A stretch of DNA of 64,000 bases, from assembly GCF_003096675.1 (NCBI RefSeq), contig NZ_QEKW01000006.1, positions 62,001 through 126,000 on the forward strand, read 5' to 3'. Origin of the DNA: Actinomycetospora cinnamomea. GTDB taxonomy: Bacteria > Actinomycetota > Actinomycetes > Mycobacteriales > Pseudonocardiaceae. Position 1 is the first letter of the stretch; the number at the start of each line of letters is the position of its first letter. This document shows, one piece after another, positions 1 to 64,000 of the stretch. Below the pieces are notes generated by a model, which ran no database searches, was not told the DNA's origin, and saw only the letters and a list, made by a program, of their open reading frames with translations. The position numbers and the translations under genes were made by a program.

Positions 1-1
1 G

Positions 2-220
2 GTCGAGCTCCGCTCCGCTCCGTCTCCCGGCTCCGAGATGGCGGCCGCCGTGCTGCGCCTGCACGCGGACCGCGTCGAGACCGCCGAGCGCGAGCGCCGG
101 GTGCTGGGCCGCTTCACCCGCGCCCACCCCGGCGTGCCGATCATCGACGTGCCCGCGATGGCCACCGACGTGCACGACCTGGACGGTCTGCGCGAGATCG
201 GGCGCCGCCTGGCGTCCTGA
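2..220 (+). CDS. ArsA/GET3-type anion-transporting ATPase, C-terminal end (partial)
   Basis: Only the last ~72 residues are in the window; the frame is open from base 2 and ends in TGA at 218-220. The tail, with the elements RRVLGRFTRAHPGVPI and DVHDLDGLREIG, resembles the end of the second of the paired ArsA-like ATPases that sit beside whiB4 in mycobacteria (Rv3680). The Walker motifs would lie upstream, outside the window. The next gene, whiB4, is convergent and starts its stop codon 11 bases later. The call rests on this short tail and on the conserved ArsA-whiB4-ponA2 order, so it is likely but not proven. Confidence 0.65.
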   Translation, partial: VELRSAPSPGSEMAAAVLRLHADRVETAERERRVLGRFTRAHPGVPIIDVPAMATDVHDLDGLREIGRRLAS

Positions 221-231
221 CCGGTCCGGCC

Positions 232-654
232 TCAGCCGGCGTGGCGCCGGTCGCCCTCGGTGCGGCGGGCCGGCTGCGTCCCCGCCGCCGGCTCGCCCGG
301 GCGCCCGGCGCGGCGCGTCCGGGCCGGAGCGGCCGGGTTGGCCGGGGGGCTCGCGAGGGCCGCGCGACGCGCGGACTCGAGCAGCGCCGCCCATGAGATG
401 ACGTCGGGCCGGCGCTTGAGCAGCGCGCGGCGCTCCCGCTCGGTCATGCCGCCCCAGACGCCGAAGCGGATGCGGTTGTCCAGGGCGTGTGCCAGGCACT
501 CGGTGCGCACCGGGCAGGCCTTGCACACCTCACGGGCGTCACGCTGCTGGGCGCCCTGGACGAACAGGGCCTCCGGATCCTCGTCGCGGCACCGCGCGGA
601 GTGCCGCCAGTCCACCGAGGTCCCGGCCGCGAACGGCACCGACTCGTTCGTCAC
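232..654 (-). CDS. whiB4: WhiB-family iron-sulfur transcriptional regulator, WhiB4-like
   Basis: A 140-residue WhiB protein starting at GTG 654. It has the four cluster-binding cysteines in the family arrangement: Cys22, then Cys44-x2-Cys47, then Cys53. The turn motif GVWGG follows at about 65-69, and a basic Arg-rich region follows that. WhiB proteins carry a redox- or NO-sensitive 4Fe-4S cluster and act with the primary sigma factor. The low-complexity Ala/Pro/Arg tail after residue ~95 is longer than usual. The neighbours (ArsA-like ATPase, divergent PASTA-PBP, metallophosphoesterase) match the Rv3680-Rv3683 region, which favours the WhiB4 subgroup over other WhiBs. Confidence 0.9.
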   Translation of the reverse strand: MTNESVPFAAGTSVDWRHSARCRDEDPEALFVQGAQQRDAREVCKACPVRTECLAHALDNRIRFGVWGGMTERERRALLKRRPDVISWAALLESARRAALASPPANPAAPARTRRAGRPGEPAAGTQPARRTEGDRRHAG

Positions 655-782
655 GTCGTGTCCCCACCCTCTGTTCCCGGTGCGGGCCCCGTCTCCGTGG
701 AACGCCTCCCCGCAGGCGTCGCCACGGAGCGCGCGCCGGATCGGTCCCCGGGCGCGTCCTGCCCGTCATCGGGGTCTGACGC

Positions 783-899
783 ACTGTAGGAGCGCTCGGT
801 TCCCTCCCACAACGGAAACGGAGGATCTCCGGGGCGCCGGTGCGGCCCCGGGGCCGGGGATCCTCACCGCACGGCCGGTGTCGGGCCACCGCGTACCCT
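783..899. promoter_or_regulatory. Divergent whiB4 / ponA2 promoter region
   Basis: The 252-base gap between the divergent genes contains two -10-like hexamers. TACAGT lies on the minus strand (783-788) and could serve whiB4 with a ~120-base leader. TACCCT lies on the plus strand (894-899), 7 bases before the ponA2 GTG, which implies a leaderless ponA2 message. No clear -35 elements are visible. Confidence 0.35.
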
Positions 900-906
900 G
901 ATCGGC

Positions 907-3285
907 GTGGCGAGGGGCGAGCGGAACATCGGGGCGACGGTGCGGCCGATCACCAAGCTCCTGGCGATCTGCCTGGTCGCGGGGGTGATCGTCGCCGGCA
1001 TGGCGTTCCCGTTCGTCGGGGGTCTCGGGCTGGTGTCCAACGACGCCAGCGACACGGTCAACGCCACGTCGTCCGACCTCGCGGCGGGCCAGCTCCCGTC
1101 GGTCACCACGGTCACCGACAACCAGGGCGCGCCGATCGCCTACCTCTACGAGCAGAACCGCACCCCGGTGCCCCTGCAGCAGATGTCGCCGGCGATGCGC
1201 GGCGCGATCGTCGCGATCGAGGACCGCCGCTTCTACGAGCACGACGGCGTCGACTGGACCGGCACGCTGCGCGCGCTGGTGACCAACCAGACCGCCGGCT
1301 CCACCCAGCAGGGCGCCTCGACGCTGACGCAGCAGTACATCAAGAACTACCAGCTCTACGTCACCGCGCAGACCGAGTCCGAGCGCCTGCGCGCCACCGA
1401 GCCCACTTACGCGCGCAAGCTGCGCGAGGTCCGCGTCGCCCTCCAGCTCGAGCGCGAGCTCGCCTCCGGGCGCAGCAAGCGGGAGGCCAAGGACGAGATC
1501 CTGGAGCGCTACCTCAACATCGTCTTCCTCGGCAACAACTCCTACGGCGTCGCCGCGGCCGCGCGCACGTACTTCAACACCACGCCGGACCGCCTCACGA
1601 TCCCGCAGGCCGCGATGCTGGCCGGGATGGTGCAGTCGACGACGCAGTTCGACCCGACGCGCCACCCGCAGGCCGCGACGGGCCGGCGCAACGAGGTCAT
1701 CAACCAGATGCTGGGCCAGGGCATGATCACCCCGCAGCAGGCGCAGGAGGCCGCCGCCTCGCCGCTGGGCATCGTCGAGCCGCTGGCCACGCCCCCCAAC
1801 GGCTGCATCGGCGCGGGCAACGCCGCGTTCTTCTGCAAGTACGTCGTCGACTACCTGGGCGAGACCGGCATCTCGGCCGAGCAGCTCAACCGCGGCGGCT
1901 ACACGATCCGCACCACGCTCGACCGCAACGCGATGAACATGATGCAGGCGGCGCTGACCAGCGAGGTGCCCCCGCGGCAGCGCAACGTCGCCGACGTGAT
2001 GTCGACGGTGCAGCCGGGCCGCGACAGGCACCGCGTGGTCGCGATGGGCGCCAACCGCGTCTTCGGCGTCGACGGCGACGCCCAGGAGACCAGCTACGGC
2101 CTGCCGTGGGAGCCGGTGAACCTCGGCGCAGGTTCGACCTACAAGATCTTCACCGCGGCCGCCGCCCTGGAGGAGGGGCTCGGCATCAACTACCAGATGC
2201 CGATCCCGCCGGACGGCTACGCGTCGCCGATCTACCGGGACGGGTCCGGTCGTCCGTTCCCGGTGCGCAACTCCGAGCCCGGTGTCGCTCCGTTCATGAG
2301 CATGACCGACGCGCTGGCGCAGTCGCCGAACACGGGCTTCGTGAAGCTCATGGAGATCACCGGCGTGCCCCCGGTCGTGGACATGGCGGTCAAGCTCGGC
2401 CTGCGCTCGCTCGCCGACCCCGGACCGAACGGGGTGTCGATCGCCGACACCGCCCGGGAGCAGAACCAGGGTTCGTTCACCCTGGGCGTCACGCCGACCA
2501 GCACCCTCGAGCTGGCGAACGTCGGCGCCACCCTCGCCTCCAGCGGGATGTGGTGCCCCCCGACGCCCATCGAGTCGATCACCGACGCGTCCGGTGCGCC
2601 CGTGCCGCTCTCCGAGCAGCCGTGCGAGCAGGTCGTCGACCCCGCGCTCGCCGACACCCTGATGACGGGGCTGAGCAAGGACGACCAGCCCGGCGGCACG
2701 GCGTACAACGCAGCCTCGGCCAACGGCTGGAACCGGCCGCTGTCGGGCAAGACCGGGACCACCCAGAACAACCGCTCGGCCGCCTTCGTCGGCTTCAACA
2801 CGCAGTACTCCGGGGCCGTGATCACCTTCGACGACTCGTCGTCACCCCGGACGCTCTGCGACGGCGGCGGCAGCAGCCCGCCGTTCCCCTGCAGTGACGG
2901 CAACCTCTTCGGCGGCACCACCCCGGCCCGCACCTGGTTCAAGGCGATGAACCCGCTGATCGCGCCGCTCCCGGTCGCCCCGCTGCCCCCGACGAGCCCC
3001 CGGTACCTGCAGGGCGGCTCGAACGAGCAGGTGCCCGAGGTGATCGGCGAGCGGGTCGACGAGGCCACGGAGGAGCTGCGCGACGCCGGGTTCGATGTAC
3101 GGGAGGTCCAGGTGGGCAACCGCGCTCCCGCCGGCACGGTGGTGGGCCAGAACCCGCGCGGATCGGTGCTGCCCGACGAGGTCATCACGCTGCAGGTGTC
3201 GGACGGGACCGTGCCGGCCGCGCCGTCGCCGCCGAGCGGGCCGCCGCCCCTGGCCGGCGGCGCGCTGAACGGGGCGGGCGGATGA
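907..3285 (+). CDS. ponA2: Bifunctional class A penicillin-binding protein with PASTA domain
   Basis: A 792-residue peptidoglycan synthase, polymerising glycan chains and crosslinking peptides at the outer face of the membrane. A single N-terminal membrane segment (about 17-42) is followed by a GT51 transglycosylase domain: EDRRFYEH with catalytic Glu near 105, then GASTLTQQ and the RKLREVRVALQLE region. The transpeptidase domain has S410-x2-K413 (STYK), S473-x-N475 (SPN) and K615-TGT. One PASTA domain sits near 708-775 (QVPEVIGERVDEATEELRDA), then a Pro-rich tail. The GTG start at 907 is preceded by TACCCT rather than a ribosome-binding site. The stop overlaps the next gene by ATGA, so the two are probably co-translated. 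Domain order and context match mycobacterial PonA2 (Rv3682). Confidence 0.93.
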   Translation: MARGERNIGATVRPITKLLAICLVAGVIVAGMAFPFVGGLGLVSNDASDTVNATSSDLAAGQLPSVTTVTDNQGAPIAYLYEQNRTPVPLQQMSPAMRGAIVAIEDRRFYEHDGVDWTGTLRALVTNQTAGSTQQGASTLTQQYIKNYQLYVTAQTESERLRATEPTYARKLREVRVALQLERELASGRSKREAKDEILERYLNIVFLGNNSYGVAAAARTYFNTTPDRLTIPQAAMLAGMVQSTTQFDPTRHPQAATGRRNEVINQMLGQGMITPQQAQEAAASPLGIVEPLATPPNGCIGAGNAAFFCKYVVDYLGETGISAEQLNRGGYTIRTTLDRNAMNMMQAALTSEVPPRQRNVADVMSTVQPGRDRHRVVAMGANRVFGVDGDAQETSYGLPWEPVNLGAGSTYKIFTAAAALEEGLGINYQMPIPPDGYASPIYRDGSGRPFPVRNSEPGVAPFMSMTDALAQSPNTGFVKLMEITGVPPVVDMAVKLGLRSLADPGPNGVSIADTAREQNQGSFTLGVTPTSTLELANVGATLASSGMWCPPTPIESITDASGAPVPLSEQPCEQVVDPALADTLMTGLSKDDQPGGTAYNAASANGWNRPLSGKTGTTQNNRSAAFVGFNTQYSGAVITFDDSSSPRTLCDGGGSSPPFPCSDGNLFGGTTPARTWFKAMNPLIAPLPVAPLPPTSPRYLQGGSNEQVPEVIGERVDEATEELRDAGFDVREVQVGNRAPAGTVVGQNPRGSVLPDEVITLQVSDGTVPAAPSPPSGPPPLAGGALNGAGG

Positions 3286-4277
3286 GCCCCGCGGGGACGC
3301 TCGGCCGCCGGGTCCTGCGCGCGGGCGCCGGGCTCACCGCCACCGGTGCGCTGGGCCTGGGCTACGCCCTCGGCGTCGAGCGCCACTGGTTCGCGCTGCG
3401 CCGCACCCGGCTGGAGGTGCTCGACCCCGAGACCGCCGCCGGCCGCACCCTGCGGGTCCTGCACCTCTCGGACCTGCACCTGCGGCCGGGGCAGCGGCTG
3501 GAGCGGCGGTTCGTCGAGGGGCTCGCCGCGCTCGAGCCGGACCTGGTCGTGAACACCGGTGACAACCTGTCCCACCCGCGCGCCGTGCCCGCGGTGCTGC
3601 GCGCCCTGGGTGGCCTGCTCGACAAGCCGGGTCTCGTGGTCTGGGGCAGCAACGACTACCACGGGCCGCGGCCGAAGAACCCGACGCACTACCTGTTCAA
3701 CCCACAGCACCGGGTGCTCGGCCCGGAGCTGCCGTGGCGGGACCTGCGCGCCGCGTTCCTCGAGCGCGGGTGGCTCGACGCCACCCACACCCGGCACACC
3801 CTGACCGTGAACGGCGTGCGGATCGCGGCAGCCGGTGTGGACGACCCGCACATCGGTCGCGACGACCACGACCGCATCGCGGGGCCCGCCGACGAGCCCT
3901 ACGACCTGCGCCTCGGACTCACCCACTCCCCCGAGCCGCGGGTGCTCGACGCGTTCGCCGCCGACGGCTACGACCTCGTGCTCGCCGGGCACACCCACGG
4001 CGGCCAGCTGCGCCTGCCCGGGTACGGCGCGATCGTCACCAACTGCGGCGTCGACCGCTCCCGCGCGCGGGGAGCCTCGCGGTGGGGCGCACACACGCGC
4101 CTGCACGTCTCCGCCGGGCTGGGCACGTCCCCGTTCGCCCCGGCGCGCTTCGCCTGCCGCCCCGAGGCCACGCTGCTCGAGCTCGTGCCCCGTCCCGCCG
4201 GCGTCGCCCGCTCGGCACCGGCGGCGGGCGGGCGCGAGGGGCGGCCCCCGTCCGCCCGCTCGGAGGCGAACGGGTAG
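3282..4277 (+). CDS. Membrane-anchored calcineurin-type metallophosphoesterase
   Basis: 331 residues, overlapping ponA2 by ATGA. After a short hydrophobic N-terminus (GLTATGALGLGYALG) come the dimetal phosphoesterase signatures: LHLSDLHLR (DxH), NTGDNL (GDN), GSNDYH (GNxxH variant with Ser for the first Gly-linked position) and GHTHGG (GHTH). The family hydrolyses phosphate esters; the substrate is unknown. Pairing with a class A PBP is conserved in mycobacteria (Rv3683), which suggests an envelope role. The C-terminus is a short low-complexity Gly/Arg tail and the gene ends 23 bases before tRNA-Pro. Confidence 0.88.
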   Translation: MSPAGTLGRRVLRAGAGLTATGALGLGYALGVERHWFALRRTRLEVLDPETAAGRTLRVLHLSDLHLRPGQRLERRFVEGLAALEPDLVVNTGDNLSHPRAVPAVLRALGGLLDKPGLVVWGSNDYHGPRPKNPTHYLFNPQHRVLGPELPWRDLRAAFLERGWLDATHTRHTLTVNGVRIAAAGVDDPHIGRDDHDRIAGPADEPYDLRLGLTHSPEPRVLDAFAADGYDLVLAGHTHGGQLRLPGYGAIVTNCGVDRSRARGASRWGAHTRLHVSAGLGTSPFAPARFACRPEATLLELVPRPAGVARSAPAAGGREGRPPSARSEANG

Positions 4278-4300
4278 AGTCGTCTCCGCGCGATCGCCTC

Positions 4301-4374
4301 CGGGGTGTGGCGCAGCTTGGTAGCGCGCCTCGTTCGGGACGAGGAGGCCGTGGGTTCGAATCCCGCCACCCCGA
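4301..4374 (+). tRNA. tRNA-Pro (CGG anticodon)
   Basis: A 74-base cloverleaf. The acceptor stem pairs CGGGGTG with CACCCCG, with discriminator A. The anticodon stem CCTCG/CGAGG encloses loop TTCGGGA (anticodon CGG, reads CCG). The T loop is TTCGAAT. No CCA is encoded. Confidence 0.95.
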
Positions 4375-4382
4375 CACGCCGG

Positions 4383-4420
4383 ACGACGGCCCCCATCCCT
4401 CGCGGATCGGGGGCCGTCGT
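4383..4420 (+). terminator. Intrinsic terminator after tRNA-Pro
   Basis: A perfect 12-bp stem (ACGACGGCCCCC pairing with GGGGGCCGTCGT) with a 14-base loop, nine bases after the tRNA. There is no long T-run, as is usual for high-GC actinomycete terminators. Confidence 0.75.
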
Positions 4421-4576
4421 CGTTCCCGAGCCCTCGCCCACCCCGCGACCGTGAACCTCACGGGACCCGTCCGCCGGAAGCACCTGGTGGTCTCCGTCCG
4501 GTAACGACACGATGTCGCTCGACGATCCCTCTCTCGGATCACCCTGTCGGGGGCTGGCACACGGATCGGGGACACG

Positions 4577-5818
4577 ATGGGACACGGACGGGCACCGCAC
4601 CCCGGGCGCCATGCCGCGCCGGCGACGTCCACCGCGACGCCCGACCCGGCCGGTGGGCGCCACACGCGCCACGTCACGGCCGTCATGTCCGCCCCGACAC
4701 CCGCGGCACCCGGCGCCCCGACGCCACGCCGCCGCCTCCACGCCGTGCCCGACGCCCCCGCCTCCCCCGGGCGTGACCACGGGGGCGCCGAGCCCCGCCG
4801 CACGCCGCGCCTGGCCGACGTCCTGGCCGACGCCGCCGTGGGCGACGCCCCGTCCCCGTGGGCCGGCCTGACCACCGGCACCACGCCCGCCGCGGACCCC
4901 GCGCGGTCCGACGCGCCCGCCGGCGCGCGGCGGTCCCCGGTCGCGGTCCCGTCCCCGGCCCGTCCCGCGGTGCCCGCCCGCCCGACGCCCCGGGGTGCGT
5001 CCGACCCCCGTCACGCGCACGCCGAGCCGCCCGGCGCCCCCCTGGTGCCCGTGCCCGCGAGCGCGGCGCCGGATCGCCCCGCCGGCCCGGCGCCGGTGCC
5101 CGCCCGCCCGACCCCCACCGCGGTCCGCCCCGCGCCGCTCCCCCCACGCCCCGCTGCGCCCGTGACGGCGACCGTGGTCCCCGCGACCCGCACGACGCTC
5201 ACCCCGACGACGCACCGGGACCCCGAGCCCTCCCCGACGGCCACCGGCGTCACCACCGCCACCCCGGAGCCGGGCAGGCGTCCCGCCGCCCGCCGCTCGG
5301 ACCCGGCCGAGATCGCTGCGCGCAAGTCGACGAACCTCCTCGGCGCACCGGCACTCGGCGAGCCCGGGAACGCGGTCGTGCCCGTGTTCGCCGATCGCAC
5401 CGGACGACGGGCCCGGCGCTGGCGCACCGCGGCGTTCGCCGTGACGGCCGTGTGCGCCTCCTACATCGGCGTGGTCGCCGTCGGTGCGGTGGCGGGCCCC
5501 GTCGGCCCCACCGCGGCGCCGACCCTCCTGCCGGCACCGCCGCCCGCCCCGACGCCGGTGGCCGCGCCGCCGAGCGTCGAGGCCCGCGCCGTGGCCGAGG
5601 TGGAGCCGACCACGACCACCACCCGCGCCCGGGCGACCACCACCCGCAGCACACCGCGCACGACCACGCCGCGCGTGCCCCGGACGACGCCCCGTGCGGC
5701 CGTGGTGGCGCCGGAGCAGCCCGCCGAGCCCCTCGACGACGACGGGACCGGTACCCGGGCCGAGCCCCGGACCGAGCCGCAGGGCCCGGCCCAGGGCGAC
5801 GACGGGTCGCAGGCCTGA
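4577..5818 (+). CDS. Pro/Ala/Thr-rich single-pass membrane protein of unknown function
   Basis: Up to 413 residues from ATG 4577; ATG 4685 (MSAPTPAAP) is an alternative start. The first ~250 residues are low-complexity Pro/Ala/Arg with no recognisable domain. A more ordered stretch around 245-275 (DPAEIAARKSTNLLG, GNAVVPVFADRTGRRARRWR) precedes one membrane segment near 278-302 (TAAFAVTAVCASYIGVVAV). A Pro/Thr-rich outer region with TTTTTR and RTTTPR stretches follows. The basic stretch before the membrane segment suggests a cytoplasmic N-terminus and an extracellular, cell-wall-spanning C-terminus. Its stop codon overlaps the proposed start of the secreted GH18-like protein, so the pair is probably expressed together. 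Function unknown. Confidence 0.6.
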   Translation: MGHGRAPHPGRHAAPATSTATPDPAGGRHTRHVTAVMSAPTPAAPGAPTPRRRLHAVPDAPASPGRDHGGAEPRRTPRLADVLADAAVGDAPSPWAGLTTGTTPAADPARSDAPAGARRSPVAVPSPARPAVPARPTPRGASDPRHAHAEPPGAPLVPVPASAAPDRPAGPAPVPARPTPTAVRPAPLPPRPAAPVTATVVPATRTTLTPTTHRDPEPSPTATGVTTATPEPGRRPAARRSDPAEIAARKSTNLLGAPALGEPGNAVVPVFADRTGRRARRWRTAAFAVTAVCASYIGVVAVGAVAGPVGPTAAPTLLPAPPPAPTPVAAPPSVEARAVAEVEPTTTTTRARATTTRSTPRTTTPRVPRTTPRAAVVAPEQPAEPLDDDGTGTRAEPRTEPQGPAQGDDGSQA

Positions 5819-6924
5819 GCCGCGTCCGCCGCAGGACGGCCCGGCCGTCCCTGCGTGCCGTCCTGCTGGCCACGGTGGTCGCGGTGCTGGTCACCGCGCC
5901 GGTGGTCACCGGCGAGACGCCCACCCCCGCGCCGACGGTCGCCGACGTCGCGGCGGCCGGCGGTACCGGCGTCGGCGAGACCGCCGGACCGCGGCGCCCG
6001 GGCGTCACCGCGCCCGACGGCCCGCTGCCCTCGGTCGCCGTCGTGCCCTACGTGGACCTGACCACGCCGCCGCTGCCCGTGCTCACGGACATGGCCGACG
6101 CGACCGGGCAGGCCGACGTCGTGCTGGCGTTCGTCCTCGCGGGTCCGGACGGCTCCTGCGCGCCCACGTGGGGCGGCACCACGCCGCTGCGCGACCCCGC
6201 GATCGCCGGCCGGTTGGCCGCGCTGAAGGCCCGCGGCGGCACGATGACCGTCTCGTCGGGCGGCGCGCTCGGTGACTACCTCGAGGCCGCGTGTCCCGAC
6301 GCGCCCTCCCTCGCCCGCGCCTACGCGACGGCTCTCGACGCCGTGGGCACCGACCATCTCGACGTCGACGTCGAGACCGACCGCGGCCGCGAGGTGTCGG
6401 TGCGGCGCATCGCCGAGGCCCTCGCCCTGCTCCAGCGCGAGCGTGGCACCCGGGTGACGCTGACGGTGCAGATCGACGGCGTCGCCGAGGGCCTGTCCGC
6501 GGACGCCCGGGAGCTGGTGCGCGAGGCCACCACCGCCGGGGTGGCCGCGCGGGTGAACCTCATGGTCATGAACTACACCTACGACGGTCGCTGGGCCGAC
6601 GCCATGACGGGCGCCGCCCGCAGCGCGGTCGCACAGCTCGAGGCCCTCTGGCCGGGCAGCGAGCCCGCCGAGGTGCGGCGGCGCACCGGCATCACGTTCA
6701 TGCTCGGCCGCAACGACATGGACATGACCACCACCCCCGCCGACGCGCGCGCCGTGGTGGACGGCGCCCGCGCGGCGGGCTACGGGGCGGTCGGGTTCTG
6801 GGCCGTCGCCCGGGACAACGGCTCGTGCCCCGGCACCGAGGACGAGGCCGACGGCTGCAGCGGGATCGCCCAGGCGCCCTGGGAGTTCACGCGGGTCGCC
6901 CGGCGCTTCACCGCACCGGTCTGA
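5815..6924 (+). CDS. Secreted GH18-like (chitinase-type) glycosidase
   Basis: Begins directly on the stop of the previous gene. No ATG, GTG or TTG precedes the signal peptide in this frame; the first workable start is CTG 5815 (CTGA overlap), giving 369 residues. GTG 5875 is the next candidate but would remove the basic part of the signal peptide. The N-terminus RVRRRTARPSLRAVLLATVV is a classical export signal. The catalytic domain shows the GH18 signature DHLDVDVE (D180, D183, D185, E187) with the acid/base Glu intact, then NLMVMNYTYD and GFWAVARDN, both typical of bacterial chitinase-like barrels. Probable role: hydrolysis of beta-1,4-GlcNAc polymers or a cell-wall-related glycan. The substrate cannot be read from the sequence. 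Confidence 0.8.
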   Translation: MSRVRRRTARPSLRAVLLATVVAVLVTAPVVTGETPTPAPTVADVAAAGGTGVGETAGPRRPGVTAPDGPLPSVAVVPYVDLTTPPLPVLTDMADATGQADVVLAFVLAGPDGSCAPTWGGTTPLRDPAIAGRLAALKARGGTMTVSSGGALGDYLEAACPDAPSLARAYATALDAVGTDHLDVDVETDRGREVSVRRIAEALALLQRERGTRVTLTVQIDGVAEGLSADARELVREATTAGVAARVNLMVMNYTYDGRWADAMTGAARSAVAQLEALWPGSEPAEVRRRTGITFMLGRNDMDMTTTPADARAVVDGARAAGYGAVGFWAVARDNGSCPGTEDEADGCSGIAQAPWEFTRVARRFTAPV

Positions 6925-7060
6925 CGGCCGCGGGTCCGCGGGGTCGGCGCCCCGTCACCACCGATCGGCGGGCCACTCCACCGGGTAAGGTCGCCACGAC
7001 AGGGAGCGGCCGTGACGAGCCCGTCACGACGCCGGGCGTCGCGAGGGGCGGAGGTGCGGC

Positions 7061-9433
7061 GTGAGCACGCAGGTCGAGACGGACACGCTCCCCGAGTCGG
7101 GTGATCGGCCGCTCGTCGTCCTCGTCGACGCTCCCTCCACGGTCGAGCGGCGTCTCGTCGACCGCTGGCTCGCCGCCGTGCGCGACGGCGCGGGGAACGG
7201 GCGCGGTCTCGAGGTCCTTCCCGCCGAGGGTGAGCAGCTCGCGTCCCGCCTCACCCGGGGCGACAACCCGCTGCTCGTCCCGGTGCGCGTGGTGTGGTCG
7301 CCCGACCCGGAGCCCGACCGCACGCTGCTGCGCCTCGCCGACGTGCTGACCCGCGGCTGGGCGCTGCGGGCGCGGGCCCGCGCGGCGCGCCGGGGCCCGC
7401 ACCGCCACCGCGTCGTGGTCGGCCGCCCCGCGACGGTCCGCGAGCTGATGCGCCGTCACCGCCGCGAGCGCGCGCAGCCGGACACCGCCGACTTCGTGCG
7501 CTTCGTGGCCCGCCAGGCGACGCTCGCGCTCGACCGCGCCGAGCGCGCCCTCACCGGCAACCGCTTCAAGGTGCCGCGCGAGGTCGCCGGGCAGATCGTC
7601 GGCTCCGCCCACTTCAGCCGCGAGATCCAGCGCTTGGCGGCGGTGACGGGACGACCCGAGGAGGAGGTGGCCACCGAGGCGGCGGCCGATCTGGAGAGCA
7701 TCGTCGCGTCGCTCGACCCGAGCGCGGTCGACCTGTTCTCCGGCGTCCTGCGTCCGATGCACGAGAAGGCGTGGACGGTGCACGCCGACACCGCGGGGCT
7801 CGAGCCGCTGCGGGAGCTCAACGCCGAGCACGCGCTGGTCTTCCTGCCCTCGCACCGCAGCTACACCGACCCGTTCGTGCTGGCCGACGTCCTGCGCAGC
7901 AACGACTTCCCGCGCAACCACGTACTCGGCGGCGACAACCTGCGCATCCTCGGCCTCGAGGCCCTGGCGCGGCGCAGCGGCATCATCTTCATCCGCCGCA
8001 GCTTCGGCGGCGACCCCGTCTACAAGGCCGTCGTCCGCGAGTACTTCTCCTGGCTGTGCGCCAAGCGCTTCAACCTCGAGTGGTACATGGAGGGCGGGCG
8101 CACGCGCACCGGGAAACTGCGCCCGCCGAAGTACGGCCTGCTCTCCGACGTGGCCAGTGCCGTGGAGACGCGACGCACCGAGGACGTCTACCTCGTGCCC
8201 GTGTCGATCATCCATGATCAGCTGCAGGAGGTGCACCAGATGGCGGCCGAACAGACCGGCGCCGCCAAGACCCCGGAGGGCCTGCGCTGGCTGATGGGCT
8301 ACGCCCGCGCGCAGCGCCGACCCGTCGGCGGGGTGCACGTCAGCTTCGGCGAGCCGCTCTCGCTGCGCGCGGCGCTCACCGCCGCCAACGACCCGGCGCT
8401 CGACTCCCGACCGGCCGACGACCCCGACGACGCCGCCGAGGCGCCGGCCCGGCGCCTGGCGCTGCAGAAGACCGCGTTCGAGGTCTTCGTGCGCATCAAC
8501 CGGGTGACGCCGGTGACGCCGATCGCCCTGGCCGCGCTGGCGCTGCTCGGCGTCCGCGACCGGGCGTTGACGCTCTCGCAGGTGCGCCGCGTCGTCGAGC
8601 CGGTGCTCGACTACGTCGACGCCCGCGGCCTGCCCCACACCGGCGTCGAGTCGCTGCGCACCAACGGCGGCGTCGCCGAGGCGCTCCTGTCGCTGCGCCG
8701 CGAGAAGGTCGTCAGCGCCTACACCGAGGGCTCCGAGCCGGTGTTCTCCATCGAGCCCGGCCACCACATCGTCGCGGCGTTCTACCGCAACTCGGCGATC
8801 CACCACTTCGTCAACCGCGCGATCGTCGAGCTGGCGATCCTCGAGGTCGGCGACCTCACCGGGCGCGACGCGCTCGCCCGCGGCTTCCAGGCCGCGCTGG
8901 AGCTGCGTGACCTGCTCAAGTACGAGTTCTTCTTCCCCGACAAGGAGACCTTCCGCGCGGAGCTCATCCAGGAGCTCTCGCTGATCGACCCCGACTGGCG
9001 CAGCGACGACGGAGACAGCGCGCGCACCCGCAAGATGCTGCGACAGAGCCGGTTCCTCTGCGCCCATCGCGTGCTGCGCTCGTTCGTCGACGCCCAGTGG
9101 GTGGTGGCCGATCGCCTCGCCGAGCACGACCCCGACACCCCCGTCGACCAGGACGCGCTGCTCGACCGGTGCGCCGCCGTCGGGCAGCAGCTGCTGCTGC
9201 AGGGCAAGCTGCACGGGCCCGAATCGCTGTCGCGGGAGCTCTTCGCGTCGGCGGTGCGGCTCGCCAGCAACCGCGGCCTCCTCGCCCCCGACACCCGGCG
9301 CGAGGGCGAGCCCGACCTGCGCGAGCGGCGCCGCGCGTTCGCCGCGGAGGTCCGCGGGGTAGTGGAACGGGTCGTGACCATCGACGAGACCGACGCGACC
9401 AACCGACAGGAGTCCGCGGGTGTCCGACCCTGA
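7061..9433 (+). CDS. plsB2: Glycerol-3-phosphate 1-O-acyltransferase (PlsB family)
   Basis: 790 residues from GTG 7061, with GGAG at 7050-7053 in front; a TAAGGT hexamer at 6986-6991 is a plausible -10. The enzyme acylates sn-1 of glycerol-3-phosphate at the membrane, the first step of phospholipid synthesis. Visible acyltransferase blocks are SHRSYTDP (H265-x4-D270), GGDNLRI, GIIFIRRSF (substrate Arg) and LEWYMEGGRTRTGKL. Length matches the long PlsB class. It overlaps the following HAD-PlsC gene by 14 bases, the same pair as Rv2482c/Rv2483c, so both acylation steps are likely in one operon. Confidence 0.93.
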   Translation: MSTQVETDTLPESGDRPLVVLVDAPSTVERRLVDRWLAAVRDGAGNGRGLEVLPAEGEQLASRLTRGDNPLLVPVRVVWSPDPEPDRTLLRLADVLTRGWALRARARAARRGPHRHRVVVGRPATVRELMRRHRRERAQPDTADFVRFVARQATLALDRAERALTGNRFKVPREVAGQIVGSAHFSREIQRLAAVTGRPEEEVATEAAADLESIVASLDPSAVDLFSGVLRPMHEKAWTVHADTAGLEPLRELNAEHALVFLPSHRSYTDPFVLADVLRSNDFPRNHVLGGDNLRILGLEALARRSGIIFIRRSFGGDPVYKAVVREYFSWLCAKRFNLEWYMEGGRTRTGKLRPPKYGLLSDVASAVETRRTEDVYLVPVSIIHDQLQEVHQMAAEQTGAAKTPEGLRWLMGYARAQRRPVGGVHVSFGEPLSLRAALTAANDPALDSRPADDPDDAAEAPARRLALQKTAFEVFVRINRVTPVTPIALAALALLGVRDRALTLSQVRRVVEPVLDYVDARGLPHTGVESLRTNGGVAEALLSLRREKVVSAYTEGSEPVFSIEPGHHIVAAFYRNSAIHHFVNRAIVELAILEVGDLTGRDALARGFQAALELRDLLKYEFFFPDKETFRAELIQELSLIDPDWRSDDGDSARTRKMLRQSRFLCAHRVLRSFVDAQWVVADRLAEHDPDTPVDQDALLDRCAAVGQQLLLQGKLHGPESLSRELFASAVRLASNRGLLAPDTRREGEPDLRERRRAFAAEVRGVVERVVTIDETDATNRQESAGVRP

Positions 9434-10877
9434 AACGACCATCCAGGGGCTGATGGACGCGGTGGAGGCCGCGCCCGACGGACCGCATGTCGGCGCGTTC
9501 TTCGACTTCGACGGCACGGTCATCGCGGGCTACTCGGTGACCTCGTTCATGCGCCACCACGTCAGGAACCTCGACCTGCACCCGCGCACCACGCTCGAGA
9601 CGCTGGCCAGCGGCTGGCAGGGGCTGCACGACGAGGAGGACTTCCGCAAGTTCCTCGGCATCACGCTGCGCACCTGGGCGGGCCGCACGCCCGAGGAGCT
9701 CGAGAAGATCGGCAACAGGCTCTTCCGCGACGAGATCGGCCCGAGCGTCTACCCGGAGGCGTGGCGGCTGATCCGCGCGCACCTCGAGAAGGGCCACACC
9801 GTCGTGCTGGCGAGCTCGGCGACGCGCTTCCAGGTCGAACCCGCCGCGAAGGCCCTCGGCGTCGACCACACGATCTACACCGCGGTGGAGGTCGGCGAGG
9901 ACGGCACGCTCACCGGGCGCCCCGACGGCCGCTCGCCCTACGGCGAGGGCAAGGCCGCGGCGGTCAAGGAGTTCGCCGCCGCCCACGACGTCGACCTGGA
10001 CGCGAGCTTCGCCTACTCCAACGGCGGCGAGGACGTCCCGTTCCTGGCGACCGTGGCGCACCCGCGGGCGGTCAACCCCGGCGGCGCGCTGCGGCGGGCC
10101 GCCGCCGAGCGGGGCTGGCCGACGCTGGACTTCACCGGACGTCCCTGGACCACGCCGATCGAGGTCGCGCGCACGGCCGCGACGTTCGCCGGGATGATGG
10201 GCGGCTTCGCCACCGGCCTGGGGATCGGCCTGCTCGGGGGCTCGCGGCGCGCCGGGCTGAACCTCGGCATCGGTCTCGGTGGCGACCTCTCGCTGATGGC
10301 GTCGGGGGTCTCGCTCGACGTGCACGGGGCCCGGCACATCTGGGAGTCCCAGCCGGCGGTGTTCCTGTTCAACCACCAGAGCCAGCTCGACGTCCTCGTG
10401 CTCGGCGGCCTGCTGCGCGGCAACTTCGCACCGGTGGCCAAGAAGGAGCTCGCCAACGACGTGCTCTTCGGCGGGCTGATGCGCCTGCTGGAGACCGCGT
10501 TCGTCGACCGCGCCGACAACGCCCAGGCCCGCAAGGCCCTCGAGCCCGCCGTGGAGCGCCTGCGCCAGGGCACCTCGGTGGTCATCGCGCCCGAGGGCAC
10601 CCGCTCGCCCACCCCGACGCCCGGGCGGTTCAAGAAGGGTGCGTTCCACCTGGCCATGCAGGCCGGCGTGCCGATCGTGCCGCTGGTGTTCCGCAACACC
10701 GGCGAGCTGATGAGCCGCAACGCGATGATCATCCACCCGGGCGTGGTGCAGGTGGCCGTGCTGCCGCCCATCGACGTGTCGTCCTGGACCCGCGAGGACC
10801 TGGACGAGCGCATCGAGGAGGTCCGGCAGCTCTACATCGACACGCTCGCCCACTGGCCCGGCGACGGGGTGCGCTGA
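9420..10877 (+). CDS. plsC: HAD-IB hydrolase fused to 1-acyl-sn-glycerol-3-phosphate acyltransferase
   Basis: 485 residues from GTG 9420, with AGGAG about ten bases upstream. An N-terminal SerB-like HAD domain has the nucleophile motif FFDFDGT (D29, D31), then LASSATRF and SNGGEDVPFL. After a hydrophobic Gly-rich stretch (TGLGIGLLGG, ~255-265) comes a PlsC domain with NHQSQLD (H319-x4-D324), AFVDR and PEGTRS. It should convert lysophosphatidate to phosphatidate; the HAD part may dephosphorylate a lipid or phosphoserine-like substrate. The fusion is the usual form in mycobacteria. Confidence 0.9.
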   Translation: MSDPETTIQGLMDAVEAAPDGPHVGAFFDFDGTVIAGYSVTSFMRHHVRNLDLHPRTTLETLASGWQGLHDEEDFRKFLGITLRTWAGRTPEELEKIGNRLFRDEIGPSVYPEAWRLIRAHLEKGHTVVLASSATRFQVEPAAKALGVDHTIYTAVEVGEDGTLTGRPDGRSPYGEGKAAAVKEFAAAHDVDLDASFAYSNGGEDVPFLATVAHPRAVNPGGALRRAAAERGWPTLDFTGRPWTTPIEVARTAATFAGMMGGFATGLGIGLLGGSRRAGLNLGIGLGGDLSLMASGVSLDVHGARHIWESQPAVFLFNHQSQLDVLVLGGLLRGNFAPVAKKELANDVLFGGLMRLLETAFVDRADNAQARKALEPAVERLRQGTSVVIAPEGTRSPTPTPGRFKKGAFHLAMQAGVPIVPLVFRNTGELMSRNAMIIHPGVVQVAVLPPIDVSSWTREDLDERIEEVRQLYIDTLAHWPGDGVR

Positions 10878-10892
10878 CGCGGATGTGAGCCG

Positions 10893-11624
10893 TCAGGCAC
10901 CCCGGAACACCGGCGCCCGTTTCTCCGCCCGTGCGCGGCGGCCCTCGGCGAGGTCCTCGCTGGCCCAGCACGCGTCGAACGCCGCGGCCACCTCGTCGGG
11001 AACCGGTGCGTCCTCGAGCAGCCGGGCGACGGCGAGCTTGTTGTAGGCCAGCGTCAGGGGCGCCAGCGCGGCGATCTCTCCCGCCCAGGCCAGCGCGGTG
11101 TCCCGGTCGCCGACGCGGTCGACAAGGCCTGCGGCGCGGGCGGCGTCGTGGTCGAGGCGCTCGCAGCCCAGCAGGATGCGCCGCGCCGCCCCGCCGCCCG
11201 CGACGAGCGCCAGCCGCCGGATCGTCCACGGGTCCACGGCCAGCCCCAGCGCCGCGGTGGGCAGCCCGAACACGCCCGCGGTGTCGACCACGCGCAGGTC
11301 GGCGGCCAGCGCGAGCTGGGTGCCCGCCCCGATCGCGGGGCCGTGGACGGCGGCCACGACGGGCACCGGGACCTCGGCGAGCCGGTGCAGCATCCCGTAG
11401 AGCGCGGCGAGGAAGTCGGTGTCGCCGACGGTGTCGAGGTCGGCGCCGGAGCAGAACGCCGTGCCCTCGCCGCTGAGCACGAGCACCCGGGCACCGTCGG
11501 CCACCGCCGCGTCGACGGCGGCGTGGAGGTCGCGGCAGTGCTCGGTGTCGAGGGCGTTGCGCCGCTCGGTGCGGTCGAGGCGGATCTCGTGGACGCCGGC
11601 GTCGTGGCGGTGGGTGCCGATCAC
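10893..11624 (-). CDS. Enoyl-CoA hydratase/isomerase family protein
   Basis: Start set at GTG 11624 (VIGTHRHDAGVHEIRLDR), the first start in frame that gives a normal crotonase N-terminus; 243 residues. Crotonase features: RTERRNALD, the CoA-binding SGEGTAFCSGADLD, and the oxyanion-hole segment VHGPAIGAGTQLALAADLR. The first catalytic Glu position reads Ala in GPAIGAGTQL, so activity may not be classical hydration. A crotonase (echA14) also lies near plsB2/plsC in M. tuberculosis. The gene lies 19 bases downstream of the methyltransferase gene on the same strand, probably one operon. Confidence 0.82.
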   Translation of the reverse strand: MIGTHRHDAGVHEIRLDRTERRNALDTEHCRDLHAAVDAAVADGARVLVLSGEGTAFCSGADLDTVGDTDFLAALYGMLHRLAEVPVPVVAAVHGPAIGAGTQLALAADLRVVDTAGVFGLPTAALGLAVDPWTIRRLALVAGGGAARRILLGCERLDHDAARAAGLVDRVGDRDTALAWAGEIAALAPLTLAYNKLAVARLLEDAPVPDEVAAAFDACWASEDLAEGRRARAEKRAPVFRGA

Positions 11625-11643
11625 GGGGTCATCACGGGCGCGA

Positions 11644-12447
11644 TCATCCCCGGACGCGGCGCACCCGCGCGAGCACACCCCACAGCCCGCTCCCGGTGAC
11701 TTCCGGGTCCGCCGCCGGGTCGTCGAGCGCCCACTCCGGCGCCGACGTCCATCCGGGGCCCACGAGCTCCGTGCCCTCCAACCACGCAGCCATGTCCTCG
11801 GGGTCGCGCAGGGCGGGCGCGTAGGACCAGCCCGTGTGCGGGATGGCGCGCCAGGCCACCAGCTCCGGACGCCCGCGACCGGTCGGGTGGGTGACGGCGA
11901 GCGCGCTGCCCGGCGCGACCGCGTCGCGGTACCGCCGCAACGTCGCGCGCGCGGTCTCGTCGTCGAGCGCGCTGAGCACGCCCACCGCCAGGACGGCGAC
12001 CGGCCGGCGGAGGTCGACGAGCTCCCGCACTCCCGGGGTGGCCAGGACGGCGTCGACGTCGGTGAGGTCGGCGTGCTCCACGGCCACACCTGGCACCCCG
12101 GCGGCGATCCGGGAGGCGAGGGCCACGGCCTCGGCGTCGCGGTCGACGTAGACGACGCGCGGGGCGGTCACGTGTCGAGCCGCGACGGCGTGCACGGGGT
12201 CGACGGTCGGCAGCCCCGACCCGAGCTCCAGGAACTGGTCGACGCCGCTCTCGGCGAGATGGCGCACCACCGTCCGCGAGAAGCGGCGGAGGTCATGGCA
12301 GAGCCGACCCATGCCCGACACCACGCGGTCGATCTCGTCGGCGAACTCGCAGTCCACGACGAGGTGGTCGGTCCCCCCGAGGAAGTGGTCGAAGATCCTG
12401 GCGCCGTTCGGCGTCGGCCCCGCCAGTTCCGGTGGCTCCTCGCGCAC
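11644..12447 (-). CDS. SAM-dependent methyltransferase, PF04672 (DUF574) type
   Basis: 267 residues from GTG 12445-12447. The start resembles this actinomycete-specific family (PTPNGARIFDHFLGGTDHLVVD), which usually begins with an asparagine-tyrosine/phenylalanine motif followed by RxxDxxLGGxxN. SAM-binding parts are FLELGSGLPT (motif I), VVYVDRDAEAV (acidic end of beta 2) and VAVLAVGVLSAL. The substrate is unknown. It is followed by the crotonase gene on the same strand and is divergent from an S9 peptidase with 91 bases between. Confidence 0.85.
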   Translation of the reverse strand: MREEPPELAGPTPNGARIFDHFLGGTDHLVVDCEFADEIDRVVSGMGRLCHDLRRFSRTVVRHLAESGVDQFLELGSGLPTVDPVHAVAARHVTAPRVVYVDRDAEAVALASRIAAGVPGVAVEHADLTDVDAVLATPGVRELVDLRRPVAVLAVGVLSALDDETARATLRRYRDAVAPGSALAVTHPTGRGRPELVAWRAIPHTGWSYAPALRDPEDMAAWLEGTELVGPGWTSAPEWALDDPAADPEVTGSGLWGVLARVRRVRG

Positions 12448-12538
12448 CCGTCAGCCCCCCTGATCCGTTGCGCTCCCATCCTCTCCCACCGCCGGGTCCA
12501 CGCGGCGGCCGCGGCACACCGGCGGGCAGGATCAGGGC

Positions 12539-14419
12539 ATGACGTCGTCGCCCGCCCGCCGCCCCGACCCGGTCCCGGACGTTCCCGAGGCCCTGTTCGC
12601 CGACCCGGGCGTCGAGGCCCGCTGGCGGGGCCGGTTCACCGCGGCGCGCGTGTCGGTGCCCGACTGGGCCCGCGACGCCCCCGACCGCAGCGTCTACTCC
12701 TCCAACGCCACGGGGACCTGGGAGATCTACGCCTGGGACCGCGCCGCCGACACCCACCGCCGGGTCACCGACCGCCCGCACGGCACGCGCGGGGGCGCGG
12801 CGAGCACCGACGGCACCGCGATCTGGTGGTTCGACGACACCGACGGCGACGAGTTCGGCGTCTGGGTCCGCGAGCCGTTCGAGGGCGGTGACGCCGTGCC
12901 CGCGGTGGCGGGCGCCGTCGCGGGTTACCCGGCCGGCCTGGACCTGGGCCGGCGGACCGTCGCCGTCGGCTGGTCGACCGACGACGGCTCGACGCTGGCG
13001 GTGAGCGAGGACGATGGTTCGGGATTCGGCGAGGCCCGCGTCCTCTACGCCCACACCGAGGACGCGGGCATCGGCGCGCTGTCACGCGACGAGACGCTGC
13101 TGGCCATCTCGCACGCCGAGCACGGCGACTCTCGCCACCCCGCGGTGCGGGTGGTGCGCGTCGCGGACGGCGGCACGGTCGGCGAGCGGCACGACGGGGA
13201 GGGACCCGACGGACAGGGACGGGGCCTCGACCCCATCGAGTTCGCGCCCGTCGAGGGCGACCAGCGCCTGCTCGTCGGCCACGAGCGCCGCGGCCGGGAC
13301 GAGCTGCTGATCTGGGACCTCGCGACCGACACCGAGACCGAGCTGGACATCGGCCTGCCCGGCGACCTCTCGGCCGGCTTCTACCCCGACGCCACCGCCC
13401 TGCTCGTCGCCCACACCCGCGCCGGCCGCACCACCCTGCACCGCTACGACCTCGCGACCGGTGAGCTCGGTGACCTGCCCACCGCACCGGGTTCGGTCGG
13501 CGGCGCCGACGTGCGCCCCGACGGCACCATCGAGTACGGCTGGTCGTCGGCGGCGTACCCGTCGTCGGTGCGGGCGCTGCGCCCCGACGGCACCGACACC
13601 GAGCTGCTCGCCCCGCCCGGGGACTGGCCCGCGCCCTCGGTCGCCCTCGACGACGCGTGGGTGGACGGCCCCGGCGGCTCCGTCCACGCGCTGTGGACGC
13701 GGCCCGACGGGACCACCGGCCCGGTCCCGACCGTCTTCATGATCCACGGCGGGCCCCAGGCGGCCGACGAGGACCGCTGGTCGCCGGTGCGCGCGGTGTG
13801 GGTCGACGCCGGCTTCGCCGTGGTGCACGTGAACTACCGCGGCTCGTCGGGCTACGGCTCGGCGTGGCGGGACGCGATCGAGGGGCGACCGGGCACCACC
13901 GAGCTCGAGGACATCGCCGCGGTGCACGACTGGGCCGTGTCGACGGGGCTCGCCGACCCGGCCGCGTGCGTGCTCGAGGGCTGGTCGTGGGGCGGCTACC
14001 TGACGCTGCTCGGCCTGGGCCGCCAGCCCGAGCGTTGGGCCGTGGGCTGCGCGGGCGTGCCGGTGGCCGACTACCTCGCGGCCTACGCCGACGAGATGGA
14101 ACCCCTGCGCGCCTTCGACCGCTCGCTGTTCGGCGGCTCGCCGACCGAGGTGCCCGAGCGCTACCGCGAGGCCTCGCCGCTGACGTGGGTGGACGCGGTG
14201 CGGGCGCCGGTGCTCGTCCTGGCCGGCGAGAACGACCCGCGCTGTCCCATCCGACAGATCGACAACTACCTCGACGCCCTCGCCGAACGGGGCCGGGAGT
14301 ACGCGATGGTGCGCTACGACGCCGGGCACGGCTCGCTGGTCGTGGCCGAGACGCTCCGCCACACCGTCGCCGAGATCGCCTTCGCCCGCCGGGCCCTGGG
14401 CCTGCCCGTCCCGGCCTGA
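12539..14419 (+). CDS. S9-family serine peptidase (prolyl oligopeptidase/acylaminoacyl peptidase type)
   Basis: 626 residues from ATG 12539, no signal peptide, so cytoplasmic. Residues ~45-370 form repeated propeller-like blades (YSSNATGTWEIYAWD, GADVRPDGTIEYGWSS). The alpha/beta-hydrolase domain carries the triad: GWSWGG with Ser483, GENDPRCP with Asp566 and AGHGS with His597. HGGPQAADEDRW forms the oxyanion region. It should cleave short peptides or remove blocked N-terminal residues; specificity is not visible. Followed by a bidirectional terminator shared with dps. Confidence 0.9.
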   Translation: MTSSPARRPDPVPDVPEALFADPGVEARWRGRFTAARVSVPDWARDAPDRSVYSSNATGTWEIYAWDRAADTHRRVTDRPHGTRGGAASTDGTAIWWFDDTDGDEFGVWVREPFEGGDAVPAVAGAVAGYPAGLDLGRRTVAVGWSTDDGSTLAVSEDDGSGFGEARVLYAHTEDAGIGALSRDETLLAISHAEHGDSRHPAVRVVRVADGGTVGERHDGEGPDGQGRGLDPIEFAPVEGDQRLLVGHERRGRDELLIWDLATDTETELDIGLPGDLSAGFYPDATALLVAHTRAGRTTLHRYDLATGELGDLPTAPGSVGGADVRPDGTIEYGWSSAAYPSSVRALRPDGTDTELLAPPGDWPAPSVALDDAWVDGPGGSVHALWTRPDGTTGPVPTVFMIHGGPQAADEDRWSPVRAVWVDAGFAVVHVNYRGSSGYGSAWRDAIEGRPGTTELEDIAAVHDWAVSTGLADPAACVLEGWSWGGYLTLLGLGRQPERWAVGCAGVPVADYLAAYADEMEPLRAFDRSLFGGSPTEVPERYREASPLTWVDAVRAPVLVLAGENDPRCPIRQIDNYLDALAERGREYAMVRYDAGHGSLVVAETLRHTVAEIAFARRALGLPVPA

Positions 14420-14429
14420 GACGCACGAC

Positions 14430-14458
14430 GGCCCGCCCGCGAGGGACGCGGGCGGGCC
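14430..14458. terminator. Bidirectional terminator between S9 peptidase and dps
   Basis: A perfect 12-bp stem, GGCCCGCCCGCG (14430-14441) with CGCGGGCGGGCC (14447-14458), around a 5-base loop in the gap between the two convergent genes. Confidence 0.8.
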
Positions 14459-14501
14459 GGGTGTCGGTGAGGCGGCTGGCGTTGAGGCGGGCCACAGCGG
14501 C

Positions 14502-14978
14502 TCAGGCCGTCTTGGCCTGCCACATCCAGTGGGCCTCCTCGAGCTTCGCCGTCTGGGCGATGAGCATGTCCTGCGTGATCGGGTCGGGCTCGTCGGTGAG
14601 CTCGACGCGCTCGCGCATGCGCTCGATCAGCCGCGCCAGCGTCTCGACGACCGCCTTGTTGACGTCCTCGACGTCGCGCCAGCCCTCCTCGGTGGTGGGG
14701 AGGCCGCTGGCCTTGGCGACGGTCTCGGCGCGCCCGTCGGGCGAGACGCCGATGGCGGCCGCGCGCTCGGCGGCCTCGTCGGTGTAGGTGCGCGCCAGCT
14801 CGACGAGCTCGTCGAGGTGCAGGTGCGCCTCTCGGAAGTTGCGGCCGACGACGTTCCAGTGCCACTGCTTCGCGGTCAGCGACAGGTCGACGAAGTCGGC
14901 CAGGCTCTCCTGAAGGACCCTGCCGACGGTCTGCTTGGCCTCGTCGGGCAACGGGCTGGAGATGGGTGCGGTGGCCAT
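14502..14978 (-). CDS. dps: Dps-family ferritin-like DNA-protection protein
   Basis: 158 residues from ATG 14978, chosen over an upstream GTG/ATG extension because GAGAGGAG lies at the right distance. Dps forms 12-mers that oxidise and store iron using peroxide and shield DNA. The inter-subunit ferroxidase ligands are present: KQWHWNVVG (His) and FREAHLHLDEL followed by AARTYTDEAAER-like helix residues (His, Asp, Glu). The helix LTDEPDPITQDMLIAQTAKLEEAHWMWQ matches the family end. It lies downstream of catalase and the Fur-type repressor on the same strand, so the region handles peroxide and iron; a hairpin separates it from katA. Confidence 0.93.
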   Translation of the reverse strand: MATAPISSPLPDEAKQTVGRVLQESLADFVDLSLTAKQWHWNVVGRNFREAHLHLDELVELARTYTDEAAERAAAIGVSPDGRAETVAKASGLPTTEEGWRDVEDVNKAVVETLARLIERMRERVELTDEPDPITQDMLIAQTAKLEEAHWMWQAKTA

Positions 14979-15052
14979 GTGGTGGTGACTCCTCTCACGA
15001 CCGTGTGCACGTCGTACTGGTGTCGGGTTCCCGGCGGGTCGCCGCGACACGC

Positions 15053-15090
15053 CGCGACCCGCCCCACAATTCAGCGTGGGACGGGTCGCG
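15053..15090 (-). terminator. Hairpin after catalase, before dps
   Basis: A 15-bp stem with one mismatch (CGCGACCCGCCCCAC at 15053-15067, GTGGGACGGGTCGCG at 15076-15090) and an 8-base loop, 23 bases after the catalase stop. It probably ends the fur-katA transcript. Confidence 0.7.
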
Positions 15091-15112
15091 GTTGTTCCTG
15101 CAGGGCCGGTGG

Positions 15113-16597
15113 TCAGCTCTGGCTGAGGACCTTCTGCTCCTTGCCGGTCAGCTCCCGGACCCGGGCCTCGACCCGCTCGCCCATGCCCTGGTCGATCGAC
15201 TTCCAGTAGTCGAACGCGCGGGCCAGCACATCGTCGCCGACGCCCTTGGCCAGGTGGCCCGAGACGTTCTCGACGAAGCGGTCACGGGCCGCGTCGTCCC
15301 AGACCTCCATCATCATGGTGCGGGCCTGGACCTCGTCGGTGTCCTCGGCGTGCGGCACGTAGGCCGCGCGCTGGATCTGGCCGTCGGAGTACCACGTCGG
15401 CGGCTGGATCGTCTCGGTGGTCTGCGGGCCGCCCTTCGTGTTGGGGGCGTACACCGGGTCCTTCGCGTTCACCACGCGCATCGCGCCGGCAACCGTGTAC
15501 GGGTGCGCCTGCGTGCCCCGCGGCGAGTTCACCGGAATCTGCTTGTAGTTGACGCCGAGGCGGGCACGGTGGGCGTCGGCGTAGGAGAACCCGCGGGCGA
15601 GCAGCATCTTGTCCGGCGACAGGCCCAGCCCCGGGGGCTGGTTGTTCGGCTCGAACGCGACCTGCTCGATCTCGGTGTGGTAGTCCTCCGGGTTCCGGTT
15701 CAGCGTCATCTTCCCGACCTCCTGCAGCGGGTAGTCGCCGTGCGGCCACACCTTGGTCAGGTCGAACGGGTTGAACCGGTAGGTCTTGGCGTCCTCGAAC
15801 GGCATGATCTGCACGTAGAGGGTCCACGACGGGTACTCGCCGCGCTCGATGGCCTCGTAGAGGTCGCGCTGGTGGTAGTCGGCGTCCTCACCGGCGAGAC
15901 GGCCGGCCTCCTCCTCGGTCAGGCACTCGACGCCCTGGTCGGTCTTGAAGTGGTACTTGACCCAGAACTCCTCGCCGGCCTCGTTGATCCACATGTACGT
16001 GTGGCTCGAGTAGCCGTTCATGTGGCGCCAGGTCCGCGGGATGCCGCGGTCGCCCATGAGCCACGTGACCTGGTGCTTCGACTCGGGCGAGAGGGTCCAG
16101 AAGTCCCACTGCATGTCGTGGTCGCGCAGGCCGTTGCGGGCCAGGCGCTTCTGCGACCGGATGAAGTTCTGGAACTTCATCGGGTCACGGACGAAGAAGA
16201 CCGGCGTGTTGTTGCCGACCATGTCCCAGTTGCCCTCGCGGGTCCACAGCTTGAGGGCGAAGCCGCGCGGGTCGCGCCAGGTGTCGGGGCTGCCGCGCTC
16301 CCCGGCGACGGTGGAGAACCGGATGATGCCCTCGGTGACCTCGCCGGGCTGGAACACCGCGGCCTTCGTGTAGGCAGTCACGTCCTGCGTGACCTCGAAC
16401 TTCAGGAACGCACCGCTGCCCTTGGCGTGCGGCTGGCGCTCCGGGATGCGCTCCCGGTTGAAGTTCGCCATCTGCTCGATCAGGTAGTGGTCCTGCAGGA
16501 CCAGCGGACCGTCGGTCCCGACCGTGGCGGAGAACTCGTGGCTCGGCGCCACGATCCCGGCGTCGTCGGTGGCGTGGGAGGGATTCGGGTTGGTCAC
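15113..16597 (-). CDS. katA: Monofunctional haem catalase
   Basis: 494 residues from GTG 16597, a start that overlaps the stop of the upstream Fur gene (GTGA). It decomposes hydrogen peroxide. Family residues are present: distal His57 in RQPHAKGSG, Asn129/130 in [12 protein letters not shown], and the proximal haem Tyr in [14 protein letters not shown]. Length fits the small-subunit catalase clade. It is translationally coupled to its likely repressor and followed by dps. Confidence 0.95.
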
Positions 16598-17151
16598 GTT
16601 CGCCTCTCCTCGTGGTGGTGGCTCTCGTGCTGCGTGACGGGACGCCGTGCGGTCGTGGGACCGGCCAGGCCGACGCGTGCCGCGTGGCACGACGGACAGG
16701 TACCCCAGAACACGACCTCGGCCTCGTCGACGACGAAACCGCCGGCGTCCGACGGGGTCAGGCACGGGGGCTCGCCGACGACGCAGTCGACGTCGGCGGT
16801 CGCCCCGCACGACCGGCAGACCACGTGGTGGTGGTTGTCCCCGGTGCGCGTCTCGTACCGCGCCGCCGAGCCCGCCGGCTCGATGCGGCGGACCAGCCCG
16901 GCGTCCACGCACGCGGCGAGAACGTCGTAGACGGCCTGGGTGGACACCGACCCCAACCGGCTCCGCACCGCGGACGCGACGGCCTCGGCCGTCGAGTGCG
17001 GGTGCTCGCCGAGCACACCGAGCACCGCCTGGCGCGGAGCCGTGACCCGCAGGCCGGCCGCCCGCAGACGGGCACGGGGATCGGCCACGTGGTGACGCGG
17101 GTCCGCAGGGACCGGCACGTGGCCGTCCTCGGTACCGGTGCGTGGGGTCAT
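16594..17151 (-). CDS. furA: Fur/PerR-type peroxide-responsive repressor of catalase
   Basis: 185 residues from ATG 17151. Winged-helix region: [17 protein letters not shown] and [21 protein letters not shown]. Metal-binding half: [17 protein letters not shown] (regulatory His cluster and first CxxC) and [10 protein letters not shown] (second CxxC, structural zinc). In actinomycetes such proteins (FurA/CatR) repress their own operon with catalase and release DNA on peroxide. Its stop overlaps the catalase start by GTGA. A FurA-like operator lies directly upstream. Confidence 0.9.
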
Positions 17152-17160
17152 GATGGCCTC

Positions 17161-17189
17161 ACCGTGCCACCGAGACTGGAACGAGTCAA
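17161..17189 (-). promoter_or_regulatory. furA-katA promoter with FurA-type operator
   Basis: On the minus strand, 17189-17175 reads TTGACTCGTTCCAGT, close to the TTGACTnATTCCAG element I recall in mycobacterial and Streptomyces furA promoters. TTGACT serves as -35 and, 17 bases on, CACGGT (17166-17161) as a weak -10. This puts the RNA start almost on the furA ATG, so furA is probably leaderless. Confidence 0.6.
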
Positions 17190-17210
17190 GAAAAGGACGG
17201 CGAGCCCGGG

Positions 17211-18263
17211 TCAGCCCCGGACGAGCTCCTCGGCGATCTCGTAGGTGTTCAGCGCCGCGCCCTTGCGCAGGTTGTCGCCGCACACGAAGAAGTCGAGGGT
17301 GTTCGGGAAGTCGAGCGCCTGGCGCACGCGGCCGACGTAGGTGGGGTCCTCGCCGACGACGTCGACGGGGGTCGGGAAGCGCTTCGCCTCCGGCTCGTCG
17401 ACCAGCACGATCGAGGGCTGGGCGGCGAAGACCTGCTGCGCCGTGGCCACGTCGACCGGCCCGTCGAACGTCGCGTGCACCGCGATCGAGTGGGTGGTCA
17501 CCACGGGCACCCGCACGCACGTGGCCGAGACTCGGAGGTCGGGCAGGCCGAGGATCTTGCGGGACTCGTTGCGGACCTTGAGCTCCTCGGAGGTCCACCC
17601 CTCGTCCCGGAGCGAGCCCGCGAACGGGACCACGTTGAGCGCCAGCGGGACCCCGAACGGCGAGTCGGACGGCAGGCCGGCCGCCGCGATGGCCTCGGCG
17701 ACGTCACCGCGCCGGTTGCCGACGCCCTTGCCCGCCACGGCGGCGATCTCGGCCTGCAACCGGTCGATGCCCTCCTGGCCCGCGCCCGAGGCCGCCTGGT
17801 AGCTGGCGACGACCAGCGCGCGCAGCCCGAACGAACGGTGCAGCGCGCCCAGCGCCGCCATCATCGACAGCGTCGTGCAGTTGGGGTTCGAGATGATGCC
17901 CCTGGGCCGGTGGTGCACCTGCTCGGCGTTGACCTCGGGCACCACGAGCGGCACGTCCGGGTCCATGCGGAACGCGCCGGAGTTGTCGACGGCGATCGCG
18001 CCGCACTCGGCGGCCACCGGCGCCCACTCGGCACTGATCGCGTCCGGGGTGTCGAACATGGCGACGTCGACACCGTCGAACGCCTCGCGCGACAGCGCGA
18101 CCACCTCGACCTCCTCGCCGCGCACCCGCAACCGGCGGCCGGCCGAGCGGGGCGACGCGATCAGCCGGATCTCGCTCCACGGCACGGTCTCGCGCGCGTC
18201 GATGATGTCGATCATGACGGAGCCGACCGCTCCGGTGGCCCCGACGATGGCGAGCACGGTCAT
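17211..18263 (-). CDS. asd: Aspartate-semialdehyde dehydrogenase
   Basis: 350 residues from ATG 18263, with GAGGTGAACCG just upstream inside the end of lysC; only four bases separate the genes. It reduces aspartyl phosphate to the semialdehyde with NADPH, the branch point to lysine/diaminopimelate, methionine and threonine. Motifs: [10 protein letters not shown] (nucleotide), SNPNCTT with catalytic Cys129, [11 protein letters not shown] and [11 protein letters not shown] (His). lysC-asd order is the normal actinobacterial operon. Confidence 0.96.
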
Positions 18264-18267
18264 CGGT

Positions 18268-18786
18268 TCACCTCCCCGTTCCGGCGTGGACGACCGCTTC
18301 CTCGTCGCCCCCGAGGTCGAAGGCGGCGTGCAGCGCGCGTACGGCGTCGTCGAGCTGGGTGTCGCGGATGAGCGCGGAGATGCGGATCTCCGAGGTGTTC
18401 ATCATCTCGATGTTCACGCCCGCCTCGGCGAGGCACTCGCAGAACGTGGCGGTGACCCCGGGATGGCTGCGCATGCCCGCGCCGACCAGCGCCACCTTGC
18501 CGACGTGCTCGTCGTAGAGCACGTCCTCGTGGCCGACCTCGCCCTGCACGGCGCCGAGCGCCTCGACCGCTCGGGGTCCGTCCTTGACCGGCAGCGTGAA
18601 GGTGACGTCGGTCTTGCCCGTCTGCAGGTGTGACACGTTCTGCAGCACCATGTCGATGTTGACCTCGACGTCCGCGACCGCCCGGAAGATCCGCGCCGCG
18701 TAGCCGGGCCGGTCGGGCACCCCGACCACGGTCACCTTCGCCTCGGACCGGTCGTGCGCGACGCCGGTGAGGACCGCCTGTTCCAC
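18268..18786 (-). CDS. lysC: Aspartate kinase beta (regulatory) subunit from an internal start
   Basis: In the same frame as lysC, GTG 18786 ([18 protein letters not shown]) is preceded by GAGGAG at 18793-18798, six bases upstream. The position and first residues match the known beta-subunit start of the C. glutamicum ask gene (MEEAVLTGVATDKSEAKV). The product is the ACT-domain half, 172 residues, which assembles with alpha into the allosteric enzyme. Confidence 0.75.
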
Positions 18787-19533
18787 GCTCAGCTCCTCGA
18801 TGGACCCGACGATGGTCGTGCCGGGCTTGTCGTTGTACGACGACCGCACCCGCAGCGGGACGTTCTCGCGCCGCGCGTACTCCACCGCGCGCAGGTGCAG
18901 GACCTTGGCCCCGCACGCGGCCATCTCGAGCATCTCCTCGTAGGTGATCCGCTCGAGCAGCTTCGCGTTCGGGACGATCCGCGGGTCGGCCGAGTAGACG
19001 CCGTCGACGTCGGTGTAGATCTCGCAGACATCGGCCCTCATGGCCGCGGCCATGGCCACCGCGGTGGTGTCCGACCCGCCGCGCCCGAGCGTCGTGATCT
19101 CACGGGTGTCCGCGCTGACGCCCTGGAACCCCGCCACCAGCGCGATGTGGTCCTCGGCGAGGGCGGTGTGGATGCGCCCCGGCGTCACGTCGACGATGCG
19201 GGCGTCGCCGTGCTTGCCGGTGGTGATCATGCCGGCCTGCGAGCCCGTGAACGAGCGCGCCCGCCCGCCCAGGGCGTTGATGGCCATGGCCAGCAGCGCG
19301 TTGGAGATGCGCTCGCCCGAGGTCAGCAGCATGTCCAGCTCGCGCGGCGGCGGGCTGGGATGGACCTGCATCGCGAGGTCGGTCAGCTCGTCGGTGGTGT
19401 CACCCATCGCGGACGCGACGACGACCACGTCGTGGCCGTCCTTGCCGGTTCGGACGATGCGCTCGGCCACCCGGCGGATGCGCTCCGCGTCCTGGACGGA
19501 CGAGCCGCCGAACTTCTGGACGACGAGTGCCAC
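18268..19533 (-). CDS. lysC: Aspartate kinase, alpha subunit
   Basis: 421 residues from GTG 19533 with GGAGG nine bases upstream; a TAGGGT hexamer at 19573-19578 may be the -10. It phosphorylates aspartate in the first step of the lysine/threonine/methionine pathway. N-terminal kinase: KFGGSSVQ and [14 protein letters not shown]. The C-terminal pair of ACT domains includes [16 protein letters not shown] and [10 protein letters not shown], which bind the feedback inhibitors lysine and threonine. An internal start produces the beta subunit, as in Corynebacterium. Confidence 0.96.
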
Positions 19534-19625
19534 CGCGACTGACCTCCACCTGCGGGCCGAGCTGTCCGTACGACCCTATCGGAGGCGCCGGCGATCACGA
19601 GGTGGTCGGCGCCACGCCGCCGACG

Positions 19626-19985
19626 TCAGGGCGCGAGCGCGTTGAGCAGCTTGGAGACGATGATCCCGATCGCGATCCACACCACGGCGGCCAGGCCGTA
19701 GTTGAGGATGATCCGCAGCGACTCGCTCGCGGGCAGGAACAGGTCCCCGATGCCGAGGGTGAGGTTGTCCGCGAGATCGCGGAAGAAGATCGTGATGCCG
19801 TTGGCCGGGTTCGCCCCCGCCACGGCCAGGATCACGTGGACGACGAGGATCCCCGCGAACACCACGGTGAGGATCCGGATCACCGAGGCGGCGACCGTCA
19901 GGACCTTTCGGGTGAGCGCACGGAGGTCATCAGAGGTGTGCGAACGCCGCTGTTCGGAGGTGTCCGTGCTCGCATCCTGCGCCAT
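19626..19985 (-). CDS. Small two-pass membrane protein of unknown function
   Basis: 119 residues from ATG 19985 (MAQDASTDTSEQRR); a longer reading from 20030 is possible but has no ribosome site. A polar N-terminus of ~35 residues precedes two hydrophobic segments, VLTVAASVIRILTVVFAGILVV (~31-55) and LNYGLAAVVWIAIGIIV (~95-112), linked by an amphipathic stretch (ITIFFRDLADNLTLGIGDLFL). No enzyme motif is seen. It lies 92 bases downstream of... nothing on its own strand: lysC begins on the other side and leuA is divergent, so it is probably monocistronic. Confidence 0.65.
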   Translation of the reverse strand: MAQDASTDTSEQRRSHTSDDLRALTRKVLTVAASVIRILTVVFAGILVVHVILAVAGANPANGITIFFRDLADNLTLGIGDLFLPASESLRIILNYGLAAVVWIAIGIIVSKLLNALAP

Positions 19986-20138
19986 GCGCGACATCATGGC
20001 ATGACACATGACTCGTCGGTAGCACGGCATGCGAGCTGCGTCACGGACGCAAGGAAATCGCAGGACAGAAGCCTCGACGACCCCTGCGTGGCGCCACCGG
20101 ACGGGGAGCCGGGGTACCGGCCGGAGTCACGCCGGCGT

Positions 20139-20144
20139 TACCGT
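20139..20144 (+). promoter_or_regulatory. -10 hexamer (TACCGT) of the leuA leader
   Basis: TACCGT ends seven bases before ATG 20152 of the leader peptide. The spacing implies that the RNA starts at or beside this AUG, so the leader peptide would be read from a leaderless message. No -35 is evident. Confidence 0.5.
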
Positions 20145-20151
20145 GGGGGCG

Positions 20152-20220
20152 ATGTTCCTCGCGCCCGCACGCTCGTCGATCACGACGGGCCTGCTCCTTC
20201 GCCGCCGCGGCGGGGTCTGA
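20152..20220 (+). CDS. leuL: leuA leader peptide
   Basis: A 22-residue reading frame, MFLAPARSSITTGLLLRRRG plus GV, ending in TGA 84 bases before leuA. The three consecutive Leu codons (CTG CTC CTT) followed by Arg and Gly codons are the arrangement of actinobacterial leucine attenuation peptides. Ribosome stalling at Leu codons when leucyl-tRNA is scarce should change folding of the following hairpin. Confidence 0.75.
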   Translation: MFLAPARSSITTGLLLRRRGGV

Positions 20221-20242
20221 ACGGACCGGCCCCTCGCCGCGG
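20205..20242 (+). promoter_or_regulatory. Leucine attenuator hairpin
   Basis: CCGCGGCGGGG (20205-20215, inside the last leader codons) pairs with CCCCTCGCCGCGG (20230-20242) with a single bulged T. A ribosome stalled on the upstream Leu codons would sit next to the 5' arm, so the hairpin is placed to couple leucine supply to leuA expression. Confidence 0.6.
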
Positions 20243-20246
20243 GTGA

Positions 20247-22127
<1,881 letters not shown>

Positions 22128-22134
22128 CGCGCTC

Positions 22135-22174
22135 GTGCGTGCTTTCCCGTGCCTGGGCACGGGGAGGCACGCAC
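22135..22174 (+). terminator. leuA terminator hairpin
   Basis: GTGCGTGC-TTT-CCCGTGCC (22135-22153) pairs with GGCACGGG-GAG-GCACGCAC (22156-22174): two 8-bp stems separated by a 3x3 internal loop, eight bases after the leuA stop. Confidence 0.7.
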
Positions 22175-22262
22175 AAGGCGGGGACGGGGCCTCGTGCTCA
22201 TCCCCGGTGCCGGATCCCGCGTGTGCCGCGGGATTCGGCACCGAAGTGTGCGACTCCGCTCG

Positions 22263-22327
22263 AAGATCTGGGATGGCGGAGCGGACGTTGCGCTGAGCGT
22301 AACGTTCGCTCCACGCCTTCAGATCTT
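22263..22327. terminator. Long imperfect inverted repeat between leuA and the DUF397 gene
   Basis: Outer arms AAGATCTG (22263-22270) and CAGATCTT (22320-22327) enclose inner arms GGAGCGGACGTT (22278-22289) and AACGTTCGCTCC (22301-22312), which pair with one mismatch. The repeat ends a few bases before the DUF397 stop codon, so it may end that minus-strand transcript, or both convergent ones. It is notably more AT-rich than its surroundings. Confidence 0.5.
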
Positions 22328-22329
22328 GC

Positions 22330-22542
22330 TCAGCTGTCCGGGAGGTCGAACTCGCCCGCCTTCACCCCGGCGACGAACGCCGCCCACTCGGCGGGTGTGA
22401 ACCGCAGCGCCGGCCCGCCCTCGGCCTTGGTGTCGACGACGCGCACCTCAGCTCCGGGATTGATCGCCACGCCGACACAGGACCCGTCGCTGCAGAAGCT
22501 GCTCGTCCTGATCACCACAAGAGCATCACGGCGCGGTTGCAC
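22330..22542 (-). CDS. DUF397 small protein
   Basis: 70 residues from GTG 22542, with AGGAGG eight bases upstream; an ATG at 22550 is out of frame and too close to the AGGAGG. DUF397 features: FCSDGSCVGVA, VRVVDTKAEGGPALRFTPAEWAAFVAGVKAGEFD. Members occur beside HTH/DUF5753 regulators in actinomycetes (whiJ/abaA-type loci) and are thought to be partner or antitoxin-like proteins. The HTH gene lies 42 bases upstream on the same strand. Confidence 0.9.
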   Translation of the reverse strand: MQPRRDALVVIRTSSFCSDGSCVGVAINPGAEVRVVDTKAEGGPALRFTPAEWAAFVAGVKAGEFDLPDS

Positions 22543-22584
22543 TGCGGCATCCTCCTGAGGGTCACCGGAGCGGGGAAGGGCTCA

Positions 22585-23463
22585 TCACCCGCCCGAGGCC
22601 TCGAGGCGCCGAACGGCTCGTTCCATGAGCGGGACGGACTCACGCTCACTCAACGCCGCTCGGTAGATGCCGTTCAGCCACGTCTCGTGGTCGGCGATCT
22701 CGGTGGGATCGGCGAGGAACTCACCGGCCGTCCCGGGTCGTTCGACGTAGACGAGGCCGTGCTCGATGCCCTCGGAGTAGTCCAGCTTGGCGAAGGCCTC
22801 GCGGCTACCCGGGACCAGGCCCGCCGAGAACGGCAGGACCCGGACGTCGACGTGCTCGGCCTCGGCAACGACCAGCAGGTGCTCGATCTGGGCCCGGAGG
22901 ACATCCGGCGATCCCACGACCCGGTACAGCGTGGATTCGTCGAGCACGCAGTGGAACGAGAGGCCGTGGCTCGGTGCGAGCGCATCCTGCCGCTGCATCC
23001 GGACCTCGACGAGCTTCTCGACGTCGTGGGAGGCCATGGTCGACCCGTAGGCGTTGCGCAGTACTGCGCGGGCGTACTCCCGGGTCTGCAGGAGACCGTG
23101 CACGACGTACGCCTCGTAGGCGTTGATGTTCGCTGCGTCCCACTCCAGCTCGACGTACGTCGCCATCACCGGCGGCAGGACATCGCTGTACGCCTGCCAC
23201 CAGGTCGGCGCCCGCCCGTTGCGGGCCCAGCTCTCCAGCCGCTCGCGCTGCTCGTCGTCCGCGACGCCGTAGACCTCGAGCATGTCCCGCACGTCGCGCC
23301 AGCGCGGGACGCCTTTGCCGTTCTCGAGCCGGCTGATCTTCGATGGTGAGCACTCGAGCCGTCGGGCCACGTCCTCGAGCTTCAGGCCCGCGCCCTCACG
23401 CAGGCGCTTGAGCTCGCCGCCGAGGCGGCGGCGGGTCACCACAGGGCCGGGTGACCAGGTCAT
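22585..23463 (-). CDS. XRE-type HTH regulator with DUF5753 (Scr1/WhiJ-like)
   Basis: 292 residues from ATG 23463, chosen because AGGAGG lies eight bases upstream. N-terminal helix-turn-helix ~10-65: LGGELKRLREGAGLKLEDVARRLECSPSKISRLE in outline. The C-terminal DUF5753 ligand/effector domain includes YVVHGLLQTREYARAVL and VLDESTLYRVVG and ends LFS-free with RAVRRLE. Paired with DUF397, the typical actinomycete locus that can act in development or as a toxin-antitoxin-like unit. Confidence 0.9.
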   Translation of the reverse strand: MTWSPGPVVTRRRLGGELKRLREGAGLKLEDVARRLECSPSKISRLENGKGVPRWRDVRDMLEVYGVADDEQRERLESWARNGRAPTWWQAYSDVLPPVMATYVELEWDAANINAYEAYVVHGLLQTREYARAVLRNAYGSTMASHDVEKLVEVRMQRQDALAPSHGLSFHCVLDESTLYRVVGSPDVLRAQIEHLLVVAEAEHVDVRVLPFSAGLVPGSREAFAKLDYSEGIEHGLVYVERPGTAGEFLADPTEIADHETWLNGIYRAALSERESVPLMERAVRRLEASGG

Positions 23464-23561
23464 CCGTACGCCTCCTGGGTCGGGCGTGGGCGTTGCCGGC
23501 CCCCCTGCCGACGTCGGTCCGTACACGGTAGACCTCGGGCGGCCATGTCGTCACGCAATCG

Positions 23562-23596
23562 TTGTGTGCAATCGCAAGACTCACTTGTGCAGTGCA
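23562..23596. promoter_or_regulatory. Direct repeats upstream of the HTH/DUF397 locus
   Basis: TTGTGTGCA (23562-23570) and TTGTGCAGTGCA (23585-23596) are related words 23 bases apart in the AT-richer gap upstream of the regulator; GCAATCG also occurs twice (23556 and 23568). They are candidates for autoregulatory sites. Nothing else is recognised in this 269-base gap. Confidence 0.3.
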
Positions 23597-23732
23597 GTGA
23601 CACGCGGCACTCTCAGACCACGGCCGGATCGCCGGAGCCGTGGAGCGCACGACTCGACGGGAGGCACGACGACATGATCACAACGTGGAGCATGCGCCGA
23701 TGGCGCAGCCGCGGGACGACCCGCGGGACCCG

Positions 23733-23933
23733 ATGACCGCCATGACGATCATCGTGGCGGTGGTCGCCTTCTGGACCCTGTTCGTGGTGGGTGTGCTCGT
23801 GGGCATCTCGGTGCACCGCGAGGCGACGCGGCGCCGCACCCACCGCCTGCACCGCGGCGAGCTGGAGCTCGCGAGGGCGGAGGTCGTCGCCTACCGCACG
23901 CCGGTGACGGCGCGGGACCTGCGCACGGACTAG
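23733..23933 (+). CDS. Small single-pass membrane protein
   Basis: 66 residues from ATG 23733; ATG 23700 would add eleven residues (MAQPRDDPRDP). One membrane segment, [22 protein letters not shown] (~4-25), is followed by a strongly basic stretch ([14 protein letters not shown]) and a short soluble tail. No family is recognised. The stop TAG shares the palindrome CTAG with the convergent recR stop. Confidence 0.45.
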
Positions 23934-24550
23934 AACGCGCGGCGACCGGCGAGGGCGCGGCCGAGCGTGAGCTCGTCGGCGAACTCGAGGTCGCCGCCCA
24001 TGGGCAGACCGGAGGCCAGCTTGGTGACGGTCAGCCCGGGGAAGTCGCGCAGCAGTCGCACGAGGTAGGTGGCCGTGGCCTCGCCCTCGGTGTTGGGGTC
24101 CATGGCCAGGATGACCTCGGCGATCTCGGGTTCCCCCCCTTGGTCGCCGCCGACGCCACCGATGCGGGTGAGCAGCTCGCGCACCCGAAGCTGGTCGGGC
24201 CCGATGCCCGAGAGCGGGTCGAGCGCCCCGCCCAGGACGTGGTAGCGCCCCCGGAACTCGCGGGTGCGCTCGACGGCCAGGACGTCCTTGGGCTCCTCGA
24301 CCACGCAGACGAGGGTGGCGTCTCGGCGCGCGTCGCTGCAGATGCGGCAGCGGGGTTGCTCGGAGACGTTGCCGCAGACCTCGCAGAACACCACGCCGAC
24401 CTTGACCTTCTGCAGGGCCTCCTGCAGCCGGGTCACGTCGGCCTCTTCGGTGGCGAGGAGGTGGAACGCGATGCGCTGGGCGCTCTTGGGCCCGATCCCG
24501 GGCAGGCGACCCAGCTCGTCGATCAGGTCCTGGACCGGGCCCTCGAACAC
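23930..24550 (-). CDS. recR: Recombination mediator RecR
   Basis: 206 residues from GTG 24550. With RecO/RecF it loads RecA at gapped DNA. Features: HhH motif [20 protein letters not shown], the four-Cys zinc finger [17 protein letters not shown], and the Toprim domain with [14 protein letters not shown] and [11 protein letters not shown]. It follows ybaB by four bases on the same strand, the usual ybaB-recR pair. Confidence 0.97.
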
Positions 24551-24554
24551 CGGA

Positions 24555-24908
24555 CTACTGCCCGGGCAGGCCCAGCCCGCCGCCCATGTCCCCGAGCCCG
24601 CCGGCCAGCGGGCCCATCTTCTCCGCCTGCAGCTCCGCGGCCGCCTGCGCCGCGTCGGCGATCGCGCCGACGATGAGGTCCTGGAGGGTCTCGACGTCGT
24701 CGGGGTCGACCACCTTCGGGTCGATCTTGACGGAGCGGACCTCGCCGGTGGCCGTCTGCGTGATCGTGACCAGGCCGTTGCCCGCCTGACCGGTGACCTC
24801 GGCCTCGGCCAGCTCCGCCTGGGCGGACATCAGCTGCTCCTGCATCGCCTGCGCCTGCTGCAGCAGGGCGCCCATGTCCATGCCTTCGGGGTTCTGGCCG
24901 GGTTGCAT
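24555..24908 (-). CDS. ybaB: YbaB/EbfC nucleoid-associated protein
   Basis: 117 residues from ATG 24908. A helical core ([27 protein letters not shown]) and strands [20 protein letters not shown], then [25 protein letters not shown], are typical of this dimeric DNA-binding protein, which has a tweezer shape. A Gly/Leu/Met-rich tail ends it. First gene of the ybaB-recR operon, with a leaderless-type promoter. Confidence 0.95.
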
Positions 24909-24914
24909 GTCACC

Positions 24915-24920
24915 ACAGTA
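24915..24920 (-). promoter_or_regulatory. -10 hexamer (TACTGT) of ybaB-recR
   Basis: TACTGT on the minus strand ends six bases before the ybaB ATG, implying a leaderless message. Confidence 0.5.
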
Positions 24921-24971
24921 ACCGTGCGCCCGTGAGGCGCCGCCGGCCGTCGACCGGGCACGCTGGACCCG

Positions 24972-26822
24972 ATGGACTCGACCCACAGCACGCTGCTGCA
25001 CCGGCTGCTCGACGCCACCACCTGGCGTGCCTTCGACCTGGACGTCGAGGGCCGCATCCTCGCCGGACACGACGACTCGGGGACGGTGCAGCTCGTCGAG
25101 CTGCGTCCGGGATCAGGGCAGCACGCCGATGGGGGCACGCGCGCGCCGCTCACGGCGCTGCCCGGCGCCGTCCACGGGCGGTACCTGATCGGCTCGCGAC
25201 GGATCGTGGTCTCGCACGACGCGGGCGGCAACGAGCGCGCGCAGCTCTCGCTGCTCGACCCGGATTCCGTCGACGAGCCGGTCGGCGAGGACGGGCTGAC
25301 CCCCCTGGTCCACGACCCCGCGTACATCCACGCGCTCGTCGACGTCCTGGCCGACGGCCGGATCGCCTACGCCACGAACCGCCGCAACGGCGTCGACTTC
25401 GACCTCGTCGTGCGCGACCTCGACGACGGCACCGAGGCCGTCCTCTACGACGGCGGCGGCATGGTCGGTGCCGCCGCGGTCGCCCCCGACGGCACGCGCG
25501 CGCTGATGACGCGGCCCGGCCGTCCGGCACTGAGCTCGCAGGTCCTGCTGCTCGGCGGCGGCACCGTCACCGAGCTGACCGACGCCGACGAGCACGCCCG
25601 CCACCTGGACCCGCAGTGGCTCCCCGACGGTGACGCCGCGATCGTCACCACCGACTCCGGGCGCGACCACCTGGGCGTCGCACGGCTCGACGTGGCGACC
25701 GGGAAGCTGACGTGGCTGGTCACCGACGACGCGCACGACGTCACCGCGCGCCTGTCCCCCGACGGCCGGTCGATGCTCGTGGTCACCGACGACGACGGCG
25801 CGAGCCGCCTCGCCGTCCACGACGCCGACGGCACGTTCCGCCGGGAGGTGACCCTGCCCGCCGGCTACCTCGGCGGCGTCGCCGACTTCCTGGCCGTGCC
25901 GCGCTGGTCCCCCGACGGCACGGGCCTCGCGCTGTCCTGGTCCGACCCGGCGACCCCGGCCGACGTGCTGCTGATCGACGCCGCACGCGGGCGGGCGGCG
26001 ACGATCGCCACGTCCCGCGATCAGCTCGCCGCCACGCTCCCTCCCGGCCTCGACCTCGTCGGCCCGACCAGCCACGGCGTCCCCACGCCCGACGGCGAGA
26101 CCGTGCCGTGCTTCGTCTACACGCCCGCGCACCCGTCCGGGTCGAGCGTGGTCATCGTCCACGGCGGGCCCGAGGGCCAGTCGGTGCGCTCGTTCTCGGC
26201 GATCGTCCAGGCCCTCGTCGGCGAGGGGCACACGGTGCTCGTGCCGAACGTGCGCGGGTCGGTGGGCTACGGCAAGCGCTGGTACTCCCTCGACGACGTC
26301 GAGCTCCGGCTGGACTCGGTCGCCGACCTCGCCGCCCTGCACGCCTACCTCCCCCGCCTCGGGCTGGACCCGGCCCGCGCGGCGCTGTGGGGCGGGTCGT
26401 ACGGCGGCTACATGGTGCTCGCCGGCCTCGCGTTCCAGCCCGAACTGTGGGCCGCTGGTGTCGACATCGTCGGCATCTCGTCCCTGGTGACGTTCCTGGA
26501 GAACACCTCGCCCTACCGCCGCGCGCACCGCGAACGGGAGTACGGCTCGCTCGAGCGCGACCGGGAGTTCCTCGAGCGCGCTTCGCCACTCCACCGGATC
26601 GGCGAGGTGCGCGCCCCGCTGTTCGTCATCCACGGCGCCAACGACCCGCGCGTACCCCTGTCGGAGGCCGAGCAGGTCGCGGCCGCGGTGCGGGCGAACG
26701 GCGTCGAGGTCGAGATGGTCGTCTACGACGACGAGGGCCACGGGCTCGCGAAGCGCGTCAACCGGCTCGACGCCTACCCGCGCGCGGTGGCGTTCCTGGG
26801 GCGTGCGCTGGCCCGCTCCTAG
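24972..26822 (+). CDS. S9-family serine peptidase (second in window)
   Basis: 616 residues from ATG 24972, no signal peptide. N-terminal propeller blades up to ~360 ([39 protein letters not shown]). Hydrolase domain: [16 protein letters not shown] with Ser476, GANDPRVPL with Asp558 and EGHGL with His590. Similar to acylaminoacyl peptidases. Only modestly similar to the other S9 peptidase at 12.5 kb, so not a recent duplicate. Its TAG stop overlaps the convergent dnaX stop through CTAG. Confidence 0.9.
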
Positions 26823-28924
26823 CGCCCGTCGACCCGCCGCGCGCCGAGCTGCGAGGTCAGCAGCTCCATCGCCGCCTCCTCGGGATCCCGCCGCACCCCA
26901 CCGCCGGTGCCCCCCGGGTCGGCGGCGGCCTCGGCGTACATGTCCTCCTCGGTGACGTGCTCGTCCGGATCGTCCTCGGGCGGCTCGGGCGGGGGCGGGA
27001 TGTCCGGCGGCTCACCGGAACGGGTCGGCCGCGGGGGCGCCTCGCCCCCGCCCCGCGCCGGCGGCTGTGGGGCGGGCCGCTCGGGTCGTGAGGGTGCCGG
27101 CCGCTCCGGGCGCTCCGACCGCTCCGGGCGCCGCGGTGCCTCCGCGCGGGTGCGCGGGGCCTCCGACCGGCCGCCACCGCGCGCGGGCCCGTCACCGTCG
27201 CCGCCCGCGCCGTGCACCGCCTGCACCGTCCACTGCCCCGACAGCACGATCCCCAGCGCCGCGGCGACGTGGTCGGCGCGGTTGGGCTGGGAGAGCTGGC
27301 GGGCCAGGGGCGGTGTCGGCATCCCGAGGGTCACGGTCGTGCCCTCGACGGCGGTGACCGTGGCGTTCTGCAGCAGCGCGTGGGTGGGCTTGTTCCGCTC
27401 GCGCACCTGGTTCATGACCTCGGGCCACACCCGCCGCAACGCCGCGGCGTCGACCGCGCCGGCGGGGGCCGGCTCCCGGGTGGGCTGCTGCGCGGGTTCG
27501 GGCTGCGACACGGGTCCGGGGGCCGGCTGGGGCCGCGAGGCGGGCTCGGCACGCGCGGCCTCCCGCGGCGGCGCGTCCCGCGGCGGCTCGTCACGGGCCG
27601 CGACGGTGGCCGTCGGGCGGTCGGTGGGCGGGACGACCGTGGCGTCGAGCTCGCCGGCCCGGGCCGGGGCGGGGTCCGCGTCACCCTCGGTCGGACGCCG
27701 GGAGGGTCGGGTGAAGCGCTCCCCGCCGTCGTCGGCCGGGGTCCCGCCGCCCCCGCCCGCCCCCAGCGCGAGGCGCCGCTCGACGCCCTCGAGCCGCTGC
27801 ACCATCGCCGCGTCCTCCGACGACGCCGACGGCAGCAGCATCCGCGCGCAGACCAGCTCGAGCAGCAGCCGCGGCGCGGTCGCTCCGCGCATCTCGGTGA
27901 GCGCGGTGTGGACGAGCTCGGCGTAGCGGGTCAGCGCCGCCGGGCCCAACCGTGCCGCCTGGTCGAGCATGCGTTCCATCTCGTCGGCGGGCACGTCGAC
28001 GAGCCCGCGCTCGCCCGCGTCGGGGACGGCCTGGACGAGGACGAGGTCACGCAGGCGCTGCAGCAGGTCGGCGGCGAAGCGGCGCGGGTCGTGCCCGGCC
28101 TCGACGAGGCGGTCGACGGCCCCGAAGACCGCCGCGCCGTCCTGGGCGCCGAGCGCGTCGACGACGTCGTCGAGGATCGCGACGTCGGTGACGCCGAGCA
28201 GGCCCACCGCGTGGGCGTACGTGACGCCCTCGGGGCCGGCGCCGGCCAGCAGCTGGTCGAGCACCGAGAGCGAGTCGCGCGCCGAGCCGCCGCCCGCGCG
28301 CACGACGAGCGGGTAGACGGCCGGCTCGACCGTCACGCCCTCCTCGGTGCAGATGCGCTCGAGCAGCCCGCGCAGCGTGCTCGGCGGCAGCAGGCGGAAC
28401 GGGTAGTGGTGGGTGCGCGAGCGGATGGTGGTGAGCACCTTGTCCGGCTCGGTGGTGGCGAAGATGAAGATCAGGTGGTCGGGCGGCTCCTCCACCACCT
28501 TGAGCAGTGCGTTGAACGCCGCCGTGGTCACCATGTGCGCCTCGTCGATGATGAAGACGCGGTAGCGCGAGCTCACCGGCGCGAAGTGGGCGCGGTCGCG
28601 CAGCTCGCGGGCGTCGTCGACGCCGTTGTGGCTCGCGGCGTCCATCTCGGTGACGTCGAGCGAGCCGGCCCCGTTGGGGGCGAGCGCCACGCAGGACTCG
28701 CACACCCCGCAGGGGTCGGGAGTCGGGCCCTGCACGCAGTTCAGCGAGCGGGCGAGGATGCGCGCGCTGGAGGTCTTGCCGCAGCCGCGGGGCCCGGAGA
28801 AGAGGTAGGCGTGGTTGACCCGTCCGGCCGCGAGCGCCGTGCGCAGCGGCTCGGTGACGTGCTCCTGACCGACGACCTCGGCGAACGTCGCCGGCCGATA
28901 TCTGCGGTACAGCGCCAGAGCCAC
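26819..28924 (-). CDS. dnaX: DNA polymerase III subunit gamma/tau
   Basis: 701 residues from GTG 28924. Clamp-loader ATPase: Walker A GPRGCGKTSS, the four-Cys zinc module CVQGPTPDPCGVCESC, IDEAHMV (Walker B) and the sensor segment TIRSRTHHYPFRLL. Domain III runs to ~370. It is followed by a long Pro/Arg/Glu-rich linker with a tau-like block around 490-580 (WPEVMNQVRERNKPTHALLQNATV) that may contact the polymerase. No slippery A-rich frameshift site is obvious, so a single product is likely. Confidence 0.96.
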   Translation of the reverse strand: MALALYRRYRPATFAEVVGQEHVTEPLRTALAAGRVNHAYLFSGPRGCGKTSSARILARSLNCVQGPTPDPCGVCESCVALAPNGAGSLDVTEMDAASHNGVDDARELRDRAHFAPVSSRYRVFIIDEAHMVTTAAFNALLKVVEEPPDHLIFIFATTEPDKVLTTIRSRTHHYPFRLLPPSTLRGLLERICTEEGVTVEPAVYPLVVRAGGGSARDSLSVLDQLLAGAGPEGVTYAHAVGLLGVTDVAILDDVVDALGAQDGAAVFGAVDRLVEAGHDPRRFAADLLQRLRDLVLVQAVPDAGERGLVDVPADEMERMLDQAARLGPAALTRYAELVHTALTEMRGATAPRLLLELVCARMLLPSASSEDAAMVQRLEGVERRLALGAGGGGGTPADDGGERFTRPSRRPTEGDADPAPARAGELDATVVPPTDRPTATVAARDEPPRDAPPREAARAEPASRPQPAPGPVSQPEPAQQPTREPAPAGAVDAAALRRVWPEVMNQVRERNKPTHALLQNATVTAVEGTTVTLGMPTPPLARQLSQPNRADHVAAALGIVLSGQWTVQAVHGAGGDGDGPARGGGRSEAPRTRAEAPRRPERSERPERPAPSRPERPAPQPPARGGGEAPPRPTRSGEPPDIPPPPEPPEDDPDEHVTEEDMYAEAAADPGGTGGGVRRDPEEAAMELLTSQLGARRVDGR

Positions 28925-28930
28925 AGGGCG

Positions 28931-28936
28931 AGGCTA
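28931..28936 (-). promoter_or_regulatory. -10 hexamer (TAGCCT) of dnaX
   Basis: TAGCCT on the minus strand ends six bases before the dnaX GTG, again the leaderless spacing. Confidence 0.45.
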
Positions 28937-28983
28937 CGCGGCAGCTCCGACGGTCGAGCGCCGGCCGGAGGAAGGACAGGGGA

Positions 28984-29017
28984 GCACGCCGATAGGGGGA
29001 GCACGCCGATAGGGGGA
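28984..29017. repeat. Perfect 17-bp tandem duplication
   Basis: GCACGCCGATAGGGGGA occurs twice without interruption (28984-29000 and 29001-29017). It lies directly at the 3' end of the SRP RNA gene and upstream of dnaX; its last three bases enter the RNA's terminal stem. Confidence 0.9.
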
Positions 29018-29100
29018 CCCCGCGCACCCGCCAGAGCCCGCTGACCCTTGCTGCCTTCCGGCCCTGGGGGAGTTCACGGGATGGACGCCGCGCGGGGTCC
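29015..29100 (-). ncRNA. ffs: Signal recognition particle RNA (4.5S type)
   Basis: About 86 bases on the minus strand. The terminal stem pairs GGACCCCGCGC with GCGCGGGGTCC. The apical helix contains CCAGGGCCGGAAGGCAGCAAGGG, which has the invariant SRP helix-8 elements: GGAAG-type tetraloop and the asymmetric AGCA loop that binds Ffh (written here in fragments CCGGAAGG and GCAGCAAGGG). Position between dnaX and tRNA-Ser is typical of actinobacteria. Ends are estimated from the stem. Confidence 0.88.
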
Positions 29101-29176
29101 GGTCACAGTGTATCGAAGGCGAAGCGCGGCCCCCGGCCCCCGGGTCGCCGGGGAGCAGGGCTGTATCGTCTCCCGC

Positions 29177-29262
29177 GGAGGATTGGCCGAGCGGCCTAAG
29201 GCGCACGATTGGAAATCGTGTTGGGGCAACACCCCTCACGGGTTCGAATCCCGTATCCTCCG
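29177..29262 (+). tRNA. tRNA-Ser (GGA anticodon)
   Basis: An 86-base cloverleaf with the long variable arm of serine tRNAs. Acceptor GGAGGAT/ATCCTCC, anticodon stem CACGA/TCGTG around TTGGAAA (anticodon GGA), variable stem with GTTGGGGCAACACCCCTC, T loop TTCGAAT. Discriminator G, no encoded CCA. Confidence 0.96.
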
Positions 29263-29333
29263 CCGTCCGTGCCGCCGTCCGGTCCGTGGACCCGCGGCGG
29301 GGGGCCCACCGGCGTCGATGACACGGTGGGCCC

Positions 29334-30146
29334 GTGCGCGGACTCCTCATCGCCCTGGTCGTGATCCTCGCCGTCCTCGTGGGCGTCGACTTCGGGGCGC
29401 GCTGGATCGCCGAGGACCGCGTCGCCGTGGCCCTGCAGGACGCCCTCGACCTGCCGAACCCGCCCGAGGTCGACGTCCGGGGCTTCCCCTTCCTCACCCA
29501 GGCCCTCGACGGGCGCTACGACGACGTCGGGCTCTCGGCGCCGGGGATCGCGTACGGCGAGCTGCGCGACCTCACGCTGACCGCCGACCTCTCCGGGGTC
29601 TCGCTGCCGCTGGAGGACCTCGTCGACGCCCGGGTGGAGCGCATCCCCGCCGAGCGGGTCACGGCGTCGGCGCGCGTCAACCCGACCGATCTCGCGCGGC
29701 TGCTCGACGTCGGCGAGCTGACCATCGAGCCCCTGACCGCCGACGACCTCGAGCGCCTGCGCAGCGAGGCCGAGGCCGACGACTCCGGTGCCTCGGGCAG
29801 CGCCCGCGCCCTCGCGGACGTCGACCCGGCGTCCTCGGTGCGCCTGACCTCGTCCACGACGGTCGGCGGGCAGTCGATCGACGTGGCGGTGATCGCCTCG
29901 TTCCGGCTCTCCGGCGGGCGGATCACCTTGCAGGCCCGCGACATCCGCACCGAGGGCGGCGAGGGCGCGGTGGGCCAGGTCGCGGCGCAGGCGCTGCGGC
30001 AGCGGCTCTCCGGCTTCTCGACGAGCGTCGACCCCGGCCGGCTGCCGTTCGCCATCACCGCCACCGAGCTGCGCGCCGAGGACGGGGTGCTCGTGGTGTC
30101 GGGAACCGCGCGTGACGTCGACCTCCTCGACCCTCCGGGTGCCTGA
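29334..30146 (+). CDS. DUF2993 (LmeA-like) periplasmic lipid-binding protein
   Basis: 270 residues from GTG 29334. An N-terminal membrane/signal segment (GLLIALVVILAVLVGVDFG) precedes the DUF2993 fold, with RGFPFLTQALDGRYDDVGLSA as the clear signature. LmeA of mycobacteria, a DUF2993 protein, binds phospholipid and supports lipomannan elongation, so an envelope-lipid role is likely but not proven here. It precedes an oxidoreductase gene in the same direction. Confidence 0.85.
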   Translation: MRGLLIALVVILAVLVGVDFGARWIAEDRVAVALQDALDLPNPPEVDVRGFPFLTQALDGRYDDVGLSAPGIAYGELRDLTLTADLSGVSLPLEDLVDARVERIPAERVTASARVNPTDLARLLDVGELTIEPLTADDLERLRSEAEADDSGASGSARALADVDPASSVRLTSSTTVGGQSIDVAVIASFRLSGGRITLQARDIRTEGGEGAVGQVAAQALRQRLSGFSTSVDPGRLPFAITATELRAEDGVLVVSGTARDVDLLDPPGA

Positions 30147-30159
30147 CACAGTGAGCCCC

Positions 30160-31161
30160 ATGCAGGACATCCGCTGGGGCATCGCCGGGCCCGGACGCAT
30201 CGCCGCGAACGTCGCCGGGGACCTCGCGCTGGTCGAGGGCACGACCCTGGCGGCCGTCGGCTCGCGTTCGCCCGAGCGCGCCCGGGCCTTCGCCGAGCAG
30301 CACGGGGGTCCCGACACCCGCGGGCACGGCAGCTACCGCGCGCTCGTCGAGGACCCGGACGTCGACGTCGTCTACATCGCCACGCCGCACCCCCAGCATG
30401 CCGCGATCGCGGTGGCGTGCCTCGAGGCCGGCAAGGCCGTGCTCGTCGAGAAGACGTTCACCGCGACGCTGGCGGGCGCCTGGCGGGTGGTCGACACGGC
30501 GCGCACCCACGGGGTGTTCGCGATGGAGGCGATGTGGACCCGCTTCCAGCCCGCGGTCGTGCGCCTGCGCGAGCTGATCGGCGAGGGCGCGATCGGGGAG
30601 CCCCGCTCGGTGCAGGCCGACCTCGGCACGGTGCGCGACGTGGACCCGGACGACCGGCTGTTCTCGCTCGAGCTGGGCGGTGGCGCGCTGCTCGACCTCG
30701 GCGTCTACCCCGTCTCGTTCGCGCAGATGGTGCTGGGCACGCCGGACCGCGTCCACGCCATGGCCAACCGCGAGACCACCGACGTCGACGCCGACGGGGC
30801 CATGCTGCTGGGGTTCCCCGAGGGCCGGTTCGCGACGGTGCAGACCTCGTTCCACAGCCCGTCGCCCGGCCAGGCGCGGGTGTTCGGGACGACGGGCTGG
30901 ATCGACGTGCTGCCCCGCTTCCACCACCCGAGCACGATCGTGCTGCACCACGGCATCGACGACGAGGGCGAGCGCATCGAGCTCCCCGCCACCGGCCGCG
31001 GGCTCTACCACGAGCTGGTGGAGGTCACCGAGTGCCTGCGCCGTGGCGCCACCGAGAGCACGGTGATGCCGCTCGACGACACGCTCGCCGTGCAGGGCGT
31101 GCTCGCCGAGGCGGCCGACCAGCTCGGGCTCGTGTTCCGCGAGGACGACACCGCGGTGTGA
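30160..31161 (+). CDS. Gfo/Idh/MocA-family oxidoreductase
   Basis: 333 residues from ATG 30160 (MQDIRWGIAGPGRIA); GTG 30151 is an alternative. The Rossmann motif GIAGPGRIA, then VYIATPHPQHAAIAVACLEAGKAVLVEKTFT with the family's EK(P) motif, here EKT with Pro replaced by Thr, and GGGALLDLGVYPV (catalytic Asp/His region, with Tyr where many have His). NAD(P)-dependent oxidation or reduction of a sugar, polyol or dihydrodiol; the substrate is unknown. Resembles the trans-1,2-dihydrobenzene-1,2-diol dehydrogenase subgroup. Confidence 0.85.
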   Translation: MQDIRWGIAGPGRIAANVAGDLALVEGTTLAAVGSRSPERARAFAEQHGGPDTRGHGSYRALVEDPDVDVVYIATPHPQHAAIAVACLEAGKAVLVEKTFTATLAGAWRVVDTARTHGVFAMEAMWTRFQPAVVRLRELIGEGAIGEPRSVQADLGTVRDVDPDDRLFSLELGGGALLDLGVYPVSFAQMVLGTPDRVHAMANRETTDVDADGAMLLGFPEGRFATVQTSFHSPSPGQARVFGTTGWIDVLPRFHHPSTIVLHHGIDDEGERIELPATGRGLYHELVEVTECLRRGATESTVMPLDDTLAVQGVLAEAADQLGLVFREDDTAV

Positions 31162-31212
31162 CGCGCTGTCACGAGCGCGCGCCCCTACCCTTCTCACGAC
31201 GAGGGGGGAGCC

Positions 31213-32337
31213 ATGCCGGAGGGGGACCAGGGCGCGCCACCGGGACGGCGCGTGACGTCGCCGCACCGCGGGCTGCGCCGGGCGACCACCGAACGGGCGA
31301 TCCTGGAGTGCGTCGCCGCCGAGAGCGGCCCGCTGACGCGCGCGGAGCTGGCGCGGCGCACGGCCATCTCGCCCCCGGCCGTCAGCGAGGCGGTCCGGCG
31401 GCTCGAGGCCGGCCGGGTGCTCGTCGCCGTCGGCCCGCGCTCGGGGGTGCCGGGCGCCGTCGCCACCCTCTACGACCTCGCCCCGGGGGTCGGCGTCGTC
31501 GCCGCCGTCGAGATCCACCGGACCGCGGTGCGCGCGGCGGTCGGCGACCTCCTCGGGCGCATGCTCGAGACCACCGACCACGACCCGCCCCGCGACGGTC
31601 ACGACGTGCTGGCGCGGCTGCACGAGGCCCTCGCCGAGGTGCGCGCACGCTGGGAGGCCCGGGGGCGGCCGCTGCGCGCGGTGGCGGTGTCGATCGCCAA
31701 CCCCGTCGACCCGGCGACCGGGCGCGTCGTCGAGCTGCACGAGTCCGCCTTCCCGGCCGGGGTGCTCGGCGCCGACGACGTCCGCGGTGTCGACCCGGCG
31801 ATGGTCGTGCTCGACAACGACGTCAACTTCGCCGCCCTCGCCGAGCGCGACCACGGCGCCGCCACCGGTGCACCGTCCTTCGCGTACCTCCACGTCGGCG
31901 AGCGGGACAGCGTCGGGCTGGGCCTCGTCGTCGACGGGGTCCTCGTCCGCGGGGCCCGCGGCCTCGCCGGGGAGATCGGCTACCTGCCCCTCGGCGGCGG
32001 CTCCGAACGCTTCCGCTTCGGCGAGGCGATGGCCGCCCAGGGGCTGGGCGCCGGCGAGGACGCCCCGGACGAGGCCGGCCTGGCCACCGCGGGGCGCATG
32101 CTGGGCGAGGCGGCCGTCGCCGTCTGCGCGATCGTGGATCCCGGGATGCTCGTGCTCGGCGGGCCGGTCGGCCTGCGCCCGGGCCTGCTCCGCCACGTCG
32201 CCGCCACGGTCGTCGAGCTCGCCCCACGTGAGGTGCCGGTGGTGGCCGGCGCCCTGGGCGGGACCGCGCCCCTGCGGGGTGCGTTGGCCGAGGCACGCCG
32301 GCGGGCGTGGGAGGGGCTCGTCTCCGCCCGCGGGTGA
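31213..32337 (+). CDS. ROK-family transcriptional regulator
   Basis: 374 residues from ATG 31213 with a strong AGGGGGGAG site; TACCCT at 31186-31191 is a likely -10. An N-terminal winged helix (LTRAELARRTAISPPAVSEAVRRLEAGRVL) precedes an NagC/XylR-type ROK domain: AVAVSIANPVDP, VLDNDVNFAALAERD, GLGLVVDGVLVRGARGLAGEIGYL. The usual zinc-binding CxCGxxGC motif is absent after GEIGYLPL. It probably senses a sugar. The adjacent Gfo/Idh/MocA gene is a plausible target. Confidence 0.87.
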   Translation: MPEGDQGAPPGRRVTSPHRGLRRATTERAILECVAAESGPLTRAELARRTAISPPAVSEAVRRLEAGRVLVAVGPRSGVPGAVATLYDLAPGVGVVAAVEIHRTAVRAAVGDLLGRMLETTDHDPPRDGHDVLARLHEALAEVRARWEARGRPLRAVAVSIANPVDPATGRVVELHESAFPAGVLGADDVRGVDPAMVVLDNDVNFAALAERDHGAATGAPSFAYLHVGERDSVGLGLVVDGVLVRGARGLAGEIGYLPLGGGSERFRFGEAMAAQGLGAGEDAPDEAGLATAGRMLGEAAVAVCAIVDPGMLVLGGPVGLRPGLLRHVAATVVELAPREVPVVAGALGGTAPLRGALAEARRRAWEGLVSARG

Positions 32338-32549
32338 TCCATCGCCCCCCCGCGGAGGACATCGGTTGCGCCGGAAGGTCGTCCTCGGCGGTGAGCGGCG
32401 CCACGCGCGGATCCCCAAAATCGTCCGACGACACGGGTTTAATGATCTTGACCTGCACCCGTTACGCTGCCGTGACCAAGCTCGTTGGTCCTTAAAGCTC
32501 CCCCCACCGCGGCGTTCGGTCCATTCCGGCCGCCCGAAAGGACTTCTCG
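32338..32549 (+). promoter_or_regulatory. Upstream region of the molybdenum hydroxylase operon
   Basis: A 212-base gap, AT-richer than average. TACGCT (32463-32468) and TTGACC (32448-32453) are promoter-like words but not at normal spacing to each other. ACCAA-GCTCG-TTGGT (32475-32489) is a small perfect inverted repeat that could be an operator. GAAAGGA before ATG 32550 is the ribosome site. I do not recognise a riboswitch. Confidence 0.3.
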
Positions 32550-35066
32550 ATGCCGGCCAAGCACCGCACCGAAGCCCCCGGGCCGTCCCGGCACCGCTGG
32601 GTGAGCCCCACCGCGGGCGCCCCCGACGGCATGAGGCGCCGTCGCTTCCTCGGCTACCTGATCGCCGCACCGACGCTCGCCGTCGGGGTCAAGCTGACGG
32701 CCGACTCGGTCCTCGAGGCCGAGGCGCTGCCCTCGCCCACGCCCGAGGTGTCGGAGGTCTACGACCTGTCCGACCTGCTGCTCGACTCCACGCGACCGAC
32801 GGCGAACCTCATCACGATCGTCGTGAACTCCGACGGCACCGTCTCCTTCACGATCCCGCGGGCCGAGAGCGGCCAGGGCATCACGACCACGGCGGCGATG
32901 CTGATCGCCGAGGAGATGGACATCCCCGTCTCCGACGTCACCGTCGACCTCGCCGACGCCCGACCCGAGCTGCTGTTCAACCAGCAGACCCAGGGCTCGG
33001 CCTCGGTCATCTCCATCTACACCCCGGTGCGCGTCGCGGCCGCGCTGGCCCGCGGGCGGCTGCTCGAGGCGGCGGCCACGATCCTCGGCGACGAGGCCGA
33101 GAACCTCCGCACCACCGGCGGCCGGGTGCTCTCCACCGCCGGCTCGTCCATCCCGTTCGCCGAGCTGGCCGCGGCGGCGGCGAACGCGGTGACGCGGGAG
33201 GCCGTGACCGAGCTCAAGCCGGTCGACGAGTTCAGCGTCATCGGCACCGAGCAGCGCCGCGACGACGTCGTCGCCGCGGTGACCGGGCGCAAGAAGTACA
33301 CGATGGACCTCGAGGTCCCCGACGCTCTGCCGACGATGATCGCCCGGCCGCCGACGATCAAGGGCACGGTCGAGTCGGTCAACAACCTCGACGAGGTCCG
33401 CTCGATGCCCGGGGTCACCGACGTCGTGGAGATCTCAACCGACGCCGAGCCCGGACGCGGGACCACGTCCTCGGCGGTCGCGGTCCGGGCGCGCACCTTC
33501 GGCCAGTGCATCGACGCGGTGAACGCCCTGGACATCACCTGGGGCCGGGGCAATGTCGACGGCGAGTCCGACGCGTCGATCCTGGCCCAGCTGCGCGAGG
33601 CGCCGGCGCCGGCCAACCTGCCCTCGCCGACGCCGCTCGACGAGGTCGGCGGACAGCTCCCGCTCGTGACCGAACCCGTCGGCGACGTCCTCGACGGGGT
33701 CGGGGCGACCGAGTCGATCGACCAGGAGTTCGTCTTCTACTGGCGCAGCAACGCCGCCATGGAACCCAACGTCGCCATCGCCGACGTGCGCGACGGCGAG
33801 GCGGAGGTCTGGACCCCCAGCCAGATCCCGATCGTCACCCAGACCCAGCTCGCCCAGGTGCTCGACCTGCCCCAGAGCCAGGTGACCGTGCACGTCCCGC
33901 GGGGCGGGGGCGCCTTCGGCCGCCGGCTGTTCAGCGACGCCGCGCTCGACGCCGCGCGGGTGTCGAAGGAGATCGGCAAGCCGGTGCGGCTCATGTGGCA
34001 CCGGGCCGACGAGTGCCGCGCCGGCCGCGTCCACCCGATGTGCATCTCGCGGGTGCGCGCCACCTACAGCCCGAGCGCCGGTGAGGTCGTCGCCTTCGAG
34101 CAGCGGCAGACGAGCGTCGCGACCGACTACACCGAGTCGTTCGGCGACATGATCACGTCGCAGGCCGCGAAGCTGCCGTTCGCCAACGAGCTCACGCTCT
34201 CCCAGACGGTGTTCCTGCTGACCGCCAGCGTTCCGTACGACCTCGGGGCGATCGTGCTCGGCTACAACGAGATCTTCGACTTCGACCGGTTCGCCACCGG
34301 AAGCGTCCGCAACCTCAACAACCAGGACTTCCGGCCCGCCCAGGAGCTCGTCGTCGACCAGCTCGCCGAGCGGCTGGGCGAGGACCCCCTGGAGTTCCGG
34401 CTCGACCGTGTCGAGGACGAGCGCGCGAAGGCCGTGCTGGAGGCTGTCCGCGACGAGGGCGAGTGGGGCCGGGACCTGCCCGACGGCGTCGCGCAGGGCG
34501 TGGTGGTGCACAACGAGTACAAGGGCACCGTGGCCGTGCTGGCCGAGGTCGACACGCGCCCGCAGACGACCGGCCGGGAGATCCCCGGGGCCACCACCGG
34601 GCCGCGGGTCCGCAGGGTCACCGTGGCGGTCGACGTCGGGCTGCCCATCAACCCGCTCGGTCTCAAGGCCCAGATGGAGGGCGGGGTGATGACCGGGATC
34701 TCCCACGTCTTCACCGGCAGCCTCCACCTGCGCGACGGCAACTTCCTCGAGGGCAGCTGGGACGACTACCGCTACACCCGGTTCTGGAACGCCCCGACCG
34801 AGATCAACGTCGTCGTCATGCCCGCGAGCGGCGACCGCCCCGGCGGCGCCGGCGAGCTCGCCGTGGGTGCGGCGACGGCCGCGGTGGCCTGCGCCTACGC
34901 CCGGGCGACCGGGGAGATGCCCACCAGCTTCCCCATCGGCCACACCAAGGACGTGCCCTTCGAGGTCAAGGACTTCGTGCCGCCGCTCCCCCCGTCGCCC
35001 GTCGACGGCCTGACGGCCTACCCGGCGCCGTCCGCGGCCGGCCCGGCCTTCGACCCCTCGAGCTGA
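32550..35066 (+). CDS. Molybdopterin-binding large subunit of a xanthine-dehydrogenase-family (isoquinoline 1-oxidoreductase-like) enzyme, Tat-exported
   Basis: 838 residues from ATG 32550 (AAAGGA upstream). A twin-arginine signal lies at 28-55: MRRRRFLGYLIAAPTLAVG. Family segments: FTIPRAESGQGITTTAAML, the Moco-binding GGGGAFGRRLF (~450), VRLMWHRADECRAG, GAVILGYNE-like core, and the C-terminal GGAGELAVGAATAAVACA carrying the catalytic Glu. The enzyme would hydroxylate an aldehyde or N-heterocycle using water, outside the membrane. It is followed ten bases on by its 2Fe-2S subunit, then by tatA, tatC and tatB. No separate FAD subunit or XdhC-like maturation protein is present, consistent with the IorAB type, which passes electrons to a cytochrome or quinone. 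Confidence 0.88.
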   Translation: MPAKHRTEAPGPSRHRWVSPTAGAPDGMRRRRFLGYLIAAPTLAVGVKLTADSVLEAEALPSPTPEVSEVYDLSDLLLDSTRPTANLITIVVNSDGTVSFTIPRAESGQGITTTAAMLIAEEMDIPVSDVTVDLADARPELLFNQQTQGSASVISIYTPVRVAAALARGRLLEAAATILGDEAENLRTTGGRVLSTAGSSIPFAELAAAAANAVTREAVTELKPVDEFSVIGTEQRRDDVVAAVTGRKKYTMDLEVPDALPTMIARPPTIKGTVESVNNLDEVRSMPGVTDVVEISTDAEPGRGTTSSAVAVRARTFGQCIDAVNALDITWGRGNVDGESDASILAQLREAPAPANLPSPTPLDEVGGQLPLVTEPVGDVLDGVGATESIDQEFVFYWRSNAAMEPNVAIADVRDGEAEVWTPSQIPIVTQTQLAQVLDLPQSQVTVHVPRGGGAFGRRLFSDAALDAARVSKEIGKPVRLMWHRADECRAGRVHPMCISRVRATYSPSAGEVVAFEQRQTSVATDYTESFGDMITSQAAKLPFANELTLSQTVFLLTASVPYDLGAIVLGYNEIFDFDRFATGSVRNLNNQDFRPAQELVVDQLAERLGEDPLEFRLDRVEDERAKAVLEAVRDEGEWGRDLPDGVAQGVVVHNEYKGTVAVLAEVDTRPQTTGREIPGATTGPRVRRVTVAVDVGLPINPLGLKAQMEGGVMTGISHVFTGSLHLRDGNFLEGSWDDYRYTRFWNAPTEINVVVMPASGDRPGGAGELAVGAATAAVACAYARATGEMPTSFPIGHTKDVPFEVKDFVPPLPPSPVDGLTAYPAPSAAGPAFDPSS

Positions 35067-35076
35067 GGAGCTCCCC

Positions 35077-35553
35077 ATGCCCCCCCACACCTTCAAGGTC
35101 AACGGCCGGCAGGTCACGGTCGACACCGAGGACGACGTGCGCATGCTCTGGGTGCTCCGCGACCTCCTCGGCATCACCGGGCCGAAGTACGGCTGCGGCA
35201 TCAACGTCTGCAAGGCCTGCACCAGCCACATCAACGGCCGGGCGTTCAACCCCTGCTCCGTGCCGGTCAGCCAGATCGCGCCGACCGACGAGATCACCAC
35301 GATCGAAGGGCTGCCCGACACCGTCGGCGCCGACCTGCACCCGATGCAGGAGGCGTGGATCGACCGGGACGTGCCGCAGTGCGGCTACTGCCAGCCCGGC
35401 CAGATCATGGCCGCCGTCGATCTCGTGAAGAAGGTCCAGGCCGAGGGCGGGACCGTCACCGACGACGACATCGACGAGATCCGCAACATGTGCGCCTGCG
35501 GCACCTACGGCCGCATCCGCGAGGCCATCAAGCAGGGCGCCGACAACATGTGA
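35077..35553 (+). CDS. 2Fe-2S small subunit of the molybdenum hydroxylase
   Basis: 158 residues from ATG 35077 with GGAG upstream. N-terminal plant-type ferredoxin domain: YGCGINVCKACTSHINGR and FNPCSVP (first cluster, four Cys). The C-terminal helical domain has QCGYCQPGQIM and MCACGTYGRI (second cluster). It conveys electrons from Moco. It lacks its own signal, so it should travel with the Tat-targeted large subunit, a hitch-hiker arrangement known for IorA-type subunits. Confidence 0.93.
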   Translation: MPPHTFKVNGRQVTVDTEDDVRMLWVLRDLLGITGPKYGCGINVCKACTSHINGRAFNPCSVPVSQIAPTDEITTIEGLPDTVGADLHPMQEAWIDRDVPQCGYCQPGQIMAAVDLVKKVQAEGGTVTDDDIDEIRNMCACGTYGRIREAIKQGADNM

Positions 35554-35598
35554 GCCCGGCCCACCCTCCCCCCGTCTTCCACCTGAAGGGACATCGTC

Positions 35599-35904
35599 GT
35601 GACCGGAGCCCTGAGCCCCTCCCACTGGCTGGTCATCCTCGTCGTGGTGCTGCTGCTGTTCGGCGCCAAGCGGCTGCCCGACGCCGCGCGCGGCGTCGGC
35701 CGCTCGCTGCGCATCTTCAAGGCCGAGACCTCGGCGCTGTCCGAGGACGGCAAGAAGGACCCGGAGCCGGCCCTCGAGCCCGGCACCGTGGCCGCCACCG
35801 GTTCCCCCGCGACCGGTTCCCCCGCGACCGGTTCCCCCGCGACCGGTTCCCCCGCCACGGCCGACGCCCCCGCGACGCGGACCACGAACTCCTCGACGGT
35901 CTGA
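35599..35904 (+). CDS. tatA: Twin-arginine translocase subunit TatA
   Basis: 101 residues from GTG 35599. One N-terminal membrane helix (HWLVILVVVLLLFG) and the hinge FGAKRLPDAARGVGRSLRIFKAE are diagnostic. The acidic/polar tail contains four PATGS repeats encoded by 15-bp tandem units. TatA forms the pore-like assembly that passes folded Tat substrates. It sits 45 bases after the hydroxylase small subunit, so a joint operon is likely. Confidence 0.93.
   Translation: MTGALSPSHWLVILVVVLLLFGAKRLPDAARGVGRSLRIFKAETSALSEDGKKDPEPALEPGTVAATGSPATGSPATGSPATGSPATADAPATRTTNSSTV
35797..35856 (+). repeat. 15-bp tandem repeat within tatA
   Basis: Four head-to-tail copies of ACCGGTTCCCCCGCG; the last copy differs at the final base. 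They encode T-G-S-P-A repeats in the cytoplasmic tail, and copy number could vary between strains without shifting frame. Confidence 0.95.
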
Positions 35905-35919
35905 GGAGTGCCCACGCGG

Positions 35920-36795
35920 ATGCGGGGGTGGACACGCGGGTGGCCCGGGCGGCGGCGCCGCGACCCCGAGGCGACGATGACGGTGCTCGACCACCTGCTG
36001 GAGCTGCGCCGCCGCCTGGCGTGGGCGCTGGTCGCACTGGCGATCGGCACGGCGGCCGCGTTCGTCTGGTACGAGCACGCGGTGCTGGGCGTGCCCAGCC
36101 TCGGCGCGCTGCTCATCGAGCCCTACTGCTCGCTGCCCGCTCAGGCCCGGGCCGGTTTGAACGGCACCGACTGCCGCCTGCTGGCCACCGGCCCGTTCGA
36201 CCAGTTCCTCCTGCGGGTCAAGGTCGCCCTGACCGCCGGCGTGGTGCTGTCGGCCCCGGGCTGGCTCGCCAAGCTGTGGGCCTTCGTCACCCCGGGCCTG
36301 CAGCGTCACGAGCGGCGGGGCGCCGTACTGTTCATCAGCACGGCGTCCGCGCTGTTCGCGGGCGGTGCGGTGCTGGCGTACCTCCTGGTCGCCCACGCCC
36401 TGGGATTCCTGCTGATGATCGGCAACAGCGTGCAGATCACGGCGCTGCGGGGTGACGAGTACTACTCGCTGGTGCTCTCGCTGATGGTCGTCTTCGGCGT
36501 CGGCTTCCTGACCCCGCTGGTGGTGGTCATGCTCAACCGCGTCGGCGTCGTCTCCTACCAGCGGCTCGCGAGCTGGCGGCGGGGCCTGATCTTCGCCGCG
36601 TTCCTGTTCGCCGGCGTCGCCACCCCCGGCGGCGACCCGATCTCGATGGCGGTCCTGGGCGTGGTGCTGTGCGTGCTGCTCGAGGCGGCCGTGCAGGTCT
36701 GCCGGCTGCAGGACCGCCGCCGCGCCCGCCGGGACGCGGGCTGGGACGACGTCGACGACGACCGCCCGTCCCCGCTGCCCGACACCGTCGGCTGA
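35920..36795 (+). CDS. tatC: Twin-arginine translocase subunit TatC
   Basis: 291 residues from ATG 35920, preferred over GTG 35908 because GAGGAG (35903-35908) is then at a workable distance. TatC features: VLDHLLELRRRLAWALVAL (canonical HLxELRxRL), FDQFLLRVKVALTAGVVLSAPGWLAKLWAFVTPGL, then SLVLSLMVVFGVGFLTPLVVVML and AGVATPGGDPISM. Six membrane segments fit. It recognises the twin-arginine signal. It sits between tatA and tatB. Confidence 0.95.
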   Translation: MRGWTRGWPGRRRRDPEATMTVLDHLLELRRRLAWALVALAIGTAAAFVWYEHAVLGVPSLGALLIEPYCSLPAQARAGLNGTDCRLLATGPFDQFLLRVKVALTAGVVLSAPGWLAKLWAFVTPGLQRHERRGAVLFISTASALFAGGAVLAYLLVAHALGFLLMIGNSVQITALRGDEYYSLVLSLMVVFGVGFLTPLVVVMLNRVGVVSYQRLASWRRGLIFAAFLFAGVATPGGDPISMAVLGVVLCVLLEAAVQVCRLQDRRRARRDAGWDDVDDDRPSPLPDTVG

Positions 36796-36819
36796 TCCCC
36801 ACCCCGAGGAGGTGAGTCC

Positions 36820-37146
36820 GTGTTCGGCATGGGCATGGGCGAGCTGGTGCTGCTCGCCCTGGTCGGGTTCTTCGTCATCGGCCCGGAGCGGCTGCCCGGC
36901 GCCATCCGGTCGCTGGCGTCCGTCGCGACCAGGGCCAAGGAGTACGCGGCCTCGGTGCGCGAGCAGGTCGACTCGGCCGCCGACCTCGCCGAGGTCCGCC
37001 GCCAGCTCGACGAGCTGCGCGAGCCGCTCGCCGAGATCCGGTCCGCCGACCCGCGGCGGGCCGTGCGGGACGCGTTCCGGGAGGTGCCCGAGGCCGTCGG
37101 CCAGCCCGAGCCCCGTGTCCGGGTGCGCACCCGCTCGCGGATCTAG
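36820..37146 (+). CDS. tatB: Twin-arginine translocase subunit TatB
   Basis: 108 residues from GTG 36820 with GAGGAGG nine bases upstream. The short N-terminus MFGMGMGELVLLALVGFFVIGPERLPG has the TatB-type GPERLP hinge (Glu before Arg) that separates TatB from TatA. A long amphipathic helix follows (AASVREQVDSAADLAEVRRQLDELREPL). The TAG stop shares CTAG with the convergent DUF429 gene. Confidence 0.9.
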   Translation: MFGMGMGELVLLALVGFFVIGPERLPGAIRSLASVATRAKEYAASVREQVDSAADLAEVRRQLDELREPLAEIRSADPRRAVRDAFREVPEAVGQPEPRVRVRTRSRI

Positions 37147-37916
37147 GGAAGCCAGAGCGCGCCCTCGATCGTCTCGGGCCGGCCGGCCGGGACCGCGCGC
37201 AGCGCCCGCAGGGTGTCGCGGTGCTCGGCCATGTCCAGCGCGGACAGGGCCGCGTCGAAGGCGTCCTCGCTCGCGGTGACCTCGTCCCGCAACGCCGGCG
37301 GGACCCGCGGATCGGACTCGACGACCCGGCGGCGTGCCGCGGGCGAGCGCTTGACCACCGGACCGGTGTGGACGCGCGGATAGATCTCGACCACGGTCGA
37401 GGGGCCGGCGTCGTCGAACGGCCACACCGCGAACCCGGCCTCCCGCAGCCGGGCGAGGTGCGGCATCCCGCGCAGCGAGCCGGTGCCGACCGCGCCGGCT
37501 CCGCCGATCTGGAACGTCGAGCGCGGGTCGAACCCGGCGGCCCGGGCGGCCTCCTCGGTGGCCCGCAGGCCGGGCCGCGCCGGGTCGAGCGGCGGCCGCG
37601 GCCGCGGCCCGCGGCCCCAGAACGGCGGCCGGCAGGCACGCAGCCACTCCTCGCCCTCGCGCTCCACGAGGTCCCAGAGCGCGGCGACGTCGGCGCACCC
37701 CTGCTCGCGGGCGAACCACGCCGGCAGCCCGAAGGAGAAGTCGAGGCCGACGACGAGCGGACCGGCGTCCGCGCGGGCGAGGAGGTGCTCGACCACGCCC
37801 TCGCGGTCGAGCCCGCCCCGGACCTCGAGCAACCGACCCGGGACCGCGCTCGCGACGCGGATGCGGTGGTGCGCGGCACGCTGGTCGCCCGACCAGTCCA
37901 CTGCGAGCACCTGCAC
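37143..37916 (-). CDS. DUF429 family protein (predicted RNase H-fold nuclease)
   Basis: 257 residues from GTG 37916 (VQVLAVDWSGDQRAAHHRIR). The start LAVDWSGD and later VVGLDFSFGLPAWF fit the DUF429/COG2410 pattern of acidic residues on RNase H-like strands. STFQIGGAGAVGTGSLRGMP, VEIYPRVHTGPVVK and SEDAFDAALSALDM are other recognisable blocks. Function is not established; a nuclease role is inferred from the fold. It begins 17 bases after the stop of the ligase-like histidine kinase on the same strand, so the two probably share a transcript. Confidence 0.75.
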   Translation of the reverse strand: MQVLAVDWSGDQRAAHHRIRVASAVPGRLLEVRGGLDREGVVEHLLARADAGPLVVGLDFSFGLPAWFAREQGCADVAALWDLVEREGEEWLRACRPPFWGRGPRPRPPLDPARPGLRATEEAARAAGFDPRSTFQIGGAGAVGTGSLRGMPHLARLREAGFAVWPFDDAGPSTVVEIYPRVHTGPVVKRSPAARRRVVESDPRVPPALRDEVTASEDAFDAALSALDMAEHRDTLRALRAVPAGRPETIEGALWLP

Positions 37917-37933
37917 GGCGTCCCGCGTGCTGC

Positions 37934-39730
37934 TCAGCCGACCATGACGTGGTCCGGCGGGGCCGCGGTGACCGCGGGCAGGCGCAGCCGCACGGCCGTG
38001 CCGACGCCGGGGCGGGTGTCGACGTGGACGTCGCACTGCGAGCCGAACGCCGCGCGCATCCGGCGGGAGACCTCGGCGATGCCGCCGTGGCGCTGGTCGA
38101 CCTGGGACGCGGCCCGCGTGGCCTCCGGACCCATGCCCGCGCCGTCGTCGGACACCGTGATCACGCAGTCGGATCCGGAGCCGGCGGCGAACACGCTGAC
38201 CGCCCCGCCGCCGGGCACCGGCTCGATGCCGTGGCGCACGGCGTTCTCCACGAGCGGCGCCACCACGAACGGCGGCACGAGGACGCCGCGGACCTCGGGC
38301 GCCACGGCGACCTCGGCTCGCAGCCTGGCACCGAACCGGGCCTGCTCGAGCGTGAGGTAGCGCTCGGCGTTGTGCAGCTCGTCGCCGACCGTGGTCATCT
38401 CCCCGCCGGAGCGGAACGAGTAGCGCGTGAAGTCCGCGAACTCGGTGAGCAGCTCGCGGGCCCGGCCCGGGTCGGTGCGCACGTAGGACGCGATCGCGGT
38501 GAGCGTGTTGTGCACGAAGTGGGCCGAGAAGCGCGAGCGCAGCGCCGACTCGACGTCCGCGGGCGACGGCGCGGCCACGATCGAGGGGTCGAGCGGGGCG
38601 TCGCTGCGTCTACCGGTGACGTCGGTGCCGGCGCGGCGGATCGGGGCGCCCGGCGCCTCGGGGCCGTCGGTGGTCTCGAGCTCGTCGAGCTCGAGGTCGG
38701 TGTCGACCACCGGGGCGGCCAGCACGGGCGCGGCCACCGTCGCCGGGTGCGAGGGACGCAAGCCCTGCCACGTCGGGCGCTCGAGCAGCCCCGTGGCGGT
38801 CCAGCGTCGGTGCTCGACCTGGCCCACGAGCCGCGGCGCGAGCCAGCGGGCGGCCCCGCTCGCGTCCTCGGGCAGGGTGGCGTCGAACGGGCTGTCCGCG
38901 CGTTCGAGCGTCGCCAGCAGCCCGTCGAGCTCGCGACGTGCGCCGGCCGTGATGCCGGTGACGACGCGGCCGGAGTAGCGCAGCCCCGACTCCCCGGGGA
39001 CGCCGACGAGCAGCGCGCCGACGGTGTCGGGTCGCCCGCGCGCCGGGAGCCAGCCACCGACCACGACCTCCTGGGTGCGCCGCACCGGCGTCTCGATCCA
39101 GCTGCGCGAGCGCCGGCCGGCCTGGTAGGTCGACTCCAGGCGCTTGGCGACGACGCCGTCGAGCCCGTAGCGCCGCGCCGTGGAGATCACCGCCTCGGCG
39201 TCGACCCCGGTGAAGCACGGCGGGATGACCACCCTGCTGCCGGAGAGGTCGAGCTCGGCGAGCAGCTCGCGCCGCTGCCGGTAGGGCAGGCGCCGCGTCG
39301 ACGCGCCCGCGACCTCGAGCACGTCGAAGACGTAGTAGGAGACGGGCACCTGCGCCTGCAGGACCTCCGAGGGGTGGGCCACGCGGTGGCGCCGGCGCAG
39401 CTTGCCCGCGCTCGGCCGGCCGACGCCGTCGAGGGCCACGACGACCCCGTCGAGCACCAGCCCGCTGGTGCTCGTCCACGGGGCGAGCACCCCGAGCTCG
39501 GGGAAGTGCGACGTGACGTCGCGCCCGGCCTCGGTGACCAGGCGCAGGCCGTCGGGCTCCGTGCGGGCGAGGCAGCGCAGACCGTCCCAGAGGAACTCGA
39601 AGGCCCAGCCCGCGCCGCGCGGGACGTCGCCGCTGCTGGCGATCATGGGACGGTGGGGCGAGGCCTCGGTGCTCGCCGCGTCGGGCGGCGCGGTGTCCGT
39701 GAGGGTCGCCAGACGTGCCACCCGCGCCAC
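37934..39730 (-). CDS. DNA-ligase-like (catalytically degenerate) module fused to a LytS-type histidine kinase
   Basis: One open frame, 598 residues from GTG 39730; GTG 39721 fits the upstream GGGGGAGG better. Residues ~30-215 follow an ATP-dependent DNA ligase adenylation domain: FEFLWDGLR (44-52) replaces the KxDGxR motif with Leu at the lysine position, LDGVVVALDG (93-102) has Val for the motif III Glu, YVFDVLE is IIIa, DGVVAKR (191-197) is motif IV and RSRSWIETP (207-215) lacks the motif V lysines. An OB-like domain runs ~216-328, ending RWTATGLLERPTWQGLR. After a linker comes a complete kinase: AHFVHNTL with His404, N-box PLVENAVRHG (492-501), DDGAGMG and RHGGIAEV. No membrane segment. 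Presumably a cytoplasmic sensor that uses the ligase fold to bind DNA, RNA or nucleotide. No response regulator is adjacent. A TACCGT hexamer (39782-39787, minus strand) may be its -10. Confidence 0.85.
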   Translation of the reverse strand: MARVARLATLTDTAPPDAASTEASPHRPMIASSGDVPRGAGWAFEFLWDGLRCLARTEPDGLRLVTEAGRDVTSHFPELGVLAPWTSTSGLVLDGVVVALDGVGRPSAGKLRRRHRVAHPSEVLQAQVPVSYYVFDVLEVAGASTRRLPYRQRRELLAELDLSGSRVVIPPCFTGVDAEAVISTARRYGLDGVVAKRLESTYQAGRRSRSWIETPVRRTQEVVVGGWLPARGRPDTVGALLVGVPGESGLRYSGRVVTGITAGARRELDGLLATLERADSPFDATLPEDASGAARWLAPRLVGQVEHRRWTATGLLERPTWQGLRPSHPATVAAPVLAAPVVDTDLELDELETTDGPEAPGAPIRRAGTDVTGRRSDAPLDPSIVAAPSPADVESALRSRFSAHFVHNTLTAIASYVRTDPGRARELLTEFADFTRYSFRSGGEMTTVGDELHNAERYLTLEQARFGARLRAEVAVAPEVRGVLVPPFVVAPLVENAVRHGIEPVPGGGAVSVFAAGSGSDCVITVSDDGAGMGPEATRAASQVDQRHGGIAEVSRRMRAAFGSQCDVHVDTRPGVGTAVRLRLPAVTAAPPDHVMVG

Positions 39731-39906
39731 CTCCCCCGACCGGCTCGCCGCATGCCGGCGGGGTGATCGCCGGCACCCACCACGGTATCCGCGTGGCCCG
39801 ACGGTGACACCGTCCTCGGCGACGCGGCGCGCGGCAGCTGCGACCGGGGAGCAGCGAGACGCGACGAACGGCGCAACGGTCCCTGGCGCGGCCGGGCGAG
39901 GAGGGG

Positions 39907-40737
39907 TCAGGCCGCCAGTCCGGCGGCGACGACCGTCGAGGGACGTGCGGGCACGGGACCGGCCGGCTCGACCGACACCGCGTACCCGCGCGGCGCGGGC
40001 GCTCCGGGCGCCGGGGGCCCGGTCGGTGCCCCGAGCGGGCGTGTCACGCCGTCGGACGGGTCCATGACTGCGACGGCCTCGGGCACGTTGCCGGGCAGCC
40101 CGGTGGCCCAGAGGACGTAGTCGTGGGCCGGTGGTGCGGGCGGCATCGCGAGCGGCACGAGGCGGACCGGGGCGGCGGCGTCCGCAGGGTCGAGGACCAC
40201 GGCGGCCGCGTCGCCGCGCTCGCCGCGCAGGACGGCCGAGCGCAGGGACGGGTCGCGGGAGCGGGCGTCGGCGACCACGCGGTCGGCCTGCTCATCGAGA
40301 GCTGCGGCCGGGGTGTCCGGGGCTCCGCCCTGCGTGGACAGCACGCCCCCGGCGACCACCAGCCCGAGCCCGAGCACGACGGCGACGACGAGCCCGCCCA
40401 CCAGGCTGGGCCACCGTCGACGGGGGCGGTCGATCGGGGCGGCACCGGGGGGCGGGTCGAGCTCCGGGCCCGCGACGCGGGGCGGTGCGGGTCGCGCGGG
40501 CCGCGGCGGCGCGGGCTCGGCGAGCACGGCGTCGAGGACCCGCCGGCGCAGCGGGGGCGGCGGGTCGACCTGCGGCACCGCCGCCCCGAGGGCGGCGCCC
40601 ACCTCGAGCGCCTCGTCGAGGGCACGCCGGCAGGTGGCGCAGCTCGCCAGGTGGTCCCGGAGCGCAGCGTCCTCGTCCGGTTCGAGCGCGGAGAACGCGC
40701 CGCCGACGGCGTCGGCGGCGCGCGGGCAGGCGCTCAC
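39907..40737 (-). CDS. Zinc-containing anti-sigma factor, RskA-like, without adjacent sigma gene
   Basis: 276 residues from GTG 40737 (VSACPRAADAVGGAFSALEP). The N-terminal anti-sigma domain has H29-x3-C33-x2-C36 (DHLASCATCRRAL). A Pro-rich linker leads to one membrane segment (~125-148, LVGGLVVAVVLGLGLVVAGGVL) and an extracellular RskA-type domain (HDYVLWATGLPG, PEAVAVMDPSDG). It should hold an ECF sigma factor (SigK/SigL-like) at the membrane until proteolysis. No sigma gene is found on either side, so the partner is elsewhere or lost. Confidence 0.82.
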   Translation of the reverse strand: MSACPRAADAVGGAFSALEPDEDAALRDHLASCATCRRALDEALEVGAALGAAVPQVDPPPPLRRRVLDAVLAEPAPPRPARPAPPRVAGPELDPPPGAAPIDRPRRRWPSLVGGLVVAVVLGLGLVVAGGVLSTQGGAPDTPAAALDEQADRVVADARSRDPSLRSAVLRGERGDAAAVVLDPADAAAPVRLVPLAMPPAPPAHDYVLWATGLPGNVPEAVAVMDPSDGVTRPLGAPTGPPAPGAPAPRGYAVSVEPAGPVPARPSTVVAAGLAA

Positions 40738-40919
40738 GCGGGCTCCCGGGAGTGTGAGGGCGGTGCGGGGTGGTGGGCGGCCCCGCGGCCCGGTGTGGGT
40801 GGCGTGACCACGGGTGCACACCTCCTCGTCGGTGCCGCGACGGTCCCGTCAACGTTCGCCCGGGGGTCGCTGCCGGTTCGGCCGATCGGTCCTGGTCGCG
40901 GAAGCGTGTGGTCTGTGCG

Positions 40920-41153
40920 TTACCCCGTCCCGAGCTCCGCCAGCAGGTCGTCGCGGGCGAGCCCGAGGGCCGCGAGGCGCCGCCCGCGGGCCGGCACGTC
41001 CTCGTCGGCGAGCAGGAGGGCGATCTCTGCCTCCACGGCGGACAGCCGCTCGCGCGCCGCGGCCCGGGCGACGACCCGCTCGGCCTCGCGCGCGACCTCC
41101 CGGGCCGCGCGCCCGCCCCCGAACCACCGCTGCCACGTGTCTCGCCCCGCCAT
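40920..41153 (-). CDS. Small charged helical protein, unknown
   Basis: 77 residues from ATG 41153 with AAGGAGG six bases upstream, one of the strongest ribosome sites here; it ends in TAA, unusual for this DNA. Mostly Ala/Arg/Glu helix (AAREVAREAERVVARAAARERL) with a Leu-rich second half. No family recognised. It is divergent from a LacI regulator and the two operator-like palindromes lie between them, so it is a candidate target. Confidence 0.6.
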   Translation of the reverse strand: MAGRDTWQRWFGGGRAAREVAREAERVVARAAARERLSAVEAEIALLLADEDVPARGRRLAALGLARDDLLAELGTG

Positions 41154-41182
41154 GGCGTCCTCCTTGCGTCGTCCCGCCCGAC

Positions 41183-41194
41183 TAAACCGGTTCA
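41183..41194. promoter_or_regulatory. LacI-type operator, copy 1
   Basis: TAAACCGGTTCA, a one-mismatch copy of the palindrome TGAACCGGTTCA, 29 bases upstream of the small helical gene. CCGG-centred palindromes are typical LacI/GalR sites. Confidence 0.7.
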
Positions 41195-41239
41195 AAGCAG
41201 GATGGCGCAAGGGGTCGACGGCTCCGATCCGCGTGCTAT

Positions 41240-41251
41240 TGAACCGGTTCA
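41240..41251. promoter_or_regulatory. LacI-type operator, copy 2
   Basis: TGAACCGGTTCA, a perfect 12-bp palindrome 48 bases upstream of the lacI-type gene. It is 57 bp centre-to-centre from copy 1, close to five to six helical turns, which would allow looping. Confidence 0.75.
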
Positions 41252-41299
41252 CCGCAGCGGCCGTGCCCGGCGCCGTGCCCGGCGCGAGAGGATCAGGGC

Positions 41300-42361
41300 G
41301 TGGACCGGGCACGACGCGTCACCCTCGCGACGGTGGCGAGCGCGCTCGGCGTCTCCCGCGCGACCGTGTCCAACGCCTACAACCACCCCGAGCGCCTCAG
41401 CCCCCGGATGCGCAACCGCGTCCTGCACACCGCGCGGGAGCTCGGCTACGCCGGCCCCCACCCGCTGGCCGCGACGCTCTCGCGCGGGCGGGTCAACGCG
41501 CTGGGGCTGGTCCACGGCGCGCCCATGTCGTTCGGGTTCAGCGACCCGGCGGCGGTCCTCTTCCTGCAGGGCGTCAGTGAGGTCTGCGAGCGCGAGGACC
41601 TGGCCCTGGTGCTGATCGCGGGTGGGCCGGACAGCGCGGTGGCGCGGGTGGCGTTGGTCGACGCCGTCGTCTGCTACTGCGACGTGCCGGCCGAGGGCGG
41701 GCTCGCGACGATCGTCGAGAGGGGTCTGCCGTTCGTCGTCGTCGACGGTCCGCGGCTGCCGGGCGCCGGCCACGTGGGCATCGACGACCGTCGCGGCGCC
41801 GAGGTCGCGGCACGTCACCTCCTCGACCTCGGTCACACGCGGTTCGGCGTCGTGGCGATGCCCCTGCTCGAGGACGGGCGGGAGGGCACGGCCGACCTTG
41901 AGCGGCAGGCCCGTACCCGTTACCGCGCCTCCCGCGAACGCCTGGCGGGCTACCGCGAGGCGATCGAGGCCGCCGGGCACGACTGGGCCGCGGTCACCGT
42001 CGAGGAACGGTCGCCCTACGGCCGCGACGCGGGCGGGCGGGCCGCGGCGGCGCTCCTCGCCCGCGACCCGCACCCGACCGCGCTGCTCGCGATGAGCGAC
42101 GAGCTCGCCCTCGGCGCAATGGCCGCGGCCGCCGACGCGGGACTGGCGGTGCCGGGCGACGTGTCCGTCGTCGGGTTCGACGACGTCCCGGCGGCCGCCG
42201 ACGCCCACCCGCCCCTGACGACCGTGCGGCAGCCGCACCGCGAGAAGGGGCGGCTCGCCGCGTCGCTGCTGCTGCGCCCCGGCGGCGTCCACGACGACGA
42301 GCACCACCTGCCGGTCGAGCTGGTCGTGCGCGGGTCGACGGCACCGCCGCCGGCGCGCTGA
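41300..42361 (+). CDS. LacI-family transcriptional regulator
   Basis: 353 residues from GTG 41300. N-terminal helix-turn-helix VTLATVASALGVSRATVSNAYNHPERLS is the LacI signature. The periplasmic-binding-like domain has HVGIDDRRGAEVAARHLLDLGH and ALLAMSDELALGAMAAAADAGLAVPGDVSVVGFDDVPAA. The effector is unknown. It probably autoregulates through the two CCGG palindromes in the divergent promoter region. The next gene (MftD homologue) has its own promoter after a terminator. Confidence 0.93.
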   Translation: MDRARRVTLATVASALGVSRATVSNAYNHPERLSPRMRNRVLHTARELGYAGPHPLAATLSRGRVNALGLVHGAPMSFGFSDPAAVLFLQGVSEVCEREDLALVLIAGGPDSAVARVALVDAVVCYCDVPAEGGLATIVERGLPFVVVDGPRLPGAGHVGIDDRRGAEVAARHLLDLGHTRFGVVAMPLLEDGREGTADLERQARTRYRASRERLAGYREAIEAAGHDWAAVTVEERSPYGRDAGGRAAAALLARDPHPTALLAMSDELALGAMAAAADAGLAVPGDVSVVGFDDVPAAADAHPPLTTVRQPHREKGRLAASLLLRPGGVHDDEHHLPVELVVRGSTAPPPAR

Positions 42362-42381
42362 GCGCCTCCGGTCCCCCGCGA

Positions 42382-42421
42382 ACCGTCCGGCCCCTCCGAA
42401 CGGACGGTGACGGACCGTCCG
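42382..42421 (+). terminator. Hairpins after the lacI-type gene
   Basis: ACCGTCCG/CGGACGGT (42382-42389 and 42401-42408, 11-base loop), followed by the palindrome CGGACCGTCCG (42411-42421). They lie just before the TACGGT hexamer (42453-42458) that could start the MftD transcript. Confidence 0.5.
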
Positions 42422-42494
42422 CGCAGACACCGTGCGGGCCCACCGGCGACGTTACGGTGACCGGTGTTGCAGGTCACGGCTCGGGAAGGTGCTC

Positions 42495-43673
42495 ATGGCT
42501 GGTCAGTGGTTCGAGTCCGTCGCCGAGGCGCAGCGGCGCGCGCGCAAGCGTCTGCCGAGGTCGGTGTACGGCGCGCTGGTGGCCGGCAGCGAGGCGGGCG
42601 CGACGCTCGAGGACAACGTCGGGGCCTTCCGCGAGCTGGAGTTCCTGCCGCACGTGTGCGACCTGCCCTTCGAGAAGGACCTGACCACGACGGTCATGGG
42701 CCAGGAGATCTCGATGCCGGTGATGGTCTCGCCCACCGGGGTGCAGGCCGTCAACCCCGAGGGCGAGGTCGCCGTGGCGCGGGCGGCCAAGAACGCGGGC
42801 ACCGCGATGGGGCTCTCGTCGTTCGCCAGCCGCGCGATCGAGGACGTCGTCGAGGCCAACGACAAGACGTTCTTCCAGATGTACTGGGTGGGCGACCGCG
42901 ACACCCTCGCCGCCCGCGCCGAGCGCGCCAAGTCCGCCGGCGCCAAGGGCCTCATCGTCACCCTCGACTGGTCGTTCTCCCACGGCCGTGACTGGGGCAG
43001 CCCGTCCATCCCGGAGAAGATGGACTGGAAGACGATCCTCAAGTACATCCCCGAGGGCGTCCAGCGGCCGCGGTGGGGCCTCGAGTTCCTGCGCTCGGGC
43101 CGGATCCCCGACCTGACCGTGCCGAACATCCCCACGGAGGGCGAGCAGCCGCCCACGTTCTTCGGCGCCTACGGGCAGTGGATGTTCACCCCGCCGCCCA
43201 CCTGGGCCGACGTCGCGTGGCTGCGCGAGCAGTGGGGCGGCGACTCGCCGTTCTGCGTCAAGGGCATCACCCGCATCGACGACGCCAAGCGCGCCGTGGA
43301 CGCGGGCGCCACCGCGATCCAGGTGTCCAACCACGGCGGCAACAACCTCGACTCCACCCCGGCGCCGATCCGCGTGCTGCCCGGGATCGTCGAGGCGGTC
43401 GGCCGCGACGTCGAGGTCATCATGGACGGAGGCATCCGCCGCGGCAGCGACGTCGTCAAGGCCCTGTGCCTGGGCGCCCGCGCCGTCGCCATCGGGCGCG
43501 CGTACCTCTGGGGTCTCGCCGCGAACGGCCAGGCGGGCGTGGAGAACGTCTTCGAGATCCTGCGCAGCGGCATCGGCTCGGGGCTCATGGGCCTGGGCCG
43601 CCGCTCGGTGCACGACCTCGTGCCCGAGGACCTGATCATCCCGCCGAACTTCACGCGTCAGGCGGTGGTCTAG
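42495..43673 (+). CDS. mftD: FMN-dependent alpha-hydroxy-acid oxidase family, MftD (pre-mycofactocin synthase) type
   Basis: 392 residues from ATG 42495 with GGAAGG upstream. The family uses FMN to oxidise 2-hydroxy acids; MftD uses it to build pre-mycofactocin from the modified peptide. Diagnostic stretches WFESVAEAQRRARKRLP, SPTGVQAVNPEGEVAVARAA, MGLSSFASRAIEDVV, FSHGRDWGSPSIPEKM and RAYLWGLAANGQAGVENV are very close to Rv0694 as I remember it. The catalytic VSNHGGNNLD (His/Arg region) and DGGIRRGSDVVKA (FMN phosphate) are intact. None of mftA, mftB, mftC, mftE or mftF is within the window. Confidence 0.85.
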   Translation: MAGQWFESVAEAQRRARKRLPRSVYGALVAGSEAGATLEDNVGAFRELEFLPHVCDLPFEKDLTTTVMGQEISMPVMVSPTGVQAVNPEGEVAVARAAKNAGTAMGLSSFASRAIEDVVEANDKTFFQMYWVGDRDTLAARAERAKSAGAKGLIVTLDWSFSHGRDWGSPSIPEKMDWKTILKYIPEGVQRPRWGLEFLRSGRIPDLTVPNIPTEGEQPPTFFGAYGQWMFTPPPTWADVAWLREQWGGDSPFCVKGITRIDDAKRAVDAGATAIQVSNHGGNNLDSTPAPIRVLPGIVEAVGRDVEVIMDGGIRRGSDVVKALCLGARAVAIGRAYLWGLAANGQAGVENVFEILRSGIGSGLMGLGRRSVHDLVPEDLIIPPNFTRQAVV

Positions 43674-43700
43674 GCCCCCGGACGCCAGGCTCCGGTACAG

Positions 43701-43740
43701 ACGAAGGGCCCCTCCCGGTTCGCCGGGAGGGGCCCTTCGT
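43701..43740 (+). terminator. Strong intrinsic terminator after mftD
   Basis: A perfect 18-bp stem capped by a UUCG tetraloop (43719-43722), the strongest hairpin in the window; it is symmetric enough to act in both directions. Confidence 0.92.
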
Positions 43741-43760
43741 CGTCCGGTCCCCAAGGGGTT

Positions 43761-43781
43761 CACGGGGGCGGAGCCCCCGTG
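43761..43781 (-). terminator. Terminator hairpin after tRNA-Ser
   Basis: CACGGGGG/CCCCCGTG, 8-bp perfect stem with a 5-base loop, eight bases beyond the 3' end of the minus-strand tRNA. Confidence 0.65.
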
Positions 43782-43788
43782 GGCGCGG

Positions 43789-43874
43789 CGGTAGCGGTGG
43801 GATTCGAACCCACGGTGGGCAGAACCCACACGCGCTTTCGAGGCGCGCTCCTTTGGCCGCTCGGACACGCTACC
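43789..43874 (-). tRNA. tRNA-Ser (CGA anticodon)
   Basis: An 86-base cloverleaf on the minus strand with a long variable arm. Acceptor GGTAGCG/CGCTACC, anticodon stem CGCGC/GCGCG around CTCGAAA (anticodon CGA, reads TCG), variable arm GTGGGTTCTGCCCAC-like, T loop TTCGAAT. Discriminator G, no encoded CCA. Confidence 0.95.
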
Positions 43875-43884
43875 GCCGACAAGG

Positions 43885-44313
43885 CTACGGGACGCTCTCC
43901 TCGCGGTGACGACCGGGCCAGAAGCCGACCATCAGGGCCGCGCACTCGGCCTCGCGGACCCCGCCGACGACCTCGGGGCGGTGGTTGAGGCGCCGGTCGC
44001 GCACGACGTCCCACAGCGAGCCGACGGCCCCGGTGCGCGGCTCCCAGGCGCCGAAGACGATCCGGTCGACGCGGGCGAGCACCGCGGCGCCGGCGCACAT
44101 CGTGCAGAGCTCGAGGGTCACCGCCAGCGTGCAGCCGCCGAGCCGCCAGCGGTCGCCGTGGTGGCGGGCGGCCTCGCGCAGGGCGAGGATCTCGGCGTGC
44201 GCGGTGGGGTCGCCGAGGGCCTCGCGCGAGTTGCACGCCGCGGCCAGCTCGCGGCCCTCGGCGTCGACCACCACGGCGCCGACCGGGACGTCGTCCCCCG
44301 AGCCCCGGGCCAC
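43885..44313 (-). CDS. tadA: tRNA adenosine(34) deaminase TadA-like
   Basis: 142 residues from GTG 44313. The usual first helix of TadA lies upstream in frame (LLDQLVRRALEVARGSGDDVPVGAVVV), where the only start is CTG 44346, one base after the stop of the upstream gene; I think translation really begins there. Zinc site: HAE in TAHAEILALREAA and the CxxC in TLELCTMCAGA. The family has PCxxC; here the Pro is Leu. It should convert A34 to inosine in tRNA-Arg. Order with the associated protein and tyrA matches Rv3752c-Rv3754. Confidence 0.88.
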   Translation of the reverse strand: MARGSGDDVPVGAVVVDAEGRELAAACNSREALGDPTAHAEILALREAARHHGDRWRLGGCTLAVTLELCTMCAGAAVLARVDRIVFGAWEPRTGAVGSLWDVVRDRRLNHRPEVVGGVREAECAALMVGFWPGRHREESVP

Positions 44314-44347
44314 CTCCAGGGCCCGGCGGACGAGCTGGTCGAGCAGC

Positions 44348-44887
44348 TCAGGCGTCAGCGGTCTCGACGACCTTCGCCAGCTCGTCGGCGAAGCCGCAGC
44401 GGCGGGCGATCGCGGTGAGCTGCTCGTCGGGGTAGAGGTCGATCTCCTCGACGAGGACGGCGAGCTCGTCGGCCGGGACGCCGAGGTCGGCGAGCATGCC
44501 GAGGTCGCCCTCGGGCCACGGGTCGTCGTCGGCCTCGTCCTCGTCGGGCACCTCGAGGCGCAGCAGGTCGAGCACGTCGGCCGCGACGTCGTAGTCGAGC
44601 GCGGCGACGGCGTCGGAGAGCAGCAGCGACACCCCGCCGGGCGTGGGGCGCACGAGGACGAAGAACTCGTCGTCGACGTCGAGCATGCCCAGGACCGCGC
44701 CCGTGGAGCGCAGGCCGCGCAGGGCGCTGATGGCCGCGTCGAGATCGGCGAGGCTGCCGCGATCCATCGCGACCGCGCGCCAACGTCCCTCCTCGCGCGT
44801 CACCGCCACCGCCCACCCGTCGAGGGGTGCGACGGTGCCCGCGCCGCCGCGTGTCGCGGCGGAGCCTCCGGGGCCCTGACCTGCCAT
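44348..44887 (-). CDS. tRNA adenosine deaminase-associated protein
   Basis: 179 residues from ATG 44887. Matches the actinobacterial family that precedes tadA: DGWAVAVTREEGRWRAVAMD, VDDEFFVLVRPTPGGVSLLLSDAVAALDYDVAADVLDLL, then an acidic DEDEADDDPWPEGDLGMLADLG and EEIDLYPDEQLTAIARRCGF. Role unknown; presumed partner of TadA. Promoter is leaderless-type. Confidence 0.85.
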   Translation of the reverse strand: MAGQGPGGSAATRGGAGTVAPLDGWAVAVTREEGRWRAVAMDRGSLADLDAAISALRGLRSTGAVLGMLDVDDEFFVLVRPTPGGVSLLLSDAVAALDYDVAADVLDLLRLEVPDEDEADDDPWPEGDLGMLADLGVPADELAVLVEEIDLYPDEQLTAIARRCGFADELAKVVETADA

Positions 44888-44893
44888 GCCACT

Positions 44894-44899
44894 ACGGTA
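44894..44899 (-). promoter_or_regulatory. -10 hexamer (TACCGT) of the tadA operon
   Basis: TACCGT on the minus strand ends six bases before ATG 44887, consistent with a leaderless transcript. The rest of the 155-base gap to the divergent amidohydrolase shows nothing recognisable. Confidence 0.5.
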
Positions 44900-45042
44900 T
44901 GTCCGGGCCAGTGTCGAGTGGAAGTCTTGCGAGGTCACGGGCGCCGGACGGTCGACGGCGCACTGCCTCCGGTGCTCCACGCGGCGACCGGCAGGTGTCG
45001 GGAACGCGGCGACCACACGGCGGGGGTGCCAGGATCGGACGG

Positions 45043-46308
45043 GTGAGCGCTCCGGAGCGGCGAACGGGGAGCCGCGGAGCCGGCGGGAGGGCGGCGCATC
45101 GCGCCCCCGAGCGGGCCCTGCTCGCCGAGGCTCGCGGCCTGCAACCGCGCACGCTCGCGCTGCGCCGCGTCCTGCACCGCAACCCCGAGGTCGGGCTGTC
45201 GCTGCCCGTCACCCAGGCCGCCGTGCTGTCGGCGCTGCGGGATCTGCCGCTGGAGATCAGCACCGGGCGCGGCGCCAGCTCCGTCGTCGCGGTCCTGCGC
45301 GGGGCGCGGCCAGGCCCGACGGTGCTCGTGCGCGCGGACATGGACGCCCTGCCGCTGACCGAGGACACCGGTCTGCCGTTCGCGTCCGAGGTCGACGGCG
45401 TGATGCACGCGTGCGGCCACGACCTGCACACCGCGATGCTCGCCTCGTCCGCCCGGCTGCTCGCCGACCGACGCGAGCGCCTGTCCGGCACGGTCGTGTT
45501 CATGTTCCAGCCGGGCGAGGAGGCCCACCACGGGGCCCGCACCATGATCGAGGAGGGGCTGCTGTCCGCCGACGGCCCGGGCGGCATCCCGGAGTCGGCG
45601 ATGGCCCTGCACGTCACCTCGCGCCTGGCCGCCGGCACGCTCCAGACGCGCCCTGACTCGATCATGGCGTCGTCGGACGACCTGCACGTGCGCGTCACCG
45701 GGCGGGGCGGGCACGCCTCGGCGCCGCACGACGCGCTCGACCCGGTGCCCGCGGCCGCGGCGATGGTCGGGGCGCTGCAGACCATGGTCACCCGGCGGGT
45801 CAGCGCGTTCGACCCCGCCGTGCTCACCATCGCGCACATCAGCGCGGGCACCACCACCAACGTCATCCCCGAGACCGCCGTGCTCGAGGGCACCGTCCGC
45901 ACCCTGTCCGAGGAGACCCGCGCCCGGGTGCTCGCCGAGGTCGGGCAGGTGTGCACGGGCGTGGCCGCCGCCTACGGCTGCACCTGCGAGGTCGAGGTCG
46001 AGGCCGGCTACCCGGTCACCGTCAACGACCCCGACGTCGCCGACCGCGTCGCCGACGTCGGCCGCTCGGTGCTGGGCTCGCGCTTCGTCGAGCCGATGCC
46101 CGACCCGATCATGGGCTCGGAGGACTTCTCCTACGTGCTGGGTCGCGTGCCCGGGGCGCTGGCGTTCCTCGGCGCCTGCCCCGCGGATGTCGACCCGGCC
46201 GAGGCACCGCCCAACCACTCCAACCGCGTGGTGTTCGACGAGGACGCGATGGTGGGCGGGGTGGCCCTGTACTCGGGGTACGTCCTGGACGCCCTCCGGC
46301 CGACCTGA
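45043..46308 (+). CDS. M20-family amidohydrolase (hippurate hydrolase/IAA-amino-acid hydrolase type)
   Basis: 421 residues from GTG 45043. Metal-binding motifs: VRADMDALPLTEDTGLPF, MHACGHDLHTAML (Cys/His ligands), FMFQPGEEAHHGA (Glu pair) and GGHASAPHDALDPV. The C-terminal EDFSYVLGRVPGALAFLGA carries the last ligand. It releases an acyl group or deacylates an N-acyl amino acid or similar amide. Not obviously linked to neighbours: tadA genes are divergent and tyrA has its own promoter. Confidence 0.9.
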   Translation: MSAPERRTGSRGAGGRAAHRAPERALLAEARGLQPRTLALRRVLHRNPEVGLSLPVTQAAVLSALRDLPLEISTGRGASSVVAVLRGARPGPTVLVRADMDALPLTEDTGLPFASEVDGVMHACGHDLHTAMLASSARLLADRRERLSGTVVFMFQPGEEAHHGARTMIEEGLLSADGPGGIPESAMALHVTSRLAAGTLQTRPDSIMASSDDLHVRVTGRGGHASAPHDALDPVPAAAAMVGALQTMVTRRVSAFDPAVLTIAHISAGTTTNVIPETAVLEGTVRTLSEETRARVLAEVGQVCTGVAAAYGCTCEVEVEAGYPVTVNDPDVADRVADVGRSVLGSRFVEPMPDPIMGSEDFSYVLGRVPGALAFLGACPADVDPAEAPPNHSNRVVFDEDAMVGGVALYSGYVLDALRPT

Positions 46309-46361
46309 TCAGGGACGGAGGCCCCGTTCGGGCGCATCGTCCTCACTCTGGCGGGTCGCCC

Positions 46362-46367
46362 TAGGGT
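46362..46367 (+). promoter_or_regulatory. -10 hexamer (TAGGGT) of tyrA
   Basis: TAGGGT ends seven bases before GTG 46375, the same spacing as at ponA2 and the leuA leader, so tyrA is probably leaderless. Confidence 0.5.
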
Positions 46368-46374
46368 CGGTGGC

Positions 46375-47406
46375 GTGGAGACGGCCGTGGAGTCCGCAGG
46401 TGCCACCCTCGCCGCCGCGCAGAGCCGTCCGGTGTGCGTCATCGGCCTCGGCCTCATCGGTGGGTCGCTGCTGCGCGCCGCCGCCGACGCCGGCCGGCGC
46501 GCGTGGGGTGCGTCGGCCTCGACGACCACCACCGAGAAGGCGGGCGCCGACGGCTACGACGTCACCGCGACGGTGGACGAGGCCCTCGCCCGAGCCGCCA
46601 CCGAGGACGCGCTGGTCGTGCTCGCCGTGCCCCTGACCGCGCTCGACGACGTGCTCGCCGTCGTGGCCCGCGAGGCCCCCCGGTGCCGGCTCACCGACGT
46701 CACCAGCGTCAAGGAGCCGGTGCGCGAGGCCGTCGAGCGGCAGGCACCCGGCACCCGCTTCGTCGGCGGGCACCCGATGACCGGCACCGAGTTCTCCGGA
46801 TGGGACGCCGGCTCGCTGCAGTTGTTCCACGAGAAGGTCTGGGTGGTCGCCACCGAGGACGACGCCGACCTCGAGGTGTGGGTCGACGTCGCCGCGCTCG
46901 CGCTGGCCTGCGGCGCCGTCGTCGTGCCGGCCGCGTCCGACGAGCACGACCTCGCCGTCGCCCGCATCTCCCACCTCCCCCACCTGTTCGCCGCCGTGCT
47001 GGCGTCCGTCGGCGCCGACGGGGGCGAGCTCGCGCTGGCCCTGGCCGCCGGCTCGTTCACCGACGGCACCCGCGTCGCCGCCACCCGCCCCGAGCTCACT
47101 GCGGCGATGTGCGTGGGCAACCGCGCCGCGCTGCTGTCGTCGCTGGACGACGCGCTTGGACGCCTGGGCGCCGCGCGGGGCTCGCTGGCGTCCACCGGCG
47201 GCCTGCTGGCGACGCTGACGGCGGGGCACGACGGGCGGACGGCGCTCGACGACGCCCGGCGGGCCCGGCGCGAGGTGCGGATCGACCTCGAGGGCACGCC
47301 GGCGGAGTTCCTCGAGGCGATGCGCGAACTGGGCCGCACGGGCGGGCGCGTCATCGGCTGGACCGCGGAGGCGCTGGACGCGGCGGACGAGGCGCTCGGG
47401 ATCTAG
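46375..47406 (+). CDS. tyrA: Prephenate dehydrogenase
   Basis: 343 residues from GTG 46375. NAD-binding motif VIGLGLIGGSLLRAA, then LAVPLTALDDVLA, VTSVKEPVREAV, and the catalytic FVGGHPMTGTEFSGWDAG (His of GGHPMxG). Oxidative decarboxylation of prephenate to 4-hydroxyphenylpyruvate in tyrosine synthesis. No ACT domain is evident after the helical dimerisation domain. Position beside tadA matches Rv3754. Confidence 0.93.
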   Translation: METAVESAGATLAAAQSRPVCVIGLGLIGGSLLRAAADAGRRAWGASASTTTTEKAGADGYDVTATVDEALARAATEDALVVLAVPLTALDDVLAVVAREAPRCRLTDVTSVKEPVREAVERQAPGTRFVGGHPMTGTEFSGWDAGSLQLFHEKVWVVATEDDADLEVWVDVAALALACGAVVVPAASDEHDLAVARISHLPHLFAAVLASVGADGGELALALAAGSFTDGTRVAATRPELTAAMCVGNRAALLSSLDDALGRLGAARGSLASTGGLLATLTAGHDGRTALDDARRARREVRIDLEGTPAEFLEAMRELGRTGGRVIGWTAEALDAADEALGI

Positions 47407-47525
47407 TCGCGACCGCGACGCCGCACGCGGCCGCGGCGAGCGGCCACTCCGGGTGTCCGCTGCGAGCGGAGCCATCTCCACGGAACAGCACCCCGCTGTC
47501 GGGGCCCTGCTCCATCATCGAACAC

Positions 47526-47954
47526 ATGTTCGAAGGGTTCGTGGACGAGACGCCGGGTGCGGCGCCCGGCGTGCCTCCCGGTCCTGCCCTGGCCGAGGCG
47601 CTCCTGACCGGGGACCCCCTGGCGCCCGCGCCCGACTGTCGCCACCACCACGTCATCAAGCACCTGCGGGGCTGGACGGTGCGCCGGGACACCGACGGGT
47701 CGGTCCTCTGGACCACTCCCTCGGGCCGGCGCCACCGCACGGTGCGCCCGGTGCTCCTGGCCGCGACGGCCGGCACCGCCGGCGAGCTTGCCGAGACCCG
47801 GGTCGACGGCGACCCCCCGCACGCCCGGAGCGGGCCACCCGAGGACCGCCGCGAGCTGCCCACCCACCAGCCCGCCGACCAGCCCGTCGGCCGGCCCCGC
47901 CGACCTCTCACGACGGGCCCGACGCGAGGACACGACGATGATCCGCCGTACTGA
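47526..47954 (+). pseudogene. Collapsed DUF222/HNH (13E12-type) endonuclease remnant
   Basis: A 142-residue open frame from ATG 47526. The first ~35 residues (MFEGFVDETPGAAPGVPPGP, LAEALL) resemble the beginning of DUF222/13E12-repeat proteins. It then jumps, near DPLAPAPD, to the end of the HNH part, CRHHHVIKHLRGWTVRRDTDG and WTTPSGRRHRT, which in intact proteins follows the HNH motif ~350 residues later. So the body of the gene and the first HNH residues are missing, probably through internal deletion. The Pro/Arg-rich tail is longer than normal. It could still be expressed; no promoter is clear. Confidence 0.6.
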
Positions 47955-47991
47955 GTCGCGGGGCGCGGACGACCGGGTGTCGGGAGCGTGG

Positions 47992-48693
47992 TCAGAACAG
48001 CGTGTCGTGCTGGGGAGTGCGCTCGCGGCGGGCGTGCCGGGGACGGCGGCCCGAGGTCGTGGCGGGGGCCTCGCCGGTGCCCGACGCCGAGGACAGCAGC
48101 GTGGGCGGGGCCGAGGTCGGGGCCGTGGGGGCCACGCGTACCCAGTCGCCACCCGAGTCGCCCGGGCGGTAGGGCGTGCCCCGGCGCTTGGCGATGACCC
48201 CCGACAGGCGCTGGGCGACCACCCCGGCGAGCAGGGCCGGGCCGTCGTCGTAGGCCGGCGAGATCTGGATGCGGGTGGCCCGGGACAGGTCGAGGCGCGA
48301 GAGCACGGCCCGCCGTTCCTCGAGCGGGCGGGGGTCGAGCGGCACGCCGTAGAGGCGCACGACGTCGTAGACCATGAACACGGCCGGCCGGGCGCGCGCC
48401 AGGGCGCGGGCGCGCTGGGCGTCGGACACCTGCAGGCGCTCGCCCAGCGCGTCGGCCGAGGGGCTGCCCCCGTCGAGCATCACGGCCTCGCCGTCGAGCA
48501 GCCCGTCGGCGACGGCGTCGACGAGGCCGGAGAACTCGGGGAAGCGGGCGGTGACGTCCTCGCCGTCCGCAGTGCGCAGGGTCAGCACGCCCTCGTCGAC
48601 GTCGGCGAGCAGCCGGACGCCCGCCCAGTCGACCTCGTAGCTCCAGGCGCCCTCGACCGGCAAATCGCCGGGGACGGGGAGCATCGGCAGCAC
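47992..48693 (-). CDS. Degenerate ATP-dependent DNA ligase adenylation domain protein
   Basis: 233 residues from GTG 48693 (ATG 48684 is possible). It follows a LigD/LigC-type adenylation domain: SYEVDWAGVRLLAD (18-31), where motif I KxDGxR reads D22-W-A24-G, so the nucleophilic Lys is Asp. Also LLDGEAVMLDG (65-75, motif III intact), FMVYDVVRLYG (IIIa), LSGVIAKRRGTPYRPG (motif IV with Ser for Glu) and GDWVRVAP (motif V without Lys). There is no OB domain; the end is a low-complexity tail. Divergent from ku with a 152-base gap. It probably binds, but cannot adenylate or seal. Confidence 0.8.
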   Translation of the reverse strand: MLPMLPVPGDLPVEGAWSYEVDWAGVRLLADVDEGVLTLRTADGEDVTARFPEFSGLVDAVADGLLDGEAVMLDGGSPSADALGERLQVSDAQRARALARARPAVFMVYDVVRLYGVPLDPRPLEERRAVLSRLDLSRATRIQISPAYDDGPALLAGVVAQRLSGVIAKRRGTPYRPGDSGGDWVRVAPTAPTSAPPTLLSSASGTGEAPATTSGRRPRHARRERTPQHDTLF

Positions 48694-48845
48694 CCCGCCA
48701 TCGTGCTACGGCACGCCGACAACGCCCGGGACCGGGGTCGGCGCGTCGTTGGCTGGGACGAATGGGGCTGCTGCGGCATGCTGGGACCGACGCACGGTGA
48801 GCGACCACGCACCGCGCCGACCTACCTGCCCGCCGAGAGGGGCCG

Positions 48846-49877
48846 ATGATGCGCGCGATCTGGAACGGCGCGGTGTCGTTCGGGCTCGTGAACGTGCCGG
48901 TGCGGCTCTACGCCGCGACCACGAACCACGACATCCGTTTCCACCAGGTGCACGAGCGCGACGGCGGGCGCATCCGTCAGAAGCGGACGTGCTCGGTCTG
49001 CGGCGAGGAGGTCCAGTACTCCGAGATCGCCAAGGGCTACGAGACCGACGACGGCCAGCTGATCATGCTCGACGACGACGACCTGTCGACGCTGCCGGTG
49101 GCGACGGGGCACGAGATCGACGTCGTCCAGTTCGTCCCGTCGGACCAGATCGACGCCCTGCTCCTCGACAAGAGCTACTACCTGGAGCCGGAGAACAAGG
49201 CGGTCAAGCCGTACGCCCTGCTGCGTGAGGCGCTGCGCGAGACCGACCGCATGGCGGTGGTCAAGGTCGCGCTGCGGCAGCGGGAGACGCTGGCGCTGCT
49301 GCGGGTGCGTGACGAGGCGATCGTGCTGCAGACGATGCTGTGGCCCGACGAGGTGCGCGAGCCGGAGTTCGAGACCCTGCGCACCGAGGTCGACCTCCGG
49401 CCGCAGGAGATGCAGATGGCGTCCTCGCTGGTGGAGAGCCTGTCGGGGGACTTCGAGTCCGACCAGTTCGAGGACGAGTACCGCCAGGCGGTGGTCGAGC
49501 TCATCGAGTACAAGCGCGAGCACGGCGGGGGGCGCCCGGCCCCCGAGCCGGCCGCCGCCGACGACGGTGACGACATGACCGACCTGCTCACCGCGCTGCG
49601 CCGCAGCGTCGAGGCGGCCGGCGGCAAGGCCCCTGCCGAGGAGCCCGCGGCGGCGTCGGACCAGGGCGCCACGGCGACGGCGACGGAAACGGAGACGGAG
49701 ACGCCGGCGGAGGAGAAGCCGAAGCGGGCCCGTTCCCGCACGAAGAAGACCGAGGAGAAGACGGAGGAGAAGCTCGAGGAGGAGACCCCGAAGAGGACCC
49801 GGCGCTCCTCGTCGAAGAAGAAGGACGAGGACGAGGAGGCCGCGCCGGCCAAGGGGCGACGCAGCAGGAGCGCCTGA
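48846..49877 (+). CDS. ku: Ku protein, non-homologous end joining
   Basis: 343 residues from ATG 48846 (or 48849). Forms a homodimeric ring on DNA ends and recruits LigD. Starts RAIWNGAVSFGLVNVPVRLYAAT; core HQVHERDGGRIRQKRTCSVCG, VVQFVPSDQIDALLLDKSYYLEP, MQMASSLVESLSGDFESDQFEDEYRQAVVELIE. A long tail from ~235 ends with Lys/Glu repeats (TKKTEEKTEEKLEEE, KKKDEDEE), like the extended C-termini of Streptomyces and mycobacterial Ku that bind DNA. The neighbouring ligase-like gene is degenerate, so the functional LigD must be elsewhere. Confidence 0.96.
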   Translation: MMRAIWNGAVSFGLVNVPVRLYAATTNHDIRFHQVHERDGGRIRQKRTCSVCGEEVQYSEIAKGYETDDGQLIMLDDDDLSTLPVATGHEIDVVQFVPSDQIDALLLDKSYYLEPENKAVKPYALLREALRETDRMAVVKVALRQRETLALLRVRDEAIVLQTMLWPDEVREPEFETLRTEVDLRPQEMQMASSLVESLSGDFESDQFEDEYRQAVVELIEYKREHGGGRPAPEPAAADDGDDMTDLLTALRRSVEAAGGKAPAEEPAAASDQGATATATETETETPAEEKPKRARSRTKKTEEKTEEKLEEETPKRTRRSSSKKKDEDEEAAPAKGRRSRSA

Positions 49878-49890
49878 GCCCCGTCCGCGC

Positions 49891-50115
49891 TCAGTTCCTC
49901 AGCGCGTCCTGCTCGGGGACGTCGTAGCCCTGGTCCTCGATCGCGTCGACGAGCGCCCGGACGGTGACGACGTCGTCGTGCTCGACGCGCACCGAGCGGG
50001 CGTCGACGTCGACCTCCACCGCCTGCACCCCTTCGAGCGGGCCGACGGCGCCCTCGATGGCCTGCTTGCAGTGCCCGCAGTGGATTTCCGGGACCGACAG
50101 GGTGGTGCTGCTCAT
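49891..50115 (-). CDS. Heavy-metal-associated domain copper chaperone (CopZ-like)
   Basis: 74 residues from ATG 50115 with ACGGAGG upstream. The ferredoxin-like HMA fold has the metal-binding IHCGHCKQAIE (CxxC) and the repeat pattern GVQAVEVDVDARSVRVEHDD, ALVDAIEDQGYDV. Probably carries Cu(I). No CopA ATPase is adjacent. Confidence 0.9.
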   Translation of the reverse strand: MSSTTLSVPEIHCGHCKQAIEGAVGPLEGVQAVEVDVDARSVRVEHDDVVTVRALVDAIEDQGYDVPEQDALRN

Positions 50116-50240
50116 CGCCGTGCCTCCGTTTCGTGGCGTCGGCGCCGGGGGAGCCCCCGGCGTCCGTCGCACCGTCCCCCAGCGGCGACGGCGCGATACC
50201 CCCGGAGGGTACCCACGACGCGAGGGAGCGCTGCACGACC

Positions 50241-50828
50241 ATGGCCGACAACGGACAGCTCCACGGCAGGACCGTCATGTTCCTGTGCGCCAAGGAGGGC
50301 ACCGAGCAGGTCGAGCTGACCGAGCCCTGGAAGGCGGTGCAGGAGGCCGGCGGCACCCCGGTGCTCGTCTCCGAGACGCCCGGCTCCATCCAGGCCTTCA
50401 ACCACCTCGACAAGGGCGACCGCTTCGACGTCGACGCCGTCATCACCCAGGTCAAGATCGAGAACTACGACGCCCTCGTGCTGCCGGGCGGCGTCGCCAA
50501 CCCCGACCTGCTGCGGACCATCCCGGACGTCGTGCAGGTCGTCGGCCAGTTCTTCGCCAACCGCAAGCCGGTCGCCGCGATCTGTCACGCGCCGTGGACG
50601 CTCATCGAGGCCGACGTCGTCCGTGGCCGGCGCATGACGTCGTTCCCCAGCATCGCGACCGACCTCCGCAACGCCGGCGCGGAGTGGGTCGACGAGGAGG
50701 TCGTCGTCGACCAGGGGCTGATCACCAGCCGCAACCCCGACGACCTGCCGGCGTTCTGCCGCACGCTGGTCGAGGAGTTCGCCAACGCCCCGGAGCCGGC
50801 GCACGCCCTGTCGGCCGACCAGGCCTGA
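50241..50828 (+). CDS. DJ-1/PfpI-family protein (class I glutamine amidotransferase-like)
   Basis: 195 residues from ATG 50241. The nucleophile elbow AAICHAPWTL has Cys115; YDALVLPGGVANPD supplies the acidic residue. Similar to PfpI/YhbO-type stress proteins with protease or glyoxalase/deglycase activity reported for relatives. A terminator follows it, so it is probably monocistronic. Confidence 0.92.
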   Translation: MADNGQLHGRTVMFLCAKEGTEQVELTEPWKAVQEAGGTPVLVSETPGSIQAFNHLDKGDRFDVDAVITQVKIENYDALVLPGGVANPDLLRTIPDVVQVVGQFFANRKPVAAICHAPWTLIEADVVRGRRMTSFPSIATDLRNAGAEWVDEEVVVDQGLITSRNPDDLPAFCRTLVEEFANAPEPAHALSADQA

Positions 50829-50856
50829 CCGGCAGCGAGGGCCGAGAGACCACCCG

Positions 50857-50893
50857 GACGCCGGCCGGCCCCCGAACGGAGCCGGCCGGCGTC
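50857..50893 (+). terminator. Terminator after the DJ-1/PfpI gene
   Basis: A perfect 13-bp stem, GACGCCGGCCGGC (50857-50869) with GCCGGCCGGCGTC (50881-50893), 11-base loop. Confidence 0.8.
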
Positions 50894-50934
50894 GTCGCGC
50901 GGAGGACACGGAGCACCGGGCAGACTCCGGCGCC

Positions 50935-52059
50935 ATGCGCAGACGCCCTGCCCGGACGCTGGCCGCCGTCGGCCTGATCGCGGGCCTCGCGCTCGCCGGC
51001 TGCAGCAACCAGGCCCCCGCGCCGCCGCCCGCGGCCGCGCCCACCCCTGCCGCGCCGCCCACGACGACCACCGGCTTCATCCCGCCGGGCGTCCCCACCG
51101 AGGGCATGCGTCCGCCGACGGACACGCTGCCGCTGGCCGCCGAGCCGCAGGGCGCGCCGGCCCCGACGTCCACCCCGCCCGGCCGCCAGGTCGAGGTCGG
51201 CCCGGCGCCGGAGGGCGTCGTCGTCGACCCGATGACCCGCACCGTGGCCGTGGCCAAGCGCGAGCCCAACGAGCTGGTGCTGCTCGACGCCGACACCGGC
51301 GCGATCCGCACCCGCACCCCGCTGCCGGGCTTCGTGCGCCACCTCCAGCTCGCCGGCCCCGGCGGCCCGGTGCTCGTGCCCGTCGAGAGCGCGAACGTCG
51401 TCGTGCGCGTGGACCTGCCCGGTGGCACCGCGCAGGCGCCGGTCCCCGTCGGCACGGTGCCCCACGACGCCACCCAGGCACCCAACGGCACGCTGATGGC
51501 CGCCGACGAGCTCGGCGGCACCGTGTCGGCGGTGCGGGGCGACCAGGTGGTCAAGGTCTTCACCGACGCCGTGCAGCCGGCCGGCATCGTCCCGGTCGGC
51601 GACATCGTCGGCATGGTCGACGTCCGCAAGAACACGCTGACCACCTACGACGTGGCCGCCCTGCGCATCGTCGGGGAGACGCCCGCCGGCGCCGGGCCCA
51701 CCCATCTGGTCGCCGACCGCCACGGCCGCATGATCGCCACCGACACCCGCGGCGACGCGGTCATCGTGTTCGAGCCGACGACGGGCCCGGGCGGCGGCCC
51801 GCGCGAGGTCGCCCGCGTCACGCAGCCCGGCGGGCCCTACGGCATCACCTACGACCCGGTCCGCGACCGCGTGTGGGTCGCGTCGTCGGGCACCAACGAG
51901 GTCGTCGGCTACGACCTCACGACCCCGCAACCGCGCGAGGTCGCCCGGGTCGCGACCGTCCAGAACCCCTACACCGTCGGCGTCGACCCGACCAGCGGCC
52001 GGCTCTACGTCGCGGGCGTCTCCACCGGCGTCGTGCAGATCGTCGACCCCGCAGCGTGA
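50935..52059 (+). CDS. Beta-propeller (YVTN/NHL-type) lipoprotein
   Basis: 374 residues from ATG 50935. Lipoprotein signal RRRPARTLAAVGLIAGLALAGC, lipidated at Cys23, then a Pro/Ala-rich linker (~25-80). Repeats of ~45 residues follow with the propeller pattern: GVVVDPMTRTVAVAKREPNEL, THLVADRHGRMIATDTRGDAV, YGITYDPVRDRVWVASSGTNEV, YTVGVDPTSGRLYVAGVSTGVV. A surface-exposed binding protein of unknown ligand. Convergent with the LCP gene, 15 bases apart. Confidence 0.85.
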   Translation: MRRRPARTLAAVGLIAGLALAGCSNQAPAPPPAAAPTPAAPPTTTTGFIPPGVPTEGMRPPTDTLPLAAEPQGAPAPTSTPPGRQVEVGPAPEGVVVDPMTRTVAVAKREPNELVLLDADTGAIRTRTPLPGFVRHLQLAGPGGPVLVPVESANVVVRVDLPGGTAQAPVPVGTVPHDATQAPNGTLMAADELGGTVSAVRGDQVVKVFTDAVQPAGIVPVGDIVGMVDVRKNTLTTYDVAALRIVGETPAGAGPTHLVADRHGRMIATDTRGDAVIVFEPTTGPGGGPREVARVTQPGGPYGITYDPVRDRVWVASSGTNEVVGYDLTTPQPREVARVATVQNPYTVGVDPTSGRLYVAGVSTGVVQIVDPAA

Positions 52060-52074
52060 TCGACCACGGCGTGC

Positions 52075-53472
52075 TCAGCCCCCGCTGATCAGATCCTGGG
52101 GGATGTCCTCGTCCTCCCGGATGGCGTCGAAGAACTGCTGGGAGTCCCGCCGGTCCCAGACGACGCCGCCGGAGACGCTCGAGGACAGGTCGACCGGCAC
52201 CGTCGTGGTCACGCCCGAGCCGCCGGACAGCGAGCGCATCGCGAAGCCCAGGCTCGCGAGGTTCCAGACGTGGGTGCTGTCGTCGACCTTCAGCGTGCCG
52301 ATCGCCGAGTTCGCGAACGGGATGATGCGGAAGGGGTTGAGCAGCACCAACGGGCTCGACGCCTCGGAGATCAGCGCGGACAGGAACTTGCGCTGGTTCT
52401 GGATGCGCTGCAGGTCGGCGTTGGGGAACGCGCGGCTGCGCACGAACCCCAGCGCGCTGGGCCCGTCCAGCTCCTGGCAGCCGGCGGGCAGGTCGATGCC
52501 CGCCTTCGGGTCGTCGAGCGGCTCGTCGAGGCACATCTCGACGCCGCCGATCGCGTCGACCATGCCCGCGAAACCCTCGAAGCCGATCTCCGCGTAGTGG
52601 TCGATCTCGATGTCGGCCGCCTCCTCGATGGTCTGTACCAGGAGCTCCGGCCCGCCGATCGAGTACGCCGAGTTCAGACGGCCGCGGCCGTGGCCGGGGA
52701 TGGGCAGGATCGAGTCGCGCGGCAGGCTGGTCAGCGAGGTCTGCCCGCCGAACCCGCCGGCGTGCACGAGCATCATGGTGTCCGTGCGGCTGCCGTCGAC
52801 CTCACCGGTGCTGAGCTGCTCCTCCGTGGCTTCGGTCAGCCCGGCACGGCTGTCGGACCCGATGATCAACCAGTTCGTGCCGGAGCTCGCCGACCCCTCG
52901 TACTCGGGCAGCGCCCCGATCCGTGTCATCTGCGTGTCGAGGTAGATCCCGAACCCGACGACGAACAGCAGCAGCACCGCCAGCACCGCGCCGATGCGCT
53001 TCGGCCAGCTCCAGCCCCGCCGCCCGCCACCGGTTCCGCGCGACCAGGCCGGGCGCTCGGGCACCCGGTCGCGCCACGACCGGCGCGGGGCCTCCTGCTC
53101 GCGGGCCGCCCGCGCGACCTCGGGGTCGAAGCCGACCTGCGGGTCGCGGTTCCAGTCGGGCGCGCCGACGCGGGTGGGCTGCTGACGCGGCGGGCGCGCC
53201 CCGCCCCGACCCGGCGGAGCGCCGCCGTTGGAACCCCCGCCGCGGCGGCCGCGACCCGGCATCGCGAACCCGCCGGGACGCGCCGCGGGAGGGCCCTGCC
53301 CCGGGGGCGGTCCGGGCGGCGGGCCCCCGGGAGGACCGGGCGGGCGGCCACCGGGACCACCGGGACCACCGGGCCCGGCAGGCCCGCCGGAGCCACCGCG
53401 CCCACCGGGACCGCCGCGCGGGCCGCCGGGGCCCGGTCGTCCCCGGCCGGGGGGTCCGCCGGGTCGGTTCAT
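52075..53472 (-). CDS. LytR-CpsA-Psr (LCP) family cell-wall glycopolymer ligase
   Basis: 465 residues from ATG 53472 with GAGGTGAGG upstream. The first ~105 residues are Gly/Pro/Arg-rich (GGPPGRGRPGPGGPRGG and further GPP-rich runs), cytoplasmic. One membrane segment (RIGAVLAVLLLFVVGFGIYLD, ~165-185) is followed by the LCP domain: LIIGSDSRAG, GSRTDTMMLVHA, TSLPRDS, GRLNSAYSIGGPELLVQTIEE, and RSRAFPNADLQRIQNQRKF (catalytic Arg region). It attaches arabinogalactan or teichoic-type polymers to peptidoglycan. No LytR_C domain. The collagen-like Pro/Gly N-terminus is unusually long. Confidence 0.92.
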   Translation of the reverse strand: MNRPGGPPGRGRPGPGGPRGGPGGRGGSGGPAGPGGPGGPGGRPPGPPGGPPPGPPPGQGPPAARPGGFAMPGRGRRGGGSNGGAPPGRGGARPPRQQPTRVGAPDWNRDPQVGFDPEVARAAREQEAPRRSWRDRVPERPAWSRGTGGGRRGWSWPKRIGAVLAVLLLFVVGFGIYLDTQMTRIGALPEYEGSASSGTNWLIIGSDSRAGLTEATEEQLSTGEVDGSRTDTMMLVHAGGFGGQTSLTSLPRDSILPIPGHGRGRLNSAYSIGGPELLVQTIEEAADIEIDHYAEIGFEGFAGMVDAIGGVEMCLDEPLDDPKAGIDLPAGCQELDGPSALGFVRSRAFPNADLQRIQNQRKFLSALISEASSPLVLLNPFRIIPFANSAIGTLKVDDSTHVWNLASLGFAMRSLSGGSGVTTTVPVDLSSSVSGGVVWDRRDSQQFFDAIREDEDIPQDLISGG

Positions 53473-53630
53473 CGCCGCCTCACCTCGCGTGTCGCGTCGA
53501 CGGGCGGCGCCCGGGTCTGGACGCCCGGCCGGCTCTCGGATGCCGGCCGCGGGGCCGTCGTGATCGGTGAGGATACGCAGGCCACGGGCCCGTCGAGCGC
53601 CCCCCGCAGGCGCGGGGGCACCCGCCGGCG

Positions 53631-54368
53631 TCACACGTCCGGACCAGCGGCACGGTCGAGGACCGCGAGGACGAGCGCGGTGACGGTGGGCGCGAGCTCG
53701 CCGAGGCGGTCGCCGCGTCCGTCCTCGACGGCGTCGAGGACGAGCTCGTTGATGCCGCCGACGAGCGCGACGGCCATCGGCCGGGGCAGGCCGCGCAACC
53801 GCGCGAGCTCGGGCGAATCCGCCGAGCCGTCCCCCGGGCCATCTCCCGTGCCGTCCGCCGTGCCGTCCCCGGGGCCCTCCGCCGCGGCCCACCGCGCGGC
53901 GCCGAGCGCGACGAGGGCGGCGAGCTGGTCGGCGAAGCGGTTCAGCACCTCGCGACGCACCCGCCAGCCGCGGTGGCCCAGGCCGCTGACCTCGGTGAGC
54001 AGGGTGCGCGTGAGCTCCGGCTGCTCGGCGAGGGCGTCGAGGTAGGCGCGGGTGGCGGCGTCGACCTCGTCGGCGAGATCCGGGGGCGGCGCCCCGGGGT
54101 CGGCCTCGACGGCCGGGGCGACGGCCTCGGCGATGCGAGTCAGCGGGCCCTCGGCGGCGGCGACGTAGGCGGCGAGGAAGCAGTCCTCGCGGTCGGCGAA
54201 GTGCTGGTAGAACGTCCGCTTCGACACCCGTGCGGACGCGACGACGTCGGCCACCGTGACGGCGGCGTACCCGCGCTCGGCGACCAGACCGATCATCGCC
54301 TGGACCAGGCGGTCACGATGGGCGGACCCCGCAGCAGCTCCCGCGTGACCCGCGGCCGGAACGGACAC
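53631..54368 (-). CDS. TetR-family transcriptional regulator
   Basis: 245 residues from GTG 54368 (VSVPAAGHAG), six bases after TACCGT. DNA-binding helices: LVQAMIGLVAERGYAAVTVADVVASARVSKRTFYQHF. The ligand domain has a low-complexity insertion near 180 (GDGTADGTGDGPGDGSADS) encoded by short GC repeats. It is divergent from the monooxygenase gene and two GGTAC-N6-GTACC sites lie between, so it most likely represses itself and that operon. Confidence 0.92.
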   Translation of the reverse strand: MSVPAAGHAGAAAGSAHRDRLVQAMIGLVAERGYAAVTVADVVASARVSKRTFYQHFADREDCFLAAYVAAAEGPLTRIAEAVAPAVEADPGAPPPDLADEVDAATRAYLDALAEQPELTRTLLTEVSGLGHRGWRVRREVLNRFADQLAALVALGAARWAAAEGPGDGTADGTGDGPGDGSADSPELARLRGLPRPMAVALVGGINELVLDAVEDGRGDRLGELAPTVTALVLAVLDRAAGPDV

Positions 54369-54376
54369 TGGACAAC

Positions 54377-54392
54377 GGTACCACCGCGTACC
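54377..54392. promoter_or_regulatory. TetR operator 1 overlapping the tetR -10
   Basis: GGTAC-CACCGC-GTACC. It overlaps TACCGT (minus strand, 54375-54380), the -10 of the regulator gene, so binding would block its own transcription. Confidence 0.75.
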
Positions 54393-54409
54393 ACACTGAT
54401 CGCCGATCC

Positions 54410-54425
54410 GGTACGGTCGCGTACC
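54410..54425. promoter_or_regulatory. TetR operator 2 overlapping the monooxygenase -10
   Basis: GGTAC-GGTCGC-GTACC, same arms and 6-base spacer as operator 1, 33 bp away. It covers TACGGT (54412-54417), the likely -10 of the monooxygenase gene. Confidence 0.75.
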
Positions 54426-54484
54426 AGCGCCATGCCCGCGGCGGTCGCCCGCCCGGGACGCCGACGACGCCACGAGGAGGACCC

Positions 54485-56029
54485 ATGACGCAGGTGGAGC
54501 CGACGCCGGCGCCGGCCCCGTCCGAGAGCACCCCGGAGGCCGGCGCGCCGATCGCGCACCTCGCGGTGGCGATCGTCGGCAACGGCTTCTCCGGGCTCGG
54601 CACGGCGATCCGCCTGCGCCAGGCCGGGGAGGACAACTTCCTGATCTTCGAGCGGCACGACGACGTCGGCGGCACGTGGCGGGACAACTCCTACCCCGGC
54701 TGCGCCTGCGACGTGCCCAGCCACCTCTACTCGTTCTCGTTCGCGCCCAACCCGGACTGGAGCCGGTCCTTCTCCGCCCAGCCGGAGATCCACGCCTACC
54801 TGCAGCGGGTGTCGGCGGAGTACGGCATCGACCGGTTCACCCGCAACCGCCACGAGGTGCTGGACGCGACGTGGGACGACGACGCGCAGCACTGGGTGGT
54901 GACGACGAGCCAGGGCGTCTGGACCGCCGACGTGCTGGTGCTGGGCTCGGGCGCGTTGTCGGACCCGTCGTTCCCCGACGTGCCCGGCCTCGAGGACTTC
55001 GAGGGCCCGGTGTTCCACTCCGCGACCTGGCGCCACGACCTCGATCTGCGCGGCCGGCGGATCGCCGTTATCGGCACCGGGGCGTCGGCCATCCAGTTCG
55101 TACCCGAGATCGCGCCGGTCGTGGACACGCTCGAGGTCTTCCAGCGCACGCCCCCGTGGATCATGCCGCGGGGGGACCGCGCCATCACCCGCGCCGAGAA
55201 GCTGCTGTTCCGGTACGTCCCACCGGCCCAGCGGCTCGTGCGTGAGGCCATCTACTGGGCGCGCGAGACGTTCGTCTTCGGGTTCAAGGACCCGCGACGG
55301 ATGGCGAAGGCCGCCAAGATCGCCGAGGCGCACATGCGTCGCCAGGTCCGCGACCCGGAGCTGCGCGAGAAGATCACGCCGAACTACGCGATGGGCTGCA
55401 AGCGCATCCTGCTGTCCAACGACTACCTGCCCGCACTCGACCGCGACAACGTCGAGGTGGTCACCGAGAAGATCGTCGAGATCCGGCCGCACGCCGTCGT
55501 CACCGCCGACGGCACCGAGCACGAGGTCGACACGATCATCGCGGGCACGGGCTTCGCCATCGCCGACCTGCCGATCAGCCACCGCGTGCACGGGCGCGAC
55601 GGCCGCACGCTCGCCGACCACTGGGCCGGCTCGCCGCACGCCCACAACGGCACGATGATCGCGGGCTTCCCCAACGCGTTCACCCTGCTGGGACCGAACA
55701 CGGGCCTGGGCCACAACTCGGTCGTCTTCATGATCGAGTCCCAGATCGCGCTCGTCATGGACACCCTGCGCCACATGCGCTCCCACGGCGTCGGCGCCGT
55801 CGAGCCCACGCGCGCCGCCCAGGACGCGTTCGTCGAGGAGATGCAGCGCAAGACCGAGGGCACCGTCTGGGTCGATGGTGGCTGCTCGAGCTGGTACCTC
55901 GACAGGAACGGCAAGAACTCGGCGCTGTGGCCGACGTTCACCATGCCCTTCCGCCGGCGCCTGCGGCGCTTCCGCCCCGAGGAGCACGTGCTGACCCCCG
56001 TCACCCCCGCCCGCGCCGGCCGGCGCTGA
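54485..56029 (+). CDS. FAD-dependent Baeyer-Villiger-type monooxygenase
   Basis: 514 residues from ATG 54485 with GAGGAGGA upstream. FAD fold AIVGNGFSGLGTAIRL, the shape motif GGTWRDNSYPGCACDVP, the Baeyer-Villiger fingerprint FEGPVFHSATWRHD (FxGxxxHxxxW), and the NADPH fold AVIGTGASAIQFVPEIA. Inserts oxygen next to a ketone to form an ester or lactone, or oxidises N/S atoms. First gene of an operon with the SDR 21 bases on. Controlled by the divergent TetR protein. Confidence 0.92.
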   Translation: MTQVEPTPAPAPSESTPEAGAPIAHLAVAIVGNGFSGLGTAIRLRQAGEDNFLIFERHDDVGGTWRDNSYPGCACDVPSHLYSFSFAPNPDWSRSFSAQPEIHAYLQRVSAEYGIDRFTRNRHEVLDATWDDDAQHWVVTTSQGVWTADVLVLGSGALSDPSFPDVPGLEDFEGPVFHSATWRHDLDLRGRRIAVIGTGASAIQFVPEIAPVVDTLEVFQRTPPWIMPRGDRAITRAEKLLFRYVPPAQRLVREAIYWARETFVFGFKDPRRMAKAAKIAEAHMRRQVRDPELREKITPNYAMGCKRILLSNDYLPALDRDNVEVVTEKIVEIRPHAVVTADGTEHEVDTIIAGTGFAIADLPISHRVHGRDGRTLADHWAGSPHAHNGTMIAGFPNAFTLLGPNTGLGHNSVVFMIESQIALVMDTLRHMRSHGVGAVEPTRAAQDAFVEEMQRKTEGTVWVDGGCSSWYLDRNGKNSALWPTFTMPFRRRLRRFRPEEHVLTPVTPARAGRR

Positions 56030-56050
56030 GACACCCCGAGGAGACGACTG

Positions 56051-56956
56051 ATGAATCTGCGCGACAGTCTGGCAGGCAAGGTCCTGTTCATCACCGGCGC
56101 CGCGCGCGGCATCGGCGAGGAGACCGCGCGGCGCGCTGCCGCGCGCGGCGCCCACATCGCCGCCGTCGGCATGGAGCCCGAGCGCCTGGAGAAGCTGGTC
56201 GCCGAGCTCGGACCGGGTCACACCTGGGCCGAGTGCGACGTCACCGACCAGGAGTCGCTGGACGCGGCCGTCGCGACGACCGTGCGCGACCTCGGCGGGA
56301 TCGACGTCGTCGTCGCCAACGCCGGCATCGCCAACCAGGGCACCGTCGCCGAGAGCCCGGCCGACGTCGTCGCGCGGGTGATGGAGGTCAACCTCATCGG
56401 CGTCTCGCGGACCGTCTCGGCCACCGTGGCCGAGGTCGAGAAGCGCAACGGCTACCTGCTGCTCGTCTCGTCGCTGGCGGCGTTCACCGCGCTGCCGGGG
56501 ATGGCCGCCTACTGCGGGGCCAAGGCCGGCGTGGAGCACTACGGCAACGCCCTGCGCTTCGAGCTCGCCTACCGGGGCATCGACGTGGGCACCGCCCACA
56601 TGGGGTGGATCGACACCGACCTCGTCCGCGACGTCAAGGCCGACTCCTCGACGTTCGAGGAGACCCTGCGCAAGCTGCCCGGGCCCCTCGGCGCGCTGAC
56701 CTCGGTCGGCGACTGCGCCGACGCCTTCCTCGAGGGGATCGTCAAGCGCAAGCGCCGCATCTTCGTGCCGAAGTCGGTCGGCGTCGTCGCGGCGTTGCGC
56801 CCCATCACGTTCTCGCGCCTCGGCGACCTGCCGATCCTCGCCCAGGCCAGGACGATGGTGCCCCGTCTGGAGGAGCAGTTCCGGAAGACCGGACGTACGT
56901 TCGGCGCCACGAGTGCGGGGATGGGCAAGCGGGGAGCCCCGACCGGCTCCCGGTGA
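56051..56956 (+). CDS. Short-chain dehydrogenase/reductase
   Basis: 301 residues from ATG 56051 with GAGGAGA upstream. NAD-binding FITGAARGIGEE, NAG motif VVANAGIANQG, active-site Ser (LLLVSSLAAF) and YCGAKAG (YxxxK). Extended C-terminus of ~60 residues after residue 235. Oxidises an alcohol to a ketone or the reverse; next to the Baeyer-Villiger enzyme it could supply the ketone substrate. I do not see the insertion typical of mycofactocin-dependent SDRs. Confidence 0.92.
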   Translation: MNLRDSLAGKVLFITGAARGIGEETARRAAARGAHIAAVGMEPERLEKLVAELGPGHTWAECDVTDQESLDAAVATTVRDLGGIDVVVANAGIANQGTVAESPADVVARVMEVNLIGVSRTVSATVAEVEKRNGYLLLVSSLAAFTALPGMAAYCGAKAGVEHYGNALRFELAYRGIDVGTAHMGWIDTDLVRDVKADSSTFEETLRKLPGPLGALTSVGDCADAFLEGIVKRKRRIFVPKSVGVVAALRPITFSRLGDLPILAQARTMVPRLEEQFRKTGRTFGATSAGMGKRGAPTGSR

Positions 56957-57032
56957 CACGGCGCGGTCCCTCCCGCGCGCGTACGGTCGTCGGTGAACCG
57001 AGATTCAGCGGCCGACGCGAGAGGGGCCCGCC

Positions 57033-58298
57033 GTGACCGACCTGGCCACCGGCCCGGTGTTCACCGACGACTACTGGCGCGACCCGTTCGCCGTCCTGGC
57101 CGAGGTCCGCGAGCAGGCGCCCGTGCGGGAGGTCGAGCTGCCCGACGGCGGCTCGACGTGGCTCGTCACGCGGTACGCCGACGCGCGCTCGGTGATGGCC
57201 GACCCGCGCTTCGTCAAGGACTTCCGCAACACCCTGCCGCCCGAGCAGCGCGAGCACGCGCCCGGCATCCCCTCGCCGGGCGGCGAGATGATGCTGCTCA
57301 ACGACCCGCCGGTCCACACGCGGCTGCGCAAGCTCGTGGTCAAGGCGTTCACGGTGCGGCGGGTCGCCGCCCTGCGCCCGCGGGTGGAGGCGATGGCGGC
57401 GGCGCTGCTCTCGGCCCTGCCCGCCGACGCGACGGTCGACATGGTGGCGGGCTACGCGGTACCGCTGCCCACGGCGGTGATCTGCGAGCTGCTCGGCGTG
57501 CCGGTGGACGACCGCGACGCCTTCGGCGCCTGGTCGACGACGCTGATCGACGAGACGCCCGAGCCCGATAAGATGCAGGCCAACGCGAGCCTCGCCGCGT
57601 ACCTGTCCGAACTCGTGGAGCGCAAGCGCGCCGAGCCGGACGAGGCGCTGATCTCGGCGCTCATCGAGGTCTCCGAGGCCGACGAGCGGCTCTCCACCGA
57701 GGAGATCGTCGCGATGGCGATGCTGCTGCTCATCGCCGGGCACGAGACGACGGCCACGCTGATCACGACCTCTGTCGAGGCGATGCTGCGTGACCCGGGG
57801 CTGCGCGACCGGCTGGCCGCCGCCGACCCCGACGAGCTGCGCGCTGCCATCGAGGAGTTCCTGCGCTGGGGCGCGCCGATCGCCCAGGCCCCCGTGCGCT
57901 TCGCCGCCGAGGACGTGGACTTCGACGGGGTCGTGGTGCCACGCGGCGCGATGCTCATGGTGTCGCTGGCCGCGGCCAACCACGACCCGGCCCGCTTCGA
58001 GCGGCCCGACGACCTCGAACCCGGACGTGACACCACCGGGCACCTGGCGTTCGGCCACGGGCTGCACTTCTGCCTCGGCGCGTCGCTGGCGCGCCTCGAG
58101 GCCGAGGTCGCGCTGCGCACCCTGCTCGACCGCTTCCCCGCCTTCGCCCCCGGCGTCACGCTTCCCGTCGAGCGGCGGCGCAGCGTGCTCGTCAACGCCT
58201 GGCAGCACCTGCCCGTGGTGCTCGACCCGGAGGCGGCCGAGCGCACGGAGGACACCGATGCCATGCCGGCCGTGCAGGCCACCGCGTCCACCGCGTGA
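57033..58298 (+). CDS. Cytochrome P450
   Basis: 421 residues from GTG 57033 with GAGAGGGG upstream; TACGGT at 56981-56986 suggests its own promoter besides read-through from the SDR. I-helix LLIAGHETTATL (acid-alcohol pair Glu-Thr), ExxR in EEFLRW, and haem ligand loop FGHGLHFCLGASLARLE with Cys347. Class I bacterial P450 needing a ferredoxin; none is adjacent. Could hydroxylate the compound later oxidised by the SDR and monooxygenase. Confidence 0.95.
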   Translation: MTDLATGPVFTDDYWRDPFAVLAEVREQAPVREVELPDGGSTWLVTRYADARSVMADPRFVKDFRNTLPPEQREHAPGIPSPGGEMMLLNDPPVHTRLRKLVVKAFTVRRVAALRPRVEAMAAALLSALPADATVDMVAGYAVPLPTAVICELLGVPVDDRDAFGAWSTTLIDETPEPDKMQANASLAAYLSELVERKRAEPDEALISALIEVSEADERLSTEEIVAMAMLLLIAGHETTATLITTSVEAMLRDPGLRDRLAAADPDELRAAIEEFLRWGAPIAQAPVRFAAEDVDFDGVVVPRGAMLMVSLAAANHDPARFERPDDLEPGRDTTGHLAFGHGLHFCLGASLARLEAEVALRTLLDRFPAFAPGVTLPVERRRSVLVNAWQHLPVVLDPEAAERTEDTDAMPAVQATASTA

Positions 58299-58339
58299 CC
58301 GCACGGCGGGTGCCGCTCGCGCTGTGACACCCTGCGGTC

Positions 58340-59488
58340 GTGACCGCTCCGGACGCCCGCTGGACCCTCGCGGTCGATCACGGGACATCCGAGACGGTGG
58401 GCGCCTGGGCGGACGTCGACCCCCGCGACGGCTGGGTGCGCGTGGGGCCCGTGGAGGTCGACGGCGCCACCTCGATGCCCTCGGCGGTGCTGTCGCGCAC
58501 CGACGGCACGGTGCTCGCCGGCCGCCCGGCGCTCGAGGCGGGCGCGCTGGACCCGGCGGCGGCGCTGCTGCGCTCGCGCCCGCACCTCGGGGCCAGCACG
58601 GGCGGCCCGCCGGAGCTGCTCACGCGCTGGCCGCGTCCCACCACGGCGGTCGACGTGGCCACGGCACTGATCGCCAAGCTCGTCCACGCCGAGGCGGGGC
58701 GCCGGGGCACGCTGCCGTCCCTGGTGGTGCTCCTGCACCCGGCGTCGTGGTCCTCGCCGGCGTGCGAGGCGCTGCGCGCGGCGGGCCGCGCGGCACTCGC
58801 GGCCATCCCCTACACCTCGCCCGACCAGGTCGAGCTCCTCGACGGGCCCCGCGCCGCGGCCCACCGCCTCGGCGGGCACGGCCGCCTGCTCGTCGTCGAC
58901 CTCGGGGGCGCGGCGACCGAGCTCGCCGTCGTCGACCGCTCCGGCGACGGGAGCTCCTCGATCGCCGCGGTGAGCACGGTCAACGTGGGCGCCGAGGTGC
59001 TCGACGACGCCCTCGCCCAGCTCGTCCTCGACCGCGCGCCGGCCCCGTTCGCCGCGCGGGTGCGCTTCGGCGGCGACCTCGAGGCCCACCGCGCCTGGTA
59101 CCGGCTGCGCAGGAGCGTCCGGGAGGCCAAGGAGACCCTCGCCGCGACGGGCAGCGTCACCGTCCCGCTGCCGATGCTGCCGCCGGAACCGCCAGCCGGG
59201 GTCGTGACGCTCACGCACGGCGACCTCGGCGCGATGCTGGCGCCGGGGCTCGAGGAGATCGCCCAGGGCATCACCGCCCTCGTCGGGACGCTGACCGGGC
59301 CGCGGCCCGGGATGCTGGTGCGCGGGGGCCTGGCCGCGATGCCGCGGGTGCGCGAGTGGCTCGCCGAGCGCACCGGGTTCGGCCTCGCGCACGGCGGGGA
59401 CCCGGGCGCGGTCTCGGCGTTCGGACCCGCCTCCGGCGCGGCCGCGTGGGCGGCCGAGCGTCTGGGGCTGGGGCTGGGGAGACAGTAG
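58340..59488 (+). CDS. Hsp70-like ATPase domain protein without substrate-binding domain
   Basis: 382 residues from GTG 58340. Actin/Hsp70 ATPase elements: VDHGTSETVGAW (phosphate 1), HPASWSSPACEALRAAGR, VELLDGPRAAAHRLG, VVDLGGAATELAVVD (phosphate 2) and MLVRGGLAAMPRVREWL (adenosine). The DnaK substrate-binding domain is absent. Similar stand-alone Hsp70-like proteins occur in mycobacteria and relatives, sometimes near envelope genes; function unknown. The end is four bases before the glycosylase gene, so they are probably co-transcribed. Confidence 0.82.
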   Translation: MTAPDARWTLAVDHGTSETVGAWADVDPRDGWVRVGPVEVDGATSMPSAVLSRTDGTVLAGRPALEAGALDPAAALLRSRPHLGASTGGPPELLTRWPRPTTAVDVATALIAKLVHAEAGRRGTLPSLVVLLHPASWSSPACEALRAAGRAALAAIPYTSPDQVELLDGPRAAAHRLGGHGRLLVVDLGGAATELAVVDRSGDGSSSIAAVSTVNVGAEVLDDALAQLVLDRAPAPFAARVRFGGDLEAHRAWYRLRRSVREAKETLAATGSVTVPLPMLPPEPPAGVVTLTHGDLGAMLAPGLEEIAQGITALVGTLTGPRPGMLVRGGLAAMPRVREWLAERTGFGLAHGGDPGAVSAFGPASGAAAWAAERLGLGLGRQ

Positions 59489-59492
59489 GTCG

Positions 59493-60350
59493 GTGTGGGG
59501 GGACGGCGTGGAGGGTGACGCGGTCCACCGCTGCGCCGCCCGCCTCACGTCCCTGGCCGGCGCCACGGTCGTGCGCAGTGACCTCCGCACCCCGGCGCTC
59601 GCCACCGTGGATCTCGCCGGGCGGGTGCTCGGGGAGACGAGGGCTCACGGCAAGCACCTGCTCACGCGCTTCACCGACGGCGCGACGCTGCACAGCCACC
59701 TGCGGATGAGCGGCTCGTGGACGGTCGTGCGGCGGCACGGCAGGGGCGGGCGTCCGCTGCTGCCGCGGCACCTGGCGGTGCGGGCGGCGCTCACTCTCGA
59801 CTCCGGCGTCTCGCTCGTCGGCGTCGACGTCCCGGTGCTCGAGCTGCTGCGCACCCGCGACGAGCACCGGGTGGTCGGCCACCTCGGGCCCGACGTGCTC
59901 GCCGGGCAGCCGACCGCGACCCAGGAGCGGTTCGACGAGGACGACGCCCTCACCCGCCTGCGCCGCGACCCGCAGCGCCCGGTCGTCGAGGCCCTGCTCG
60001 ACCAGCGCGGGGTGTCGGGGTTGGGCAACCTGTGGGCCGTCGAGCTGTGCTTCCTGCGCGGTCTCTGGCCGTGGACGCCGGTCGGCGAGGTCGACCTCGA
60101 GCCCCTCCTCGCGCTGGCCCGCAGGATGATCCGGCACAGCCTCGAGCACGGCACCGGCATGACGACCACGGGCGTCAGGCGGCGCGGCGAGAACCACTGG
60201 GTCACGGGGCGGTCGAACCGGCCGTGCCGGCGCTGCGGCACGCTCGTGCGCTTCCGCCCCGCCCCGGGCTCGGGCGCCCCGTACCGTCGCGAGGTGTGGT
60301 GGTGCCCCACCTGCCAGCCCGTGTCAACCCGCGCCGGCCGGGGCACCTGA
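59493..60350 (+). CDS. Fpg/Nei-family DNA glycosylase (Nei2-like) without the N-terminal proline
   Basis: 285 residues from GTG 59493; GTG 59508 (MEGDAVHRCAARL) matches family starts better. Nei-type proteins begin MPEGD, with Pro2 as nucleophile and Glu3. Here the sequence is GVEGDAVH, so Glu-Gly-Asp is kept but the Pro is missing with either start. The rest is intact: GKHLLTRF (Lys), HSHLRMSGSW, H2TH domain VVEALLDQRGVSGLGNLWAVEL, and zinc finger CRRCGTLV with WWCPTCQ. It may use another residue, or bind lesions without cutting. Coupled to the Hsp70-like gene upstream. Confidence 0.85.
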   Translation: MWGDGVEGDAVHRCAARLTSLAGATVVRSDLRTPALATVDLAGRVLGETRAHGKHLLTRFTDGATLHSHLRMSGSWTVVRRHGRGGRPLLPRHLAVRAALTLDSGVSLVGVDVPVLELLRTRDEHRVVGHLGPDVLAGQPTATQERFDEDDALTRLRRDPQRPVVEALLDQRGVSGLGNLWAVELCFLRGLWPWTPVGEVDLEPLLALARRMIRHSLEHGTGMTTTGVRRRGENHWVTGRSNRPCRRCGTLVRFRPAPGSGAPYRREVWWCPTCQPVSTRAGRGT

Positions 60351-60359
60351 GCAGCGACC

Positions 60360-61154
60360 ATGAGACTGGCGACGTTCAACCTCCTCCACGGCCGCTCCCC
60401 CGACGACGGCGTCGTCGACGCGGAGCGCCTGCGCGACGCCGTCAAGGGCCTCGATGCCGACGTCCTGGCCCTCCAGGAGGTCGACCACGCGCAGCCGCGC
60501 TCGGGCCTGGTCGACCAGACGTCGCTCGTCGCCGAGGCGATGGGCGCCCACGACGCCCGCTTCGTGCCCGCCGTCGTCGGCACCCCGGGCGAGACGTGGC
60601 GGCCGGCCGACCCGGACGAGGTCCTCGGCGTCGCGCCCACCTACGGCATCGGGCTGGTCAGCCGGTGGCCCGTCGCCCGCTGGCGCCGCATCCCGCTGGG
60701 GACCTCCCCCGCGACGCTGCCGCTGCTCGTCGACGCGCGGCGCCTGGCGCTCATCCCCGACGAGCCGCGCCTGGCGCTGGCCGCCGTGCTGACCCCGCCG
60801 GCCCCGGTGGGCACGGTCGTGGCCACCCACCTGTCGTTCGCGCCCGGCTTCAACATCGCGCAGCTCACGCGGCTGGCGCGGGCGGTGCGGGACCTGCCCG
60901 GCCCGGTCCTGCTGCTCGGGGACCTGAACATGCCCGGGCCGGTGCCCGGCGCCGTCCTGCGGGGCTGGCACCCGCTGGGTCGGGCCCCGACGTTCCCGTC
61001 GGAGCGCCCTCGCATCCAGTTCGACCACGTACTGGCCCGGGCGCCGGAGGCCCCGCCGGTGCGCGCGGTCGAGGCCGTCGCGACGCCGGTGTCGGACCAC
61101 CGGGCGCTGGTGGTCGACCTGGAGATCAGCCGAGGTCCGCGACCGCCCCGATGA
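60360..61154 (+). CDS. Endonuclease/exonuclease/phosphatase family protein
   Basis: 264 residues from ATG 60360, nine bases after the glycosylase. EEP motifs in order: ATFNLLHGR, ALQEVDHAQ, VATHLSFAPG, LLLGDLNMPG (metal/catalytic Asp-Asn) and SDHRALVVDLE (His). Mg-dependent phosphodiesterase or phosphatase on nucleic acid or lipid. Next to a DNA glycosylase, an AP-endonuclease-like role is possible but length and sequence are generic. Its end overlaps the convergent cobA end by 29 bases. Confidence 0.88.
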   Translation: MRLATFNLLHGRSPDDGVVDAERLRDAVKGLDADVLALQEVDHAQPRSGLVDQTSLVAEAMGAHDARFVPAVVGTPGETWRPADPDEVLGVAPTYGIGLVSRWPVARWRRIPLGTSPATLPLLVDARRLALIPDEPRLALAAVLTPPAPVGTVVATHLSFAPGFNIAQLTRLARAVRDLPGPVLLLGDLNMPGPVPGAVLRGWHPLGRAPTFPSERPRIQFDHVLARAPEAPPVRAVEAVATPVSDHRALVVDLEISRGPRPPR

Positions 61155-62334
61155 CGATCACCGCGGGCGGGCGCACCCCGGCGTCGGAGATGGCCCCGGG
61201 GAGCTTCGCGAGCGTGGCGCGCGTCGTCGTCTCGCCCGGCAGGCCGCCCTCCTGGACCGCGAGCGCCGGGGTCTCCGGATCGCGGCCGTGCGCCACCAGC
61301 GCCTCGGTGATCGCGCCGATGTTCTCGACGGCCATGAGCAGCACGATCGTGCCGCGCAGCCGCCCGAGCGCCGCCCAGTCGACCAGTGACTGCGCGTGCC
61401 CCGGAGGGAGATGCCCGGAGACGACGGTGAACTCGTGGGTGACGCCCCGGTGGGTCACCGGCACGCCCGCGAGCGCGGGGACGGCGATGGCGCTGGTGAT
61501 GCCGGGGACGACCTCGACCTCGACGCCCGCGGCGACGCAGGCCTGGATCTCCTCCAGGCCGCGGCCGAAGACGAACGGGTCGCCGCCCTTGAGCCGCACC
61601 ACCCGGTGCCCGGCCAGCGCCTCGTCGACGAGGACCTGGTTGATCGTGTCCTGGCTCATGTACCGGCCGCGGGGCAGCTTCGAGGCGTCGATGACGGTGA
61701 CGTCGGGCGGCAGCTCGTCCAGCAACGGCTGCGGGGCGAGCCGGTCGGTGACGACGACGTCGGCCTGCGCCAGCGCCTGGCGGCCCCGCACCGTGATCAG
61801 GCCCGGGTCACCCGGGCCACCCCCGACCAGCGTCACCCCGGGCCGCACGGCGCGGTGGCGGCGGTCGGCGAGGGTGCCGCTGCGCAGGGCCTCGACGGCG
61901 CCGTCGCGCACACCGGTGGCGCGGCGCGGGTCGCCGCCGCCGTGGACCGCCACGGTGATGTCGTCGTAACGCCCGACCGCGGGCGTGACCGCGGTGCCGG
62001 CGTCGGCGTCGTCGGCGCGCACGCAGAACACCCGGGCCCGCTCGGCCGCGGCCGCGACGGCGGCGTTGACGTCCGCGTCGTCGGTGGCCGCCACGGCGTA
62101 CCAGGCGCTGTCGAGGTCGCCCTCGGCGTAGGCGCGGGGCAGCCAGGTGATCTCCCCGGAGTCGGCGAGGGCCTCGAGCGCGGTCGTGAGGGTCGGGCTG
62201 ACGACCACTGTGTCGGCGCCGACCTCGTGCAGCCCGGCCACCCGGCGCTGGGCCACCGAGCCGCCGCCGACGACGACCACCCGCCGGCCCCGCAGCTGCA
62301 GGCCGACCGGGTAGACGCGCGCGCTCTCGCTCAC
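61126..62334 (-). CDS. cobA: Uroporphyrinogen-III C-methyltransferase with precorrin-2 dehydrogenase domain (CysG/CobA type)
   Basis: 402 residues from GTG 62334, overlapping the upstream BluB-CobT stop by GTGA, with GGAGGAG in front. The N-terminal ~150 residues are the NAD-dependent dehydrogenase half (VVVVGGGSVAQRRVAGL). From ~160, the SAM methyltransferase half: LVGGGPGDPGLITVRG, DRLAPQPLL, LKGGDPFVFGRG, VPGITSAIAVPALAG and VVSGH. Makes precorrin-2 and can oxidise it to sirohydrochlorin, feeding B12 or sirohaem. A metal-insertion domain is not separately evident. Confidence 0.93.
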   Translation of the reverse strand: MSESARVYPVGLQLRGRRVVVVGGGSVAQRRVAGLHEVGADTVVVSPTLTTALEALADSGEITWLPRAYAEGDLDSAWYAVAATDDADVNAAVAAAAERARVFCVRADDADAGTAVTPAVGRYDDITVAVHGGGDPRRATGVRDGAVEALRSGTLADRRHRAVRPGVTLVGGGPGDPGLITVRGRQALAQADVVVTDRLAPQPLLDELPPDVTVIDASKLPRGRYMSQDTINQVLVDEALAGHRVVRLKGGDPFVFGRGLEEIQACVAAGVEVEVVPGITSAIAVPALAGVPVTHRGVTHEFTVVSGHLPPGHAQSLVDWAALGRLRGTIVLLMAVENIGAITEALVAHGRDPETPALAVQEGGLPGETTTRATLAKLPGAISDAGVRPPAVIVIGAVADLG

Positions 62335-64000
62335 GGTGCGTCTCCTCCGTTCTTCTCCGTCACACCCGCCGCGTCGAACGTCGCGACGTCGGCGAGGGCC
62401 CGGGCCGCGGCGGTCACCACGGGCACGGCGAGCAGGGCACCGGTGCCCTCGCCGACCCGCAGCCCCAGGTCCAGCGCGGGCGCCAGACCGAGGTGGTCGA
62501 GCGCCAGGGTATGGGCCGGTTCGACCGAGCGGTGCCCGGCGATCCACGCGTGTGACGCGGTCGGGGCCAGCGCGGCGGCCACGAGCGCCGCGGCGCCGGA
62601 CACGACCCCGTCGAGCACCACGGGCGTGCGCAACGCCGCCGCGCCGAGCAGGAAGCCCACGAGCCCGGCGTGCTCGAGCCCGCCGACCGCGGCGAGGACG
62701 GCGAGGGGGTCGGCGGGGTCGGGCTCGTGGCGGGCCAGGGCCTCGGCGACGACCGCGGTCTTGCGGGCGTGGGTGGCGTCGTCGATGCCGGTGCCGCGGC
62801 CGGTGACCTGGTCCGCGGACGTCCCCGTGAACGCGGCGACCAGGGCCGCCGAGGCCGTGGTGTTGGCGATGCCCATGTCGCCGGTGACGAGCAGGCGGTT
62901 GCCCGCGACGACGAGGTCGCGGGCGGTCTCGATGCCCGCGTGCACCGCGGCGCGGGCCTCGTCGCGGGTCATCGCCGGGCCCGCGGTCATGTCGGCGGTG
63001 CCGGGGCCGATCCTGCGCGGGAGCAGGCCCGGCGCGGGCGCGAGCTCGGCGGCGACGCCCACGTCGACCACCTGCACCTCCGCGCCGACGGTCGCCGCGA
63101 ACGCGTTCACCGCCGCGCCGCCGGCGAGGAAGTTCGCGACCATCTGCGCGGTGACCTCCTGCGGCCACGGCGTCACCCCGCGGGCGTGCACCCCGTGGTC
63201 GCCGGCGAAGACCGCGACGACGGCCGGCTCGGGCAGCGGCGGCGGGCAGGTCCCCGCCAGCCCGGCCAGGCGCACGCCGAGGTCCGCGACGCCGCCGAGC
63301 GCGCCCGGCGGGACGGTCATGCGCGTCAGGTGCTCGCGGGCCGCGGCGACCCCCGGGGCGGGGTCGAGGTCGGCGAGCGCGGCGAGGGTCTCGTCGAGCG
63401 GATCCACGTGGTGGTGCCCCCAGGTGTCGGTGTGCACGGCCCATTCGAGGGGTCGGCGGCGGGCCCAGCCGGAGGTCGCGAGCTCGGGCTCGTCGGCGAA
63501 CGCGGTGACGTGCCCGACGCACAGGTAGGCGACGACCTCCACGTGCGGCGGCATCCCCACCCGCCGGCCCAGCAGCGCGGCCAGCTCGCGCTCGTCGAAG
63601 AAGCTGACCCAGCCGACCCCGAGCCCCTCGGCGCGGGCGGCCAGCCAGAGGTTCTGCACCGCGCCGGCGACCGAGTGCGCGGCCATGCGCGGCTGGGTGT
63701 GGCGGCCGAGGACGTGGCGCCCGCCGCGCGTCGCGTCGCAGGTGACGACGATGCCCAGCGGCGCCTCGCGGATCGCCTCGACGCGCAGGGCGGCGAAGGC
63801 CCTGGCGCGCGCGGCGGGGAGGGTGGCGGCGAAGGCGTCGCGCTGCTGCCGGGCGAGGGCGGCGAGCTCGGCCCGGAGGTCGGGGGCGCGCAGCACCAGG
63901 AAGTCCCAGGGCTGGGAGAACCCGACGCTGGGCGCGCAGTGGGCGGCGGCGAGCACCCGCTGCAGGCGCTCGTCGTCCACCGGCGTGTCGACGAAGCCGG
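62331..64000 (-). CDS. cobT: BluB-CobT fusion: 5,6-dimethylbenzimidazole synthase plus its phosphoribosyltransferase (5' end outside window)
   Basis: At least 556 residues; the frame is open through base 64000, and the residues before GTG 63980 (GFVDTPVDDERLQRVL) still match BluB, so the start lies beyond the window. BluB half (~1-190): AAHCAPSVGFSQPWDF, NLWLAARAEGLGVGWVSF, YLCVGHV. It cannibalises FMN to make dimethylbenzimidazole. CobT half (~200-545): FAGDHGVHARGVTPWP, GDMGIANTTASAAL, GRGTGIDDA, and GLRVGEGTGAL with the catalytic Glu. It activates dimethylbenzimidazole with nicotinate mononucleotide. The fusion couples synthesis and use of the lower B12 ligand. cobA follows by GTGA. Confidence 0.93.
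   Translation of the reverse strand, partial: GFVDTPVDDERLQRVLAAAHCAPSVGFSQPWDFLVLRAPDLRAELAALARQQRDAFAATLPAARARAFAALRVEAIREAPLGIVVTCDATRGGRHVLGRHTQPRMAAHSVAGAVQNLWLAARAEGLGVGWVSFFDERELAALLGRRVGMPPHVEVVAYLCVGHVTAFADEPELATSGWARRRPLEWAVHTDTWGHHHVDPLDETLAALADLDPAPGVAAAREHLTRMTVPPGALGGVADLGVRLAGLAGTCPPPLPEPAVVAVFAGDHGVHARGVTPWPQEVTAQMVANFLAGGAAVNAFAATVGAEVQVVDVGVAAELAPAPGLLPRRIGPGTADMTAGPAMTRDEARAAVHAGIETARDLVVAGNRLLVTGDMGIANTTASAALVAAFTGTSADQVTGRGTGIDDATHARKTAVVAEALARHEPDPADPLAVLAAVGGLEHAGLVGFLLGAAALRTPVVLDGVVSGAAALVAAALAPTASHAWIAGHRSVEPAHTLALDHLGLAPALDLGLRVGEGTGALLAVPVVTAAARALADVATFDAAGVTEKNGGDAP

Follow-up and report, generated by a model that had tools for sequence, protein, structure and literature searches.

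An uninterrupted fusion of a motif-depleted DNA-ligase module and a LytS-type histidine kinase in Actinomycetospora and related Pseudonocardiaceae

The fusion gene, its domains and its predicted fold

The window, a 64,000-nucleotide stretch of the Actinomycetospora cinnamomea genome, carries on its minus strand a gene that encodes a DNA-ligase module and a LytS-type histidine kinase in one protein. A Ku gene and a second degenerate ligase gene lie in the same window. The features are as follows.

37934..39730, minus strand: ligase/histidine-kinase fusion gene, GTG to stop, 598 aa, frame without interruption
39086..39649, minus strand: dead adenylation (nucleotidyltransferase) domain, residues 28–215 (Pfam DNA_ligase_A_M; model blocks mostly at pLDDT >90)
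39590..39592, minus strand: codon of Leu47, which alignments place opposite the adenylated Lys (Mtb LigD K481)
38735..39085, minus strand: OB domain, residues 216–332, with motif VI RPD[K/R] changed to RPSH (Pfam DNA_ligase_A_C)
38555..38719, minus strand: linker, residues 338–392, disordered and fast-evolving (pLDDT, dN/dS)
38321..38545, minus strand: DHp (His_kinase) domain, residues 396–470 (Pfam)
38519..38521, minus strand: phospho-acceptor His404, followed by Asn408 (HxxxN), in 52 of 52 alignment rows
37967..38320, minus strand: CA (HATPase_c) domain, residues 471–588, with N-box, G1 and G2 present (Pfam, alignment)
39782..39787, minus strand: TACCGT, a −10-like hexamer upstream of the fusion, shared by the window and the upstream regions of all 11 named Actinomycetospora loci
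48846..49877, plus strand: Ku, 9.1 kb from the fusion (Pfam PF02735, 4e-51; TIGR02772 above cut-off)
47992..48693, minus strand: second dead ligase, adenylation domain only, with Lys changed to Asp (EVDWAGVR), divergent from Ku

Translation of the fusion gene probably starts at 39721, three codons downstream of the GTG that opens the frame, because alignment by eye places that first GTG within a Shine-Dalgarno-like stretch. Twelve upstream regions were searched for a LexA-type pattern, and none matched. A PafBC-type pattern matched at 4–7 of 9 positions, at a fixed distance from a conserved TACCGTGG; matches this weak are common, with 54 of two or fewer mismatches in the 64-kb window. A damage-inducible promoter of the LexA or PafBC type was rejected as not above chance.

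Four Pfam domains were found above curated cut-offs in the window protein: DNA_ligase_A_M (residues 39–212, 7.7e-20), DNA_ligase_A_C (235–326, 2.2e-16), His_kinase (PF06580; 396–470, 1.7e-16) and HATPase_c (489–586, 6e-9). The first-pass annotation had read one frame joining ligase adenylation and OB regions to a LytS-type kinase. The 598-aa minus-strand frame bears this out, with ligase and OB profiles matching its N-terminal half and His_kinase and HATPase_c its C-terminal half. By sequence search, the nearest solved structures are the LigD ligase domain for the ligase part (6nhx, 6nhz and 1vs0; E 1.8e-56 to 8.5e-56; residues 27–328) and histidine kinase 6swj for the kinase part (1.3e-17; residues 399–586).

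An AlphaFold2 model built from 65 sequences has a mean pLDDT of 81.4 and supersedes an earlier model from 15 sequences (pLDDT 57). Its ligase and kinase parts are well folded, and residues 338–397 are almost wholly disordered (pLDDT <50 at residues 338–388 and 390–397). The predicted fold agrees with the proposed kinship to LigD, whose ligase structures are the top Foldseek matches; their rmsd of 12–14 arises because the model sets the two ligase domains at an angle other than that of the crystals. Structures of human ligase 1 with nicked DNA superpose on the model with an rmsd of mostly 3.6–4.6, and the modelled arrangement is therefore of the clamp type. This arrangement may be a modelling preference and is no proof of DNA binding.

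Lost and kept residues of the ligase module

LigD active-site residues given in passages of PMC8656161 were mapped onto the fusions through a structure–sequence alignment. The fusion alignment has 52 rows, which represent 50 distinct proteins (L129 is identical to L179, and L045 to L130). L118 was excluded because its contig position is identical to that of L041, and L180 because its contig stops ahead of the kinase part; G392 was also excluded. Loci L119–L127 were not used, and those compared by position coincide with named loci. L133, truncated by a contig edge, lacks the motif I region, for which 51 rows are available. Three of the 66 non-fusion ligases on named contigs have an in-frame stop in the matched span, and 51 of the remaining 63 were aligned. 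Frame irregularities occur in one fusion copy (L049/L178).

The window protein had been described as lacking the adenylated Lys (FEFLWDGLR), the motif III Glu (LDGVVVALDG) and the motif V lysines (SWIETP). The motifs read as claimed, with Val96 at the motif III Glu, Glu213 at motif V Lys635 and RPSH at motif VI. The losses extend to the other fusions. At the K481 position Lys is found in none of 51 fusion rows and in all 51 non-fusion relatives; the fusions carry Ala, Val, Ser, Gly, Leu, Thr, Arg or Asp. Homologous fusions that keep the catalytic Lys, named at first pass as possible counter-evidence, are thus absent from the 51 rows. The R501 equivalent is Arg, and the E530 equivalent (motif III) is Glu, in 0/51 fusion rows versus 51/51 non-fusions. 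Glu is kept at the E613 position in 11 of 52 fusion rows and Lys at the K635 position (motif V) in 3 of 52, versus 51/51 non-fusions at each. The K637 equivalent is Lys in 0/52 fusion rows and 38/51 non-fusions, and the H465 equivalent is His in none of the 51 non-fusions. These two positions vary in non-fusion ligases and are therefore less informative, so that only the other sites count.

Motif VI RPD[K/R] is present in no fusion row read (seven rows aligned elsewhere and were left unread). Among non-fusion ligases, its D[K/R] was found in 35 of the 39 read on named contigs and in 12 of another 14. All 66 named-contig non-fusion ligases have the motif I Lys, as do, in a separate reading, all 13 stand-alone or LigD ligases whose motif was read. 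The NCBIfam model for NHEJ ligases (TIGR02779, NHEJ_ligase_lig) scores the window fusion at 203.4 bits, under its cut-off of 227.75, and the host LigD at 268.8. An active ligase was ruled out as a reading of the fusion by this loss of motifs, which predicts a protein unable to seal DNA.

Residues that contact adenine and ribose are kept: the equivalents of E479 in 51/51 fusion rows, R486 in 50/51 and R629 in 52/52, with Lys (44 rows) or Arg (8 rows) at K618. This pattern of residues suggests that phosphate handling was lost and the nucleoside side of the pocket kept. Retention appears weaker in genus g11, in which the motif IIIa Phe is replaced by Thr, Cys, Ser, Ala or Gly. As described in PMC8656161, a LigD ligase carrying Met in place of Lys481 still binds ATP in the crystal.

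The fusion resembles the Mtb LigD ligase domain (1vs0/6nhx/6nhz) in its adenylation and OB homology (residues 27–328, E ~1e-56) and in its adenine and ribose contacts. Unlike that domain, it has no catalytic Lys, motif III Glu, motif V Lys pair or motif VI RPD[K/R], and unlike LigD it is joined to a kinase and has no polymerase or phosphoesterase domain. LigC and other stand-alone actinobacterial NHEJ ligases are also comparable, with the ligase domain alone and several paralogues per genome, as in the main text of PMC5124664 for Streptomyces ligC/ligD. Unlike the fusion, the stand-alone and LigD ligases read in this analysis keep the Lys, and these ligases carry no kinase domain.

The kept pocket raises the alternative of a small-molecule sensor that reads AMP, NAD, another adenine compound or a 5′-adenylated DNA end, and not the break itself. 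Such a sensor would fit the retention of the adenosine-facing E479, R486, K618 and R629 equivalents alongside the loss of R501, K635 and K637, and LytS-type kinases can sense metabolites, as for BtsS and pyruvate in the part of PMC10653868 that deals with this system. It is nonetheless improbable, since the OB domain would be superfluous, yet is kept and constrained, the motif IIIa Phe is replaced in g11, and the linkage to Ku described below would be left unexplained.

Distribution, selection and the kinase half

In a one-genome-per-species scan (best 80 of 335 matches), full-length homologues with 64–87% identity were found at 11 named Actinomycetospora loci, and both fusion parts at two Pseudonocardiaceae MAG loci. 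The fusion frame is unbroken in the 11 named genomes. Across 297 genomes of the family, and among the matches listed, fusions were found in four Pseudonocardiaceae genera, in 50 of their 56 genomes. By genus, again among the matches listed, these are 17/18 in g1 (one of them truncated by a contig edge), 10/11 in g63, 2/2 in g90 (three copies) and 21/25 in g11, with match spans checked for 20 g11 members. Genus g1 is Actinomycetospora, because the A. lutea locus L043 and the G381 match have identical contig coordinates; g11 we take, as a guess only, to be Pseudonocardia. The other 42 Pseudonocardiaceae genera have no kinase-part coverage among the matches listed, which extend down to about E 1e-95, so that more divergent fusions could escape.

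A tree built from 65 ligase domains groups the 21 that come from fusions in one clade (support 100/99), nested among Pseudonocardiaceae ligases and separate from the host's own LigD. Within it, g1 pairs with g11 (97/92) and g63 with g90 (100/98). As judged from this tree, the fusion is a Pseudonocardiaceae protein of single origin. Median pairwise dN/dS, estimated by a simple Nei-Gojobori method from 36 pairs of nine Actinomycetospora genes, is lowest in CA (0.07) and DHp (0.09), followed by the adenylation domain (0.12) and OB (0.21), and highest in the linker (0.64). Purifying selection acts on the folded domains of the fusion and maintains the dead ligase among them.

The degeneration of both catalytic centres in g11 and the frame irregularities of L049/L178 would suit a chance fusion, a functionless decaying gene or an assembly artefact. 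Such an origin is very improbable given the single clade, the presence in 50 of 56 genomes of four genera among the matches listed, the dN/dS of 0.07–0.21 in the Actinomycetospora folded domains and the unbroken frames in 11 named genomes. A frameshift or stop separating two genes, also raised at first pass, is excluded with assembly error because uninterrupted full-length homologues occur at 11 Actinomycetospora loci and fusions occur in four genera. The artefact reading was rejected on these homologues, the genome counts among the matches listed and dN/dS.

The kinase half resembles LytS-type kinases such as E. coli BtsS and the host's stand-alone kinase (C6:283938), with PF06580, HATPase_c and an H-F-x-x-N H-box. 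The input differs. The stand-alone kinase has a weak GAF-like input and BtsS a 5TMR-LYT input (PMC10653868, in its account of this system), whereas the input of the fusion is the dead ligase. Pfam found no 5TMR-LYT membrane input in the fusion, and only the ligase and kinase domains scored above cut-off. The fusion is also unlike LytS-type systems in having no nearby LytTR gene, Ala in place of Pro before the His, and a CA domain that has decayed in sister genera.

H404, F405 and N408 are invariant in 52/52 fusion rows. The Pro that usually precedes the phospho-His is replaced by Ala in Actinomycetospora and by Gln in g11. The kinase had been called complete, and this holds for the window protein and the Actinomycetospora fusions, which keep the H-box (AHFVHNTL in the window), N-box, G1 and G2. 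It does not hold in the other genera. In fusions of g63 and g90 the N-box Asn and G1 are kept but the ATP lid is shortened or absent; the three proteins scanned from these genera still match HATPase_c. The N-box Asn is present in 32 of 52 rows and lacking in the 20 rows of g11, where G1 is mostly degenerate and the ATP lid is missing. No HATPase_c match at E 0.1 or better was obtained in the four g11 proteins scanned. Given the pairing of g1 with g11 and of g63 with g90, the CA domain decayed at least two times, if a full kinase is ancestral.

On these alignments, the conserved unit is the dead ligase with the DHp domain rather than the kinase reaction. An obligatory kinase role is argued against by CA decay in related fusions, and a plain sensor-kinase reading is weakened because those fusions degrade the lid or ATPase domain yet keep the DHp His and Asn. 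According to PMC5727384, phosphatase activity in kinases of the HisKA family resides in the His together with the residue four places after it (HxxxT). By analogy, this rule may extend to the HxxxN of LytS-type proteins.

The window fusion is 68% identical to the resident LytS kinase in DHp and 46% in CA. For three g11 members the corresponding values are 49–51% and 16–25%, and for stand-alone kinases compared between genera, as a control, 71–81% and 64–76%. Stand-alone kinases thus also conserve DHp more than CA, which weakens the higher DHp similarity as evidence. The window DHp is 70% identical to that of a stand-alone kinase from another genus, so the likeness is to the kinase family and not to the resident kinase specially.

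Ku linkage, candidate regulators and proposed role

Bacterial NHEJ is usually described as a system of Ku and LigD. The host genome encodes two Ku proteins and a LigD of LIG-PE-POL order with an intact motif I Lys. Ku adjoins the fusion in two of the four genera. In g63, Ku lies immediately upstream on the same strand at 10/10 loci (Pfam-confirmed at L174). The Ku stop and the fusion profile start are −50 to +82 nt apart, as expected of an operon, with neighbouring genes taken from a simple in-house caller whose boundaries, like the names given by eye, are approximate. In g90, Ku is convergent with the fusion, tail to tail and 8 and 68 nt apart, in two of three copies; a second dead ligase lies beyond Ku in one of these two, and Ku is not near the third copy (L168). 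In Actinomycetospora, the two genes are separated by 9.1 kb in the window, ~9 kb in G232 and ~14 kb in G360 (3/3 genomes examined). In g11, Ku is absent from the fetched flanks, some of them short, of 20/20 fusion loci, where the neighbours are metabolic- and helicase-like genes; Ku is present elsewhere in all seven g11 genomes searched. The linkage in g63 (10/10) and g90 (2/3) lends independent support to the suggestion that the fusion detects nicked or broken nucleic acid; g11 (0/20) lends none.

Regulators were searched as LytTR proteins, and other fusion neighbours were examined by similarity clustering and selected Pfam scans. In the 11 fusion-bearing genomes searched, LytTR matches lie on other contigs than the fusion or more than 150 kb from it. 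A regulator gene adjoining the fusion was rejected for LytTR on this basis, and a regulator of another family may lie beside some fusions. The host genome has two LytS-type kinases, the fusion and the stand-alone kinase at C6:283938, and two LytTR matches. One is a receiver-LytTR protein encoded at C6:278693, ~5 kb from the stand-alone kinase; in the other, at C1:946041, no receiver was seen by eye. Two other Actinomycetospora and three g63 genomes each have two LytS-type kinases and exactly one LytTR match, 2–6 kb from the stand-alone kinase. From these gene counts and the DHp similarity, the shared LytTR regulator would be the natural target of the fusion in Actinomycetospora and g63. The idea is not general, because each of the five genomes searched in g11 and g90 has between three and five LytTR matches, of which one to three are not beside a LytS kinase; another LytTR protein could be the target there.

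The preferred reading, a tentative one, is that the fusion serves as an adaptor linked to NHEJ, through which unrepaired breaks feed into a two-component pathway. The ligase module would act as a binding head, clamping onto DNA ends, nicks or a Ku-DNA complex without sealing them. Occupancy would be relayed through the flexible linker and would change the state of the DHp dimer, which would probably act on a REC-LytTR response regulator. In Actinomycetospora and g63, this would most likely be the regulator also served by the stand-alone LytS kinase. The Actinomycetospora fusion would probably be able to act as a kinase as well as a phosphatase. In lineages whose CA domain is incomplete, the fusion would be limited to the role of phosphatase or phosphate acceptor.

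The adaptor reading is supported by the domain matches and predicted fold, the loss of ligase motifs, the constraint on the folded domains, the invariant H404, F405 and N408, Ku abutting the fusion in g63 and g90 and the second dead ligase beside Ku. It is weakened by the g11 loci and L168, which have no nearby Ku, by the 9-kb spacing in the window and by the decay of CA. Signalling through LytTR is weakened by the lack of a LytTR gene near the fusion and by the extra LytTR proteins of g11 and g90. The Ala or Gln in place of Pro before the phospho-His was also counted against the adaptor reading, as was the lack of a LexA- or PafBC-type damage promoter above chance.

The main rival is a structural or inhibitory NHEJ factor, in which the dead ligase acts at Ku-bound ends as a competitor of LigD or a scaffold for it, and the DHp-CA part only dimerises, with no phosphotransfer. 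It is rather unlikely but draws on much of the same evidence, namely the Ku linkage with the second dead ligase, a LigD with intact motif I Lys in the same genome, a CA domain unrecognisable in the four g11 proteins scanned, and the shortened or missing lid in g63 and g90. A pure dimeriser would not be expected to hold H404 and N408 invariant in 52/52 rows, and in Actinomycetospora CA is the most constrained domain (0.07), with N-box, G1 and G2 kept. The adaptor reading can also be put in a more specific form, a break-signalling pathway in which recognition of DNA ends or the Ku complex by the pseudo-ligase controls how far a LytTR regulator is phosphorylated, the protein becoming a DNA-gated phosphatase where the kinase half was discarded. 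This specific form is possible but doubtful.

In the open-licence literature searched, titles and abstract openings gave no ligase-histidine kinase protein and no NHEJ-linked histidine kinase, in agreement with the earlier statement that no two-component sensor with a ligase input was known, and that literature gave no described signalling output from bacterial NHEJ. The main text of PMC5124664 does not contain the words 'kinase' and 'inactive', and that of PMC7719229, a comparative survey of bacterial NHEJ, does not contain 'histidine kinase' or 'Actinomycetospora'. If this break-signalling form of the adaptor reading is correct, the fusion would be, to our knowledge, the first case of a DNA-joining enzyme made into the input of a two-component system, and end joining would be wired directly to transcription. 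A conserved fusion of dead ligase and kinase makes signalling from the NHEJ complex in bacteria testable with few proteins, and the natural series of full-kinase, short-lid and CA-less fusions separates the role of DHp from that of the kinase.

Upstream region of the fusion gene

The hexamer TACCGTGG (window positions 39782-39787) lies upstream of the ligase-kinase fusion gene and is invariant in the window and in 11 of 11 named Actinomycetospora loci. GTCG begins 15 bases ahead of it, in the window and in the homologous upstream regions. By its sequence, TACCGTGG is a putative -10-like promoter element. An anti-sigma-like gene precedes the fusion gene in Actinomycetospora (named loci L037-L046 and L048):

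39907-40737, minus strand, anti-sigma-like gene before the fusion gene

Directly before this gene, 10 of the 11 named loci carry a gene of 217-256 aa, which is an ECF sigma factor by Pfam in L038, the one locus scanned. No such gene occupies this position in the window and in L037. The closest relative of that gene in the host genome, at C1:2482, is 63% identical, and the anti-sigma factor may therefore be an orphan.

Unfused ligase gene beside Ku

A second dead ligase, not fused to a kinase, adjoins Ku in the window:

47992-48693, minus strand, second dead ligase, adenylation domain only
48846-49877, plus strand, Ku

Motif I has Asp in place of Lys (EVDWAGVR), and a Pfam scan of the window gene gave no match to the OB domain. 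Homologues are found in L178 and L179. Ku and the second dead ligase are divergent in the window and L178, and in L179 (Actinomycetospora genome G232) a called ORF lies between them. The fusion copy of Dino_bin20 (L049/L178) adjoins Ku and is irregular past motif I and at its end. These irregularities are possibly frameshifts in the MAG; the sequence was used unaltered.

Neighborhoods of stand-alone kinases and of g11 fusions

A Fpg/Nei-like DNA glycosylase gene adjoins the stand-alone LytS kinase gene in the host (L193, G000:C6:280500-287500) and in L188, L190, L191, and L192, assigned by profile scan in L193, with scores below curated cut-offs, and by eye in the others. It is a putative DNA-repair-like neighbor for the same LytS/LytTR pathway. 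Peptidase-like and LytTR genes also lie nearby. In genomes G014 (L191) and G162 (L192) of genus g2, a distance of roughly 10-15 kb separates the LytS/LytTR genes from split LigD-like genes, identified by eye and sequence match, and such a neighborhood is a possible source of the fusion. In most loci of the Pseudonocardiaceae genus g11 (L147-L166), the fusion gene belongs to a conserved block that also contains members of three gene clusters (~786, 244, and 845 aa), named by eye as GH65-like, HAD-hydrolase-like, and helicase-like, respectively.
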